Notes under the pieces: generated by a model
Told to the model about the DNA's origin: nothing
Seen by the model: only the letters and a program-made list of their open reading frames with translations
Database searches by the model: none
Translations under genes and position numbers: made by a program
Origin: Candidatus Omnitrophota bacterium
GTDB taxonomy: Bacteria > Omnitrophota > Gorgyraeia > Aquiviventales > Aquiviventaceae
Direction of reading: 5' to 3'
Length of the DNA: 64,000 bases
NCBI GenBank assembly: GCA_030697665.1
Contig: JAUYPJ010000098.1
Location: 1-64,000 of the forward strand
Shown: positions 1-64,000 of the stretch, piece after piece
Numbering within the stretch: position 1 is the first letter of the stretch
Layout of the letters: each line of letters opens with the position of its first letter

Positions 1-622
1 TGTTCGGGCGTTTCTGGCTCCCCCCCAACACCGTGATGACCCGCTTACAGACGGCATGGTTCGTCAGGATGTTCACCGTGAGATCCAACCGCATCCGTGG
101 AGAATAACCGCAGACTGTGGCAGGTCGAAGAATGACGGTCGTAAATCCTGGCGATTGGTATCGGAGGAGAATCGGCTCGCATAACCCCTTATACCTGTTG
201 TAATCGGTCAGCGGGACGAGCGGATGCTCCTCCGTGACATCCGGGGCTTCACTCACGCCGTACACCGAGCTCGTCGACGCATAGATAAACCGCGTGACAC
301 CGGCTGAGCGACTTGCGGCGACCAGCGGCTCAAAGCAGTCGTAGTTGATGGACTTGCTCAAGGCCGGGTCCAGCTCGAAACTCGGATCGTTGGAGATGCA
401 CGCGAGATGGATGACGCTGTCCACCCCTGCCAGCGCGGCGGACACCGCCGGCAGGTCCCGCAGATCCCCCTGGATGACCTTCAGACGCGGATGCGACGGA
501 AGTCCCTCAGACCCGAAGAGCATGAGGTCGTACACCACCACCGCGTAGCCGGCCTCCAGCAGTTTTGGCACCAGCACGCAGCCGACGTAGCCGGCTCCCC
601 CGGTCACGAGGACCGTCTTCAT
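1..622 (-). CDS. NAD-dependent epimerase/dehydratase (SDR), 3' end outside window
   Basis: Reverse-complement read from ATG at 622: [40 protein letters not shown]...; Rossmann GxxGxxG and SDR YASTSSVYG; open to window edge; ATGA overlap with upstream HAD gene. Confidence 0.85.
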   Translation of the reverse strand, partial: MKTVLVTGGAGYVGCVLVPKLLEAGYAVVVYDLMLFGSEGLPSHPRLKVIQGDLRDLPAVSAALAGVDSVIHLACISNDPSFELDPALSKSINYDCFEPLVAASRSAGVTRFIYASTSSVYGVSEAPDVTEEHPLVPLTDYNRYKGLCEPILLRYQSPGFTTVILRPATVCGYSPRMRLDLTVNILTNHAVCKRVITVLGGSQKRPN

Positions 623-1170
623 GTCACCACCTCCACCCCCGTGAAGCCATTGGAGAGAATGACACGGCTTGCCTCAAGCAGCGACGCGACGACCGCGTCG
701 GGGCGCTCAGCCTGCCGTTCGGCATACCCGCCCCGCACCAGGATGGTTTTGCACCCGGCGGCTTTCCCGGCCTCGATGTCCCGCCAGCGGTCGCCAACTA
801 TCACGGACTGGCTCAGGTCCAACGACCATTGCGCGGCCGCCTCGAAGAGCAGGCCGGGCTTCGGCTTCCGGCATGGACAGCCATCCTGGTCGGCGTGGTA
901 GCAGACCTTGATGTCATCGATCGGGAAGCTCGCGCGCAGCCGCGCATGGATCGCCTCCACCGTCTCGCGCCGTTGGAGGCCCGTCGCGACATCAGGCTGG
1001 TTCGTCACCACGATGATGCGAAAGTCAGCCCGGCGCAACGCCTCGATTGCTTCAGCCGCGCCTGGGAGAAACTCCACATCACGGACTGACGCCGGAGGAA
1101 AGGGGCGCCCCGTGCGCACGACCACACGGTTGATCACGCCATCCCGATCAAGAAACACCGCTCGACGCAT
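619..1170 (-). CDS. gmhB: HAD-IIIA phosphatase, D-glycero-D-manno-heptose 1,7-bisphosphate phosphatase-like
   Basis: MRRAVFLDRDGVINRVV...TNQPDVATG...CRKPKPGLL...VGDRWRDIEAGKAAG motifs; ORF extends upstream to 1404 but internal ATG at 1170 matches the family N-terminus. Confidence 0.8.
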   Translation of the reverse strand: MRRAVFLDRDGVINRVVVRTGRPFPPASVRDVEFLPGAAEAIEALRRADFRIIVVTNQPDVATGLQRRETVEAIHARLRASFPIDDIKVCYHADQDGCPCRKPKPGLLFEAAAQWSLDLSQSVIVGDRWRDIEAGKAAGCKTILVRGGYAERQAERPDAVVASLLEASRVILSNGFTGVEVVT

Positions 1171-1335
1171 GTTCAAACATTGAACATCTTCATGTAGCCT
1201 CATGGGCTTGTCAACAGAAATTACGGCCGAAGCGCGAAGGGGGGCCTGTCTGACCAAACCGAGGTAGACCGTCATGAAAATGACGCTAGAGATGACCACA
1301 ATGGTGATGCCGATTCCTAACGCCCATGTGCCAAT

Positions 1336-1743
<408 letters not shown>

Positions 1744-1864
1744 TCACGGCGGCCCCACGCGGTCCACTTCTCAGGCCGCCGTGGCCGCCGTCGTAGCCTC
1801 AACAGATTCTTTCCTTTCGCCGACGGCGGGGCTTGCCGTCGGCAAGCCGGCGGAGGTGGGGGGA

Positions 1865-2545
1865 TCACGGTGCCCCTCCTGGAGTCAACGCCAGGTCTGC
1901 CGGAACCCACGTCGCCTTGGCCGGAGCCGCGACGATCCCTTCGAGATCGAGCGGCATGCCAGGGATGGGCAGAACAATCATCCGCTCCAGACTGACCCCC
2001 AGCGCCACCAGCTGTTGGAGCTGGGCGCGCCGATCCTGTAACGACGCCACGATGATCCGATCATAGACCATCGATGGCACCGCCTCGATCCGTTGGACCG
2101 GATGCCCGAGGAATCGCTGCCGCTTGGGAGGATCCTCCACGACGCCAACCAGCTCGAGCCCCATCTCTCGAATGGTGAGAAAGGCGATCTCGGCAAGTTC
2201 ACCGGTCCCGCACAACAGGACCCGACGGCTTCCCGTCTGTGCCAAGACCGCCAATTGCTCACGCGAACCGTGTCGCACGTGGCTGTACAACTGTAGAGAG
2301 TATTGGATGAACTCGTACGTCAGGCGGGTCTTTTCGAGGATGCCCTTCGGCGTGATGAGATAGCGGATGCGGCTGCGTCTGGTTCCCGTAATCTTGATGG
2401 AGCCTTTTTTGGCAAGTCGGCGCAGCATGAGGTTGGTCAGCCCCAAGGCCACGCCGATGCGCTTGGAAAGCTCTCGCTGGGTCACCCCGGGACGAGAGGT
2501 CAGTTCATTCAAGAGATGCATGTCCCGGTAGGTACTGGAATTCAT
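1865..2545 (-). CDS. Winged-helix (MarR/EPS-associated type) regulator with C-terminal Rossmann/PglD-like nucleotide-binding domain
   Basis: N-term HLLNELTSRPGVTQRELSKRIGVALGLTNLMLRRLAKKG wHTH; C-term RRVLLCGTGELAEIAFLTIREMGLELVGVVED. Confidence 0.7.
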   Translation of the reverse strand: MNSSTYRDMHLLNELTSRPGVTQRELSKRIGVALGLTNLMLRRLAKKGSIKITGTRRSRIRYLITPKGILEKTRLTYEFIQYSLQLYSHVRHGSREQLAVLAQTGSRRVLLCGTGELAEIAFLTIREMGLELVGVVEDPPKRQRFLGHPVQRIEAVPSMVYDRIIVASLQDRRAQLQQLVALGVSLERMIVLPIPGMPLDLEGIVAAPAKATWVPADLALTPGGAP

Positions 2546-2595
2546 CTTGAGAGCGGACGGAGAGGAGCCACGATCAGGCGGGTGTGTTGTTCACG

Positions 2596-2611
2596 CCATG
2601 AACATTCATGG
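2596..2611. promoter_or_regulatory. Palindrome CCATGAA-CA-TTCATGG upstream of the winged-helix regulator, candidate operator
   Basis: Perfect 7-bp arms, 2-nt spacer, in the divergent intergenic region. Confidence 0.35.
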
Positions 2612-2890
2612 GCGTACCCTACCCGCCTTGTGAGGTACATGAGATGTCAACTACGGATGAGGACCCAAGAAAGGACGATTGACCACACGCCACGAGCCCT
2701 AATCGCTCAGTCCATCGTTCAGGCCGTGAACAACCATATGCTATTGTACTCTCTGCCGCCTGCTTGTCAACGAAAAATCGGTACTGCCTTCATCTGACAG
2801 GACAGTACCCGTTCGAGAAAACGTTCCGCCGTTGGTCAACGCTCTGCTATGATACTTATGGTGTGGTTTTAGGCGCTCATCGAGAGCTCG

Positions 2891-3706
2891 ATGCCTCAAC
2901 CCAAAGTTGCACCACCGCCCGTGGTCGTCATCACTGGTGCGTCCAGTGGGATCGGCTATGAGCTCTCGAAGCTGTTTGCGCGCGACGGCTTCCATGTGGT
3001 CCTCATTGCGCGATCGGCCGACGCGCTCCACAACGCGGCTCGAACACTGACGCAAGTCTCCAGGGCCACCGTCACGACGTTGGCCGTGGATCTGTCACGA
3101 CGCGACGCTCCGGAAGAGATTGTGACCGAGTTGAAGCGTCAACACCTCCAGGTCCACGCGCTGGTGAACAATGCGGGATTTGGCCTCCACGGGTCGTTCA
3201 TGAAGACGGACCTGACGACCGAACTCGCCATGATCCAAGTCCATGTCGCGGCGCTCACCCACCTGACAAAACTGTTGCTGCCCGATCTGGCGCAGACGCA
3301 TGGGAAAATTCTCAACGTGGCGTCCATCGCCGCCTTCCAACCGACGCCGCTCATGGCGGTCTACGCAGCCACGAAAGCGTACGTGCTCTCGTTCTCTGAG
3401 GCGCTGGCGAATGAGGTGCGCGAGTTGGGGGTCTCGGTGACCGCGCTCTGTCCAGGGCCGACGCCCACAGGGTTTCAGCAGCGGGCGGGCATGGGGTTGT
3501 CAAGGCTGACTCAAGGCAACCTGATGCGTGCGGAGACCATCGCGTGGCTTGGATACCGGGGACTCATGCGGAAGCAGGCGGTGGTCGTTCCGGGGTGGAA
3601 AAACCAACTCGGCGTCTGGACACTGCGGCTGTTGCCCCGGAAGCTCGGCGTCCGACTGGCCAGAACCGTTCAAGAAAGCCGAAGGTCTGTCACGACGAAT
3701 CGATGA
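2891..3706 (+). CDS. Short-chain dehydrogenase/reductase (DltE-like)
   Basis: VVITGASSGIGYELSKLFARDG, NNAG, YAATKAYVLSFSEALANE. Confidence 0.88.
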   Translation: MPQPKVAPPPVVVITGASSGIGYELSKLFARDGFHVVLIARSADALHNAARTLTQVSRATVTTLAVDLSRRDAPEEIVTELKRQHLQVHALVNNAGFGLHGSFMKTDLTTELAMIQVHVAALTHLTKLLLPDLAQTHGKILNVASIAAFQPTPLMAVYAATKAYVLSFSEALANEVRELGVSVTALCPGPTPTGFQQRAGMGLSRLTQGNLMRAETIAWLGYRGLMRKQAVVVPGWKNQLGVWTLRLLPRKLGVRLARTVQESRRSVTTNR

Positions 3707-5030
3707 ACGCCCGTGCCGCGCGGCGGGCCAATGCCAGCAACCAGCGTGGACGGTAGTAATACGAACAGTAGGCCCACTCCTTCAGCCGGAGGATCTGCGC
3801 GGGTTCCAGGTGATCGTGTCGAAAGGTCGGGGTGTAGCAGTCAAAGCGTTCCCAGTTGGTTTCGAAGATCCGATCTTTCAGCGATTCATAGAAGGCGGTC
3901 CCTGGAAACGGCGTGCAGACGAAGAATTGGGCGACGTGCGTGTTCAACCGCTTGGCGTACTGCACGGTTCGGCGAATCGTCTCCTCGCTATCCTCTGGCA
4001 GACCCAACACGTAGAAGACGGACACTCGAATGCCTTTTCGATCGCAGTATCGAATCATGGCTTCCTGGTGGCTGACTGCCGCGTTCTTGCGCTTGACCCC
4101 GGCAAGGACTGCCTCATCCGATGATTCCACGGCCACGTTCAGCACCCGCAGGCCGGCCTGATACAGCGTATCCAGCAGCCGCTCATCGAGCAGATCGAGG
4201 CGCGTTTCGCATGCCCATCGCAGGCGCAGGCGCTGGGCCAGCAGCCCCTCGCAGATGGCGGTGACGCGCTTGCGGTCGGCCGTAAAGAGCGGATCGCGAA
4301 AGAGCAGGCCGCGCAGCCCGTGCCGATCGACGAGCTCTCGGATTTCCGCCACGACGTTTTCGGCGGTGCGCTTGTTCCACCGATAGAAGACCGGATAGGG
4401 ACAGTAGCTGCACGAAAACGTGCAGCCACGGCTGGCCAGCACCGGCAGAAACGGCCGGTCTCGAAGCGCCGGAAGGTAGGAGTAGCTGCGAACCGGAAAG
4501 GGCGACCAGTCCGGAAACGGCAAGTCGTCCGCGTTAAACCGCTCGTTCTCGCTCACGACACCAGACGGAAACTCGCCGTTGGCAAGCGACGCCCCCCAGG
4601 TTTCAGACTCTCCGCGGATGATGAAATCGGCATGGGCTTCGTACAGCTCCGGCCGCGCCCCGGCAAACGGTCCGATGAAGCCGATCTTCGCGCGGCTCCT
4701 GCGCCGGATGTCCTGCGCCGTGCGCAGCTCCGCACGGTGCTCCACCATCGAGGAATGGATGATCGCCAGGTCCGCATCCGCAGGGGCAGTCGGGCCGACG
4801 ACGACCTCGTGCCCTGCGCGGCGAAAGAACGCGGCGAGATAGCCGTACGCCATGAGCGGGACGCGCTCGCCCGCCCACTTGACCGTCTCGATGAGCCTGG
4901 CGGGCCAGGAACGGCCGACGTGAAACGCCCAGCCGTAGCCGGCCATGAAATCGCGGTTAATGCACTCACCCCGCCTGGATCGGACTTCGACGAGCGCGAT
5001 CCGCATGCGGTCCTTCCGCGCCATACCCAC
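3690..5030 (-). CDS. B12-binding domain radical SAM protein
   Basis: CTFSCSYCPYPVFYRWNKRTAENVVAEI radical SAM CxxxCxxC motif; N-terminal B12-binding-like region. Confidence 0.85.
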   Translation of the reverse strand: MGMARKDRMRIALVEVRSRRGECINRDFMAGYGWAFHVGRSWPARLIETVKWAGERVPLMAYGYLAAFFRRAGHEVVVGPTAPADADLAIIHSSMVEHRAELRTAQDIRRRSRAKIGFIGPFAGARPELYEAHADFIIRGESETWGASLANGEFPSGVVSENERFNADDLPFPDWSPFPVRSYSYLPALRDRPFLPVLASRGCTFSCSYCPYPVFYRWNKRTAENVVAEIRELVDRHGLRGLLFRDPLFTADRKRVTAICEGLLAQRLRLRWACETRLDLLDERLLDTLYQAGLRVLNVAVESSDEAVLAGVKRKNAAVSHQEAMIRYCDRKGIRVSVFYVLGLPEDSEETIRRTVQYAKRLNTHVAQFFVCTPFPGTAFYESLKDRIFETNWERFDCYTPTFRHDHLEPAQILRLKEWAYCSYYYRPRWLLALARRAARAFIDSS

Positions 5031-6027
5031 CTCCCTCCTCCGACGATGAGAACCCGACGCAACGCTTCACGACGTAGAGCGGCCGGCCTTTGACCTCGTC
5101 AAGCACCCGCCCGATGTACTCGCCGATCACCCCAAGCGCCAGCAACTGGATGCTGCCAATGAACAAGATGAACAATACTGTCGAGGCCCACCCCGAGGGA
5201 GGATCAGTGGTAAACAAGCGCAGATACAGCGCCCAGACCATGCCTCCGATCGACAGGAGCGCCGTGCTCACCCCCACAACCGTCGCCAGACGCAGGGGCA
5301 CATAGGAAAACGACACCAGGCCATCGACCGCCATCCGGAGGAGTTTCGCGAGCGACTTTGACCGACCCGCGCGCCTGGCTGTGCGCTCCAGCGGAACACC
5401 ACACTGCTTGAATCCCACCCAGGCCCGTAGACCGCTGACATAGCGCGACCGTTCGGGCAGTTGCTTCAGCGCCTCCACGACTTGGCGCGTCATCACACAG
5501 AAGAGCCCTGAATCAACCGGCAGCGGCGTGGACGCGATCCGGTTGAGCAGCCGATAGAAGAGGAAGACCGCCGCGCGTTTGAGCACCGATTCCTTGCGTT
5601 TCACGCGAATCGCATACGCCACCGCATAGCCCGCCTGCACTGTCGCCACCAACTTTGGCATATCTTCCGGTGGGTCCTGGAGATCACCATCCATCAGCGC
5701 CACGAGCTCGCCGGCGGCGACATCCAGGCCTGCGGTCACCGCCACCGCCTGACCGAAATTCCTCGAGAGCTGAATGAGGCGCACGTGGGAGTCGGTGGTG
5801 ACCAAGCGCTCCAGCAGCTCACCGGAACGGTCGGTGCTGCCGTCGTCAATCACGATGATCTCGTAGGACAACCCCAGCGCTTGCAGGCAGCGGGTGAGCC
5901 GCTGGTAGAGCTCCGGCAGGATCTGTTCCTCATTGAAGACCGGGATGATCACAGACAAGGTCGGCCGTGGGACGTCCGCCCCTGCCCCCTCGAAGAGCTC
6001 CGTCATGGGCGTGTTGCTGCGAATCAT
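4966..6027 (-). CDS. Glycosyltransferase family 2 (polyprenyl-phosphate sugar transferase, ArnC/GtrB-like)
   Basis: LSVIIPVFNEEQILPELYQRL, DDGSTD, LMDGDLQDPPE, C-terminal TM segments. Confidence 0.9.
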   Translation of the reverse strand: MIRSNTPMTELFEGAGADVPRPTLSVIIPVFNEEQILPELYQRLTRCLQALGLSYEIIVIDDGSTDRSGELLERLVTTDSHVRLIQLSRNFGQAVAVTAGLDVAAGELVALMDGDLQDPPEDMPKLVATVQAGYAVAYAIRVKRKESVLKRAAVFLFYRLLNRIASTPLPVDSGLFCVMTRQVVEALKQLPERSRYVSGLRAWVGFKQCGVPLERTARRAGRSKSLAKLLRMAVDGLVSFSYVPLRLATVVGVSTALLSIGGMVWALYLRLFTTDPPSGWASTVLFILFIGSIQLLALGVIGEYIGRVLDEVKGRPLYVVKRCVGFSSSEEGGGYGAEGPHADRARRSPIQAG

Positions 6028-7835
6028 CGAGACGGTGCCAACTGGGAGGGAACACCGCCCGACATCTGTGAGGCCGAATCACCCGTCCCCCCTGCAGCAC
6101 GGGGCGACCGCACGGGGGGCACTGCGAGCGAGAACCCCAAACACGAGAAGAGATAGAGGGCCGGAATGAAGGGCGAACGGTAGCGGGAGTTCAACACGTA
6201 GAATATCAGGACCAAGCTGGTGAAACATAACGGCAACGACAGCAGCGCCAAATCCAGCCTCGTACGACGTCGAATCGCCGCGACGATCCCCACCAACGCG
6301 CTGACTGAGAGGACCGTGGCGAGGGCTGTTTGATAGGGACCCGCGTAGTTCAGTCCCTGCACCAAGTCCATCTGACCGAATCCACGATGCGTCCACAACT
6401 CTACCCCCTGCTTCCACCAGCTTGGGATGACATGCTGCCAGAGCAGGTGGGGCTCAGCCGCCAATCGCCGCAGCCATTCGACCAGACCGATATCATAGAG
6501 GTGGGCACCGGGTAGTTGCAAGGCATAGTTCCATTGAATAATTCTGTATTCTGCGTGGGCTCCGCTCAAGGTCCAGTACCCCCAGGCCATCCGGTGACGT
6601 ATCACCATCAGCACGACGGGGACGAATAGTCCCAGCAACATCAGACCCACCTGTTTTCTCTCGGTCCGCACATCGGGTCGAGGTCGTTCCCAGAGCAGGC
6701 ACAGATACCACACAAGCGGCAGCATGAGCGAGGTTGTCCGAAAGATGACAGACACCCCCAGCACCAACCCTGCGAAGAACCCGACACGTAGGCGCGCGTT
6801 CGGGTTGGCCGCCTGCGACCACAGCAGCAGGGCCAAATAGACCCACGCAAAGAAGAACGTCTCCTGGTTCATCGTCGCGAGCAGCTGGAGCATGACGTGA
6901 TCCGCCACCACCAACAGCGCAGCCACCACGCCGAAGACGGCCTGGCCGGTCAGCTTCCGGCCGATCCAGTATACCGCGATGGCCAGTAAGCCTCCTGCCA
7001 CCCCTTGCCACACCAGCCAAGACGGAACATGCGGTCCACCAACCAACCAAAACCAGAGCCCCATGAGGAGATAGTAGCCCGAGAAGAAGATTTCGTCCCC
7101 CATCTTGGAGGTGAAGAAGCTGCTTGGGTCTTTCGCGAAGGCGACCGCAAAAGAATAGTAGGCTGGACCGTCATCGCTCGCTGCGGGAAAGCCAGCTTGA
7201 GCCCCGGGCTCGCTGGGGCCAGTCAAGGAATAGATCCGTACGCTTGCCCCGTACACAAGGAGCGCCGCAGCAATAAAGAGGCCGATGGTCACGAACCGCC
7301 ATGTCCTTGGCGAGGGCCGGATGATCCAACCCTGGGAACGCTGCAAAAGTCCCAGGCTCACACCAAGGACGATGCCCACGAATGACGGAACCCCGTGCCC
7401 GACCTGCAGAGCTCGCAGCGCGAGCAATGCTGGGGCCAAGACGAGCGGTTTGCTCCATCCCTCAGCCGTCCACCATGAGGCAGACGTTTGGAACGCCGAC
7501 AGAACCGCCTGCCAGCCGATGAGCGTCGCAAGACCCACTTCATAGGCGAGCAGGTAGACCTGGTAGGCCTTTGGGTACGACAGATCGGTCGGGGTAGCGC
7601 GGAGAAACGGAAGCCACGCCGCGATGGTGAGCACGGCGAACAACCATAACGAACGCCCGACGGCGACCCTCCACCCCTGCCGCTGGCCACGGATTAGGGT
7701 GAGAACGGTCAATGTCGCAATGAGGAGGGGTAGCCACAGCAACTTCGTTTTTCCGATTGGCAGCCACACAGTTGGCCAGACGACCGCCACGCTCAACCAT
7801 GCTCCGAGGGCAAGATGCCCTCTCCACGATCTCAT
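6024..7835 (-). CDS. Membrane glycosyltransferase, GT39/ArnT-like
   Basis: 603 aa polytopic protein; overlaps the GT2 start (ATGA). Confidence 0.65.
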   Translation of the reverse strand: MRSWRGHLALGAWLSVAVVWPTVWLPIGKTKLLWLPLLIATLTVLTLIRGQRQGWRVAVGRSLWLFAVLTIAAWLPFLRATPTDLSYPKAYQVYLLAYEVGLATLIGWQAVLSAFQTSASWWTAEGWSKPLVLAPALLALRALQVGHGVPSFVGIVLGVSLGLLQRSQGWIIRPSPRTWRFVTIGLFIAAALLVYGASVRIYSLTGPSEPGAQAGFPAASDDGPAYYSFAVAFAKDPSSFFTSKMGDEIFFSGYYLLMGLWFWLVGGPHVPSWLVWQGVAGGLLAIAVYWIGRKLTGQAVFGVVAALLVVADHVMLQLLATMNQETFFFAWVYLALLLWSQAANPNARLRVGFFAGLVLGVSVIFRTTSLMLPLVWYLCLLWERPRPDVRTERKQVGLMLLGLFVPVVLMVIRHRMAWGYWTLSGAHAEYRIIQWNYALQLPGAHLYDIGLVEWLRRLAAEPHLLWQHVIPSWWKQGVELWTHRGFGQMDLVQGLNYAGPYQTALATVLSVSALVGIVAAIRRRTRLDLALLSLPLCFTSLVLIFYVLNSRYRSPFIPALYLFSCLGFSLAVPPVRSPRAAGGTGDSASQMSGGVPSQLAPSR

Positions 7836-7998
7836 GCCCGATCCCTCCTCCTCTGTGCCGTTTATCCCTCCTCACCACGGAACACGGCTGAGGTCGCTGA
7901 CTTCGTCGTTTGGGAAATGTTACCGTGTTTCACTCCATCGGTCAAGGCGGCTGAATCATCGGTGCTGCCTGAATTTGGGACTACACAGATTTGAAACC

Positions 7999-8030
7999 CA
8001 GATTTCGCAGATCATGATCTGCGAAATCTG
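7999..8030. repeat. 32-bp perfect palindrome CAGATTTCGCAGATCATGATCTGCGAAATCTG
   Basis: Self-reverse-complementary by direct reading; related word repeated at about 8038-8050. Confidence 0.9.
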
Positions 8031-8073
8031 CCTTATGAATCTGCGAAATCACCCAACTTAAGGCACGGCTGAA

Positions 8074-9024
8074 TCATCGGGACGACCGGAGCCGGAGGTC
8101 TTGGGCGAACCACACGACGGTCCGCTCCAGACCTTGGTGCAATGTGATGGTCGGTTGCCATCCCAGCCGGTGGCGCGTTTTCGTCATATCAGGGCAACGC
8201 TGCTTGGGGTCGTCCTGTGGCAACGGGTGAAACTCGATGCGGCTCGTCGCCCCGTCAACAGACGCCAGGACTTCCTTGGCGATTTCGAGAATGGGGCGTT
8301 CGTCAGGGTTGCCGAGGTTCACCGGATCAGGGATCGAGCTGTCCATGAGGCGACGGATCCCTTCGACCAGGTCATCGATGTAGCAGAAGCTGCGGGTCTG
8401 GCTTCCCTGCCCGTAGACCGTCAGCGGCTCGCCCTTCAGGGCCTGACGGATGAACGTCGGGATCGCACGCCCATCATCGAGCCGCATCCGTGGCCCGTAG
8501 GTATTGAACACTCGAGCAATCCGGGTGTCGATCTGGTGCTCCCGATGGTAGGCCATGGTGAGCGCTTCGGCGAATCGTTTGGCTTCATCGTACACGCTGC
8601 GCGGCCCAACGGGGTTGACATGCCCCCAGTAACTCTCCGGTTGGGGATGGACCTGGGGATCGCCGTAGACTTCGCTGGTCGAGGCCAAGAGGAACTTCGC
8701 CTGTTTGGCTTTGGCGATCCCTAAGGCGTTGAGCGTCCCCAGCGAGCCGACCTTGAGTGTTTGAATGGGGTATTTCAAATAATCCCTCGGGCTGGCGGGT
8801 GAGGCGAAGTGGAGCACATAGTCCACCGGTTCCGGCACCTCGAGCGGCTTGCTGATGTCATGCCGGGTCAACCGAAATCCTGGATGACCCTGTAGGTGCG
8901 CAATGTTGGCGAGCCTGCCGGTGATCAGGTTGTCCACGCAGACCACCGTGGCGCCCTCGGCCAGGAGGCGGTCGCACAGGTGCGATCCGATGAACCCCGC
9001 CCCTCCCGTGACCAAGACTCTCAT
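8074..9024 (-). CDS. UDP-glucuronate decarboxylase (UDP-xylose synthase), extended SDR
   Basis: [21 protein letters not shown]...[39 protein letters not shown] typical of UXS. Confidence 0.88.
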
Positions 9025-9818
9025 CGATCACTCCCACGCAACCCCGTGAGATCACCCGACTTCCCGATCTGCTGTCGAACGAACGCTTCCGCCATCCGGT
9101 AACTCTCCGGCGTGCCGATGTCCAAGAAACGACCCTTGCTGCGGTACCCATAGAGACCGTGTCCAACGAGACGAGGGAATACCTCGCGTTCAATCGACAC
9201 CGGACGTCCGGTCGGGATGCGGGCAATCACCTGCCGGCTCAACAGATACACGCCGGCATTCATCCATCCCGGACCCCCGGCGGATTTCTCCTCGAAGGCG
9301 CGCACGCGGCTGAGCCGATCCACCTGGACACGCCCGTACCGACTGGTATCAGCGAGATGAGCCAAGACGATCGACGCCGTCGCGCGTCGTTGAGTGTGCC
9401 ACCTCCACCACGTTTCGAGGTCCACCTCCCAGAAGGCGTCACCGTTCATCGCCAACACCGTCTCGGCCTCGAGCAGCGGCAGGACGAATCGCAAGGCCCC
9501 GGCGGTCCCCAAGGGGGTCGGCTCCTGAGCATACCGCAGTCGCATGGCTCCATACGCTGGACCAAAAGCTTGCTGGATCTGCTCACCCCGGTAGCCGGTG
9601 CACAAGACCACGGTCTTGATGCCCACAGCCTCAAGCTGATCGAGCTGATAGCTTAAGAAAGGCCGCCCGGCCACTTCTGCGAGCGCCTTGGGCCGGTCGG
9701 GAATCTGCGGCCGCAATCTCGTCCCAAGTCCTCCCACCAAGATGGCAGCCGTCACGGAGGAGAAAGGCGTCTCAGTCACGTCGTTGAATGACGCTGGCAA
9801 GCCCTCGGACCACGTCAT
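9021..9818 (-). CDS. Sugar-phosphate nucleotidyltransferase (HddC-like heptose-1-P guanylyltransferase family)
   Basis: [42 protein letters not shown]. Confidence 0.8.
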
Positions 9819-10890
9819 CGATCTGGGGTGCGGTCAGTTCAGGGTACATCGGAAGCGAGAGCACTTCCTCAGCGGCCTGGCGCGCCTGCGGGAAGGATCC
9901 GTCCGCTTTCACATGCGGCGCAAGCGCGGGCTGATCGGGCAGGATGGACGGATACGCCGCTTGGGTGGCAACCCCCTCAGCGTCCAAGGCCCGCTGCACA
10001 CGGTCTCGATCCATCAGGCGAACCGTGTAGAGGTGGTAGACATGCTCGCAGGAGGCGCCCTCCTGTGGCAGGCTCACCTGAGTCAGGCCGTGTCGCGCAA
10101 AAGCCTCGGCATAGGCTTGCGCATGACGCCGCCGCGCGGCGTTCCAGTCGTCCAGATGGCGCAGCTTGACGCGCAAGACCGCCGCCTGGAGCTCATCCAA
10201 TCGGCTGTTCCGTCCAAGCAGTTCATGATGGTATCGCGCTCGGCTGCCGTGTCCCCGCAGCAGACGGATCCGTTCCGACAGCCCTTCATCGTTGGTGACG
10301 ACCATCCCGCCGTCGCCGTACGCCCCCAGATTCTTGCTGGGATAGAAGCTGAGGATGGCGGCGCGACCTAAGCCGCCGACGCGTCGTCCGCCATACCGCG
10401 CCCCCAGGGCCTGAGCGCAATCTTCGATGACGAGATGGTGCTGACGATGGGCGAGGTCCAGGATCGCGTCCATGTCGCACGGATGCCCGAAGAGATGCAC
10501 CGGGATGATCGCTTTCGTCTTCGGGGTGACGGCTGCCGCCGCCTGCGCCGGATCCATCGTGAAGGTCCGCGCGTCGATGTCAACCAAGACCGGCGTCGCC
10601 CCCACGGTCGCGACCGCTTCGGCCGCCGCCACGAATGAGAACGCGCTGGTGATGACCTCATCGCCTGAACCGATCCCGCAGGCGCGCAACGCCAACTCCA
10701 ACGCGTCGGTTCCTGAGGCGACCCCGACCCCATGGCGGGTACCGCAGTAGGCCGCCACTTCGCGCTCCAGCGCTTCGACCTCTGGCCCAAGGATGAACTG
10801 ACCCCCGGCCACGACGCGCTGGAACGCCTCGTCAATCTCAGGCTTGATCGAGCGATACTGCGCTCGCAGATCGATGAGCGGAATCTCCAT
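9772..10890 (-). CDS. DegT/DnrJ/EryC1/StrS family aminotransferase
   Basis: IPLIDLRAQYRSIKPEID, FSFYPSKNLGAYGDGG PLP-lysine region. Confidence 0.92.
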   Translation of the reverse strand: MEIPLIDLRAQYRSIKPEIDEAFQRVVAGGQFILGPEVEALEREVAAYCGTRHGVGVASGTDALELALRACGIGSGDEVITSAFSFVAAAEAVATVGATPVLVDIDARTFTMDPAQAAAAVTPKTKAIIPVHLFGHPCDMDAILDLAHRQHHLVIEDCAQALGARYGGRRVGGLGRAAILSFYPSKNLGAYGDGGMVVTNDEGLSERIRLLRGHGSRARYHHELLGRNSRLDELQAAVLRVKLRHLDDWNAARRRHAQAYAEAFARHGLTQVSLPQEGASCEHVYHLYTVRLMDRDRVQRALDAEGVATQAAYPSILPDQPALAPHVKADGSFPQARQAAEEVLSLPMYPELTAPQIDDVVRGLASVIQRRD

Positions 10891-10928
10891 GGTCTATTCC
10901 GTCTGTTCCGTCTGTTCCGTCTGTTCCG

Positions 10929-11909
10929 TCAAGGGCTTGACGGGAGAGACCGAGGGACGGAACTGACCGAACTGACGGGCTGGTTGTGGCGGAACCACTC
11001 CACGGTGCGCCGCAATCCTTCCGTGAACGTCACGCGTCCCTGCCACGTCAGGGCCCGCCTCGCGTTGGAGGGATCGGCGAGCGTTCGTCGCATGTCCCCA
11101 TGACGGGCCGGTTGAAAGACGGGGGGAATGGACACCCCCAGGATGGCCTGCAGTTCCCGCAAGAGCTCAAGCACCGTGTGCCCTTCTCCGAGCGCGACAT
11201 TGAAGACCTCCCCGCTGATCCCAGGCGTAGTGGCGGCAAGGAGGGTCGCGTCGACCACGTTGTCCACGTAGGTGAAGTCGCGAGACTGCTGTCCGTCGCC
11301 GTACACTGGAGGCGATTCGCCCCGCAGCAGGCAGGTGATAAACTTGGGCACCACGACCGCGTACTCATTCTCGAGGCTCTGACGAGGACCGAAGACGTTG
11401 AAATAGCGCAGACACACCGTGTCGATGCCGAAGCTGCGGGCGAACAGGCCGCAAAATAGCTCCGCCCCGAGCTTCGAGGCCGCATAGGGAGAGATGGGAC
11501 GGGCGGGCTGATCCTCCCGCAACGGCATGGGATTGCTGTCGCCATACACCGAGCTGGAAGAGATACAGACGAAGCGCCTGACCTTCGCCCGCACCGCGGC
11601 GTCCAACAGATTCACCGTCCCGACGACGTTGACCTCGGTGTACCCTCGGGGGTCGTGCATCGATCTCGGGACGCTGCGCCAGGCGGCTTCATGGATGACG
11701 GCGTCCACGCCGCCACAGGCCCGCGTGACCGCTGCCAGGTCGCGAATGTCTCCCTCGATGAAGTCGATTCGGGAACGAACGGATGCTAGGTTCTCGCGCC
11801 GTCCCGTCGACAGATCGTCGAGCACGCGCACGGTGTGACCGTCGGCAACGAGCCGATCCACGACATGGGAGCCGATGAACCCCGCTCCGCCGGTCACGAG
11901 GAACTTCAT
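10929..11909 (-). CDS. NAD-dependent epimerase/dehydratase (UDP-glucose 4-epimerase-like)
   Basis: [42 protein letters not shown]-terminus SSVSSVPRSLPSSP runs into a repeat. Confidence 0.88.
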   Translation of the reverse strand: MKFLVTGGAGFIGSHVVDRLVADGHTVRVLDDLSTGRRENLASVRSRIDFIEGDIRDLAAVTRACGGVDAVIHEAAWRSVPRSMHDPRGYTEVNVVGTVNLLDAAVRAKVRRFVCISSSSVYGDSNPMPLREDQPARPISPYAASKLGAELFCGLFARSFGIDTVCLRYFNVFGPRQSLENEYAVVVPKFITCLLRGESPPVYGDGQQSRDFTYVDNVVDATLLAATTPGISGEVFNVALGEGHTVLELLRELQAILGVSIPPVFQPARHGDMRRTLADPSNARRALTWQGRVTFTEGLRRTVEWFRHNQPVSSVSSVPRSLPSSP

Positions 11910-11912
11910 GGG

Positions 11913-12161
11913 CTACTCACGGGGTACACGACAACAGGGAGCAGCCCCGCACGCCTCCACCATCAGCCCGATCACACAGCCGCTCGGGTCGCGCTGCTGG
12001 ACGAAGCTGGCGTGACAACGGGGGCACGCCCACGTGCCGCGTGGCCGCCGAGGCGATAACCTCCCCCCGCAAAACAGACAACAGAGGCGCGCCGTCCGAG
12101 ACGGTCTTGGGGGGTGCGCCGCGCCTCCTGCCCTGCCCGCCTTCACCGCAGACCCCATCAC
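11913..12161 (-). CDS. Small zinc-ribbon protein
   Basis: CCLFCGG...WACPRCH; ATGA overlap with the stop of the upstream dehydrogenase gene. Confidence 0.5.
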   Translation of the reverse strand: MMGSAVKAGRAGGAAHPPRPSRTARLCCLFCGGRLSPRRPRGTWACPRCHASFVQQRDPSGCVIGLMVEACGAAPCCRVPRE

Positions 12162-14953
12162 AACCGCACGACGTGGGCGGGGCGCCTGGCCAGCGCCCCG
12201 TACTGGTTTCGTGTATCGACGATGAGCCGCGCCTGGCGCAAGACCACGTCATAATCGACCTGCGAGTGGTTGGTCAAGATCACCACACACTCGGCATGCC
12301 GCAGGGTCGACGCCGTCAAGGGACGGGACGTCTGGCGGACCCCGTTCAGCACGACCGTGGGCACACACGGATCGTGATAGGACACTCGCGCCCCGCGTTC
12401 GCTCAAGACGCGCGCAACGTCAAAAGCGGGCGAATCGCGCAGGTCGTTGACATCCTTTTTGTACGCCAGGCCCAACAACAGGACCCGTGCGCCGTTCAAC
12501 GCCTTGCGCCGGTCGCTCAGCGCCCGAGCCACCCGTTCCACGACGTACTCCGGCATGCCGCTGTTGATCTGCGTGGCCAGCTCGATGAACCGCGCTTCAG
12601 AACCGTGGACCCGCACCTTCCACGCCAGGTACATCGGATCGGAGGGGATGCAGTTGTGGACAACGATGCCGTAGCTGGTGACGAACGTATGCGTGTTGGC
12701 CACTTCAGCCGAGTACACCGTGCGATGGCCGTTGAGCGCTGTGAGCGTACCCGTGGTCACGCTCGCATAGCCGCGATGACGCCGGAAGCTTTTCATGGGC
12801 ATCGGCTTGACCCGAGCCGCTAAATATTTCATGAGCCGCTGCCGCTTGTCCCCATCGAGCCACCCGGCGCACTGCCGAAGCTGTTGCTCCCCAAATACCG
12901 TGAGCAAATTGGCTCGCCGTTTAAAGGTCGGCACGATCCCCTGGCTGTGCAACAACAAGACGACCTGCTGAAATAACCGAGGGCTGATCGAGTAGTAGTT
13001 CATGGAGCCGTGGTTCGCCCGATGGGTATAGCGCCGTCCACGCTTCGTGTAGGTGCGCATCCCCTGTTCTACTTCCACCCCTCCGTCTCCACGCAACAAC
13101 CCTGAGAGCAACGCCGCGCGGTGCCGTTGGGACAACCCCAGCATCTGCGCAGGCGCCTGCATGGTATAGGAATTCACGCCGCATCGCAGCACGTCGCGTA
13201 TCAGCACGCCAAACGGCAGTGAGGACACTTTGATGTGGGACGCCCGCCATTGTCGCGAATGGTCGATGGACCAGCGCACGCCGAGGCGTTTGAGAATATT
13301 CGTCACGTCCTCAATGTACTGGCGCTCGTCTTGGTGGAATGAAAACCGGACGCGCAGTGACTGATCCTCCGTGAGGCACCCTTCGCTCAAGTAATACCCC
13401 ACCAGGCGGCAGAACGATTCGTCCAACTCGATCACCGCAGGACACGTTGACCAGGACGGCCCTTGGCCGGTGCTCAGCAACAACTCCCGATGCTCAATCG
13501 GGGGAAATTCTGGAAGGCGCTCAGCGTCCAGATACGCAGCCAGCGGAATGGCGTTCCTCCGATAATATTCCCAGGGGTCCTTACGGTATCGTTTCAAGAT
13601 GGGTCGCAGCCATCGTCGGTAGGCCTTCCACGTGCCGTTGCGCAGCGCAACCCGTAGGGGCTTGATGTGGCGTGGATCGCGTTGAAAATGCTCGATTAAA
13701 TCTGCGTGTGCGTTGGAGATCCCGTCTGGCATCACATCAATGACAATAGGTTCATCTTCAGCGCGCAGATCCTTGGCCCATTTGACCCCTAGCGAACCGT
13801 TGTGGACTACCATCGGATGGCGATCCGTCACCGTCAATTGGCGCCCTTCCTTCGTCCGCAGAGAAACCATCGCACCGCTGTAGGGCCTGGCGACCAGCAA
13901 CTGCAAAGGTTGAAAACATACCTGGCGCTTCTCGAGATCGAAGGAAAGCGCTTCGAGACCGTTGGGACGAATCACCGTCAGGCCGCGGCGACGGATGATG
14001 CGGTGTGTGCCTTCAGTTTCCAGGATGTGGAACAGCTCTTCAAACGTCGGAATGTCAATCTGAAGGCCTCGCTTCACGACGATCCGCTCGCCGCCGTCCA
14101 AGCAATGTCCGCCGATTCCTGGGCCGGGGTAAAAGGGCATGAAGCCGAACGGCTTCGTCCGCGCCGCTTCGATCACCTCCCAGACATCGATGCCGAGACG
14201 ATGGCAGATACGCGCCATTTCGTTCACCAGGCCGATGTTGACCGCGCGGAAGGTGTTCTCCAGCAGCTTCACCATCTCCGCCACCTTTGACGACGCCACA
14301 GGGACCGTCTGCTGGATGACGCTCCCATACAGGGCGGTGGCCAGCCTCGTGCACTGGGGGGTGACGCCGCCGATCACCTTGGGGATCGTGCGGGTCGTGT
14401 ACTTCGGATTGCCGGGATCGATGCGCTCCGGCGAAAAGACCAGGGAGAAATCCTTCCCCACCTTCAGGCCGCCGGCTTCCAATGCGGGGAGCACCACTTC
14501 TTCGGTCGTCCCGGGGTAGGTCGTGCTCTCCAGGACAATCAGCTGTCCTCGTCGCACGCGCCGGGCGATCTCCTTCGTGGCGGAGAGGATGTACGACATG
14601 TCCGGCTCGCGGGTCTTGCGAAGGGGGGTCGGCACGCAGATGATGACGGCATCTTGCCGTCCCAGCGTGTCGAAGGACGTCGTGGCGCGCAGCCGGTTGG
14701 CGCGGCGCAGCCTTCTCAGATCGTCGCTGGCGACATCGGGAATGTACGAGCGCGCCCGATTGACGCCGGCGATCCGCGCGAGATCCAGATCGATGCCGGT
14801 GACCGAAAACCCCTCCTTGGCGAACTCGACCGCCAGCGGCAACCCCACGTAACCCAGCCCGATGACCCCGATGCGGGCCGTCCGCCTGGTGATCCGCTTC
14901 GCTAGGCGAGCCAGCGCCGTTGATGCAGGTAGGCGTGCAGCGCGTGGTCCCAT
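12158..14953 (-). CDS. UDP-N-acetyl-hexosamine/UDP-glucose dehydrogenase family protein interrupted by an intein (931 aa precursor, ~447 aa extein)
   Basis: RIGVIGLGYVGLPLAVEFAKEGF; extein GPGIGGH | CIPSDPMYLAWKVR rejoined around the intein; C-terminal UDPGDH domain GLAYKKDVNDLRDSPA. Confidence 0.93.
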   Translation of the reverse strand: MGPRAARLPASTALARLAKRITRRTARIGVIGLGYVGLPLAVEFAKEGFSVTGIDLDLARIAGVNRARSYIPDVASDDLRRLRRANRLRATTSFDTLGRQDAVIICVPTPLRKTREPDMSYILSATKEIARRVRRGQLIVLESTTYPGTTEEVVLPALEAGGLKVGKDFSLVFSPERIDPGNPKYTTRTIPKVIGGVTPQCTRLATALYGSVIQQTVPVASSKVAEMVKLLENTFRAVNIGLVNEMARICHRLGIDVWEVIEAARTKPFGFMPFYPGPGIGGHCLDGGERIVVKRGLQIDIPTFEELFHILETEGTHRIIRRRGLTVIRPNGLEALSFDLEKRQVCFQPLQLLVARPYSGAMVSLRTKEGRQLTVTDRHPMVVHNGSLGVKWAKDLRAEDEPIVIDVMPDGISNAHADLIEHFQRDPRHIKPLRVALRNGTWKAYRRWLRPILKRYRKDPWEYYRRNAIPLAAYLDAERLPEFPPIEHRELLLSTGQGPSWSTCPAVIELDESFCRLVGYYLSEGCLTEDQSLRVRFSFHQDERQYIEDVTNILKRLGVRWSIDHSRQWRASHIKVSSLPFGVLIRDVLRCGVNSYTMQAPAQMLGLSQRHRAALLSGLLRGDGGVEVEQGMRTYTKRGRRYTHRANHGSMNYYSISPRLFQQVVLLLHSQGIVPTFKRRANLLTVFGEQQLRQCAGWLDGDKRQRLMKYLAARVKPMPMKSFRRHRGYASVTTGTLTALNGHRTVYSAEVANTHTFVTSYGIVVHNCIPSDPMYLAWKVRVHGSEARFIELATQINSGMPEYVVERVARALSDRRKALNGARVLLLGLAYKKDVNDLRDSPAFDVARVLSERGARVSYHDPCVPTVVLNGVRQTSRPLTASTLRHAECVVILTNHSQVDYDVVLRQARLIVDTRNQYGALARRPAHVVRL
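12653..14104 (-). mobile_element. Intein (484 aa) with LAGLIDADG homing endonuclease
   Basis: Cys1 (CLDGGERIVVK), block B TVTDRHPMVV, DOD motifs LVGYYLSEGC and LLSGLLRGDGGV, block F TVYSAEVANTHTFVTSYGIVVHN, Cys+1. Confidence 0.93.
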
Positions 14954-15804
14954 GATCGCAGTCTCCTCCCTATGACGGATGGCACAGCCCGGGTCGCCAG
15001 CGCTGAATACGCCGGCCTGGCCGCCGGCCGGCGCTGGTCGGCCATCGCAATGGCCCGGATGAGCTCACGGGAGCCTCCCACCAGCTCCACAATCCGCTCG
15101 GCGAACGCCGCCCGCGTGCACCCCCCGCCATTCGCCAGGTGATAGCGCCGGGGCCGCTCCCCATCCCACGATCGCCACAGCGCGAGGCTCAGCTCGCCGA
15201 TCCCTTCGGCCAAGTCCACCGTGTAGGTCGGCGAGGTGACCTGATCCCAGAAGGCCTCCACCGGCTGGCCCGCCCTGACCCGGCACACGACGGCATCGCA
15301 AAAATTGTCCCGCCCCGGCCCAAAGAGGGTGCTGGGTCGCACCACAATCGACCGGGCGTAGCCCAACGCCAGCCGTTCCCCCTCGAGCTTCGATCGCCCA
15401 TACACGCTCAGGGGGTTGGGCGCATCCGCCTCCTCGTAGGGCGCGCCCTTCTTGCCGTCGAAGACGTAATCGGTGCTGACGTACACGAGCAGCGTCCGGG
15501 ATCCCTGGAGCGCCTGGACGAGATGGGCGACCGTCGTGACATTCTGGGCCCAGGCCATCTCCGGCTCACGCTCGCAGCGGTCCACGTCTGAGAGCGCCTG
15601 GGCATGGATCAGGATGTCCGGACGAACCTCATGGATGGCGGCCCGTGCCTGCTGCGCATCGCGCAGATCGCAGGTGACATGACGGCTCCCTCCGGGAAGA
15701 TCCCTGGCGTGCCGCGAGAGGCCCGCGACCTCACACGACTGCGCGAGATGGCTGGTGAGGGCCTGACCGAGAAGACCGGTTGAGCCAGTGATAAGGATCT
15801 TCAC
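14902..15804 (-). CDS. rmlD: dTDP-4-dehydrorhamnose reductase-like SDR
   Basis: MKILITGSTGLLGQALTSHLA, YVSTDYVFDGKKGAPYEEADAPNPLSVYGRSKLEGE. Confidence 0.88.
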   Translation of the reverse strand: MKILITGSTGLLGQALTSHLAQSCEVAGLSRHARDLPGGSRHVTCDLRDAQQARAAIHEVRPDILIHAQALSDVDRCEREPEMAWAQNVTTVAHLVQALQGSRTLLVYVSTDYVFDGKKGAPYEEADAPNPLSVYGRSKLEGERLALGYARSIVVRPSTLFGPGRDNFCDAVVCRVRAGQPVEAFWDQVTSPTYTVDLAEGIGELSLALWRSWDGERPRRYHLANGGGCTRAAFAERIVELVGGSRELIRAIAMADQRRPAARPAYSALATRAVPSVIGRRLRSWDHALHAYLHQRRWLA

Positions 15805-16765
15805 GGAGTTGCTCCGTCAGCGGGCGCCACCACCAGGGGTGCTCCCGGTACCACGCGATCGTTTCCGACAGCCCCTGCTCAAACGGGATCCGCGGCTGCC
15901 AGCCGAGCGCGCGGAGCTTCGCGTCATCCATGGCGTAGCGACGGTCGTGACCCGGCCGATCCGCGACGAACTGAATCAGCTCCAGCCGTTGTCCCATCCG
16001 GGACAGGATGGCCCGCGCCGTGTCGAGATTCGTCTGCTCGCTCCCGCCCCCGATGTTGTAGATGGCTCCGGCGGTTCCCCGCTCCATCACCACGGCGAGG
16101 GCCTCGCAGAGGTCGAGCACAAACAGCCATGCGCGCCGCTGCTCGCCGTCTCCGTAGAGCGGCACGGGCCGTCCGTCACAGCCGTTGGTGATGCACACGG
16201 GGATGAACTTCTCCGGGAACTGCCCGGGGCCGTACACGTTCGTCGGTCTGACGACGATCGTGGGCAGCCCATAGGTGATCTGAAACGCCTGCGCCAACAG
16301 ATCCCCGGCCGCTTTGCTGGCGGCGTAGGGGCTGTGCGGGACGAGGAGGGCCCCTTCATCGACCGCGCCCGTCAGCACCGGACCGTAGACCTCATCGGTG
16401 CTCACGTGCACAAACCGGCTCACGCCGGACGCCAGCGCTGCTTGCAAGAGGACCTGCGTGCCCTCCACGTTGGTCCGGAGAAACGGCACGGCATCGGTGA
16501 TGGAGCGATCGACGTGCGTCTCAGCGGCGAAGTGCACAACGGCCTGGCAGCCCTCCAGGGCCTGTCGGACCACGTCCCCCTGGCAGATATCCCCCTGGAT
16601 GAATCGGTAGCCCTGGTGTTGCTCAAGGTCCGCCAGGCGATCCCGTCGACCGGCATAGGTGAGCCCATCGAGGTTCACCACGGCATCCTCTGGGTGACGG
16701 GCGAGCCAGGAGCGGATGAAGTGTGAGCCGATGAACCCCGCGCCGCCAGTGACCAGCAGTCTCAT
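15731..16765 (-). CDS. rmlB: dTDP-glucose 4,6-dehydratase
   Basis: [50 protein letters not shown]; internal ATG chosen over ORF start. Confidence 0.92.
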   Translation of the reverse strand: MRLLVTGGAGFIGSHFIRSWLARHPEDAVVNLDGLTYAGRRDRLADLEQHQGYRFIQGDICQGDVVRQALEGCQAVVHFAAETHVDRSITDAVPFLRTNVEGTQVLLQAALASGVSRFVHVSTDEVYGPVLTGAVDEGALLVPHSPYAASKAAGDLLAQAFQITYGLPTIVVRPTNVYGPGQFPEKFIPVCITNGCDGRPVPLYGDGEQRRAWLFVLDLCEALAVVMERGTAGAIYNIGGGSEQTNLDTARAILSRMGQRLELIQFVADRPGHDRRYAMDDAKLRALGWQPRIPFEQGLSETIAWYREHPWWWRPLTEQLREDPYHWLNRSSRSGPHQPSRAVV

Positions 16766-17535
16766 CGTGGATCGTGGATTGCGGATTGCGAATCGCGAAT
16801 TGAAGGGATCGGCTGCCCTAAGATGCCCTCTCTCACCAGGGTCGTCGCCCGGTACAGCGTCTCCGGGAGCCCCGCATCGGTCCACCAACCATCCAGGATG
16901 TCGTACGTCATCTCGCCGCGCTGAAGGTACACGCTGTTCACATCCGTAATCTCAAGCTCTCCGCGACCCGATGGTTGCAAGGTGCGGATGATGTCGAACA
17001 CCTTGGCATCGTACAGATAGATCCCCGTCACGATGTAGGATGACTTTGGACGGGCCGGTTTCTCTTCGATTCCCACGATCCGTCCGTCGCGCAGCTCCGC
17101 CACGCCGAACCGCCACGGATCCTCGACTTCCTTGAGGAGGATCTTGGCCCCGCGGCCCGCCGCCGCAAACCGCTCCACGAACGGCTTGATGCTCCGTTCC
17201 ACGATGTTGTCTCCCAGGATGACGACCAGCGGCTGGCCGGCCGCGAAGTGCTCCGCCAACCTCAAGGCCTCGGCAATCCCGCCTTCGCCTCGCTGGTACG
17301 TGTAATCCAAATGCTTCAGGCCGAACTCGCTGCCGTTGCCCAGCAGCCTGAGAAAATCGCCCGCATTGGCCCCGCCGGTCACGATGAGAATCTCGGAGAT
17401 CCCAGCCTCTACGAGCGTCTGCAGCGGATAGTAGATCATCGGTCGGTCGTAGATGGGCAAGAGGTGCTTGTTGGTGATGCGGGTCAGCGGCTCCAGCCGC
17501 TTCCCCAGCCCCCCAGCCAGCACGACGCCCTTCAT
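16762..17535 (-). CDS. rmlA: Glucose-1-phosphate thymidylyltransferase
   Basis: MKGVVLAGGLGKRLEPLTRITNKHLLPIYDRPMIYYPLQTL. Confidence 0.92.
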   Translation of the reverse strand: MKGVVLAGGLGKRLEPLTRITNKHLLPIYDRPMIYYPLQTLVEAGISEILIVTGGANAGDFLRLLGNGSEFGLKHLDYTYQRGEGGIAEALRLAEHFAAGQPLVVILGDNIVERSIKPFVERFAAAGRGAKILLKEVEDPWRFGVAELRDGRIVGIEEKPARPKSSYIVTGIYLYDAKVFDIIRTLQPSGRGELEITDVNSVYLQRGEMTYDILDGWWTDAGLPETLYRATTLVREGILGQPIPSIRDSQSAIHDPR

Positions 17536-17637
17536 CAGCGCCAGTCGTCCCTCGCCGAAAGTCCATAGTCGATAGTCGATAGTCCATAGAAGAGCTGACC
17601 ACTATGGACTATGGACTGTGGACTATGGACTGCCTGA

Positions 17638-18099
17638 TCACCCATCGCGCCGGTTCCAGTCATACGGGATCTCGCTGTGGTGAGGATCCAGCCGGTACTC
17701 ATCGGGCCGCTTGTGATGGTAGGGTTCCGTGGGGATGTTGAGGACGATCGCCTCAGGCTCGCTCAGCCCCTTGAACCCATGGTGGACCATCGCCGGGATC
17801 TGAACCAGCAGGGGCTGGTGGGTCCCGATGAACCATTCGTTCACAAGCCCTTTCGTCGGCGAACCCTTCCGCCCGTCGTAGGCGACGAGCTTGATCATCC
17901 CGCTGACGCACACGAAGTTGTCAATCTGCTTCTTGTGGTAGTGCCAGCCCTTGACGACCCCGACGTTGACGGTGGTGCAGTAGACCTGGCCGAACTTCAG
18001 GAAGAGCGCGTCATCCTTTCGCAGGATCTCGAAGAGCCGCCCCCGCTCATCCGGGATCACGGTGAGCGGTTTGGTCCGCACGCCCTCGATGAGTTTCAT
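17638..18099 (-). CDS. RmlC-like cupin (dTDP-sugar 3,5-epimerase-like)
   Basis: DERGRLFEILRKDD, GWHYHKKQIDNFVCVSG, ATG overlaps stop of upstream ugd. Confidence 0.82.
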   Translation of the reverse strand: MKLIEGVRTKPLTVIPDERGRLFEILRKDDALFLKFGQVYCTTVNVGVVKGWHYHKKQIDNFVCVSGMIKLVAYDGRKGSPTKGLVNEWFIGTHQPLLVQIPAMVHHGFKGLSEPEAIVLNIPTEPYHHKRPDEYRLDPHHSEIPYDWNRRDG

Positions 18100-19391
18100 C
18101 CCCCCCTCCCGACGCCGACGTAGCGAAACCCAAGCGCGCGGAGCGGCTCTGGATCGTAGAGGTTGCGCCCGTCCACGATCAGGGGCTGACGGAGCAGCCG
18201 CTTGAGCCGCTTGAAGTCCAGCTCCTTAAATTCGTTCCACTCGGTGAGGATCACCAAACAGTCCGCCCCACGCGCCGCTTCATACGGGTCTTGACACAGC
18301 ATCAGCTTGGGGAAGAGCCGCTTCGCTTCGGTCGTCACCTGGGGATCGAACGCCTTGAGACGGGCCCCTTCCCCCTGGAGGTACTCGATGACGTCAATCG
18401 AGGGGGCGTAGCGCATGTCATCGGTGTTGGGCTTGAACGCCAACCCCAGCACCCCGATCGTCTTGCCCTTCAGCACCCAGAGGGCCCGCTGGATCTTGAG
18501 CGCGAAGCTGCGCTTCTGCTGCTCGTTGATGCTCCGCACCGCCTTGAGCAATTCGAAGTCGTAGCCCAGCTGCTCGGAGATGTTGATGAAGGCTTCAAGG
18601 TCCTTCGGGAAACAGTAGCCGCCGAAGCCGGCTCCGGCGTCTAGAAACGACCTGCCGATGCGCCGATCCAACCCGATCCCTTCCGCCACCTGCTGGACAT
18701 CGGCCCCGCACCGCTCACAGAGCTGCGCGACCGCGTTGATGAAGGAAATCTTCATGGCCAGAAACGAGTTGGCCGCATGCTTGATCAGCTCGGCGCTCTT
18801 GATATCCGTGACCACGATGGGAACCCCCAGGGGCTTATAGAGCGCGCACAGCAGCTCCTTGGCGCGCTTGCTCTCAACCCCCAGGACCACCCGGTCGGGT
18901 TTCATGAAGTCCTCGATCGCGGTTCCCTCCCGCAGGAACTCCGGGTTGGACGCGACATCGAACGGCTGCTTCCGCTTCAGATAGGTGCGGATCGTGTGGG
19001 CCACCCACTGCCCCGTCTGCACGGGGACGGTGGACTTCTCCACGATCAACCGGTAGCCGCTCAGGTGCCGGGCGATGGCGCGGGCCACACGCTCCACGTA
19101 CGCCAGATCCGCTTCCCCGGTCGCTTTCTGCGGCGTCCCGACCGCAATGAACAGAATCGTACACGTCGCCACGCCTTCCTTGATCGAAGTCGTGAACCTC
19201 AGCCGTCGCTCCCGGACGCCCCGCTCGACCAACTCCTCAAGACCGGGTTCGTAGTACGGGAGGATGCCTCGCTTCAGATTGGCGATGCGCTTGGCGTCAT
19301 TGTCGACCATCATGACGGAGTGGCCCAAGTCGGCAAAACAGGCGCCGGTCACGAGCCCTACGTGTCCGGCCCCCACAACGCTCAACTCCAT
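18096..19391 (-). CDS. ugd: UDP-glucose 6-dehydrogenase (intein-free)
   Basis: MELSVVGAGHVGLVTGACFADLGH; catalytic GAGFGGYCFPKDLEAF. Confidence 0.93.
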   Translation of the reverse strand: MELSVVGAGHVGLVTGACFADLGHSVMMVDNDAKRIANLKRGILPYYEPGLEELVERGVRERRLRFTTSIKEGVATCTILFIAVGTPQKATGEADLAYVERVARAIARHLSGYRLIVEKSTVPVQTGQWVAHTIRTYLKRKQPFDVASNPEFLREGTAIEDFMKPDRVVLGVESKRAKELLCALYKPLGVPIVVTDIKSAELIKHAANSFLAMKISFINAVAQLCERCGADVQQVAEGIGLDRRIGRSFLDAGAGFGGYCFPKDLEAFINISEQLGYDFELLKAVRSINEQQKRSFALKIQRALWVLKGKTIGVLGLAFKPNTDDMRYAPSIDVIEYLQGEGARLKAFDPQVTTEAKRLFPKLMLCQDPYEAARGADCLVILTEWNEFKELDFKRLKRLLRQPLIVDGRNLYDPEPLRALGFRYVGVGRGG

Positions 19392-19396
19392 GCTTC

Positions 19397-19550
19397 ACCC
19401 CGTACCACGGGAAGCCCCGCCTGCCCCGAACGATCACGGTCGTACGGAGCCTGTGAAGGCGTGCCCCGTTCCAACTCGTTGGAACGGGGCGGGCACGGCT
19501 GCTCGTCCCGTTCGATGAGCCATCGAACGGGATAAACCGTGGTACGGGGT
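19397..19550. repeat. Triple-hairpin element between ugd and lptD
   Basis: Outer 14-bp arms ACCCCGTACCACGG (19397-19410)/CCGTGGTACGGGGT (19537-19550); inner GCCCCGTTCCAAC-TC-GTTGGAACGGGGC and CCCGTTCGATG-AGC-CATCGAACGGG. Confidence 0.9.
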
Positions 19551-19591
19551 TCACGCCGTGTGGCCGTCTTTCGCATTGGGATTATACCCCA

Positions 19592-22500
19592 TTACTTTCC
19601 GACGGGCGAGAACGGACTGCTCTGGGAGCCCATCTTCGGCTCGTGGTAGGACTCCCCCATTTCGATCGGCAGCCCCGGATAGGCCTTGAGGGTGAGCGTG
19701 AAGAACAGTTCTTCCCCGAACTCCCGGTCGACCCTGTAGACCACCTCAGCGAGCCAGTCGTGGAGATCTCGACGAAGGACATACTGGCGCTCGCGCGCGT
19801 TGTAGAATCGCTTGCTCCCCCCCGCCACCTCCTTCCAGGTGAAGCGGTGGAACGTCCCGATCTGCCACTTCTCGCTCAGACGCCGGTCAAACTGCACGAC
19901 GGCCTCCGTCTTGTCGTTAGAGGAGTATCGGTGCCCGAACCCGAGGTACCACAGGCCCAGAGGCATGAGGAGCTCCGTCCCACCCCGCGGTCCTGGCTGA
20001 TACCGCTCCACCCCCTCGGGGAGGGAGGTCGTCCTCAGGTCTGGCGCGTTGGCCGCGGAGGCCTGTGTATCCTGCCCGCCCCGTGCCCTGCCCCCCGCCA
20101 CAATGACATCGAGGTTCCACGTGGTCAAGCGCCGATCCCGTGAGCCCTTGAGGAAATGACTGGGGTACGACCAGTTGGATTCGACGCGCAGCCATGGCCA
20201 TGGCAGGAGCTCCGCGTCAAATGACCAGTCGTTCAGACGTCCGCCCTGCTTGTTGTGGTTCCCCCGAAAGGTATACGGCACCGAAGCCGTCAGGCGGGCG
20301 AAGTCGAGACTCTCCAAACGCCCGGCCGGCTGCTTGACCTGCCCCTGCCCTCCCAAGGGAACCCGTGACCGCTTCGTCTGCAGTTTGTTTTCGAGGCCGA
20401 AGGTCAGGCGGTTCGTCGAACCGTCGGCGGCGGGGAACGTCAGCAGATCATTGGGCGCCGTCGGCCGGCGGACGTAGCTGTAGGCCAGGGTGGGGGTAAT
20501 CACATGCCGCAGCCAATTGAGGTCCAGGCCCCATGCGTTGGTGCTGAAGGGGAAGGTCCGGAACAGCTTGAGGCTCGCATCCGCGCCCATCGAAAACTGC
20601 CCGCTGAGGAGATCCCGTTTGCCTTGAGGCCGCTCGCTGCCCCCTTGCTTGTCCTTGGTGTAGTAGGTCTGGCGAACTCCGACCCGCGGGGTCACTTCGA
20701 TCGGGCGGAACAGGCTCATGGCGTACTTGAACTGCTCGAACCAATCGACCCGCACCACGTCGGTATCGTTGTCAGAATGGGCGCGTTTGGTCTCGAAGTT
20801 GGCGACGCCGACCTTCGACTCGGAGAACACCGGCGAGTCGCCGATGGGTCTGGAGCCGGTCTCCCACGTCAACTGGGGCAATTGCTCATCCACCGTATCG
20901 AAGCGATTCATCCGTTTGTTCAGGAGCGCACTGAAGGAGTAGTCGGGGGTGCTCGTCACCCATGAGACGGAGCCGGTCGTCCCCACATCCTCCCTCACGA
21001 ACTCTTCGCGGAACAAGAAATCTTTCCGAAAGTCGACGTCGCTGAACTCCTGGATGTCGGTCACGACGCTCGTATCGGGCAGCGGGGTGAACTGCTGACG
21101 CCACAGCAATCGATAGCGGTTGATGTTCGCCCCTTTCGGCGGCTCCTCCGATTCAGGCCGGCGGATGTATCGTTCCTCGTTGTAGTAGGCTTTCAGCAGC
21201 CCTTTGCCAAGCGTCTCGGTCTTAAACCGATGGTCGATGCCCGTCGCCCAGCCGAAGGCCCGTCGCCAGTCCAGGCGCAACGTCCCGTCATGGCCTTCCG
21301 GCCATTCGTACCGATAGCCCATGAGGGCAAACTCCTCCCAGGGCTTCTTCTTTCCCGGGATGATGAAGAAGGGGCTTTGGCGATTCGCGACGGACAGGGC
21401 GGGAAGATAGATCACAGGCAACTGCTCAACGACCAAGGTGGGATGACGAAGCCGAGCGATCTCATCCTGGGCCAACACGATGGCCCGGCGCCCGGAGAAC
21501 GTAAAATGGGCCGGTTCCAGGTTGCACGAAGTGAGGTAGCCCGGCGTCACCTGGTAGACCCCCTCGGCGAGATGCTCGATCGACCGCCCATGCATATGCC
21601 AGATGGGTGAGGAGACCGTCCCCTGGAGGAAGCGGCCCTTCTTGGTCCGCAGGTTGTAGTGGATCATCTCGCCTCGAAAGAGTTGCACGCCATCCTCCAG
21701 GCGCACGTGGCCTTCGGCGTAGACGTCGTGGGTGTCGGTCAAGACAGTCAGTTGGTCGCAAGTGAGAAAGGCATTCTCATACGCCAGCTCCACATCGCCC
21801 TGCGCCACCGCGAGATGCCGATCCGGCTCGACACGCATCTGACGAGCGTGAATCTCCATCCCCCCCGGCGGAGGAGCCGGTCGGCCCACAAGGCTGGGGC
21901 TCACCACACCCTCCCGCGCAGGCACCAACTCCCCTGGCAGAGCCTCAGGTGGAGACGGCCCTCCACCGAGGGGCATCCCCGCCTCGCCGACGCCTGGGCG
22001 TGTCGTCCACAATGGGATCATCGTCAACGTCTTCGTTTCGACCGGAGGGGCCGGCGGTGGCCCCAGCGGACTGACCGCGCGGTGTGGCTCGCGAATCGAT
22101 GGGGGTTGCGGCGGCCTCGCCGCGCGCGCGAGCCCTTCGGCGCGCGCCCGCGTGGCCGCCTCCGCTCGCTCCTGACGCCGCTGAGCCTGCGCAACCGACT
22201 CAGCCTCTTTCTTGAGCCGCGCAAGCGTTCGATCCCACTGGGTCTGCTCGTCGCGAAGCTGCCGTTCCATCGCCTTATGGATGGCGGCGGTTCGTCGCTG
22301 CGCGTGCGCTTCCTGCTCAAGTCGCGCCGTCAGGGAGGCCAACTCCGAGGGGCTCAGCGGGCGAAACGACTCAGGCGAGGCTAATCGCGCCTGGCACAGC
22401 TCACGGTAGAGCGGCACCCATGGATCGTCCGGCACAAGCGTTGAGAGATGGTCGAGCGGCTCCAGCGCCTGGCGGTACGCGCCCTGCCGGATGAGGCTCT

Positions 22501-22633
22501 TCGCCTGCTGCCAATACGCCTCAGGGCTTGCCCCATTCTGGACCTGTTGGGGTGGGCCCGCCTGGGCCCAGACGGCGCCGCCCAGCCCCAACACGCAGCA
22601 GCCAACCAGCACGCCTCGACACACCACGTTCAC
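19592..22633 (-). CDS. lptD: LPS-assembly protein LptD/OstA
   Basis: OstA-like region MEIHARQMRVEPDRHLAVAQGDVELAYENAFLTCDQLTVLTDT; long C-terminal barrel-like sequence. Confidence 0.85.
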   Translation of the reverse strand: MNVVCRGVLVGCCVLGLGGAVWAQAGPPQQVQNGASPEAYWQQAKSLIRQGAYRQALEPLDHLSTLVPDDPWVPLYRELCQARLASPESFRPLSPSELASLTARLEQEAHAQRRTAAIHKAMERQLRDEQTQWDRTLARLKKEAESVAQAQRRQERAEAATRARAEGLARAARPPQPPSIREPHRAVSPLGPPPAPPVETKTLTMIPLWTTRPGVGEAGMPLGGGPSPPEALPGELVPAREGVVSPSLVGRPAPPPGGMEIHARQMRVEPDRHLAVAQGDVELAYENAFLTCDQLTVLTDTHDVYAEGHVRLEDGVQLFRGEMIHYNLRTKKGRFLQGTVSSPIWHMHGRSIEHLAEGVYQVTPGYLTSCNLEPAHFTFSGRRAIVLAQDEIARLRHPTLVVEQLPVIYLPALSVANRQSPFFIIPGKKKPWEEFALMGYRYEWPEGHDGTLRLDWRRAFGWATGIDHRFKTETLGKGLLKAYYNEERYIRRPESEEPPKGANINRYRLLWRQQFTPLPDTSVVTDIQEFSDVDFRKDFLFREEFVREDVGTTGSVSWVTSTPDYSFSALLNKRMNRFDTVDEQLPQLTWETGSRPIGDSPVFSESKVGVANFETKRAHSDNDTDVVRVDWFEQFKYAMSLFRPIEVTPRVGVRQTYYTKDKQGGSERPQGKRDLLSGQFSMGADASLKLFRTFPFSTNAWGLDLNWLRHVITPTLAYSYVRRPTAPNDLLTFPAADGSTNRLTFGLENKLQTKRSRVPLGGQGQVKQPAGRLESLDFARLTASVPYTFRGNHNKQGGRLNDWSFDAELLPWPWLRVESNWSYPSHFLKGSRDRRLTTWNLDVIVAGGRARGGQDTQASAANAPDLRTTSLPEGVERYQPGPRGGTELLMPLGLWYLGFGHRYSSNDKTEAVVQFDRRLSEKWQIGTFHRFTWKEVAGGSKRFYNARERQYVLRRDLHDWLAEVVYRVDREFGEELFFTLTLKAYPGLPIEMGESYHEPKMGSQSSPFSPVGK

Positions 22634-22815
22634 AACAGGCTCCGTTCTCTAACAGGCTGCGGAAAAACTCTGAAGACTGCTACCGCAGCCTGTTCGTCCA
22701 TAGTCCACAGTCCGTAGTCCATAGTAAAAACGTTCTGGAATGACGACTGTTTGTGCTTTTGCTATGGACCATGGACTATCGACTATGGACTGATACGGCG
22801 TTTTTCAGCAACCTG

Positions 22816-23481
22816 CTAAAGCCCCTTCCGTCCCGACGTCGCTGAGAGCTGCTCCCAATCCTTCAAGAAACGCTCCAGACCGATCTCCGTGAGGGGGTGG
22901 CGCACCAGCGCCTCCAACACCCCAAAGGGGAGCGTGGCGATGTCCGCTCCGAGACGCGCCGCCTCCACGACATGCCGGGGATGACGCACGCTGGCGACGA
23001 GAATCTGCGTGGCGTAGTGGTAGTTGTCATAGATGGTCCGGATCTCGCGGATCAGCTCCATGCCGTCGCTGCTGATGTCATCCAGGCGCCCCACAAAGGG
23101 AGAGACGATATACGCCCCGGCCTTCGCCGCCAGGAGCGCCTGCGCGGCGGAAAAACAGAGGGTCACGTTGACACGAATCCCTTCGCCCGTCAACCGCCGC
23201 GTCGCGCTCAGGCCCTCTTTGGTCAACGGACACTTCACGACGATGTTCGGATGGAGCTTGGCAAACACCCGCCCCTCATCCACCATGCCGGCGGCATCGC
23301 GACACGTGGTTTCCATGCTGACGGGCCCATGCACCGTCTCGCAGATCTCCTTCAGCAAGGGGAAGAAGTCGCGCTGCTCACGCGCCACGAGGCTGGGATT
23401 CGTCGTCACCCCATCGATGCCACCCCACGCCATTGCCTCTCGAATCTCCGTGAGGTTCGCCGAATCCAGAAACAGCTTCAT
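22816..23481 (-). CDS. Transaldolase / fructose-6-phosphate aldolase family
   Basis: [42 protein letters not shown]. Confidence 0.92.
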
Positions 23482-23529
23482 GATCCCTCCCCCATTTGTG
23501 CTTCCCTTTCACCTGTCACCTTTCACCTC

Positions 23530-24525
23530 TCACCTGTTCGTGTCCCACACGAGCACCGCCGCTCCCACCATAGCCGCATCATCTCCCAGTCGCCCTTGGA
23601 CGACCCGGACCTCCTCCGCCATGAACCGCTGGGCCTGCCCGCGTACCGTGCGGAGCATCGAGGGGGAAAACCATCTCCAAGCCCGCGCCACCCCGCCGCC
23701 GATCACGATCAGATCAGGACCAAGCAGCTTCACGAGGTTCGCCATCGCCACGCCAAGCCAACAGCCCACCTCTGCCCAGATCTGCTGTGCCGCCGCATCC
23801 CCCCGCCGTGCCGCTTGATGGATGAGCGCCGGCGTCATGCGCCCGCCCGCCTGCGCTGCGAGCGTTCGAAGGGGGCCTGTGCTCTGGCGGATCGCGCGCC
23901 GCGCCATCCTGAGAATCGCCGCGGTTCCAACGTACGCCTCAAGACAGCCGCGTCCCCCGCATCCGCAGCGCGGCCCCGCGGGGTGAACGACCATGTGCCC
24001 GATCTCCCCTGCGGCCCAGGTGGTCCCCCGGTGCAGGATCCCGTTCAGGATGAGCCCTCCGCCGACCCCCGTCCCCAGCGTCATCCCGACCAGGTGACGA
24101 AATCCGCGACCGGCCCCAAAGCGCCATTCGCCCAGGGCAAAGAGGTTCGCGTCGTTGTCCACCGCGCAGCGACAGCGCACTCGACGTTCGAGCCGACGGC
24201 GCAGGGGCACCGCCTCCCATCCCGGGACGTTGACCAGCGAACGGACCACTCCCCGCTCGACATCGACAGGACCCGGCGCCCCCACCCCAAGGCCCAGCAG
24301 CTGAGACGGGCGCGCACCCACAGCGCGCGTCAGCTCCTCCGCCGCCTTCCCCACGTCCTCGATGAAGCGGGTAGGATCTTCGCGCTGCCCGGAGGAGACC
24401 ACCCGGCGACCCACCACATGACCATCGGGTCCCACCAGCCCCACCTTCACGTTCGTGCCCCCGAAGTCCACCCCCACCGTCCATCGACGCCGTCCCATCA
24501 TCAAAGGGGAACGTCCACCGTCCAC
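23530..24525 (-). CDS. ROK family sugar kinase (glucokinase-like)
   Basis: WTVGVDFGGTNVKVGLV, CGCGGRGCLEAYVG. Confidence 0.92.
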   Translation of the reverse strand: MDGGRSPLMMGRRRWTVGVDFGGTNVKVGLVGPDGHVVGRRVVSSGQREDPTRFIEDVGKAAEELTRAVGARPSQLLGLGVGAPGPVDVERGVVRSLVNVPGWEAVPLRRRLERRVRCRCAVDNDANLFALGEWRFGAGRGFRHLVGMTLGTGVGGGLILNGILHRGTTWAAGEIGHMVVHPAGPRCGCGGRGCLEAYVGTAAILRMARRAIRQSTGPLRTLAAQAGGRMTPALIHQAARRGDAAAQQIWAEVGCWLGVAMANLVKLLGPDLIVIGGGVARAWRWFSPSMLRTVRGQAQRFMAEEVRVVQGRLGDDAAMVGAAVLVWDTNR

Positions 24526-24541
24526 CGTCCACCGTCCACAG

Positions 24542-26002
24542 TCAAGTGCCAGGTGCGTCTATGGACCATGGACTATCGACTATGGACTGTTCAGGGGACC
24601 AGCGGACGACGCGGTTTCGTCCAGCCCGTTTTCCCGCATAGAGCGCCTGATCGGCTCGCTCGATCAGGCCATCGAGCGTCTGGGCGTCCCCCGGAAAACC
24701 CGCCGCCCCGATGGTGATCGTCTGCGTCAGCTGCTCATCATAGGCGTGGATCTGGTGGAGCTCCACCAATTGCCTCAGGCGCTCCGCAATCGGCATCGCG
24801 TGCTCGATCGGGGTCTCGATCAACAGCAGGATGAACTCCTCACCGCCGAATCGCGCGATGAGGTCAACCTCCCTGAGGTTCTGCTGGAGGAGCCGCGCCA
24901 CCTCCCTCAAGACGACATCGCCGACCAGATGACCGAAGGTGTCGTTCTTCTGCTTGAAGCCATCGAGGTCAGCCATGAAGACGGTGCAGGCCAGCCCATG
25001 GCGCGCTGACCTGGCCAGCTCCTCCTGGGCGTGCGCCAGGAAGTAGTTCCGGACGAAGAGGCCGGTCAGCGCATCCGTCACCGCCAGCGCCTCCACCGCC
25101 TCGTAGAGGTGGACCCGCGACAACTGCAGAGCAAGTTGGTTGGCGATGACGGAGAGCGTCTTCAGCTCCTGCTCTGGAAGCTCCTCGGCGACCAAGACGC
25201 CGATGGGTTTCTGCTCGCTCCACAGGGGAACCCACGACACCCGCGAGACGCCCTCCGGAACGGGGCAGGAAAATTCCCCGGCGGCTGCGCTTGCCGCCTG
25301 AGCCGACGCACGGGCCCGCTCGATGATGGCCCGCTCCATCTCCACGAGCGGGTCTCCTTGGCCGGTGTCCACGGGGACCATCCCACTACCTGGCACTGCC
25401 CGAAGGGCCTGCGCCTGTGGCGCAGATCCGCCTCCGGCGGATGCGCTAGGTAGTGGGACCATCCGTCCGTCGGGTGCGCGGACCGCCCGGAGGACCCTCG
25501 GCCTCTCCTCGGCCAGATCGATCAATCGAAGCCCCTTGGCGCTGACCAATCTGGGGATCGTGTCCAGTGAGGCGCTGAACAGCTCAGGCACGTGGACCGC
25601 TCGCGAGGCGTCCTTCGTCACGCGATAGACGTCGGTGATTTCCGTGATCTGCGTTTCCATCCCCTGCATCGAAGCCTGCAGGGACCCCAGCGCTCGCGCC
25701 GCCTCAGAGAGCTGCGCCATCTGCCGCGCCTCATCCGCGTGGAGCCGCTTCAGCAGCCGCTCATGCTGGATTCGCTGGGCCGCCGGCAGCCAGGGACTCA
25801 GCCCCAACGCCCCAAGCTGGAGCCATCCCATCCAGTGGGCAAGCATCGGGGCCTGCGTCCCCAGGAAGGCCGCCACCGTCAACGCGGTCAAGACGCCGGT
25901 CCATCTCCACGCCCAGAACAGACCGGACAACATCGTGAGGATCCAGCACGCCATCACCAGTAACACGGCAATTCCTCCGTTAGTCCATAGTCCATAGACC
26001 AT
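24542..26002 (-). CDS. GAF-GGDEF diguanylate cyclase
   Basis: DALTGLFVRNYF...ARFGGEEFILLL; hydrophobic N-term; contains in-frame repeat insertion. Confidence 0.88.
   Translation of the reverse strand: MVYGLWTNGGIAVLLVMACWILTMLSGLFWAWRWTGVLTALTVAAFLGTQAPMLAHWMGWLQLGALGLSPWLPAAQRIQHERLLKRLHADEARQMAQLSEAARALGSLQASMQGMETQITEITDVYRVTKDASRAVHVPELFSASLDTIPRLVSAKGLRLIDLAEERPRVLRAVRAPDGRMVPLPSASAGGGSAPQAQALRAVPGSGMVPVDTGQGDPLVEMERAIIERARASAQAASAAAGEFSCPVPEGVSRVSWVPLWSEQKPIGVLVAEELPEQELKTLSVIANQLALQLSRVHLYEAVEALAVTDALTGLFVRNYFLAHAQEELARSARHGLACTVFMADLDGFKQKNDTFGHLVGDVVLREVARLLQQNLREVDLIARFGGEEFILLLIETPIEHAMPIAERLRQLVELHQIHAYDEQLTQTITIGAAGFPGDAQTLDGLIERADQALYAGKRAGRNRVVRWSPEQSIVDSPWSIDAPGT
25374..25464. 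repeat. 81-bp palindromic insertion flanked by 10-bp direct repeat GGGACCATCC
   Basis: GGGACCATCC at 25374-25383 and 25455-25464; inverted arms CCCACTACCTGGC/GCTAGGTAGTGGG; shares TGCGCCTGTGGCGCAG with the 55.8 kb element. Confidence 0.8.
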
Positions 26003-26101
26003 AGTCCATAGTCAAAACTAACAGACAGAAATCACGGTGAGGTGTTCTCGCGTTCATGTTTCTTTAGCTATGGACCATCGACTATCGACTATGGACTGCT
26101 G

Positions 26102-27559
26102 TTACGAGGCGCAGACGCGGTTCCGTCCCGACCGTTTGGCCTGATAGAGCCGGCAGTCAGCCACCCGCACGAGCTCCAACTCCACCTGGGCGTCTTGAGG
26201 GAACGACGCCACGCCCACTGAGACCGTGACGCCTTCCTCGGGGCCTCGAACCGCTCCAGGTTGACGGTCCGGCGTGGCGTGACGGGCGGCGCCCGACGAC
26301 GCGCTCACGCGAGCCGACCGCGTCCGCTGCTCGATCAGGCCCCGAACCCGCTCCGCGACCTCTCGCGAGGGATCGCGAGTCAGCCCCGGCAACACCACCG
26401 CGAACTCCTCGCCTCCGTAGCGCGCGATCACGCTGCCAGGCGGCATCGCCTCCCGCAGCGCCTCCGCAATGAGCTTGAGCAGGAGATCGCCGGCCGTGTG
26501 GCCAAAGGTATCGTTGTACTCCTTAAAATGGTCGACATCGACCAGGAGCATCGAGACGGCTTCACGGCTGCGGCCCGCCCGGGTCACCTCGCGGGTCAGC
26601 TGCTCCAAGAGAGGCCGACGGAGCGTCAGGCCGGTCAATCCATCCATCGTCGCCAACTGCCGCGTCTGCGCGAGGAGCTTCGCGTTCGCGATCCCCGTCG
26701 CCACCAGGTTCAGGAGGATGTCCAGAAAGCGGAGATCGTCTTGGGTATACGCGTTCGCCTGGGGGCTGTCGAGCCGCAACAGGCCCTCCGGGTGTTGCCC
26801 CAGGAGCAAGGGGGAGGCGATCACCGAGCTGACCGTCCGCTCTGATGAAAGAGCCGCCGTGAACCGGAAATCCCGCCTGGTGTCGTTGACGAGCAGGGGC
26901 CGGTGCGCCCGCAAGACATAGCGGTCGAACTGATCGCCGTGCTTCTCGCGGATGAGGGGCACGGCGTCCCGACGCCTCGACGCGGACAGGGAGAGCTCCT
27001 GCCGCTGGTGATCGAGCAGAAACAGGAGGCAGGCATCCGACTTGCCGATCAGCTCAAAGGCGCGGTCAACGGCCAGCCGCGTCATGGACTCGAGATCCGT
27101 CATGCCGCTCAATCGCTCTGCGATCGACTGCAACTGAAGGTACCGGGAGAGCTTCTTGTGCAGCGCCGCATAGTGCTGGTTGGCGAGCGCGATCGCTTGC
27201 GCGTTCGCCGCCGATCCCTCGCGCGCATCGTCCAGCGTTTGCCGCATCCGTGTCAGCCGGCGGGCCCGTCGCCGTCGCTGGACGGCCGCGGCGACTGTCA
27301 GCAGCGTGAAGGCCATCGCGTCAAACTGCAGGAGCTCCGTCTGACGCGCGGCCCACGCCCACCCCACGCAGACCAGGAGCCCGACGCTGGTCGCGAAGCC
27401 CCCAGCGAATGGGAACAGCATCCACGCAGCGGCCGCCAGGGCGACTGACGCCACGCTGAGGAGATGCAAGATCTCGGAGGGAACGACGGGGCCGCGCGCG
27501 AGCCCCATCAGGAGTGCTGCACCCACGAGCCCTGAAGCGACCACAATGGCTGCACGCAT
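26102..27559 (-). CDS. GAF-GGDEF diguanylate cyclase
   Basis: DGLTGLTLRRPLLEQL...ARYGGEEFAVVLPG; N-terminal TM segments. Confidence 0.9.
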   Translation of the reverse strand: MRAAIVVASGLVGAALLMGLARGPVVPSEILHLLSVASVALAAAAWMLFPFAGGFATSVGLLVCVGWAWAARQTELLQFDAMAFTLLTVAAAVQRRRRARRLTRMRQTLDDAREGSAANAQAIALANQHYAALHKKLSRYLQLQSIAERLSGMTDLESMTRLAVDRAFELIGKSDACLLFLLDHQRQELSLSASRRRDAVPLIREKHGDQFDRYVLRAHRPLLVNDTRRDFRFTAALSSERTVSSVIASPLLLGQHPEGLLRLDSPQANAYTQDDLRFLDILLNLVATGIANAKLLAQTRQLATMDGLTGLTLRRPLLEQLTREVTRAGRSREAVSMLLVDVDHFKEYNDTFGHTAGDLLLKLIAEALREAMPPGSVIARYGGEEFAVVLPGLTRDPSREVAERVRGLIEQRTRSARVSASSGAARHATPDRQPGAVRGPEEGVTVSVGVASFPQDAQVELELVRVADCRLYQAKRSGRNRVCAS

Positions 27560-28662
27560 TAGACGATCGCCTGCTCCGTGACGGGATCGAAAAAGTGGGC
27601 CTTCCCCATGTCGAAGACGAGGTCGATATCCTGGTTGACCTCGGGACGGTCGTGGGGGCCGACCCGGGCCGTGATCGCATGCCGCCCGACGCGCAGGTGC
27701 AGGTACACCTCAGCCCCCAGCGGCTCCACCAGCTCGACGGTCGATGAGACGATACAGTCCGTGGGGGCGTCGGTGATGAAGAGCTTGTCATAGAGATCCT
27801 CGGGCCGAACCCCAAAGAGCACGGCGCGGCCCTCATAGGCGGCCAGCGGGGCGGCCATTTCGTCGACGATGCGCAGGCGGAACGTTCCTTCATTGAAGAA
27901 CAGCTCCTCGCCGATGCGCAGGATGGCGCCGGGGATGAAGTTCATGGGGGGCGAGCCGATGAAGCTGGCGACGAAGCGGTTGACGGGGTGCTCATAGATC
28001 GTCAGGGGGTCGGCGACCTGCTGGATCACCGCCTTGTTCATCACGACGATCCGATCCCCCATCGTCATGGCCTCCGTCTGATCATGGGTCACATAGACCA
28101 TCGTGGCCTGGAGCCGAAGGTGCAGCTTGCGGATCTCGGTCCGCATCTGCACGCGCATCTTCGCATCGAGGTTCGAGAGGGGTTCGTCGAACAAGAAGAC
28201 GAACGGCTTGCGCACGATGGCCCGCCCCACCGCCACCCGCTGGCGCTCTCCACCCGAGAGCTCTCTCGGCTTGCGCCGCAGGAGCGGCTCAATCCCCAGG
28301 ACGGTCGCCGCCTCGCGCACCCGCTGCGCAATCTCCCGCGTGGCGTACCCCCGCAGCCGCAAGCCGAACGACATGTTATCAAAGACGGTCATGTGCGGGT
28401 AGAGGGCGTAGTTTTGGAACACCATCGCGATATCGCGATCTTTCGGCGGGACATGGTTGACCAGCTTGTCGCCGATCCACACCTCCCCGTGGGTCGCCTC
28501 CTCGAGCCCTGCGATGATCCGCAAGAGCGTCGACTTGCCACAGCCGGAGGGCCCCACGATGACCAGAAACTCGCGACTCTCAACGCTCAAGGTCGCGTCG
28601 CTGACCGCCCGGACCCCCGCCGGATAGACCTTTGAGACATTCCGGAGCGCCACGTGGGCCAT
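27559..28662 (-). CDS. ABC transporter ATP-binding protein, MalK/UgpC family
   Basis: VGPSGCGKSTLLRIIAGLEE, LSGGERQRVAVGRAIVRKP, C-terminal TOBE region. Confidence 0.93.
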   Translation of the reverse strand: MAHVALRNVSKVYPAGVRAVSDATLSVESREFLVIVGPSGCGKSTLLRIIAGLEEATHGEVWIGDKLVNHVPPKDRDIAMVFQNYALYPHMTVFDNMSFGLRLRGYATREIAQRVREAATVLGIEPLLRRKPRELSGGERQRVAVGRAIVRKPFVFLFDEPLSNLDAKMRVQMRTEIRKLHLRLQATMVYVTHDQTEAMTMGDRIVVMNKAVIQQVADPLTIYEHPVNRFVASFIGSPPMNFIPGAILRIGEELFFNEGTFRLRIVDEMAAPLAAYEGRAVLFGVRPEDLYDKLFITDAPTDCIVSSTVELVEPLGAEVYLHLRVGRHAITARVGPHDRPEVNQDIDLVFDMGKAHFFDPVTEQAIV

Positions 28663-28751
28663 GCGTCGTCGCTTCCGCTCCTCGGAGTCATCAGTCGGCA
28701 GTCATCAGTAGTCAGTTGCCTGTTCACTGACTACTGACTACTGCCTACTGC

Positions 28752-29609
28752 CTACTGACCACTTCTGGTCTCGCTGAGATAGTTGATGAACCTGGCCACC
28801 GTCGCCTTGAGCTGTCGACGATGGACGATGAGGTCGATGAGGCCGTGGCTGAGGAGAAACTCGGCGCGCTGAAACCCTTCAGGGAGCTTCTGGCGAATCG
28901 TCTGCTCGATGACCCGCGGGCCCGTAAATCCAATGAGCGCCTTGGGCTCCGCCAGGATCAGATCCCCGAGCGAGGCGAAGCTGGCCAAGACCCCCGCCAT
29001 CGTCGGGTGCGTCAGGATGGAGATGAACAGGCCGCCCTGGGCGTCGAACCGCATCAGGGCGCTCGCCGTCTTGGCCATCTGCATCAGGCTCAGCATGCCC
29101 TCCTGCATTCGGGCCCCCCCGCCCGAGCCGGAGACGATCACGAGGGGCAGATGAGCGGCGGTGGCTCGCTCAATGGCCCGTGTCAGCCGCTCCCCCACCA
29201 CGGATCCCATCGAGCCCATCATGAAGCGCGAGTCGGTGATCCCGAGGACCACCTCGCGGCCCTCGAGCCGTCCCCGGCCGGTGAGACACGCATCCGTCAT
29301 GCCGCAGGCCCGCTGCTCCTCGACGACTTTCTGCGCATAGGGCGTCGGGAGGCCGAACCCCAGGGGATCCACTGGGAAGAGATCCGCATCCCACTCTTCA
29401 AACGTCCCCTCGTCGATCAGCACGCGGGCTCGCTGGGGAGCCGATAAGGGAAGATGAGAGTCGCACTTCGGGCAGACACGGAGATTCTCTTCAAGCGCCT
29501 TGTTGTAAATGAGCTGGCCGCAGGAGTCGCACTTGGTCCAAAGCCCTGAAGGGATCTCCTGTTTGGATCTGCGAGCAAACGTCGGCCGTCGTCGGTTGAA
29601 CAGCTTCAT
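28752..29609 (-). CDS. accD: Acetyl-CoA carboxylase carboxyltransferase subunit beta
   Basis: CDSCGQLIYNKALEENLRVCPKCDSHLPL zinc finger; GSGGGARMQEGMLSLMQM. Confidence 0.95.
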   Translation of the reverse strand: MKLFNRRRPTFARRSKQEIPSGLWTKCDSCGQLIYNKALEENLRVCPKCDSHLPLSAPQRARVLIDEGTFEEWDADLFPVDPLGFGLPTPYAQKVVEEQRACGMTDACLTGRGRLEGREVVLGITDSRFMMGSMGSVVGERLTRAIERATAAHLPLVIVSGSGGGARMQEGMLSLMQMAKTASALMRFDAQGGLFISILTHPTMAGVLASFASLGDLILAEPKALIGFTGPRVIEQTIRQKLPEGFQRAEFLLSHGLIDLIVHRRQLKATVARFINYLSETRSGQ

Positions 29610-29661
29610 CTGCTGGCAATGGCGGCGCCGCCCGGGACATCCCTCGTGGCTCGATGCAAAC

Positions 29662-29803
29662 TAAATGCGCCCAAGAATGCACGTTAACATACTGGGGCGC
29701 ATTTACCCTGAGCGAAGTCGAAGGGTAACCCCTCGACTCGCTTTGCTCGCTCGGGGTAAATGGAACCCCCCTGAATGTGAAGGTGCCTTGGTGGTTCCAT
29801 TTA
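29662..29803. repeat. TAAATG triple-hairpin element, copy A
   Basis: TAAATGCGCCC...GGGGCGCATTTA / CCCTGAGCG...CTCGGGG / TAAATGGAACC...GGTGGTTCCATTTA. Confidence 0.9.
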
Positions 29804-29906
29804 GGAGACGATGCGACAAAGCACAGTATGGTAACACAGCGCTCGGAAGGCCGTCAATCAACCGTCAACCGTCAACTGACTGTTCGTTGACAGTCTGTGG
29901 AGGGCC

Positions 29907-30677
29907 GTGTTATGCTGCCCGTCAATGCTGAACCCATTCCGTCGCAGCCCCCTCGCACTCGTCAACCTCCTCTACCCTCCCGCCTGCCTGCTCTGTTCAG
30001 CGCGGCTGCCCGAACGCCCCGCAGCCGACGCACCCACTGGGGTCGTCTGCGAGGCCTGTGCGGAGGCGATGCCCCGAAGCGGAAGGCCCATCTGCTCCTG
30101 CTGTGGCGTGGGGCTGCCGGGAGCGTTCGATGCGATCCTCCGGTGCCCCCGATGCCGCACCAGGCCCTTCGTGTTCGACCTGGCCAGAGCCCCGTGGCGG
30201 TATGCCGGCGTGGCGCGAGAGGCGATCCACCGGTTCAAATACCAGCGACGCTGGCGCTTGGGCCGCTGGTTGTCGGAGGGGATGGTGACGATCGCGCGAT
30301 CCTCGCTGCCGTTGGACGAGGTCGACGCGGTGCTGCCGGTTCCGCTCCATTGGCTCAAACGCCGGGTGAAGGGCGAGAACCCCGCAGAGCTCCTCGCCCG
30401 CTGCGTCGCCTGCGCCCTCAAGAAGGCCGTCCTGCCTCATGCGCTGAGGCGGACCCGATGGACCACGTCGCAAACGCGCCTGTCGTGGCCTGCGCGCTCG
30501 CGGAATGTCCGCGCGGCGTTTGCGGCCGGCGCCGCCGTCGCCAACCGAACCCTCCTGCTCGTTGATGACGTGCTCACCAGCGGGGCCACTGCGCAGGCCT
30601 GCGCCGCCGCGCTCAAGACGGCCGGGGCGCGCCGGGTGTTCGTCCTCACGGCGGCCCGCACGCCCCTCGCCCGATGA
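29907..30677 (+). CDS. ComF family phosphoribosyltransferase
   Basis: CLLCSARLPE...ICSCCG...CPRC zinc-finger and LLLVDDVLTSGAT PRPP motif. Confidence 0.9.
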   Translation: MLCCPSMLNPFRRSPLALVNLLYPPACLLCSARLPERPAADAPTGVVCEACAEAMPRSGRPICSCCGVGLPGAFDAILRCPRCRTRPFVFDLARAPWRYAGVAREAIHRFKYQRRWRLGRWLSEGMVTIARSSLPLDEVDAVLPVPLHWLKRRVKGENPAELLARCVACALKKAVLPHALRRTRWTTSQTRLSWPARSRNVRAAFAAGAAVANRTLLLVDDVLTSGATAQACAAALKTAGARRVFVLTAARTPLAR

Positions 30678-30684
30678 CCCTGCG

Positions 30685-30766
30685 AGAAATTGCGGATTGC
30701 GGATTGCGGATTGCGGACTCAGCTTTCCTCAATCCGAAATCCGAAATCCGAAATCCGAAATCCGGT
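30685..30766. repeat. Word repeat: (ATTGCGG)n followed by (AATCCGA)n hairpin
   Basis: attgcggattgcggattgcggattgcgg ... aatccgaaatccgaaatccgaaatccgaaatccg. Confidence 0.85.
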
Positions 30767-30768
30767 TG

Positions 30769-31857
30769 ATGAGGATCCTCCGGACGTACCTCCTGCAGGA
30801 GCACGCGCTGCCGTTCTTCATTACGATCGGCGGCCTAACCGGGGTGCTGCTCGTCGGCAACCTAGTGAAGTTCGCCGAGCTCGTCATCGCCAAGGGCGTC
30901 AGCCCCTTCGACATCGTTCGACTCGTCCTCTACCTCATCCCCTCCATGCTCACGTTCACCGTGCCGATGGCATGCCTGATCGCCATGGTGCTCGCCTTCG
31001 GGCGCTTGAGCACGGATTACGAGCTGATCGCAATCCGGGCCTCGGGAATCGCCCCGCTGCGCCTGGCCGTTCCGATGCTGGTCGCCGGCGTGGTCCTGAG
31101 CGGCCTGATGCTCGTCGTCAACGACCGCCTCGTCCCCCACGCCCACCTCGCGTTTCGACGGCAGCTCAAGGCCATCGGGGTCAAGCGGCCGGCCGCCTAT
31201 CTGGAAGCGGGAACGTTCATCAAGGAGTTCCCGCCGTACATCCTCTTCGTGTATCAGGTGGAAGGGCAGAAGCTGTACCATGTGCGCATCTATGAGCCGC
31301 AACCCAACGGGCCCACGCGGACCGTGATCGCGGAGCGGGGGGAGTTCGCGCCGCTGCCCAATCGGCGGGGCGTGCACCTCCATCTCTACGATGGCACGGT
31401 GGATGAGTGGGATCCGCTCCGCCCCGGGGCCTTCTATAAGGCCGCGTTCACCACCTACACGATGACCCTCCGTTCGGAAGGAGACCCGGCCCAGATGGGC
31501 AAGAAGGTCAAGGAGCTGACCTTCAAGGAGCTCTCGACCGAGCGGGGGCGGCTCGTCGCTGAGGGCATCGACGCCCTCCCCGTGAGCCTGGAGCTCCACC
31601 GCAAGATCGCCTCCTCGTTCGCCGTGATCATCTTCGTCGCCTTCGGCCTCGTCTTCGGCCTCCGCGCGCATCACCATGAACGGCTGACCACCTTTGTGTG
31701 GGTCCTGGGCCTCTTCCTCCTCTACTACCTCAGCGTCATCGGGATGAACGCCGTCGCGCTCAAGGGGTGGCTGCCCTCCTGGCTCGCCATGTGGGTTCCG
31801 AACCTCATCAGCGGAGGCTTCGGGGGCGTGCTCTTGGCCAAGACGGTTCGCCGCTAA
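30769..31857 (+). CDS. lptF: LptF/LptG family permease
   Basis: MRILRTYLLQEHALPFFITIGGLTGVLLVGNLVKFAELV; internal ATG chosen; TAA stop is the first codon of repeat copy B. Confidence 0.85.
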   Translation: MRILRTYLLQEHALPFFITIGGLTGVLLVGNLVKFAELVIAKGVSPFDIVRLVLYLIPSMLTFTVPMACLIAMVLAFGRLSTDYELIAIRASGIAPLRLAVPMLVAGVVLSGLMLVVNDRLVPHAHLAFRRQLKAIGVKRPAAYLEAGTFIKEFPPYILFVYQVEGQKLYHVRIYEPQPNGPTRTVIAERGEFAPLPNRRGVHLHLYDGTVDEWDPLRPGAFYKAAFTTYTMTLRSEGDPAQMGKKVKELTFKELSTERGRLVAEGIDALPVSLELHRKIASSFAVIIFVAFGLVFGLRAHHHERLTTFVWVLGLFLLYYLSVIGMNAVALKGWLPSWLAMWVPNLISGGFGGVLLAKTVRR

Positions 31858-31988
31858 ATGGAACCGCCCATGCACCGTAACATTCGGGGTGGTTCCATTT
31901 ACCCCGAGGAGCTATGCGACGAGGGGTTACCCCTCGCTAGCGCTTGGGGTAAATGCGCAATGTTCAATTGCATTCGTGGGCGCATTTA
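31855..31988. repeat. TAAATG triple-hairpin element, copy B
   Basis: TAAATGGAACCGCCC...GGGTGGTTCCATTTA + CCCCGAGG...GGGG + TAAATGCGC...GGGCGCATTTA. Confidence 0.9.
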
Positions 31989-31996
31989 ACTCCTCC

Positions 31997-33079
31997 ATGC
32001 GCATCCTTGACCGGTATGCCGTCCGACAGCTCCTGCCCGTCTGGCTCTGGTGCCTGTTCGTGTTTGTCTTCCTGAGCTGCCTCATCGACCTCGTCGAACA
32101 CCTGGATGAGATCCTTCGCTACCACATTCCCTTCGAGGTGATCGTCACGTATTACGTGAACTTCATCCCGCTCGTGGCGGTTCGGACCTCCCCGCTGGCG
32201 ATCCTGTTCAGCGTGGCGTTCGTGGCGAGCCGGCTGGCCCGTCACCAGGAGTTCCTGGCCATGAATGCCAGCGGGGTGAGCCTGCTGCAAGCCAGCGTCC
32301 CCTTCCTGTTCGCCGGCTGGCTGGTCAGCCTGTGCGTTTTTCTCATCAATGACCGGATCGTGCCGCGCGCCGCCGGCACGTATGAACGGCTGCGCCAGGA
32401 GGCGTTTCGAGGACGTCAGCCGGAGGAGGCCATCGAAAACGTCGCCGTGCTTGACGTGTTCAACCGCCTCTACCATGCCCGCCAACTCAACCTGGCGGGC
32501 CGGGAGCTCCACGACCTCACCATTTTGGAGCATGACCAGCGCAACCAACCGACGAAAAACCTCTACGCCAACCGGGCGATCTGGACGGCACACGGATGGC
32601 TGCTGCTCTATGGAAGGATCTATCGCGTGGGGGCCGGGGGACGCCTGCGGGGGGAGCCGGAGCCGTTCGTGGAGCGCCTGATCGCCTACCCGGTCACGCC
32701 GGAGTCGTTCACCCAACCCGAAGCGCACCCCGCTACGATGCGCTATGGCGCGTTGCGCTTCCTCATCACGCGCTTGCAGCAGACCGGCATCGCCAACGTC
32801 CGTCGCCACCAGGTCGAGCTGGCCTCGAAGCTGACCTTCCCCCTGATGAACATGATCATCTGCCTGATCGGCTTTGTCTGGTCCACGCAGCCTCAGTTCA
32901 AAGGCAACCTCAAAGGTCTGGCGGTGAGTTTGGGGTGGGGACTGCTCTATTACGCCCTGGACGGCGTGGGCAGGGGGCTTGCGGAAGTGGTGCGGCTGGT
33001 GCCGGTGGCGCTTGTGGTGTGGACGCCGCACGTGCTGGCCGTGTGGTGGTGCGTGCGGCGATTGCGCCGCAGCGCCTAA
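31997..33079 (+). CDS. lptG: LptF/LptG family permease
   Basis: MRILDRYAVRQLLPVWLWCLFVFVFLSCLIDLVEHLDEIL; TAA stop is start of repeat copy C. Confidence 0.87.
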   Translation: MRILDRYAVRQLLPVWLWCLFVFVFLSCLIDLVEHLDEILRYHIPFEVIVTYYVNFIPLVAVRTSPLAILFSVAFVASRLARHQEFLAMNASGVSLLQASVPFLFAGWLVSLCVFLINDRIVPRAAGTYERLRQEAFRGRQPEEAIENVAVLDVFNRLYHARQLNLAGRELHDLTILEHDQRNQPTKNLYANRAIWTAHGWLLLYGRIYRVGAGGRLRGEPEPFVERLIAYPVTPESFTQPEAHPATMRYGALRFLITRLQQTGIANVRRHQVELASKLTFPLMNMIICLIGFVWSTQPQFKGNLKGLAVSLGWGLLYYALDGVGRGLAEVVRLVPVALVVWTPHVLAVWWCVRRLRRSA

Positions 33080-33220
33080 ATGGAACCACCAATGCAACTT
33101 GACGTTTCCAGGTGGTTCCATTTACCCCGAGGAGCATTTGCGACGGGGGGTAACCCCTCGCTATCGCTCGGGGTAAATGGAACCCACTCGAATGTTAACA
33201 TGCAATGTGGGTTCCATTTA
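33077..33220. repeat. TAAATG triple-hairpin element, copy C
   Basis: Both ends supply TAA stop codons to the convergent lptG and ahcY genes. Confidence 0.92.
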
Positions 33221-34609
33221 GGTGCCGATCTCCCAGCTGGAGAGGTACGTCTGCTGCGCGCGCGTCAACCGATCCACTGACACCCCGAGCGCCGCCAGCT
33301 TCAGCCGGGCGATCTGCTGGTCGATCGTCCGGGGAACCGGGTAGACGTGCGGCGGCATGCGGTGAGCCCGCCTCACGAGATACTCCGAGGCAAGCGCCTG
33401 GTTGGCGAACGACATATCCATCACGCCGGGGGGATGCCCCTCCGCGCAGGCCAGGTTCACCAGCCGGCCCTCTCCTAAGACGTTGATGCGGCGGCCGTCC
33501 TTCAGGATGTACTGGTCGATGCCGTTGCGCATCCGCTGATGCCGCGCGGACAACCGCTTCAGGGCGGTCAGATCGATCTCGACGTCGAAATGGCCTGCGT
33601 TGGCGACAATGGCGCCATCCTTCATGCGGGCAAAATGCGGCGCCGTGAGGACCTGGCAGCAGCCGGTCACCGTCACGAAGAGATCGCCGCGCCGCGCCGC
33701 CGCATCGAGCCGCATGACCTGAAAGCCATCCATGACCGCCTCGAGGGCCCGCACCGGCTCCACTTCCGTCACGATGACCTGGGCGCCCATCCCTCTGGCG
33801 CGCTGGGCGAGCCCCTTCCCGCACCACCCATACCCACAGACGACAAACACCGATCCCGCCAAGAGCTGGTTCGTGGCCCGCAGGATGCCGTCGATCGTGG
33901 ACTGCCCGGTCCCATACCGGTTATCGAACAGGTGCTTCGTGTCCGCGTCGTTGACGGCAATGACCGGATAGCGCAGCTTCCGCTGGGCATCGAGGCTTCG
34001 CAACCGGATGACGCCGGTCGTCGTCTCCTCCGTGCCGCCGATCACGTCCCCTCCGAAGCGGTGCGGCTGCTGATGGATGGTGGAGACCAGATCCGCCCCG
34101 TCATCCATGGTGAGATGCGGGGAGATCGACAGCGCGGCATGGAGATGGTCATAGTAGGTCCGCCGGTCTTCGCCGCGGATGGCGTACACGCTGATCCCGC
34201 CCTCCCGGACGAGGCTTGCGGCCACGTCATCCTGCGTGGAGAGCGGGTTCGACGCGCAGAGGGCCACCTGGGCCCCGGCGGCCTTCAGCGTAAGCATCAG
34301 GTGGGCCGTCTCCGTGGTCACGTGGAGACAACACGCGATTCGGATGCCCTTCAACGGCTTGGTCCGCGCCACGCGGGAACGGATCTGCAGCAGCACCGGC
34401 ATCTGCCGCTCGGCCCAGGTGATCTTCGCGCTCCCGGACCGCGCCAGGGCGAGGCGCTGAATATGTGATCGGGGCGGTCGAATGGCGGCACCTCCTCTCC
34501 GACGGGGCTCCCGCAAACTCACGGCCGGCCCCAGGGAATCAGTGATGACGGGCGGCGCGCTTGATTTCATCGACGCGGTCCAGCTCTTCCCACGTAAAGC
34601 CGTTACCAT
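33218..34609 (-). CDS. ahcY: Adenosylhomocysteinase (start uncertain, probably further downstream)
   Basis: [50 protein letters not shown]-term overlaps metK 3' end. Confidence 0.93.
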
Positions 34610-35684
34610 CGCGGCCGAAATGGCCGTACGCGGCGGTTTTCAGGTAAATCGGGCGCCGCAGCTTCAACGTCCTGATGATGCCGGCCGGCGTCAAATCGAA
34701 CAGCTCGCGGATGAGCTTGACGAGGCTCTGGTCCGACAACCGGCCTGTGCCATGCGTATTCACCATGATCGACACGGGCTCCGCCACCCCGATGGCGTAC
34801 GCCAACTGAATCTCGCACTTCTCCGCCACGCCCGCCGCCACGAGGTTCTTCGCCACATAGCGGGCCATGTAGGCCGCTGAGCGATCGACTTTCGTGGGGT
34901 CCTTGCCCGAGAAGGCGCCTCCCCCATGGCCGATGATCCCGCCGTAGGTGTCCATGATGATCTTCCGGCCGGTCAACCCCGTATCCCCCATCGGTCCGCC
35001 GACCTCGAACCGGCCCGTCGGGTTGACGAACACCTTCGTCCGCCGATCCAGCCAGTGCTTCGGCACGACCGGTTCCATGACGAGCCGCTTCATATCCGAG
35101 CGAATCTTGGCCAGGGACACCCCGGCCTTGTGGTGGGCGCTCACCACCACCGCTTCGAGCCGGGCGGCATGGCCGTCGTGGTACTCCACGGTGACTTGAG
35201 TCTTCCCATCCGGCCGGAGGTAGTCCACCAGGCGCTGCTTGCGGACTTCCGCAAGGCGCTTTGAGAGGTGGTGGGCCAGCATGATGGGCAGCGGCATGAA
35301 CTCCGGCGTTTCGTTCGTCGCGTAGCCAAACATCATGCCCTGGTCTCCCGCGCCGCCGCGATCCACCCCTAGGGCGATATCCGGCGACTGCGCCTGGATG
35401 GCCGTGGCGACGCCGCACGTCCTGTAGGCAAACCCGTGCTCGGGCTCCACGTACCCGATGTTCCGGATCGTCTCTCGGACGATCTGGGGGATCTCGATAT
35501 AACAGGAGGTCGTGATCTCCCCCGCCACAAAGGCGATCCCTGTGGTCACGACGGTCTCGCAGGCCACCCGCCCATTCGGATCCTTCTCATAGATCGCATC
35601 CAGGATCGCGTCAGAGATCTGGTCCGCCATCTTATCCGGATGGCCTTCCGTGACCGACTCCGACGTGAATAGGTGCCGCCTCAT
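34539..35684 (-). CDS. metK: S-adenosylmethionine synthetase
   Basis: [60 protein letters not shown]. Confidence 0.96.
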
Positions 35685-35768
35685 GCTCCCCTCCCTTGCT
35701 TTGTTCGCCGTGCGCAACGCTCCTCAAATCGACACGATGGTGTCGTCGAGCCGTTGACTGCCTACCGC

Positions 35769-36545
35769 CTACTGACGACTGCCTACTGGCTGAGATGGCC
35801 ACTCCCGGACCACGGTCCGATAGGCCTCAGGGGTGCCGATATCATACCACGTGCCGCGCATCATGACACCGTACACGGGGCCCCGACGGACCAACCAGCC
35901 GATGAAGTAGCCCGGGGCGTCGCCGCGTTCCCCCTCCTCTAGAAACTGTCGGATCGTTCCCCGCATGGCCGAGGGAAAATAGTACACGCACAGGGCGACG
36001 TCCCTGGAGGGGGGCTGCGGGGATTTTTCCACAAAGGCGGTGATCCGCGACCGCGCATTGCGCGTCACCACCCCAAATTGCGTCGCCGCGTTCCGGGAAG
36101 GGGCCCTCCAGAGGGCCACGCTGGGCGCCGGGCGATGGCGTCTGGCCGCCGAGATGAACGAGGCAAGCGACCAGCTGAACAGGTTATCCGTCCCGATCAC
36201 CAGCAGGTCATCCCTCGGATCGATCGTCCGAGCCGCGAGGAGCAGATCCCCGATGGCCCCCAGTCGCGTCCGCGCCGATGTCGTCCCATCATCCAGCACC
36301 TCGAGATCCGCTCCACGGGCGCGCCGCCAGGCGCGAAACCGCCCGGCAAACCGGTGGTTGGTCACCAGGATGCGCCGGTGAAGCTGCGGCACGCGGCTCA
36401 CGGAGGAGACCACCTCATCCAAGATCACGCGCGGAGGCTGCCGTCCCTTCGACCCCAACCGCAGCAGCGCCTTGGGACAGCGCTTTGTCAACGGGTACAG
36501 CCGGGTCGCGTACCCCGCCGACAACAAAACGGCCGTGATCGGCAT
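35769..36545 (-). CDS. Nucleotidyltransferase (sugar-phosphate)
   Basis: MPITAVLLSAGYATRLYPLTKRCPKALLRLGSK. Confidence 0.85.
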   Translation of the reverse strand: MPITAVLLSAGYATRLYPLTKRCPKALLRLGSKGRQPPRVILDEVVSSVSRVPQLHRRILVTNHRFAGRFRAWRRARGADLEVLDDGTTSARTRLGAIGDLLLAARTIDPRDDLLVIGTDNLFSWSLASFISAARRHRPAPSVALWRAPSRNAATQFGVVTRNARSRITAFVEKSPQPPSRDVALCVYYFPSAMRGTIRQFLEEGERGDAPGYFIGWLVRRGPVYGVMMRGTWYDIGTPEAYRTVVREWPSQPVGSRQ

Positions 36546-36561
36546 GCCGCGAGACCCCTGG

Positions 36562-38313
36562 CTATTCCGCCAACCCTGGAACGGCCTGCTTGAGGGTGGC
36601 CTGCAAGAAGGCCTCAACCTCCTTGCCGGTGCGCAACGTCAACACCTGGTCCACGACGGAGCGGGCAAACGAGTATTCCACCGACCGGATCACCTGCTTG
36701 ACGATCGGCAACTGGACCGGCGAGGTGGAAAACTCATCCAGCCCCAGCCCCAAGAGCAGGAGACTCAGGGGGGGCTCCCCCGCCATCTCCCCGCACATGC
36801 CGACCCAGATCTTCGCGGCGTGCCCCACCTCAATGATCTGCTTGACGAGCCGCAGGATCGCCGGGTGGGTCGGCTCGTACAGGTAGGCGATCTTCTCGTT
36901 CACCCGGTCGACCGCCAGCGCGTACTGAATCAGGTCGTTGGTGCCGATGGAGAAAAAATCGACGTCGTGGGCGAGGAGATCGCACGTGAGGGCGGCGGAG
37001 GGCACCTCGATCATCGCCCCGACCTCGAGCGACTCGGCCACCGGGACGCCTTCCCGGAGGAGCTCCTGGCGGACGTCATGGAGGATCTCGTTGGCGCGAC
37101 GCAGCTCTTCGACGCCGGAGATCATGGGGTACATCAGCTTCAGGTTGCCGTGGACGCTGGCCCGCAGCACGGCGCGGAGCTGAATGCGGAAGAGATCCGG
37201 CCGCGCCAGGCTGAACCGGATCGCCCGCCACCCCATGAAGGGGTTCATCTCCGAGGCGACCTCGAGACGGGAGAGGAATTTGTCCCCCCCGAGGTCCATC
37301 GTCCGGATGATCACCGGGTGCGGGTGCAGCCGTGTGGCGACCGAGCTGTAGGCCTCGTACTGCTCCTCCTCCGTGGGCAGATCGGAGCGGTTGAGGTACA
37401 AGAACTCCGTCCGGAACAGGCCGATGCCTTCGGCCCCGTGGGCGATGACCGACGGGACCTCATCGGGCAGCTCGATGTTGGCCGATAAGACCACCCGATG
37501 GTGGTCCAGCGTCTCCGCGGGGAGATCCTTCAGGTGCAGGAGCTGGCGGGTGATCTCGTGGTACCGCCGCCGCTCCAGCTCGTAGCGCTGGATGGTCGGG
37601 GGATCCGGATCCACGATGACCTCGCCGTGGGTCCCGTCGACAATCACGAGATCCCCGGTCCGGATCCGCCTCGTCACCGACTCCAGGCCCACGACGGCGG
37701 GGATCTCAAGCGACTTGGCCATGATCGCGGTATGGCTGGTGCGGCCGCCGATATCGGTCACAAAAGCCAGGACGTGCCCCTTGCGCATCTGCGCGGTCTC
37801 GGAGGGGGAGAGATCCCGCGCCACGACCACCACCGACTCCTCAAGCTGCGCCAGCATGTCGGTGCGCTTGCCCAACAGGTTGCGGAGGACCCGCTTGCGG
37901 ACGTCATCGATATCCGCGGTGCGCTCCCGCAGGTACTCATCCCCCGCCCTGGAGAACGCCCTGAGGTGGCGATGCACCACGTCGTTGAAAATCGCCTCGA
38001 CGTTGAGCCGTTGGGTCTTGAGCCCGTTGATGATCTCCTCGCGCAACGATTGGTCCTCCAGCACCAGCAGGTGGGCGTTCAGGATCTCCGCATGCTCCTG
38101 TCCCAGGTCCTTGGACAGCTTCTTCTGGATGCCACGGATCTGATGGCGCGTTTTGATGAGCGCCTCTTCCAGGCGGAGGACTTCGGCCGGAACCTGCTCC
38201 TCGGTGATGGAACGCCGCGGCAGCGTCAGCTCCTCCATATCGAAGAACAGCGCTTTACCCATGGCGACTCCGGGGGCCGCAGGAATGCCTTTGAGGCGCG
38301 TCGTGGACGGCAT
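36562..38313 (-). CDS. ptsI: Phosphoenolpyruvate-protein phosphotransferase (PTS EI)
   Basis: GIPAAPGVAMGKALFF, TDIGGRTSHTAIMAKSLEIPAVVG, GIGLFRTEFLY, SIGTNDLIQYALAVDR. Confidence 0.95.
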   Translation of the reverse strand: MPSTTRLKGIPAAPGVAMGKALFFDMEELTLPRRSITEEQVPAEVLRLEEALIKTRHQIRGIQKKLSKDLGQEHAEILNAHLLVLEDQSLREEIINGLKTQRLNVEAIFNDVVHRHLRAFSRAGDEYLRERTADIDDVRKRVLRNLLGKRTDMLAQLEESVVVVARDLSPSETAQMRKGHVLAFVTDIGGRTSHTAIMAKSLEIPAVVGLESVTRRIRTGDLVIVDGTHGEVIVDPDPPTIQRYELERRRYHEITRQLLHLKDLPAETLDHHRVVLSANIELPDEVPSVIAHGAEGIGLFRTEFLYLNRSDLPTEEEQYEAYSSVATRLHPHPVIIRTMDLGGDKFLSRLEVASEMNPFMGWRAIRFSLARPDLFRIQLRAVLRASVHGNLKLMYPMISGVEELRRANEILHDVRQELLREGVPVAESLEVGAMIEVPSAALTCDLLAHDVDFFSIGTNDLIQYALAVDRVNEKIAYLYEPTHPAILRLVKQIIEVGHAAKIWVGMCGEMAGEPPLSLLLLGLGLDEFSTSPVQLPIVKQVIRSVEYSFARSVVDQVLTLRTGKEVEAFLQATLKQAVPGLAE

Positions 38314-38418
38314 CCTACCACTCCACATTGCCAATTGCGGATTGCGAATTGCGGATTGACGAGATGGAAACAGATGGATGAGGGGCAGGCAGGCGCAATC
38401 CGAAATGTCGTGGGGGGG

Positions 38419-38715
38419 TCATTTCGCGTGGTGGTGCGGGCGCGAGTGGTCCGGCAGCGGCTGCGTCACCAGCTCGATGAGCCGCTCAAGGACCTCGGAG
38501 GCGTCAGGGCCGTCCGCGACGATGGCGATCCGCGAACCCGGACCCGCGGCGAGCGTCAACAGCCCCATGATCGATTTCCCATCGACGATCTTCCGGCCTT
38601 TCTTGACGGTCACCGCGCTGGCGAATCGCTTGGCCAGTTGGACGAACAGGGCGGCGGGCCGGGCGTGCAGCCCCTGCCGGTGAATCACGGTGACCGTCCG
38701 CTTCGCAATGGGCAT
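38419..38715 (-). CDS. ptsH: HPr phosphocarrier protein
   Basis: TVIHRQGLHARPAALFVQLAKRF, GKSIMGLLTLAAGPG. Confidence 0.93.
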   Translation of the reverse strand: MPIAKRTVTVIHRQGLHARPAALFVQLAKRFASAVTVKKGRKIVDGKSIMGLLTLAAGPGSRIAIVADGPDASEVLERLIELVTQPLPDHSRPHHHAK

Positions 38716-38721
38716 GGTGGC

Positions 38722-40833
38722 TTAGAGCGCCTCGACCGTCCACTGGAGACGGCCCCTCCACCGCGGCATCCTGTCAGGCTCCGCAAGCCCTCCAGGATCT
38801 GCGTGACCGTGATCGAGGATCCAGAAGCACATCAACGACAGCCCCTGATACGTCCGCTCCAGACCGCCTTCCGATTCGGAGACCGTCTCGATGGGGCAGT
38901 ACATCAGCTCAGCCGGCGGATCGATCAGGAGGGTCAGCGAGACGCCGGCCGCCGGCTCTCTGATGACGGCCTCGCGCGCGTGGGGCTGCTGTTGCGGCGT
39001 CCCCAGGTAGCGCTCATCGCGCAAGGCGAGATTGCACTCGAGTCCAATCACCGGCACCCCGCGTCCCTCCAGCTCATAGTCACATTCGAGGGTGGGCTGA
39101 TCGACGCTGATCCGAAAGCGCTTGCGGATGATCCGCCCGTCAACCTGCCGGCTCAGCATGACCCTGAAGCCCCTCGAGCGGACGTCCTCCCCGCCTCCCC
39201 GGCGCCGCTGGTACGGTCCGCTGGACCACAACCGGCGCTCCCCCCAACTCGCGCAGGCCACCTCCTGGAGCGTCGGCATGCTCTGCAGGGCGTAATCAAG
39301 AAACAGGCTGCGGCGATGGTCATCGTAAACGAGCCGGGAGCCGAGGCCGGCCTCTTTGGCCCCCAGGATGTCATGGATGCTGCTGGGGACGTCTCCGCCG
39401 CCGGCCGCCACGTTCAGGCGTGCCGCCTTGAGCGTCTCGTGATAGGGCTCCTCGCGACGGCTCAGGGTATCCAAGAGGTTGAGCTGAGGACCGGAGAGGC
39501 TCCACTCCGTCACCGCGCCGCCCTCATCCGGATCGATGAGGAGACGCATCGCCGCCGTCTTCACCTGCACCTCGTCGCGACCATCGCCATCCGCATCCAC
39601 GCTGGTCATCGACGGACCCTGCCCCACGAGCTGGTCGGTGAGCTGTTCAGCGGCGATCAGATGGGCCTGGATGGCGCGTCGCAAATGGGAGAGGTAGAGC
39701 CCGCCGAACACCCCATGCCAGTACGCGCAGTTGCATTGGGCCATGTACAGATGTCGCCTGGCCAAACTCAAGGCTTGGTTGACAGTGAACCGTTTACCGT
39801 TTACAGGGACTTTCTTTTTCCGTTTCTCTTGTTGTGCTCTGACTGTCAACTGTTCACTGTTCACTGTACACTCGCACAAGCGTCGGCTGATGGAGAGCAT
39901 CTTCTGATACATGGCGTTCGCTTCAGGATACTTCGTGAAAAAGTTCCGAAATTGGCCGCCCGACCACTCCAGCATCTCGTCATAACTGCCGCAGGGGAGA
40001 TAGGCGCTCCCATCCGGAGCCGCCTGCCTGACGTACTCCTGAAAGGTAGTCGTCACAAGCCACTCCCGCTCCCGCTCCAGCGCCGAGAACCACTGCTCAA
40101 GCCACCCCTCGTCATAGACCCACTGGGAGGTCTTGGGCCACAACCCGAACTTCTCCCCATCATCGGCAAAGGTGATGGCCACCGGACGGTCTCGCCGAAG
40201 CCGCCTGAGGAACTCGATCGTCTGCTCCACCGGCTGAAACGGCAGCCAGTAGCGCAGCCGCTTGGATCCGGGGAAGAGGCGGATCGATGCGCCCGCGTAG
40301 TCCGTCGTATAGGAACCCAAGAGGTCCCAGAAGCCGTCCTCCTCGATCTGCAGCGTCCTCGGGAGCCACGGTCTGGCGGGGAAAAACTGGTTGGCGTCGA
40401 CCATCGTGTAGGCCATCCCGGCCTGCGCAAGGGTGGCGGGCACCTCGGGTTCCCACACCCGCTCGGTCAACCACAGCCCGGACGGGTTCACGCGAAACTG
40501 CGCGCGCAGCGCGGCGCGCATCAGCGCGATCTGCCCCTGGCGGTCCGCCTCGGGGATCAGCGGCAGGATCGGCTCATAGTAGCCGGACGCCAACAGCTCG
40601 ACCTGTCCGCGGCGGATGAGCGCGCGCACGCGACGCAGGAACGCGGGCTGATGTGTGATGAGCCAATCGAGCAGGCAGCCGCTGTAATGGAGCGCCAGGC
40701 GCACCCGGGGGTGTCGCTCCAACACCCGCAGGAAGGGATCGTACGCCTTCGCATACGCCTCCTCGAAGACAAACCCGAAGTTCCCGATTGGCTGATGGCA
40801 ATGGATCGCCATCAACAACGTCACGTCACTCAT
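38722..40833 (-). CDS. GH57 family alpha-amylase/4-alpha-glucanotransferase-like
   Basis: MSDVTLLMAIHCHQPIGNFGFVFEEAYAKAYDPFL, FADDGEKFGLWP, CNCAYWHGVFGGLYLSHLRRAI; contains in-frame repeat. Confidence 0.9.
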   Translation of the reverse strand: MSDVTLLMAIHCHQPIGNFGFVFEEAYAKAYDPFLRVLERHPRVRLALHYSGCLLDWLITHQPAFLRRVRALIRRGQVELLASGYYEPILPLIPEADRQGQIALMRAALRAQFRVNPSGLWLTERVWEPEVPATLAQAGMAYTMVDANQFFPARPWLPRTLQIEEDGFWDLLGSYTTDYAGASIRLFPGSKRLRYWLPFQPVEQTIEFLRRLRRDRPVAITFADDGEKFGLWPKTSQWVYDEGWLEQWFSALEREREWLVTTTFQEYVRQAAPDGSAYLPCGSYDEMLEWSGGQFRNFFTKYPEANAMYQKMLSISRRLCECTVNSEQLTVRAQQEKRKKKVPVNGKRFTVNQALSLARRHLYMAQCNCAYWHGVFGGLYLSHLRRAIQAHLIAAEQLTDQLVGQGPSMTSVDADGDGRDEVQVKTAAMRLLIDPDEGGAVTEWSLSGPQLNLLDTLSRREEPYHETLKAARLNVAAGGGDVPSSIHDILGAKEAGLGSRLVYDDHRRSLFLDYALQSMPTLQEVACASWGERRLWSSGPYQRRRGGGEDVRSRGFRVMLSRQVDGRIIRKRFRISVDQPTLECDYELEGRGVPVIGLECNLALRDERYLGTPQQQPHAREAVIREPAAGVSLTLLIDPPAELMYCPIETVSESEGGLERTYQGLSLMCFWILDHGHADPGGLAEPDRMPRWRGRLQWTVEAL
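39775..39875. repeat. Word repeat hairpin inserted in frame inside the GH57 gene
   Basis: ggttgacagtgaaccgtttaccgtttac...gactgtcaactgttcactgttcactgtacac; encodes TVNSEQLTVRAQQEKRKKKVPVNGKRFTVNQ. Confidence 0.8.
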
Positions 40834-40975
40834 CCCACCACCTGGCTGCCTGCGCCTGCGGCGCAGACGCGGCGGGTGCTTCCACTGCCGTGACACGTCT
40901 CCCACCCGCCGCGATCGCGGCGCTGCAGTCGTTCGTTTCCGCGGCGTGCGCCGCGACAGCTAGGTGGTGGGATCA
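40831..40975. repeat. CCCACCACCT palindromic element, copy 1 (yvcK stop to GH57 start)
   Basis: Ends ATCCCACCACCTGGCTGCC / GACAGCTAGGTGGTGGGAT; internal GC hairpins. Confidence 0.88.
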
Positions 40976-42241
40976 TCGCTCATCCGACTGACGGTTCACG
41001 GGGGAACGTCCCCGAATTGCCCCGATGAGCTGCATGATCACTTTGGCGACCTTCTCGGAGTCGTGACGCACGTAGTTCTCCGTGCTGATGAGGTTATCGG
41101 CGACGACCTGGTAGCCGAGCTCCCGGATCCGCTGGATATCGGGCTCCACCGGAACGGCCTGCTCCTGGTGGTACTTCTCGAGGAGCGCGGGGGGCACCGG
41201 CTCGGTGTTGAGCATGCACAGCTGGATAATTCCGGGATTCGTGTGCGTCACGAGCGCGCGCACGTGGTCGCTGGCGCGGTAGCCGTGCGTCTCGCGGCTC
41301 TGGGTCATCACGTTGCAGACGTAGATCTTGAGCGCCTTGGATTGCACGATCGCCTCCACCATGCGCTCCACCAACAGGTTGGGAATCACGCTCGTGTAGA
41401 GGGAGCCGGGGCCGAGGAGGATCGCATTGGCTTCCCGGATGGCATCGAGCGCTTCGGGGGTCGGCTGGCACCCGCTCGGCTCCAGGTAGATGCGACGGAT
41501 GGGCTCATCCGCTCTTGAGATGTTGGTCTCGCCGGTCGTCACGCTCCCATCCTCATGCTCGGCCACCAGGCACACCTTGGTCCTGGTGGACGGGACCACG
41601 CGCCCTCGAATGGCCAAGACCTTGCTGGAGGCCTGGATCGCCTGCTCAAAATCGCCGGTGATCTTGGTCATGGCGGTCAGGAACAGGTTCCCGAAGCTGT
41701 GGCCTTTGAGCGTGGACTCCTCCGCGAAGCGGTACTGGAAGAGCCGCTGCATGAGCGGCTCGGTGTCGGCCAGCGCCACCAGGCAGTTCCGGATGTCGCC
41801 TGGCGGGAGCATGCCGAACTCCTCCCGCAGACGGCCGGAGCTCCCTCCGTCGTCGGCGACCGTGACGATGGCCGTGATGTTGGTCGTATAGTGCTTCAAC
41901 CCGTGCAGGAGCGTCGAGAGCCCCGTTCCTCCCCCCATGACGACGATCTTCGGGCCCCGCTCCAGATGACGCCGCTGGAAGACGAGCTCCACGAGATCGT
42001 GGGAGTGGTGGGCCGGCGAGACCGCTTCCACCAAGGAGCGCACCATGAGCCCCACCCCCATGGCGAGCGAGAGGAGGCCTACGAGGAGGGTGAGGAGACT
42101 CGCCAGCCGCAGGAGGATGCCGCCCTCGATGGGCAGCAGGGCCGCCCCCACCCCGAACAGGAAGATTCCCCCGACGGCGAGGAAGAGCCACCGCTTGACC
42201 TGCATGCCGGGGTAGAACCATTTGAGGAATCGATTGGGCAT
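40973..42241 (-). CDS. yvcK: YvcK/CofD-like gluconeogenesis factor with N-terminal TM region
   Basis: IVVMGGGTGLSTLLHGLKHYTTNITAIVTVADDGGSSGRLREEFGMLPPGDIRNCLVAL. Confidence 0.93.
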   Translation of the reverse strand: MPNRFLKWFYPGMQVKRWLFLAVGGIFLFGVGAALLPIEGGILLRLASLLTLLVGLLSLAMGVGLMVRSLVEAVSPAHHSHDLVELVFQRRHLERGPKIVVMGGGTGLSTLLHGLKHYTTNITAIVTVADDGGSSGRLREEFGMLPPGDIRNCLVALADTEPLMQRLFQYRFAEESTLKGHSFGNLFLTAMTKITGDFEQAIQASSKVLAIRGRVVPSTRTKVCLVAEHEDGSVTTGETNISRADEPIRRIYLEPSGCQPTPEALDAIREANAILLGPGSLYTSVIPNLLVERMVEAIVQSKALKIYVCNVMTQSRETHGYRASDHVRALVTHTNPGIIQLCMLNTEPVPPALLEKYHQEQAVPVEPDIQRIRELGYQVVADNLISTENYVRHDSEKVAKVIMQLIGAIRGRSPVNRQSDER

Positions 42242-42243
42242 AG

Positions 42244-42360
42244 AGGATTGCCTCATTGGGCCATTGAGTCATTGATTCATTGGATCATTGACTTACAATG
42301 TTGCAATGGCTCAATGACACAATGGCTAAATGGCTCAATGAACCAATGGATCAATTGAAG
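42244..42360. repeat. Word repeat: ATTGAGTCATTGATTCATTGG... / CAATGGCTCAATGACACAATGGC...
   Basis: Tandem CATTGA(N) words followed by reverse-complement TCAATG words between ptsN and yvcK. Confidence 0.8.
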
Positions 42361-42831
42361 TTAATGGCGGCGCTCGTCTTCCTCGCGGATGATCTTGAAC
42401 AAGGTCTTGTCGTCCTTTGCCTGACGGAGCGCGTCCCTGAAATGCTTCTCTTTCAATAACCGGGAGATGCGGGCCAGGGCCTTGAGATGGGGACCCGCCG
42501 AATCCTCGGGCGCCACGAGCAGGAAGAAGAGGTAGACCGGCTCCCCATCCAGTGAATCGAACGGGACGCCCGTGCGGGAGACCCCGAAAGCCCCGACGAG
42601 GCCGGTGACGCAATCCGCTTTGCCGTGGGGGATCGCCACCCCCTGCCCGATGCCCGTCGAGCCCAACGACTCCCGCTTCAGCAAGATCTGCACGAGCCGA
42701 TTGACGTCTTTCTCCTTGATCGACCCCGCGCGCACGAGGAACTCGACGAGCTCTCGAATGGCCTCTTCCTTCGCCTGGGACTTGAGGCTCGTCGTCACCG
42801 CTTGATCGTCCAAAAAGCCCATGATGTTCAT
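42361..42831 (-). CDS. ptsN: PTS EIIA (PtsN/fructose-type)
   Basis: GVAIPHGKADCVTGLVGAFGVSRTGVPFDSLDGEPVYLFFLLVAPEDSAGPHLKALARISRLL. Confidence 0.93.
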   Translation of the reverse strand: MNIMGFLDDQAVTTSLKSQAKEEAIRELVEFLVRAGSIKEKDVNRLVQILLKRESLGSTGIGQGVAIPHGKADCVTGLVGAFGVSRTGVPFDSLDGEPVYLFFLLVAPEDSAGPHLKALARISRLLKEKHFRDALRQAKDDKTLFKIIREEDERRH

Positions 42832-42938
42832 CCGTCACCCTCTTCTAGCCAAGCTCACCATCTCGCCTGGCTTCGCCAAACGTGGCCTTCTTATTCGTCG
42901 GCCGGCGAATCTTCAAACCCCTCATATGGTCAAAACGA

Positions 42939-43009
42939 GCGGGAGACGGGGTTTGAACCCGCGACCCTCACGTTGGCAACGTGATGCTCTACCGCTGAGC
43001 TACTCCCGC
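42939..43009 (-). tRNA. tRNA-Gly(GCC)
   Basis: GCGGGAGTAGCTCAGCGGTAGAGCATCACGTTGCCAACGTGAGGGTCGCGGGTTCAAACCCCGTCTCCCGC cloverleaf. Confidence 0.95.
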
Positions 43010-43051
43010 GTCAACTCTCAACTCGACACGTTCAACTCGCAACTTACTGTA

Positions 43052-43133
43052 TGGGCATGGAGGGATTCGAACCCCCACGGGTTTCCCCAACGGCTCCTAA
43101 GGCCGTAGCGTCTACCGTTCCGCCACATGCCCG
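43052..43133 (-). tRNA. tRNA-Leu(TAG)
   Basis: CGGGCATGTGGCGGAACGGTAGACGCTACGGCCTTAGGAGCCGT... with long variable arm, GGTTCGAATCC. Confidence 0.93.
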
Positions 43134-43261
43134 TGATCGCCCCTGCTTCTCGTGTGGCGATCATCCCGAGGCCACAGGCCGAGGGATATCACTTGACACC
43201 TCGCAGCGCTTGAGCGCTGCTCGGTGTCGTTTTCGCCACAGTCCAACAGGAGCGAAAACGA

Positions 43262-43332
43262 TGGGCCGCGAAGGGATCGAACCTTCATCTACAGCTTAAG
43301 AGGCTGCAGCTTTGCCATTAAGCTAGCGGCCC
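43262..43332 (-). tRNA. tRNA-Lys(CTT)
   Basis: GGGCCGCTAGCTTAATGGCAAAGCTGCAGCCTCTTAAGCTGTAGATGAAGGTTCGATCCCTTCGCGGCCCA. Confidence 0.92.
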
Positions 43333-43452
43333 GTCAAAACTGTGTCATGTGAAAGTAGATGAAGCCCCCGCTGATTTGCTTCTCTCTCACGATGGCAAAT
43401 CAATGCCGCGGGGGCGATTTTTGCCATGAGAAACGCTCAGGGCAAAAATCGC

Positions 43453-43525
43453 GCGCCCGGCAGGATTCGAACCTGCTACCTCTTGGTTCGAAGCCAAGCG
43501 CTCTGTCCGATTGAGCTACGGGCGC
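43453..43525 (-). tRNA. tRNA-Arg(TCG)
   Basis: GCGCCCGTAGCTCAATCGGACAGAGCGCTTGGCTTCGAACCAAGAGGTAGCAGGTTCGAATCCTGCCGGGCGC. Confidence 0.95.
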
Positions 43526-43591
43526 TTCGAGGAATTGTAGCACAACCGCCCAGCCACGTGCACGGTTATCGGCTGAGTTCTCGGTTGAGGG

Positions 43592-44971
43592 CTATCGGCT
43601 GAGACGGTAGGGGTCGAGCAGCCGCTGCGCGGAGGCCTGATCGAGCAGCCGATGCGCCACCACAAGGTCCTGGATGGACCTGCCGCTCTGCAACGACTCC
43701 TTCGCGATGCGCGCGGCGTTGAGGTAGCCGATCTGGGGTGCCAACGCGGTGATCAGCGCGAGGCTGCGATGGGCAAGCGACTCGCAGCGCTGTGGATGCG
43801 CGGTGATGCCGTCAACACAGCGCGCCGCGAAGATCCGGGCTGCGTTCGTCAGCAGCCGGATGGCCTGGAGGAGGTTGTAGGCCACCACCGGCATCATGAC
43901 GTTCAGCTCCAGCTGCCCGGCCTGTGCGGCGCCGGCAATGGTCGCATCGTGCCCGAGCACCTGGAAGCCCACCATATCGACCATCTCTGGAATGACGGGG
44001 TTCACCTTCCCCGGCATGATCGACGAGCCCGGCTGGACCGCCGGCAGCTCGATCTCACCGAAGCCGGTGTTCGGACCTGAGTTCATCAGCCGCAGATCGT
44101 TGGCGATGCGAATGAGCTCCAGCGCGTAGCTGCGCAGGCCCCCGGAGAGGCGCGCGAAATCCCCGAGGCTCTGGGTCCGCTCCATCAAGTCCTCCGCAGG
44201 CCGGAGGGGCCATCCCGTCCATTGACGCAGCGCACGGATCGCCAACGCCCGGTACCGGGCAGGGGCATTCGCTCCGGTCCCGACCGCCGTGCCTCCCAGG
44301 TTCAACTCCAGGAGGGCGCGCGCCGTCAGCTCCACGTGGACCCTGGCCTTGCTCAACGCGAGCGCGTAGGCGCCGAATTCGCGGCCGAGCCGGACGGGCA
44401 ACGCATCCTGCAGATGGGTTCGCCCCGCCTTGACGATCCCACGGAACCGGCGGGCGCAGCCCTGCAGCGATCCCTCGAGGCGCCGCATCTGCTGCCGCAA
44501 GGGGGGCAGGACCATCAGACACGCCAGCCGCATGGCCGTCGGGAAGGTGTCGTTCGTGGACTGGGCCATGTTGACGTGGTCGTTGGGATGGAGATGCCGA
44601 TAGCTGCCCCTGGGCGCGCCCAGGAGCTCGTTGGCGCGGTTGGCGATGACCTCGTTCACGTTCATGTTGAACGACGTCCCGGCGCCGGCCTGGTAGACAT
44701 CGACGACGAACTGCCCGTCGAACCTCCCGCGGATCACCTCGCGGCACGCGCGGCCGATGGCGGAGGCATGCCGGCGACTCAGATGTCCTGTGGAGGCGTT
44801 CGCCACTGCGGCGGCCTGCTTGATGAGCGCATAGGCGCGGATCATCTCGACCGGCAGCCGCAGCCCGCTGATGGGAAAGTTCTCAACGGCGCGGAAGGTC
44901 TGGATGCCGTAGTACGCGGAGGCGGGCACGCGCTTGGTGCCGAGCGAGTCGCGCTCAACGCGGGTGGCCAT
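43592..44971 (-). CDS. Aspartate ammonia-lyase / class II fumarase family
   Basis: RVERDSLGTKRVPASAYYGIQTFRAVENFPIS; signature GSSIMPGKVNP. Confidence 0.92.
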   Translation of the reverse strand: MATRVERDSLGTKRVPASAYYGIQTFRAVENFPISGLRLPVEMIRAYALIKQAAAVANASTGHLSRRHASAIGRACREVIRGRFDGQFVVDVYQAGAGTSFNMNVNEVIANRANELLGAPRGSYRHLHPNDHVNMAQSTNDTFPTAMRLACLMVLPPLRQQMRRLEGSLQGCARRFRGIVKAGRTHLQDALPVRLGREFGAYALALSKARVHVELTARALLELNLGGTAVGTGANAPARYRALAIRALRQWTGWPLRPAEDLMERTQSLGDFARLSGGLRSYALELIRIANDLRLMNSGPNTGFGEIELPAVQPGSSIMPGKVNPVIPEMVDMVGFQVLGHDATIAGAAQAGQLELNVMMPVVAYNLLQAIRLLTNAARIFAARCVDGITAHPQRCESLAHRSLALITALAPQIGYLNAARIAKESLQSGRSIQDLVVAHRLLDQASAQRLLDPYRLSR

Positions 44972-44996
44972 GAGATGATTTACGGATTGAAAAAAC

Positions 44997-45037
44997 GATT
45001 ACGCAGATCAGGAGTCCTAGACCCAATCTGCGTAATC
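44997..45037. repeat. Hairpin GATTACGCAGAT...ATCTGCGTAATC
   Basis: 12-bp perfect arms between aspA-like gene and korB. Confidence 0.88.
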
Positions 45038-45062
45038 ACCTTAGGAATCTGTGTAATCAGCG

Positions 45063-45941
45063 TTAGGAGAATTCCGCGAAGATCTCGTCGAGTCGAGGCG
45101 GGCCGGCGGCCTGCGCCTTCTTGATCACCTCGGCCACACCGTCCTCAAACGTCGGCCGGCTCACCTGGTAGAACACCCCAAGGGCGATGCGGTCGGTCTG
45201 CAGCGCCAGCTCAAAGGCTTTTGCCTGACTGGTGACATCGTGGTCCGTGGGCACTTCGGCCAAGCGGGGCGGAATCACCTTATACGTATTGTAGAAGGTG
45301 ATGCACGGGCTGATGATGTTCACGAACGCAAACCCCTTGTGCTCAATCGCCCGCTTGATGAGCTCGGTGAGCTCCCGCGGCTTGCCGGAGTAGCCCTGCC
45401 CGACGAAGGTCGCGCCATAGGCGATCAACATGGCCAGCGGGTTGAGCGGCTGTTCGATGTTCCCGTAGGGGGTGGAGCCGGCCTGGAATCCCACCTGGGA
45501 GGTCGGCGAGTATTGCCCCTTCGTCAAGCCGTAGGTCGCGTTATCCATGATGAGGTAGGCGAAATCAGGATTGCGGCGGGCGGCGTGCGGGATATGGCCC
45601 CCGCCGATCGCAAACCCGTCCCCATCGCCTCCGACCCCGATCACCTGCAGCGAGGGGTTCGCCAGCTTCACCCCCAGGGCCACGGGCAGCACCCGCCCAT
45701 GGACGCTGTGGAACCCGTAGGACTTGATGAACCCCGACGTCCGGCCCGAGCAGCCGATCCCTGAGACAACGACGAGATCCTTGGACTGGACCCTCAGCGC
45801 GCTGAGCACATTGTAGAGCGAGGCGAGGACCCCGAAGTCCCCGCAGCCGGGGCACCAGATCGGATGTTCGTCGGTCTTATACTCAGAGGGCGCCGGCTGG
45901 CGTTCGTCGACGACTGTGGACATGAACCGCCACCTCCTCAA
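45063..45941 (-). CDS. 2-oxoacid:ferredoxin oxidoreductase subunit beta
   Basis: HPIWCPGCGDFGVLASLYN, GVGGDGDGFAIGGGHIPHAARRN. Confidence 0.93.
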   Translation of the reverse strand: MRRWRFMSTVVDERQPAPSEYKTDEHPIWCPGCGDFGVLASLYNVLSALRVQSKDLVVVSGIGCSGRTSGFIKSYGFHSVHGRVLPVALGVKLANPSLQVIGVGGDGDGFAIGGGHIPHAARRNPDFAYLIMDNATYGLTKGQYSPTSQVGFQAGSTPYGNIEQPLNPLAMLIAYGATFVGQGYSGKPRELTELIKRAIEHKGFAFVNIISPCITFYNTYKVIPPRLAEVPTDHDVTSQAKAFELALQTDRIALGVFYQVSRPTFEDGVAEVIKKAQAAGPPRLDEIFAEFS

Positions 45942-47658
45942 TTTTGTCCAAGATCTCCTTGGGCGTAAACGGCAGCCCGATGCATTTGTTCAGTTGGAGA
46001 AAATCGTACGCAAAGCGCTTGCGCAGCAGTGTGGCGAACTGTCCGGTGAAGTTGACCTCCGGGATGATGACCGCCTTGGTCCCTTCGATGAACTCGGTCA
46101 ATTTCGCCAGCGGCTGGGGATACAGGATCTTCGGGTGCAGCGCGCCCACGGAATAGCCCGCTTCGAGCGCCATCTGCACCGCTTCCCGAATGACCCCCTC
46201 GGTGGATCCCCATCCGATGATGCCGATCTCCGGATGCGGCTCCCCATAGAGCCGCGCGAGCTCGTTCGCAATGACCTCGACCGCCTGAAACTTTCCGTAG
46301 CGCTTGCGCGTCAAGCGGAGGTGGTTCTCGTGATCCGAGGCCGCCGGGTAGCCCACCTCGTCGTGCTCCAGCCCTTCGGCCACGTAGCCCCCGCCCTCCA
46401 TGCCCGGAACGGACATCGGGGAGATGTGATCGGGCGTGAAGCGATACCGCTTGTAGTGCGTCAATTCCTCCCCTTGCGGCCTGCGGCGCTCGACGATCTG
46501 GACCTTCGACGGGTCGGGCACGGGGACGGTCGCTTTGCGGTGGCCCAGGGAGGCGTCGGAGAGCACGACCACGGGCATCTGGAACTGCTCGCTGAGGTTG
46601 AACGCCCGCATGATCCCATAGAAACAGTCCTCGACGCTCGTCAGGGCCATCACGATGCGGGGACAGTTCCCATGCCCCCCGTACACCGCCAGGTAGAGAT
46701 CGCCTTGCTCGGTCTTGGTGGGCATACCGGTGGACGGACCGACCCGCTGGACATCCACGACGACCGCCGGCATCTCAGCGGCCACCGCCAACCCCATCAT
46801 CTCCGTCATGAGGGAAAACCCCGGCCCTGACGTGGCCGTCATCGCCTTCCTGCCGGCAAACGACGCGCCGAGCACCACCCCGATGGCCGAGATCTCGTCT
46901 TCCGTCTGCACCACGTAGCCGCCCAGCTTGGGGAGTTCTTTGGCGAGGAACTCCATGATGTCGGTTGCCGGCGTGATGGGATACCCAGCATAGATGCGGC
47001 ACCCCGCGGCAATCGCCCCTAAGGCCAACGACTCGTTGCCGGACAGGACCAGCTCATGGGTTTGGCGCGGACCCCGTCCCAGGCGAATCGGGTCACGTTT
47101 GGTCTGCTGTTGGATGTAGTCCGCCCCGACCCGTAGTGCCAGGAGGTTCTTCTGCACCACCGACTCGCCTTTGCGGCCGAACTTCTCCTTGAGGAGCCCC
47201 TCGAACGTCTCAAGCGGGATGTCGAAGAGCTGCGCGCACACCCCCAGGGCGAGGATGTTCTTCGTCAGCTTCACCCCGACCTTTTCCGTGGCCAGGGAGG
47301 TCATCGGCACGCCGTAGAACACCAGCGAATCGCTCGACGGTGGGGAAAAGCTGTCGGCGTCGTAGATCACCACCCCGCCGGAGCGCACGTCCTGCACGTG
47401 TTTCTGGTACGCCTCTTCATTGAAGGCTAGCAGCACATCGACGGCCGCCCCGTAGGAGAGCAAGAGCTTGCCCGAGGCCCGGACCTGGTAATTCGCATGA
47501 CCGCCCTTGATCTCCGCAGGGTAGGTCCGGAAGGTGTAGATCTCAAAGCCGGAGCGCGCCAGCGCAATGGTCAGCATCTCCCCGGTGCTGATCACCCCTT
47601 CCCCGCCCTCGCCTCCCACGCGAAACACGTAGTCGATCATCGTCCCATTCTCCACCAC
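45883..47658 (-). CDS. 2-oxoacid:acceptor oxidoreductase subunit alpha (gamma-alpha fusion)
   Basis: VGGEGGEGVISTGEMLTIALARSG, GYPITPATDIMEFLAKELPKLGG, EDEISAIGVVLGASFAGRKAMTATSGPGFSLM. Confidence 0.93.
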   Translation of the reverse strand: MVENGTMIDYVFRVGGEGGEGVISTGEMLTIALARSGFEIYTFRTYPAEIKGGHANYQVRASGKLLLSYGAAVDVLLAFNEEAYQKHVQDVRSGGVVIYDADSFSPPSSDSLVFYGVPMTSLATEKVGVKLTKNILALGVCAQLFDIPLETFEGLLKEKFGRKGESVVQKNLLALRVGADYIQQQTKRDPIRLGRGPRQTHELVLSGNESLALGAIAAGCRIYAGYPITPATDIMEFLAKELPKLGGYVVQTEDEISAIGVVLGASFAGRKAMTATSGPGFSLMTEMMGLAVAAEMPAVVVDVQRVGPSTGMPTKTEQGDLYLAVYGGHGNCPRIVMALTSVEDCFYGIMRAFNLSEQFQMPVVVLSDASLGHRKATVPVPDPSKVQIVERRRPQGEELTHYKRYRFTPDHISPMSVPGMEGGGYVAEGLEHDEVGYPAASDHENHLRLTRKRYGKFQAVEVIANELARLYGEPHPEIGIIGWGSTEGVIREAVQMALEAGYSVGALHPKILYPQPLAKLTEFIEGTKAVIIPEVNFTGQFATLLRKRFAYDFLQLNKCIGLPFTPKEILDKIEEVAVHVHSRRRTPAGAL

Positions 47659-47662
47659 CCTG

Positions 47663-48649
47663 CTACAGCTTCACCGCGTCCACCGCGTGGCCTGCGGCCT
47701 CAGCCGCCGCCGGATCAACCGTCCAGGGGCGGCCATCCATCCAGAACTCCAACAGCCCCTCCGGGCGCTTCTCCGCCTTCGTGTGGTGGACGATCAGGGT
47801 CGCCGCAAGGTGCCGCGCCTCCTCGCTCCCTTCGCCCGTCATGAGTGCCGAGGGCCCTGCAAACTTCGGCCTCAGGCAAGTGTACCCGGCCTGTGCATGC
47901 CCCTCCAAGAGCAGATTCTCGACGGCGTTGCGGCCCAGGATGACCTTTGTCTTCGGTCCGATCCGAAAATGGCGTCCGATCGTCAGCAGCTCCATGTCCT
48001 TCGTCGTCGGACGCTCCTCATGCGCAAACAGATCCCGCGTCTTGTCGGCGAAATGCTCATCCGTCAACAAGCAGCCGCCGGCGGGCGTCGCATACCCGCT
48101 CAGGCCCGCCGCAGACGCCAAGGCCATCTGCTCCTGACGGGCGCGTCCAGCGATCCGCAAGAGCCGCTGGCGATCCACCACCCCCAAGAGCTCCGGCAGC
48201 GTCGGCTCAAGCAGCTGAGCCGACAGGGGGCGCAGCAACAGCCCTTCCAGGCCGCTGTCGGCCTCAATGATGGCCAGCGGCCTACGCATCTGAGACATCG
48301 GCCGCTGCCCGAGCACCTCGCCGGTCACGACGAACCCCGCCCCGATCTCTTCCATGTACCGCTTGGCGATCCGAAACATGTAGATCCGACAATCCACGCA
48401 GGGATTCATCCCGCTGCCGTAGCCATACCTCGGCCTGCGGATCACGTCCAGGTAGGCATCCCCGACGCTCAGGATGAGCAGCGGGACGCCGAGCTGTTGG
48501 GCGCATACCTGGGCCTTCTCCTTCTCACAGCAACCCCAGCTCATCGAGAGAAAAAGAGCCTGGACCTCGACGCCCTGCTCGCACATCAGCCTCGCGGCCA
48601 GGGCGCTGTCCAGCCCGCCCGAGAGCAACACCACGCACTTCCGTTCCAT
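47663..48649 (-). CDS. ThiI/MnmA-like PP-loop tRNA thiolation-type protein
   Basis: VVLLSGGLDSALAARLMCEQGVEVQALFLSMSWGC; PCVDCRIYMFRIAKRYMEE. Confidence 0.8.
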   Translation of the reverse strand: MERKCVVLLSGGLDSALAARLMCEQGVEVQALFLSMSWGCCEKEKAQVCAQQLGVPLLILSVGDAYLDVIRRPRYGYGSGMNPCVDCRIYMFRIAKRYMEEIGAGFVVTGEVLGQRPMSQMRRPLAIIEADSGLEGLLLRPLSAQLLEPTLPELLGVVDRQRLLRIAGRARQEQMALASAAGLSGYATPAGGCLLTDEHFADKTRDLFAHEERPTTKDMELLTIGRHFRIGPKTKVILGRNAVENLLLEGHAQAGYTCLRPKFAGPSALMTGEGSEEARHLAATLIVHHTKAEKRPEGLLEFWMDGRPWTVDPAAAEAAGHAVDAVKL

Positions 48650-48730
48650 CTGTTCACTGCCCTGACCACAAAACCGGGATCTCCCCCTCGTGTGGTAGTG
48701 GAGAATCTGACCCCGGTCTTGGAGCGCTCT

Positions 48731-48868
48731 TAAATGGAACTACCAATGCAGCTTGACGTTTCCAGGTGGTTCCATTTACCCCGAGGAGCATTTACGACGA
48801 GGGGTAACCCCTCGCTATCGCTCGGGGTAAATGCGCCCAATGTGAAGATACAATTGTGGGCGCATTTA
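48731..48868. repeat. TAAATG triple-hairpin element, copy D
   Basis: TAAATGGAACTACC...GGTGGTTCCATTTA + CCCCGAGG...CTCGGGG + TAAATGCGCCC...GGGCGCATTTA; right end is the Rieske TAA stop. Confidence 0.9.
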
Positions 48869-49171
48869 GAGGCGGATCAGCACGTCGTCCCCTTCGACCT
48901 TCACTTCGAATGCCTGAACCGCAACCGAGGGATTCGTGCGGCATGCCCCGGAGGCCACCTCGTATTCCCAGCCGTGCCACGGACAGGTCACCACCCCTCC
49001 CTCGAGACTGCCTTCTCCGAGGGGCCCGCCGCGGTGCTTGCACTCGTTCTCAATCGCATAAAACGTCCCTTCGCAGTTGAACAGGGCCAGGGTCTTGCCG
49101 GCGACCTCGATGACCTTCCCCGTCCCCTGCGGAACCTCCGAGGTCTTCGCGACCTTCGTCAGCATCGCCAT
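48866..49171 (-). CDS. Rieske-type [2Fe-2S] ferredoxin
   Basis: CKHRGGPLGEGSLEGGVVTCPWHGWEYEVASG. Confidence 0.93.
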   Translation of the reverse strand: MAMLTKVAKTSEVPQGTGKVIEVAGKTLALFNCEGTFYAIENECKHRGGPLGEGSLEGGVVTCPWHGWEYEVASGACRTNPSVAVQAFEVKVEGDDVLIRL

Positions 49172-49174
49172 GTT

Positions 49175-49261
49175 GAGCTCCGTGACTGGGTGACTGAGTT
49201 ACTGCGTGACTGCGTCACTGCCACTCAGTCACGCAGTCACCCAGTGACACAGTCACTGCCT
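49175..49261. repeat. Word repeat (GTGACTG)n / (CAGTCAC)n hairpin
   Basis: gtgactgggtgactgagttactgcgtgactgcgtcactgccactcagtcacgcagtcacccagtgacacagtcac. Confidence 0.85.
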
Positions 49262-50119
49262 TTAAATGAAGTCCTCCATGATGGCCGCGAGATCCGTCCG
49301 CTGGAGCGGCTGCTTGGCCAGCGGCGTGCCGCTCCGGAGGGCCGGCTCTTCATCTTCATAGGTGGGACGCTCCACTTTGTAGAACACGCCGAGCGGAATC
49401 CGGGCGCCCCATTCAAACGCCTTCTCCATCGCCAGCCGAAAATCGGACGTGTCGTGACGCTCGTCTTCCAGCTTATAGACCCGTTCACGAAACCACGGAT
49501 AGGTGTTGTGCTTGTTGTAGGTGACGCACGGGGAAAAGACGTCCACCAGGGCAAACCCCTTGTGCTCAATCGCCCCTTTCATGAGCTGCGCGAGGTGCAG
49601 GTTGTCTCCGGAGAAGCCTCTGGCGACGTAGGTCGCCCCGCACGTGAGGGCCAGCGCGATGGGGCTGAGCGCGGTCTCGATGGTGCCTTCGGGGGTGGAT
49701 TTCGTGCGGATGTCCTTCTCGGTCGTCGGAGAAGCCTGGCCGGTGGTCAACCCATAAATCTGGTTGTCCATCACGATGTACGTCATGTCGACGTTCCGGC
49801 GACAGGTGTGGACGAAGTGACCGACGCCGATGCCGTAGCCGTCGCCATCGCCGCCCGTCGCAATCACCGTCAGGTCATGGTTGCCCAGGCGGGCCCCGGT
49901 GGCCACCGGCAGCGCCCTGCCGTGCAGGCCGTGAAAGCCGTACGCGTTGAGAAACCCCGGCAGGTTCGAGGAGCAGCCGATGCCCGACACCACCTGGACG
50001 TTATGGGGGGCGATGTCCAGCTCAGCGAGGGCGCGCTGCAACGCGTTGAGGACCGCAAAATCCCCGCAGCCCGGACACCAGTCCGGCTTGACCTTCCCGA
50101 TGTACTCCTTCACCTGCGC
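49262..50119 (-). CDS. 2-oxoacid:ferredoxin oxidoreductase subunit beta (second paralogue)
   Basis: VKPDWCPGCGDFAVLNALQRAL, IGCSSNLPGFLNAYGFHGLHGRALPVATG. Confidence 0.93.
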   Translation of the reverse strand, partial: AQVKEYIGKVKPDWCPGCGDFAVLNALQRALAELDIAPHNVQVVSGIGCSSNLPGFLNAYGFHGLHGRALPVATGARLGNHDLTVIATGGDGDGYGIGVGHFVHTCRRNVDMTYIVMDNQIYGLTTGQASPTTEKDIRTKSTPEGTIETALSPIALALTCGATYVARGFSGDNLHLAQLMKGAIEHKGFALVDVFSPCVTYNKHNTYPWFRERVYKLEDERHDTSDFRLAMEKAFEWGARIPLGVFYKVERPTYEDEEPALRSGTPLAKQPLQRTDLAAIMEDFI

Positions 50120-50209
50120 CATTCGTTTCCTCCTCAACTAGCCGGGTGACAGGTGACACGGGACATGCAACATGTTGCATGTGACATGTCACTTGTCACT
50201 TGTCACGCC

Positions 50210-52057
50210 TTAGTGTTGCCGGGCAACCTCCGCCCCGACCGCGGGATGCTCCATGGGTGAAAAGTCCGGCGGTAGGCCTTCATCGCTGACGACGGTCGCC
50301 ACCACCGACGTGGTCGGCTTGGTCTTGAGCAGTGTCCTCGCCTGGTCAACCACCTGCTTGGGCTCAAACGGCTCCCCGTCAAACTTCCGGAGATGGTGCT
50401 GGATGGAGCAGCCCGTCTCCATCCGGATGAGCTTCACCAGCTGCCCGGTGTAGTTATTCTCGATCGACATCGTCATGCGGCATGAGCTCAGCAGTTGGCG
50501 GATCGCCTCGGTCTGGAACGGCCAGAGGATGCGCACCCCGAGCACGTTGACCTTGAAGCCTTCCGCGTTCAACGCGTGCATCGCCTCCAGCATCACCTGA
50601 TAGGTGGATCCCCAGCCGACCAGGGTCAAGTCGGCGTCCCTCGGGCCGTCGAGTTGCGGCGGGGGCAACTCCTGTAAGAGGAACGCCAGCTTGCGCATGC
50701 GCTTGGCCATCATCTTCGCGCGTAGGGAAGGGTTGGCGTAGACGTCGCTGATGACGATCCCGTCCTCATCGTGCTCGTCCGTCGCCGCCGTAAAGACGGT
50801 CCCCGACATGCCGGGCAGGGCGCGCGGGGAGACGCCGGTCTTCGTATCGAGGAAGCGGCGATAGCCGTTGCCGGCGGGCGGCTGAGTGAGTAGCTCGCCG
50901 CGCTCGATCGGGATGTGGGTGATCTCCACCCCGTCGAACGTCTCCAGCCGCTCGGCCAGATAGAGGTCGGTGGCGATCAGCACCGGGCACTGGTACTCCT
51001 CCGCCAGGTTGAAGGCGGCGATCGTCATCGTATAACACTCTTCCAGGGTCCGCGGGGCCAGGATCGCTTTCGGGAACTCCCCTTCCGAGGCGCCCAGCAT
51101 CTGGAAGAGATCGCCTTGCTCGGTCTTGGTCGGCAGGCCGGTTGAGGGACCGCCCCGCTGGGCCTCCACGATGACCACGGGGGTTTCAGTCATCCCGGCC
51201 TCGCCCACCGCCTCGGTCATCAGCGCAAAGCCGCCGCCCGATGTGCCGGTCATCGCCCGCACCCCCACATGGGCCGCCCCGATCGCCATGTTGATGGCGG
51301 CGATCTCATCCTCGCATTGCTTGACGAGCAGCCCCGTCTTGGCCGCGTACTTCACGAGCCAGTGCAGCAGGGAGGAGGCCGGCGTCATGGGGTAGGCCGA
51401 GTAGAACCGGCAGCCCGCCGCCAGGGCGCCGAAACCGATCATGGGGTTGCCCCCGGCCAGCGGCCGCCGCTTGCCGTCGCCCTTCCCGATGCGGATGGCC
51501 CCCGGCTGAGCCTTGGCCTTCGCAAACTCCATCCCCTTGTCGAAGGCTTCCAGGTTCGCATTGATGACCGCCTCGCCCTTCTTCGCAAAACGCTCCTTGA
51601 TCAGCGTCCAGATGGCCGACGGGTCCAGCCCGAGCACGTGCATCAGCGCCCCCATGAGCGCGATGTTCTGCATGAGCTGATTGCCCGCCAGCTCCATCAC
51701 CGGCAGCCCGATGAGCTGCACCTTGGGGCCCACCTGCTCAGGCGTGGCCTGAAACTTGTCGGTGTTGTAGAACACCGCCCCGCCCGGCACCACGCGCTTG
51801 CCGTAGCGCTGCAGCGTGTCCTGGTTCAGCGCGACGAGGTAATCCAGCTCGTCGCCTTGGGTGTAGACCTTCTGGGTGCCAATGCGGACGTGCATGCACA
51901 CGTGGCCGCCGCGGATGACCGACTGGTAGCTGTTATAGGCGAAGACGTGGTAGCCGGACCGCGAGCACGCCTGGGCGAACGACTCCCCTGCCGAGGCGAT
52001 GCCGTCACCGGCGGCCCCGCCGATCCACACTGTCACTTCAGTCGCTGTCTGCGTCAT
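50210..52057 (-). CDS. 2-oxoacid:acceptor oxidoreductase subunit alpha (second paralogue)
   Basis: IGGAAGDGIASAGESFAQACSRSGYHVFAYNSYQSVIRGGH, AYPMTPASSLLHWL. Confidence 0.92.
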   Translation of the reverse strand: MTQTATEVTVWIGGAAGDGIASAGESFAQACSRSGYHVFAYNSYQSVIRGGHVCMHVRIGTQKVYTQGDELDYLVALNQDTLQRYGKRVVPGGAVFYNTDKFQATPEQVGPKVQLIGLPVMELAGNQLMQNIALMGALMHVLGLDPSAIWTLIKERFAKKGEAVINANLEAFDKGMEFAKAKAQPGAIRIGKGDGKRRPLAGGNPMIGFGALAAGCRFYSAYPMTPASSLLHWLVKYAAKTGLLVKQCEDEIAAINMAIGAAHVGVRAMTGTSGGGFALMTEAVGEAGMTETPVVIVEAQRGGPSTGLPTKTEQGDLFQMLGASEGEFPKAILAPRTLEECYTMTIAAFNLAEEYQCPVLIATDLYLAERLETFDGVEITHIPIERGELLTQPPAGNGYRRFLDTKTGVSPRALPGMSGTVFTAATDEHDEDGIVISDVYANPSLRAKMMAKRMRKLAFLLQELPPPQLDGPRDADLTLVGWGSTYQVMLEAMHALNAEGFKVNVLGVRILWPFQTEAIRQLLSSCRMTMSIENNYTGQLVKLIRMETGCSIQHHLRKFDGEPFEPKQVVDQARTLLKTKPTTSVVATVVSDEGLPPDFSPMEHPAVGAEVARQH

Positions 52058-52118
52058 CGTATCAACCTCCCGAAAAACTCCTCGTCAACCTGGTTGTCTC
52101 TCTGCTGCCGGCGCTCTC

Positions 52119-53048
52119 TTACACCAGCGCGGCTTTCTTGGCCGCGGGGGAACTGACCTCGTGGATCATGTTGGTGATCGTGCCGGCGACGTCCAGGGCG
52201 TCCCTGAACCGCCGCTGCCACATGTTCCGGCCGAAGATGAATCCCGTCACCCCCGCTTCGAGAGCCACGCGCACGTCGTCAAACAGCTCCTCATCGCTCC
52301 GCTTGGAGCCGCCCGACATCAGCGTGAGCGTCCGCCCCGCCGAGGCCACGATCTGCTCCAACATCTCCCGCTTGGAGAGCTTCAGCTCCCGATATTCCTT
52401 GGGGTACTGCGCGCGCTTCTCCTCGTCAACCTTTGGGTAGTTGACCTTCACGACGTCGGCGCCCAGCTCCTGCGCCAGCCTGGCGGCGTAGTCCACCGCA
52501 TAGAAGCTGTCCCGGCCGCCCTTCTGCTCGATGAACTTCCCCCGAGGGTACGCCCACATGATCACGGGCATGCCGGCGCGCTCCGCCTCGCGACGGACGT
52601 TGCCGAACTGGATGAAATCGTCGTCCTGCCGGGGAGAGCCCACGTAACAGGTGTAGCCGACCGCCTCAGCCCCCAACCGCACCGCATCCGCCACCGAGGC
52701 ATGACACGGGGAGAAGGCCTCGTCATCCGGAGGGATATCGGTCTTGCCGTTGAGCTTCAGGATGAGCGGCACTTTGCCCGCAAACAGGCGCAGGTACTTC
52801 TCCGCCAGCCCGATCTGGAAGGCGATCGCCGAAAATTCCCCCTCAAGCGCCAGGCGAAGCTGGAACTCCGGGTTGAGGCTCTCCGGGTTGACAAAGAAGT
52901 CGCGCGGCCCGTGCTCAAGGCCCTGGTCGATCGGCAGCACCATCAAGCGGCCGTTGCGCGGACCGTACCGGTAGAGCAGCCGGGACAACCGAGTCTTCTT
53001 CCCGACCGGAAGATCCAGCTCGTCAAGGGTCATCACCCGCTTCGACAT
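52119..53048 (-). CDS. DhnA/FbaB-type class I fructose-bisphosphate aldolase
   Basis: MVLPIDQGLEHGPRDFFVNPESLNPEFQLRLALEGEFSAIAFQIGLAEKYL. Confidence 0.88.
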   Translation of the reverse strand: MSKRVMTLDELDLPVGKKTRLSRLLYRYGPRNGRLMVLPIDQGLEHGPRDFFVNPESLNPEFQLRLALEGEFSAIAFQIGLAEKYLRLFAGKVPLILKLNGKTDIPPDDEAFSPCHASVADAVRLGAEAVGYTCYVGSPRQDDDFIQFGNVRREAERAGMPVIMWAYPRGKFIEQKGGRDSFYAVDYAARLAQELGADVVKVNYPKVDEEKRAQYPKEYRELKLSKREMLEQIVASAGRTLTLMSGGSKRSDEELFDDVRVALEAGVTGFIFGRNMWQRRFRDALDVAGTITNMIHEVSSPAAKKAALV

Positions 53049-53098
53049 CGTCGATTCGCCCCTTCCCGTCCGTTCCCCTGGGCACCCCTATCTATTGG

Positions 53099-53195
53099 GG
53101 ATTACACAGATTCTACAAACCGATTACACCGATTGGCTCCGACGAAAATCCGACGAAAACATCTGTGGAATCGATTTGGCTAATCTGTGTAATCC
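53099..53195. repeat. Inverted repeat GGATTACACAGATT...AATCTGTGTAATCC
   Basis: 14-bp perfect arms. Confidence 0.88.
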
Positions 53196-53229
53196 TACCC
53201 CAAAAACCGCTATTGCAACACCTCAGGGG

Positions 53230-54895
<1,666 letters not shown>

Positions 54896-54912
54896 CTACG
54901 CCATATCACCTG

Positions 54913-55820
54913 TCACGTGTCACCCAGAAGTGTTTCCGCTGCCTGTTCGACCTGGCGGGTGAGCCACTGGACGATGCTGGGATGCGGCAGGAGCGCCTCC
55001 CCGCGATAGGCGTAGGCCAGGCCCGTGAGCCGCTGGGGAATCTTGGCCTCGATCCCTCCCCTGGCGATGAGCAAGGGGACGACGAGGACTCGACCCCGCC
55101 GGCTGCACTCCTGGACGATTGAGCGCATCCGCGCAATCGCCGCCTCCTGCACCGGTGTCGGAGCGTCGTCGCGCATCGTCACCGGAATCACCGCCTGGAA
55201 TCCCCCCCGCGCCCTGACCGCAGCCGCGAGGCGCTCCATCATCTCATGCCATCGGAGATCATCGTCATCACTCGTCGGGCCGTGCGCCACCAGCACGACG
55301 GCCTCCTCCTGGGGCGAGCGGCTCAACCGCTGCGCCCGCTCCACGAGCACCTCCGCCACCGCCGGATCATCCTCCAGCGGACCCGTCATGAGGATGGGTG
55401 TGCGCAGCGTGAGCGGGCGCACCATCGCCTCCCACGGCCCGTGCTCACGCAGCCCGAAGAGGTACTGGAACTGCCGCATCACCTCAGAGGAAGAGGAGAT
55501 CAGCAGCGGAACCACCACGAGCCGCCGCGCCCCGCGCCGCTCCAGCCGTTCGACGGCTTGCTGAAGTCGATCGACTTCGTGGGGGTGCATCCCCATCCCA
55601 AACACCACCTCAGTGGGGACGGACAACTTCGCCTGGGCCACCGTCTGGCGGACCGCCTGGTTCCACCGTCGAGAGCCGCCGTGGGCCAGCACCACGACCC
55701 CGATTTCGCGCTCGGCATCCGAGGCAGGGTGAAGGGTAAAGGGTGACGGGTGAAGGGTACAGCTCAGCGTTGCGCACAATGCCCCGACCCCGATACCCGC
55801 GCGCCACCAGCCACACTTCA
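54913..55820 (-). CDS. Sirohydrochlorin chelatase CbiX-like, with N-terminal signal-like region
   Basis: VVLAHGGSRRWNQAVRQTVAQAK, VVFGMGMHPHEVDRLQQAVERLERRGARRLVVVPLLIS; start abuts palindromic element. Confidence 0.8.
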
Positions 55821-55958
55821 TCCCACCACCTGGCTGCCTGCGCCTGTGGCGCAGACGCGGTGGCTTCGTGTCGTGAACTGCTCCACACCCGCCGCGTCCG
55901 CGGCGCTCAATGTGGTCGTTTCCGCGGCGTGCGCCGCGACAGCGAGGTGGTGGGATCA
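55818..55958. repeat. CCCACCACCT palindromic element, copy 2 (folE stop to cbiX start)
   Basis: Same ends and internal hairpins as 40831-40975. Confidence 0.88.
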
Positions 55959-56573
55959 TGCGAGGGAGGAGCGGATCAACGTCAAAAATTCCGTGCGGGT
56001 TTTGTCGCTGGAACGAAAGACCCCCAGCATGGAGCTGGTCACCGCCCGAGCGTTCTGCTTCTGCACCCCCCGCATCATCATGCACAGGTGGCTTGCCTCG
56101 ACGACGCACGCCACCCCGATGGGACGGACGTGCTCGTTGATCGCCTCGGCGATCTGCGTCGTGAGTCGCTCCTGCACCTGCAGGCGGTGGGCGAAGACAT
56201 CCACAAGCCTCGGGATCTTGCTCAGGCCGAGGATTTTTTTGTCCGGCACGTACGCGATGTGGCACTTCCCAAAAAAGGGCAAGCAATGGTGTTCGCACAA
56301 GCTGTAGAAATCAATATCCTTCACGATGACCATTTCATCATGTTTCACTTGGGCGAAGGCGCGTTTGAGAATCTTCGCCGGGTCCTGCCGGTAGCCGGAG
56401 GTCAGAAACTGCAAGGCCTTCTTCACCCGCAGCGGGGTCCGTCGGAGCCCCTCACGGTTGGGGTCTTCTCCCATCAGCCGCAGGAGCAGCCGCACCGCAG
56501 ACTCCCACTCTTTCGCCGCGGGGACTTCCAGTGCCTGGCGTAATTGTATCAACTCATCGTTGGTGTTCGACAT
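55956..56573 (-). CDS. folE: GTP cyclohydrolase I
   Basis: [57 protein letters not shown]. Confidence 0.96.
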
Positions 56574-56642
56574 ACTGTCCTCTTCGTGACTGGGTGACTG
56601 AGTTGGATGTTGCCGTAACCCAGTCACCCAGTGACCCAGTTA
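56574..56642. repeat. Word repeat (GTGACTGGGTGACTGAG)/(CAGTCACCCAGTGAC) hairpin
   Basis: gtgactgggtgactgagtt...aacccagtcacccagtgacccagttactcagtcac; overlaps the 3' end of pepA. Confidence 0.85.
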
Positions 56643-58139
56643 CTCAGTCACCGCTTTTGTCCACCGTTCCATCAGCTCAATGAGCAACCGAACCCCGACC
56701 CCGACCGCTCCCTTCGGCACATACGGCCGCTCTTTCTCCGTCCACGCGGTGCCGGCGATGTCCAGGTGCGCCCACCGCAACCCCTCCGTGAACTCCTGCA
56801 GGAACTTCGCGGCGGTGATGGTGCCCGCCTCGCCCGTGTTGGTCACATTCCGGAGATCCGCGATGTCCGACTTCATGGCCGGGCCGTACTCGGCCCAGAG
56901 GGGCAGCCGCCAGACCCGCTCGTAGGTCGCCTTGCCCGCCTGGTTCAACCGCGCCGCCAGCCGCTCATCGGGCGTCATCAGCCCGATCGCCTCGCTGCCC
57001 AACGCGACCACGCAGGCGCCGGTCAGCGTGGCGAGATCGATCACGCCGTCGGGCTTGTAACGCTTGGCGTAGTGGAGACAGTCGGCGAGGACGAGGCGCC
57101 CTTCGGCGTCCGTATTGAGCACCTCGACCGTTTTACCCGACAGGGTCTTCAGGACGTCACCGGGCTTCTGCGCGGTCCCCGATGGGAGGTTCTCGGTCGC
57201 CGCGATGATCCCGACGATGCGCAGGGGCAGCTTCAGGGCGGCGGCCGCTTTCACCGTGCCCAGCACCGCGGCGGCACCCGACATGTCGTACTTCATCTGC
57301 TCCATCTTCGCCGATGGCTTGATGCTGATGCCGCCGGAGTCGAAGGTGATCCCCTTCCCGCAGAGGGCAAGGGTCGCCTTCGCGCGCGGCGGCCGGTAGT
57401 CCAACACGATGAACTGCGCGGGGTGGGCGCTGCCTTGCGCCACCCCGACGATCCCGCCAAACCCCAAGCGCTTCAGTTGAGGAAACGGGATGACGCGGCA
57501 GCCGAGCCTGAACTGCCTGGCGATCGCCCTGGCGTGGTTGGCGAGGTGCGTGGGGGTGACGATGTTGGACGGGCCGTTGATGAGGTCGCGCGCCAGCCCC
57601 ACCGCCTCGGCCAGCACCTGGCCCTTCTCGACCGCCCGCTTCACGTCAGCAACCTCCCCGCGCCGCTCGGCGATCAGCGTGATCGCTTCGATCCGCCGGC
57701 TCCGTTCGTGGGGGGGGAGCTTCTTCAGTTTGTCATACCGGTAGAGCCCCAGCAGCGCGCCCTCCGTCAAGGCCTGGGCCACAGCGGCCGGCGCGCCAAG
57801 CCCCTGCTCGCGCAAGACGGGCAGCGACAGTCGCTTGACCCCGCGCGCACGGGCCGCCTTGGCCGCCGTGCCCGCCAATTGACGGACCCGCTCGAGTGAC
57901 AGCTCCTTCGCCTTCCCGAGCCCGACCACGAGGATCCATCCGGAACCTCGCGGCAACAGGACGACCTCGTTGGCCGCCCCGCGAAACCCGGAGCCGTCCA
58001 CGAGCCGTCTCAGCGCCTGATCTCGCGTCACGGAGAGCGGCAGCAGCCGTTCTGGACGCTGCTCGCCCTCAAGCGCAGCAAACACCGGCACCCCATCACG
58101 AACGTCACCGAGTCGTCCTGATCTCACCGTCAAGCGCAT
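56640..58139 (-). CDS. pepA: Leucyl aminopeptidase
   Basis: NTDAEGRLVLADCLHYAKRYKPDGVIDLATLTGACVVALG. Confidence 0.96.
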   Translation of the reverse strand: MRLTVRSGRLGDVRDGVPVFAALEGEQRPERLLPLSVTRDQALRRLVDGSGFRGAANEVVLLPRGSGWILVVGLGKAKELSLERVRQLAGTAAKAARARGVKRLSLPVLREQGLGAPAAVAQALTEGALLGLYRYDKLKKLPPHERSRRIEAITLIAERRGEVADVKRAVEKGQVLAEAVGLARDLINGPSNIVTPTHLANHARAIARQFRLGCRVIPFPQLKRLGFGGIVGVAQGSAHPAQFIVLDYRPPRAKATLALCGKGITFDSGGISIKPSAKMEQMKYDMSGAAAVLGTVKAAAALKLPLRIVGIIAATENLPSGTAQKPGDVLKTLSGKTVEVLNTDAEGRLVLADCLHYAKRYKPDGVIDLATLTGACVVALGSEAIGLMTPDERLAARLNQAGKATYERVWRLPLWAEYGPAMKSDIADLRNVTNTGEAGTITAAKFLQEFTEGLRWAHLDIAGTAWTEKERPYVPKGAVGVGVRLLIELMERWTKAVTE

Positions 58140-58158
58140 GAAACCTCCCATCTTGGGG

Positions 58159-59385
58159 TCAGACTGACCCCGCCTGTTGGTTCAGGAAGAATGCCATTAA
58201 CTGAAAGCCGTCGTCGAAGCGCCTGCGCGAAGCGTTGACTGCGACCTCATGATACGCGCTCACCTCGTCCTTCGGACCATCCGTCGCGTAGAGGGCAAAC
58301 GGCACCGGCTCGGCGAGGTGGGTCTTGAGGATCGTGCTCGTTGGGTGATCGCAGACGACCAAGATCGCAAACGGCTCGCCTCTTCGCTTCAATCCCTCCA
58401 GCAGCGTTCCCACCACAAGCCGGTCGGTGTCCTCGATGGCCTGGATCTTCTTCCGGACATCGCCCATGTGGCCGGCCTCGTCCGTCGGCTCGATGTGGAC
58501 CAGAACGAGGTCGTGGTCATCAAGCGCTCTGAGCGCGTACTCGGCTTTCCCCTTGTAGTTGGTGTCGAAGTAGCCGGTGATCCCCGGCACCTGGATGATA
58601 TCACACCCCGCCAGGCGCCCGATGCCCCGCACGATGTCCACCGCGCTGATGCACGCGCCCCGCAGCCCATACGTCTGCTGAAACGGCGGGAGCTGCGTCG
58701 CCGTGCCCTGCCCCCAGAACCACAGCATCGTCGCCGGCTTCTTGCCGGCCTTGACGCGCCGCTGATTCACCGGATGCTCATTGAGGATGTGCACAGACTC
58801 CTGCATGATCTGCCGTAACCGCTCAGCACCAGGTCCACTCGGAAGATAGGCCGCAATCGGCTTTCCCGAGATGTCGTGTGGCGGTGTGCACATCGTCTGA
58901 GCGAACTGTCCACTGTCCACCGTCCACTGTCCACCGTCGACAATGGCGAGGTGCCGGTAACTCACGCCGGCGTAGAACCGTATCCCATCCCTGCCGAGCT
59001 GCTCGTTCACCGTCTTGATGAGCTCAGATGAGTCGGCGCTCTCGATATGGCCGGCCGAGTAGTCGGCCATGACGCCGTGCTCGACCGCCACGGTGTTGCA
59101 CCGGAAGGCGACCTCGCTCTGACCGAGCATGATCCCCTGCGCGGCGGCCTCCAGGGGCGAGCGGCCCGTGTGGTACTTGCGCGGGTCATAGCCGAAGACG
59201 CTCATGCAGCCGACGTCGGAGCCTGGAGGAAAACCGCGTGGAATCGTGCGCGCCCATCCGGTGATCCCTTCCCGGGCGATCCAGTCCATGTTCGGGTGCT
59301 TGGCGACTTCCAGCGGGGTTTTGCCGCCCAGCTCCTTGATCGGCACATCCGCCACCCCATCCGGCAGCACCACAACGTACTTCAC
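58159..59385 (-). CDS. Cofactor-independent phosphoglycerate mutase (ApgM family)
   Basis: VLPDGVADVPIKELGGKTPLEVAKHPNMDWIAREG, GSDVGCMSVFGYDPRKYHTGRSPLEAAAQGI. Confidence 0.92.
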   Translation of the reverse strand: MKYVVVLPDGVADVPIKELGGKTPLEVAKHPNMDWIAREGITGWARTIPRGFPPGSDVGCMSVFGYDPRKYHTGRSPLEAAAQGIMLGQSEVAFRCNTVAVEHGVMADYSAGHIESADSSELIKTVNEQLGRDGIRFYAGVSYRHLAIVDGGQWTVDSGQFAQTMCTPPHDISGKPIAAYLPSGPGAERLRQIMQESVHILNEHPVNQRRVKAGKKPATMLWFWGQGTATQLPPFQQTYGLRGACISAVDIVRGIGRLAGCDIIQVPGITGYFDTNYKGKAEYALRALDDHDLVLVHIEPTDEAGHMGDVRKKIQAIEDTDRLVVGTLLEGLKRRGEPFAILVVCDHPTSTILKTHLAEPVPFALYATDGPKDEVSAYHEVAVNASRRRFDDGFQLMAFFLNQQAGSV

Positions 59386-59396
59386 GATGTCCCCCG

Positions 59397-59478
59397 GATA
59401 TTGCGGATTGCGGATTGCGGATTGCGGATTGAAAAACCTCCAATTCGAAATCCGAAATTCGAAATCCGCAATCTGTCG
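59397..59478. repeat. Word repeat (GGATTGC)n / (GAAATCC)n hairpin
   Basis: attgcggattgcggattgcggattgcggatt...aattcgaaatccgaaattcgaaatccgcaat. Confidence 0.85.
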
Positions 59479-59488
59479 CTACAAGAAC

Positions 59489-60652
59489 TCATCGAGCGCG
59501 GGCGGTGAGGGAGGTCACGTTGCGCAGGCGCTTTACCACGGTCGGGATGCTCTCCAGGGCCCGCTCGACGTCTTCGTCAGTCGTGGGCACCCCGACGCTC
59601 AGGACCAGCGCCCCGTTGGCCTGCTCTTCCGTCAATCCCATCGCCTTCAACACATGAGAGGGGCGCATCGCCTTGGAGTTGCACGCGGAGCCCAGCCCCG
59701 CCTCGATGCCGGCCTGATCCAGCGCCAGCACCAGCGACTCGCTGGACACCCCCTCAATGCAGACGTGCAGGTTGTGCGGGAGCCTGGATGACCACGACCC
59801 ATTGAAGCGGAGAGCGTCGACGCGCTCCCGCAGGCCGTCGCGCAGCCGATCCCGCAACCGGCCAAGCTGCGCCGCGCGCGCAGGGAGCTGTTGCGCGGCC
59901 ACCTCGGCTGCCATCCCCATGCCCGCGATGGCCGGAAGCGCTTCGGTGCCGGAACGACCGCCATGCTCCTGCGCGCCGCCTTCAAGCAGCGGCAAGATGC
60001 GCACGCCTGCTCGCACGAACAACGCCGCCGCTCCCTGCGGCCCGTAGAATTGCGGTGCCGCCAGGCTCAAGGCGTCCACGCCGAGCGCGCTCGCATCAAC
60101 GGCCAGATGGCCGACCGCCGCCACGGCGTCGGTGTGAAACAGCGCGCCCTGCTCATGCGCCACCGCGGCCAGCTCCTTGATCGGCTCGATGGTCCCGACC
60201 TCGCCGTTGGCCAGCATGATCGACACCACCACCGTCTCGGGCGTGAGCGCCGCCTTGAGGTCGGCGGGCGAGACCACCCCTTCGTGGTCAACGGGTAGCG
60301 TAGTGATGTGCGCGCCCTCCCGCTCCAGGCGCCGCGCGATGAGCGAAACCGAGGGATGCTCGATCGCCGAGAGGATCACCTGGTTCCCCTTGCGTCGATT
60401 CGCGGCCAATAGCCCCCGCAACGCCCAGTTGTTCGACTCCGTCCCGCACGAGGTAAAGCTGATCTCCTCCAGCGTGGCGTTGATGAGGGCGGCCACCTGC
60501 CGACGCGCCTGCTCCACCGCCTGCTTCGCTTCTCGACCACTCGTATGGATCGACGACGGATTCCCCCACCGCTCCAGCGCGTCGGTCATGGCCTGCCTTA
60601 CCTCCGGCAGCATTGGCGTCGAGGATGCGTAGTCGAGGTAAATCCGGCTCAT
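59489..60652 (-). CDS. Cysteine desulfurase, NifS/IscS family
   Basis: MSRIYLDYASSTPMLPEVRQAM, TSCGTESNNWALRG, FHTDAVAAVGHL, GSACNSK. Confidence 0.94.
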   Translation of the reverse strand: MSRIYLDYASSTPMLPEVRQAMTDALERWGNPSSIHTSGREAKQAVEQARRQVAALINATLEEISFTSCGTESNNWALRGLLAANRRKGNQVILSAIEHPSVSLIARRLEREGAHITTLPVDHEGVVSPADLKAALTPETVVVSIMLANGEVGTIEPIKELAAVAHEQGALFHTDAVAAVGHLAVDASALGVDALSLAAPQFYGPQGAAALFVRAGVRILPLLEGGAQEHGGRSGTEALPAIAGMGMAAEVAAQQLPARAAQLGRLRDRLRDGLRERVDALRFNGSWSSRLPHNLHVCIEGVSSESLVLALDQAGIEAGLGSACNSKAMRPSHVLKAMGLTEEQANGALVLSVGVPTTDEDVERALESIPTVVKRLRNVTSLTARAR

Positions 60653-61098
60653 GGAAACTCCAGCCACGCGGTCTGTGCCTTGAGGTCCAGAAACACCTTG
60701 CCATCCTCCAACATATCCTGCATCCCCAGGATCAGTGGAACCTCATCGGTTTGCGCCAAATAGGTGCGGAAACTTCGCCGGAGCTGACGTCCCTGCAGGT
60801 CTTCCAGCACGGCACCAATGATCCCTGCTGTCACTGAAATAGCACATTCCTTACGAGCGACAAGTCCTTGAAGCAGAAACGGCTTCAGTCGACGGACGTG
60901 CGTCTGAGACCACAACGAGAGCGGGATGATCGAAGTGGGCGCGCCGGTGTCGATGATGGCCGGATAGGGGTCCGAAAGTCCCTGACGCAATGGAAACCGG
61001 ACATCGCACAGCACCCGCACCAACCAGAAGCCTCGGTCGATAAGCTCCACATCAGGCAGACGCTTAACGGTGAGCGCCAGACGAATAGACATGCCCAC
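60649..61098 (-). CDS. Retropepsin-like aspartyl protease domain protein
   Basis: PAIIDTGAPTSIIPLSLW (DTG motif), ...VPLILGMQDMLEDGKVFLDLKAQTAWLEFP. Confidence 0.65.
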   Translation of the reverse strand: MGMSIRLALTVKRLPDVELIDRGFWLVRVLCDVRFPLRQGLSDPYPAIIDTGAPTSIIPLSLWSQTHVRRLKPFLLQGLVARKECAISVTAGIIGAVLEDLQGRQLRRSFRTYLAQTDEVPLILGMQDMLEDGKVFLDLKAQTAWLEFP

Positions 61099-61327
61099 CC
61101 CGCTCGACGAAGATCACCGGCACATGGGCTTCGCCTGTCTTCGCTCGCGCTGTCTCCTCTGCCTCTCTGAGATTGCGCGACGCGGCGACGGCCTTGTGGT
61201 TCACAATCACCACCCACTGGTTCCCGAAGCGCTTGGCAAGCTCCCCGTAGTGGGCATATCCCCACTCCCGATCCTCCCAAAACCGCTTCGGCATGTCCGA
61301 TCCGTTTTTCTTCATCTTCGTCCGCAT
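61064..61327 (-). CDS. DUF5678-like small protein
   Basis: GELAKRFGNQWVVIVNHKAVAASRNLREAEETARAK; overlaps the retropepsin ORF. Confidence 0.6.
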   Translation of the reverse strand: MRTKMKKNGSDMPKRFWEDREWGYAHYGELAKRFGNQWVVIVNHKAVAASRNLREAEETARAKTGEAHVPVIFVERGGHVYSSGAHR

Positions 61328-61483
61328 GATCGCTCCTTGGTTCAACTCTCCTTGACTCTCTGATGGATCCCTACCGCCACGATCTGTTTCTGTCCCGGCA
61401 GCACCGCCATCGCTGAGGCGTGGCGGCATCAATAGTTCAGTTCACTGTCTACGGTTGTACGCTAGAGCCCAACATCACCAGAC

Positions 61484-62320
61484 CTACTGCTGCATAGCGT
61501 TCAGCACAGAGAGCCCTTCTTTAACACGATTGACATCCTCGACAATCCCGATCAGTTCGAATCGCGTTTCGAATACTCGCTGGAACACTTGCAAGACCCA
61601 GGCTCCCACACAGGCGGATGTCTTGAGAGCTGCCTTCAACGGTGACGGCGCGATGTTCAAGTACAAAGAATCGAACTGGATGAACTCTTCGGTCTGCTTG
61701 ATCTGCATGTTAGGAAATACTGCGGACGGATTTGGATGAGCACCGAGTTCGATGAGAAGTCCATAGAGATCTCTGACACCCGAGCCGAATCTTCCCTCTC
61801 TGGCCTCAAGCTTCTGCAAGATCGAACCCATATGGAACTTGTTCCGACGAACCTGCTTATCTCCCTCAAGCCAGGCACGCTTCGCTTCAGAATCAATGAA
61901 GATGAAATAAGCATACAAGGCATCTTCCAAGCCACCGCGCAATACCAGGTAAGCCTCTCTCAGCTGTCCACTCATTGCGAACCCAGCACCACCCAGATAG
62001 GCAGCATGTGATCGCGGTAGAAAAACTGCCTCCACTACTTCTCGCGTGTTCGTCAGATGATCAATGGCTTTCCTGAATACATGGTGGATGTCAAGAAGAA
62101 GGTTATACTCAGCTTTACATCGGACAAACGTTGCCCATGTATTCTGATGGCCCCTCCCGATAAAGGCAGAGACAAAATCATCTCCCCATCCAGATGGTGC
62201 ACACTTTGAACGGTCAAAAGCTAACTGGCTCAGGTCTGCCGCTTCCCTTTCTGTAATCTCTGACATCCGGGATGCCCAATCCCTGCCTAACTTGTCCCCG
62301 GTACCCTCTCCGTCATCCAC
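61484..62320 (-). CDS. Hypothetical protein, DUF5677-like helical (278 aa)
   Basis: Long ORF with coherent composition; start not certain. Confidence 0.55.
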   Translation of the reverse strand: MDDGEGTGDKLGRDWASRMSEITEREAADLSQLAFDRSKCAPSGWGDDFVSAFIGRGHQNTWATFVRCKAEYNLLLDIHHVFRKAIDHLTNTREVVEAVFLPRSHAAYLGGAGFAMSGQLREAYLVLRGGLEDALYAYFIFIDSEAKRAWLEGDKQVRRNKFHMGSILQKLEAREGRFGSGVRDLYGLLIELGAHPNPSAVFPNMQIKQTEEFIQFDSLYLNIAPSPLKAALKTSACVGAWVLQVFQRVFETRFELIGIVEDVNRVKEGLSVLNAMQQ

Positions 62321-62430
62321 TCAGCGCTAGTGTAGTGTCTCGGGAAAAGTGGTACCGGTTCTGATTTCTGGCTTCGGACTTCCGGCCTCTGCCGTCTGCT
62401 TTCTGCCTTCCGAAACCTCGGAGGCGGTCC

Positions 62431-62811
62431 TCAGTGGGCCGCCTCGGCTGCCTTGGCAAATACCAGGTCTCGGATGTCCAGTTCGATGAAGAAGGTGTCG
62501 ACCTTCTGGATGTTGCCGCGCACACGGACGGATGCGCCGACTTCCAACCGTCTCAGTTTTGGATATTTCCGTAGAGAGACGTTGCCGCGAATCATCCTCA
62601 TGCTATACGGCTCGATATTGAAGTACAGGTGCGCCTCACCGGGACGCCCCTCTTGAGCATTGGCGAACGTCAGAGGCCAATCACCTTCCATGCCGCAGTA
62701 GGCGCGCGCGGCCTGCTGCCGCATGAGTGGCGGCTGCGCCTTGATCTCTTTGAAAATTGCTGAGAGGTCAGGCGTGTGAATCCTCGAAGCACTGTATGTT
62801 TTAGCTGACAT
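62431..62811 (-). CDS. Hypothetical protein, possible OB-fold (126 aa)
   Basis: LEVGASVRVRGNIQKVDTFFIELDIRDLVF. Confidence 0.5.
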   Translation of the reverse strand: MSAKTYSASRIHTPDLSAIFKEIKAQPPLMRQQAARAYCGMEGDWPLTFANAQEGRPGEAHLYFNIEPYSMRMIRGNVSLRKYPKLRRLEVGASVRVRGNIQKVDTFFIELDIRDLVFAKAAEAAH

Positions 62812-63019
62812 GGGTGTGCTCCCGCACCTCTTTCACGAGGCCCTTGATACCAACTCGCATGTCACGAAACCCGATTTCCATCTCATGCCGAACGCCTTGC
62901 AACCCCTGGCCGATCTTCCCGTCAAGATTTGTCACCTTCTCCGAAAGCACGTTGTACTGTCGCTCGACCCGCTCGAGCAACACGCTGAACTGCCGTTCCC
63001 CTTCGGATCCTCTCGCCAT
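62801..63019 (-). CDS. Small coiled-coil protein (72 aa)
   Basis: ERVERQYNVLSEKVTNLDGKIGQGLQGVRHEMEIGFRDMR heptad-like; overlaps 62431..62811. Confidence 0.45.
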   Translation of the reverse strand: MARGSEGERQFSVLLERVERQYNVLSEKVTNLDGKIGQGLQGVRHEMEIGFRDMRVGIKGLVKEVREHTHVS

Positions 63020-63115
63020 GCCCTTCTCCCACGCCGGGCCGCTCAGCCACTGCCCAACTGTTCGCCAGCTCTTTGATCGAAGTCAGGAATCCTCGCGCCC
63101 GACGCTCCCTCGCCC

Positions 63116-63388
63116 CTACTTGAGGTACTCTTCCAATGGAATCGCAGGCAGGGTCTCGGCTTTCAGGCCAAGCTCATCAAACAATTCTGCGCTCAGCTTC
63201 GCGATCACCTTATCATGAGGCGCCTCGATGATTGAGATCAAGTCGTAACGGCCTAACGTGATGTAGGCGTGATGCAGCTTCGCTCCACGTCGCCTGATGA
63301 TCTCTTTGGCCTTCTCAAGGCGTTTCTTGGCATCGGTCCCCAATGAGTGCCGTTCGGTAAAACGCACAAGCCGCACGTAGAGCGCCAT
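63116..63388 (-). CDS. GYD domain protein
   Basis: AYITLGRYDLISIIEAPHDKVIAKLSAELFDELGLKAETLPAIPLEEYLK. Confidence 0.75.
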   Translation of the reverse strand: MALYVRLVRFTERHSLGTDAKKRLEKAKEIIRRRGAKLHHAYITLGRYDLISIIEAPHDKVIAKLSAELFDELGLKAETLPAIPLEEYLK

Positions 63389-63391
63389 CGG

Positions 63392-63721
63392 TTACCTCCT
63401 TTGACAGACTTCGCAAGGACACATCTTCCGCAAGCGGTCAAACGCGTAGATCCCGGTGGAGTGGCCGTCGGACCACTGGATCGTGATGGCGTAGCTGCCG
63501 ACGAGCTGGAGGCCCAGCGGCTTCACGTCGTCTGGGACCGACGCCGCCGTCACACGGCGTTCGCCCGTGACCTCATCCACGCAACCGGCGCACGGACACT
63601 GCAGCCGCAGATGCCGCGCCGGATAGACGCTCTCGTGCCCGTCCTGCCACGTCACCTTGAGGTCGAACAGATTCGCCCGCCCGATTTCCACCGGTACGGG
63701 CATCGTAGGATCAGCCGTCAT
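63392..63721 (-). CDS. DUF971 / GBBH-like N-terminal domain protein
   Basis: FDLKVTWQDGHESVYPARHLRLQCPCAGCVDE...LVGSYAITIQWSDGHSTGIYAFDRLRKMC. Confidence 0.85.
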   Translation of the reverse strand: MTADPTMPVPVEIGRANLFDLKVTWQDGHESVYPARHLRLQCPCAGCVDEVTGERRVTAASVPDDVKPLGLQLVGSYAITIQWSDGHSTGIYAFDRLRKMCPCEVCQRR

Positions 63722-63909
63722 CCTCGATGTTTCGTGGGACGTTCGTGACGTGCGAGCAAGGACATTCGGTTTTTTATCAAGTCGGGATTTGCCTGTAGAG
63801 CCCACTCAGCAAGTCCAAGGGCATACTGGAAGCGCTCCGAAGGAGACAATTTGAGCGCCTGGTCGACAAGGAGTTCTTTCGACGGATCCCGCGTACGTGG
63901 ACGCTTCAT
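63718..63909 (-). CDS. Small hypothetical protein (63 aa)
   Basis: DQALKLSPSERFQYALGLAEWALQANP; ATGA overlap with upstream partial ORF. Confidence 0.5.
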   Translation of the reverse strand: MKRPRTRDPSKELLVDQALKLSPSERFQYALGLAEWALQANPDLIKNRMSLLARHERPTKHRG

Positions 63910-64000
63910 GATCGCACACGACGTTGGCGCGTTTTCTCTTGGATCAGTTCAAGGTACTCCACATCTTGAAGGTCTTGGATCCGGCCTGCGGATCGTTTCA
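63906..64000 (-). CDS. Partial ORF, C-terminus resembling nucleotidyltransferase-type (DUF6036-like) proteins
   Basis: Reverse-strand read KRSAGRIQDLQDVEYLELIQEKTRQRRVRS*; 5' part outside window. Confidence 0.4.
   Translation of the reverse strand, partial: KRSAGRIQDLQDVEYLELIQEKTRQRRVRS

Follow-up and report, generated by a model that had tools for sequence, protein, structure and literature searches.

The extra segment of the GGDEF protein encoded in the window (the whole 64,000-nucleotide Omnitrophota stretch analyzed here) is very probably a copy of a non-autonomous, MITE-like family with terminal inverted repeats, a 3-bp duplication, and a multi-hairpin structure, whose copies persist where translation stays unbroken. 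The insertion comprises the following features:

24542..26002, minus strand: host gene, encoding a GGDEF protein with a 27-aa insert absent in orthologues.
25381..25458, minus strand, the strand of the host gene: 78-bp element inserted in frame, with a 76-bp core CCC...GGG and a terminal T/A.
25378..25380, strand not applicable: left copy of the target-site duplication, CCA.
25459..25461, strand not applicable: right copy of the target-site duplication, CCA.

The host ORF encodes 486 aa with a Pfam GGDEF match (E 1.5e-42), and across the insert the protein reads APDGRMVP-LPSASAGGGSAPQAQALRAVPGSG-MVPVDTGQGD. The element has the termini TCCCACTACCT...AGGTAGTGGGA and carries the inverted repeat TCCCACTACCTGGC / GCTAGGTAGTGGGA (25381-25394 / 25445-25458). 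Its RNA was predicted to form a closing stem around three hairpins at -55.1 kcal/mol, and full-length relatives were detected at four loci of its own genome (G000), namely C104 (88%, E 7.8e-23), C70 (81%), C100 (80%), and C25 (76%). Since the whole element recurs in the same genome and its fold is 7.3 sd more stable than that of shuffles (z -7.3), the 81-bp insert and its repeat are not due to chance. Short repeats of the GTCCATAGTCCATAG type were also seen in window 24440-24700 and 25980-26002, in intergenic positions and at either end of the GGDEF ORF.

A reading of the letters without database searches (the sequence-only reading) had proposed a frame-preserving hairpin insertion, to be checked by looking for an uninterrupted site in orthologues. 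This was borne out, as the host ORF reads through the 27-aa insert and all 21 of the 21 same-family GGDEF orthologues (~38-61% identity over the aligned part) are without it. Could the segment instead be an old part of the GGDEF protein, with the repeat a coincidence? The insertion point is an otherwise variable linker, where two orthologues (L033, L035) have short unrelated extra residues, but the orthologue comparison and the 76-88% DNA identity to copies at other loci refute that possibility. The same reading had regarded GGGACCATCC, a 10-bp direct repeat, as the target-site duplication. The repeat is present at 25374-25383 and 25455-25464 with an offset of 81 nt, but the duplicated target is only the 3-bp CCA, because 133/145 copies from the own and related genomes repeat 3 bp exactly at that register, against only 0-5/145 at others; the remainder of the 10 bp is made up of the T/A and GGG/CC ends, which belong to the element, and of chance matches. 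It had also linked the insert to copies at 40.8 and 55.8 kb. The similarity is far beyond chance (the ends and one hairpin match, 20 bp at 95-100%), but those copies form a longer sub-family and the nearest kin of the insert are the other 76-bp copies.

In total, 165 copies of the family were gathered from the own genome and other Omnitrophota. They share the ends YCCCACCACCT...AGGTGGTGGGR and have varied, multi-hairpin interiors. The end-pattern search of the own genome gave 36 copies, compared with 0 for a reversed-pattern control. When own-genome copies were collected by their ends alone, with no ascertainment by flank, 34/38 showed an exact 3-bp direct repeat outside a terminal T/A or C/G pair; a single copy in the collection had a 4-bp duplication (TTGA). 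Core lengths range from 61 to 166 bp and fall into two size classes: longer copies, mostly 96-156 bp, at stop/start overlaps, and short copies, mostly 76-85 bp, which include those in frame within genes. Of the MITE features tested, the family shows terminal inverted repeats, a target duplication of constant length, and a short body with no transposase gene inside. Two elements lie close together in each of L226:222-461 and L168:3828-4105, and the second copy in L226 is at an ATGA created by the first, a tandem insertion. Near position 1239 of L146, two element-like ends flank ATTGCGGATT-type repeats in place of hairpins. Solitary AGGTGGTGGGATGA-like sequences without a left arm occur at apparent gene junctions in L118, L119, L143, and L153; these are perhaps natural ribosome-binding sites resembling the element end, or decayed copies.

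Empty and re-used sites were found at the gene junctions as well. In four relatives (L240, L241, L244, L246), the CofD-like and GH57 genes meet in a bare ATGA overlap, and in L243, L247, and L249 their junction holds elements with different interiors. The 55.8 kb junction is a bare ATGA overlap in L274 and holds a degenerate element in L275. Furthermore, copies differing by 3-8 nt sit in unrelated flanks. Together with the GGDEF orthologues, these bare and variable junctions and near-identical copies are strong comparative evidence that the family is mobile, as the sequence-only reading had supposed. At the CofD/GH57 junction, L239 and L242 carry inserts with unrelated ends that also have the arrangement ATGA-mini-ATGA (57 and 25 codons including the stop), which suggests that this family shares the niche with other repeat families.

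The longer copies in the window, including those at 40.8 and 55.8 kb, lie precisely where a stop and a start codon overlap and contain open mini-cistrons, which goes beyond what had been noticed before:

40833..40972, minus strand: 138-bp-core copy at the overlap of the CofD-like gene (40973-42256) and the GH57 gene (39334-40833), flanked by TCA (minus-strand TGA) at 40830-40832 and 40973-40975.
40830..40976, minus strand: predicted mini-cistron MIPPPSCRGARRGNERLQRRDRGGWETCHGSGSTRRVCAAGAGSQVVG plus stop, with its start on the upstream stop (ATGA) and its stop on the downstream start (ATGA).
55821..55955, minus strand: 133-bp-core copy between the GTP cyclohydrolase I gene (55956-56573) and a CbiX-domain gene (54913-55821); its length of 1 mod 3 carries the frame on into the downstream gene, which gains an N-terminal extension.
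1728..1864, minus strand: 135-bp-core copy at a GTGA overlap, with the predicted mini-cistron VIPPPPPACRRQ...AQVGG plus stop at about 1725-1868.

The duplicate is TGA (TCA on the other strand) in 138/165 copies, a share inflated because part of the set was found with ATSA required at one flank; without this requirement, TGA/TCA flanks were still present in 23/25 long copies of the own genome. When copies are oriented by TGA, 114 have A before it, 16 have G, and 3 have T, so insertion takes place where a start codon overlaps TGA. The left duplicate retains the upstream TGA, and the last A of the element with the right TG forms a new downstream ATG preceded by AGGTGGTGGG. In 98/138 copies, at least 50 codons are open both in the upstream frame that ends at the left TGA and in the downstream frame that begins at the right ATG, compared with 55/528 (10%) of the ATGA sites in the window (p 6e-64). 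A typical predicted mini-cistron reads MIPPP...VVG plus stop and overlaps both neighbors.

The core length is 0 mod 3 in 117/138 NTGA copies (p 1e-35), and in this class the frame from the left NTG to the right TGA was free of stops in 99 of the first 100 copies examined, compared with 34-61 of the same 100 for the other five frames. In most copies with a length of 2 mod 3, two mini-cistrons are linked by an internal overlap, and those of 1 mod 3 mostly read in frame into the downstream gene. Among the NTGA copies, 116/138 have a single mini-cistron with 4-nt overlaps with the stop and start of the neighbors, and 10 have two or three coupled ones. Since open frames come partly easily in a genome of 64% GC, controls with shuffled interiors, inverted elements, and other frames were used. 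The frame is open for continuous translation in 133/138 NTGA copies, compared with 53% when interiors were shuffled; with the element inverted, the coupled chain was kept in 34% (47/138) and 37 read on. Substitutions between close copies were distributed as 184:195:178 over the codon positions, with a synonymous share of 27.5% against 28.4% expected, indicating that the absence of stops is selected and the peptide is not. A functional mini-cistron peptide was considered as a candidate and rejected by these codon-position counts.

Among the short copies, the length is 1 mod 3 in 51/72; together with the terminal pair and the duplicate, a core of this length inserts a whole number of codons. An intragenic position could not be assigned to many short copies; the 13 flanked on either side by a clear coding signal are all in frame on one strand and stop-free (13/13; chance for the frame alone, 6e-7). 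Twelve of the 13 read as Pro/Ala/Gly/Ser/Thr-rich linkers, mostly PPP...GGG, and the residues A, G, P, S, and T make up 70% of intragenic inserts compared with 47% of mini-cistrons. The hosts include UvrA (L169), a pyruvate:ferredoxin oxidoreductase subunit (L189, with an insertion site apparently shared by L350), and membrane proteins, and the targets are CCA, CGA, ACA, and TCA. The GGDEF insert belongs to this short intragenic in-frame class. In L321 and L322, from two genera, an in-frame short element occupies the same site of an orthologous protein (PVALTPPP...GGGVNGF), which suggests long vertical retention.

The closing stem shows compensated changes at several positions. In an alignment of eight 76-bp copies, 11 pairs had changed on both sides, compared with 3.7 in shuffles and 0-1 when the alignment was slid. 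This covariation would be expected from selection on an RNA/DNA structure, or from a need for both ends to match one enzyme. A strand test for RNA-level selection gave a mixed result, favoring the sense RNA in the internal hairpins (G.U 15 vs A.C 2) and showing no asymmetry in the closing stem (G.U 22 vs A.C 26). An Rfam search of the window returned four tRNAs only, clustered at 42938-43525 on the minus strand, with no family above the gathering score for the elements.

A longer autonomous element with the same ends was sought as end pairs 230-5000 bp apart in the fetched loci; the 19 candidates obtained were weak, and all lacked a target duplication. The genome has four DDE genes (DDE_Tnp_1) and one Y1 gene, a partial Y1_Tnp, and no such end pair lies beside any of them. 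Long copies were detected in 17/27 genomes of the same GTDB family (own included) and in 0/32 genomes from the rest of the class, and short copies in 21/27 of the family; all genomes are draft MAGs, and the own assembly is in 148 contigs, so that an autonomous partner may be absent from it. A scan of ~85,000 species genomes for both ends gave 71 stretches, all under Omnitrophota or Omnitrophica titles except those of one MAG titled Planctomycetales Bin_23_1_1, which has many copies (L167-L237, contigs SBAZ01...) and is probably a mislabelled Omnitrophota genome. The family has so far been found only in Omnitrophota bacteria.

The reading that we prefer is that copies would persist where they leave translation unbroken. 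Within genes, short copies of 1 mod 3 would do so by adding whole codons, usually as a Pro/Ala/Gly linker. Between genes, the left duplicate would serve as the upstream stop, the terminal A with TG as the downstream ATG, and the interior as an open mini-cistron, with the G-rich right end resembling a ribosome-binding site. Ribosomes may translate the mini-cistron and re-initiate, which would spare the host both polarity and blocked initiation. On the accepted view of polarity and coupling (PMC12548453), an untranslated structured insert in an operon would bring about Rho termination and a blocked next start; an open mini-cistron with 4-nt overlaps would avoid both. The elements are presumably moved in trans by a transposase, perhaps of the DDE type making a 3-bp stagger cut.

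The position of the copies could also result from active targeting, in which the insertion machinery recognizes stop/start overlaps (e.g., ATGA with an upstream RBS, or translating mRNA), rather than from selection against copies elsewhere. Hardly any long copies lie in ordinary intergenic DNA, and three or more elements, each with its own interior, occupy the CofD/GH57 junction in different genera, as such a preference would produce. However, the target logo contains A-TGA only (1.1 bits at A) with a weak general composition, and the intragenic targets listed above show that TGA is not required, so we consider targeting unlikely, although it deserves some weight. Similarly tentative, and on balance doubtful, is the wider suggestion of a previously undescribed Omnitrophota transposition system in which integration would be steered toward, or coupled with, stop/start overlaps and a single set of ends would serve two translated lifestyles, as a mini-cistron between genes and as a flexible linker in proteins.

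Host-useful regulation is a further explanation, in which the elements are domesticated translational couplers whose hairpins mask the RBS until the mini-cistron is translated. The right arm AGGTGGTGGG is Shine-Dalgarno-like and pairs with the left arm, covariation is seen in the closing stem, and the RNA-unfolding model of coupling is established (PMC12548453). Nevertheless, copies vary between genera, orthologous junctions are often empty, interiors diverge freely, and the covariation of the ends is also expected if both must match one transposase; this explanation is rather improbable. REP-type palindromes moved by a Y1 (RAYT) transposase would also be palindromic and of high copy number, and the genome does have its one partial Y1_Tnp gene. 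IS200/IS605-type single-strand transposition is not expected to give direct duplications. The direct 3-bp duplication at a fixed register, the size of 76-156 bp with inverted repeats at both ends, and the lack of such ends near the Y1 gene make this origin very unlikely.

The preferred reading, persistence through unbroken translation, implies that gene-dense operons can fill with mobile DNA while ribosomes keep moving: the stop, start, spacing, and frame are kept, and the peptide drifts. If the predicted translation is true, the family would supply more than 100 natural mobile translational couplers, a test set for ATGA re-initiation and for an effect of polarity on where transposons survive. 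Many unannotated mini-cistrons and linker inserts would also be added, and length variation in proteins such as UvrA and ferredoxin oxidoreductase would be read correctly.

A search of the literature on Omnitrophota repeats or transposons at stop/start overlaps returned nothing on this family, and the comparison was made with known systems. The nearest precedent between genes is the mycobacterial MIRU (Supply et al. 1997, as described in PMC12548453), a mobile repeat whose ORF overlaps the neighbors' stop and start by 4 nt and becomes coupled at -4 nt spacing; minimal harm to the host was the reason proposed there for this placement. By description rather than by sequence comparison, the Omnitrophota family is set apart from MIRUs by its terminal inverted repeats and multi-hairpin interiors, by its 3-bp duplication, and by a sub-family that inserts in frame within genes. 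To our knowledge, MIRUs are without dyad symmetry, whereas the present elements have strong inverted repeats and hairpins. The nearest precedent within genes is the Rickettsia palindromic elements (RPEs), which PMC10969869 and PMC3733652 describe as palindromic, ~150 bp, and in frame inside protein genes, with conserved peptides reported. The in-frame insertion is shared; in contrast, the Omnitrophota peptide is not conserved (no codon-position bias), and the majority of copies form mini-cistrons between genes.

Bacterial MITEs such as Chunjie of Geobacter uraniireducens, inserted in an operon without disturbing it by the title cited in PMC10969869, and the ERIC/RU elements, of which RU elements carry ORFs (PMC2759123), are likewise short, non-autonomous, and size-variable, with terminal inverted repeats and direct repeats. 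However, the exact NTGA seating, with length and frame set for continuous translation, did not appear in the portions of their descriptions that we consulted. The REPs with GTAG/CGTC tags and their RAYTs are palindromic, and some are intragenic, including in uvrA/uvrB genes of other bacteria (PMC3733652); as described there, REPs are much shorter and carry other end tags, whereas the present ends are YCCC...GGGR with a 3-bp duplication. In summary, the family works like MIRUs between genes and like RPEs within genes, fails features of each, and is a member of neither. What sets it apart from MIRUs and RPEs is that both modes occur in one family that has terminal inverted repeats and duplicates its target.
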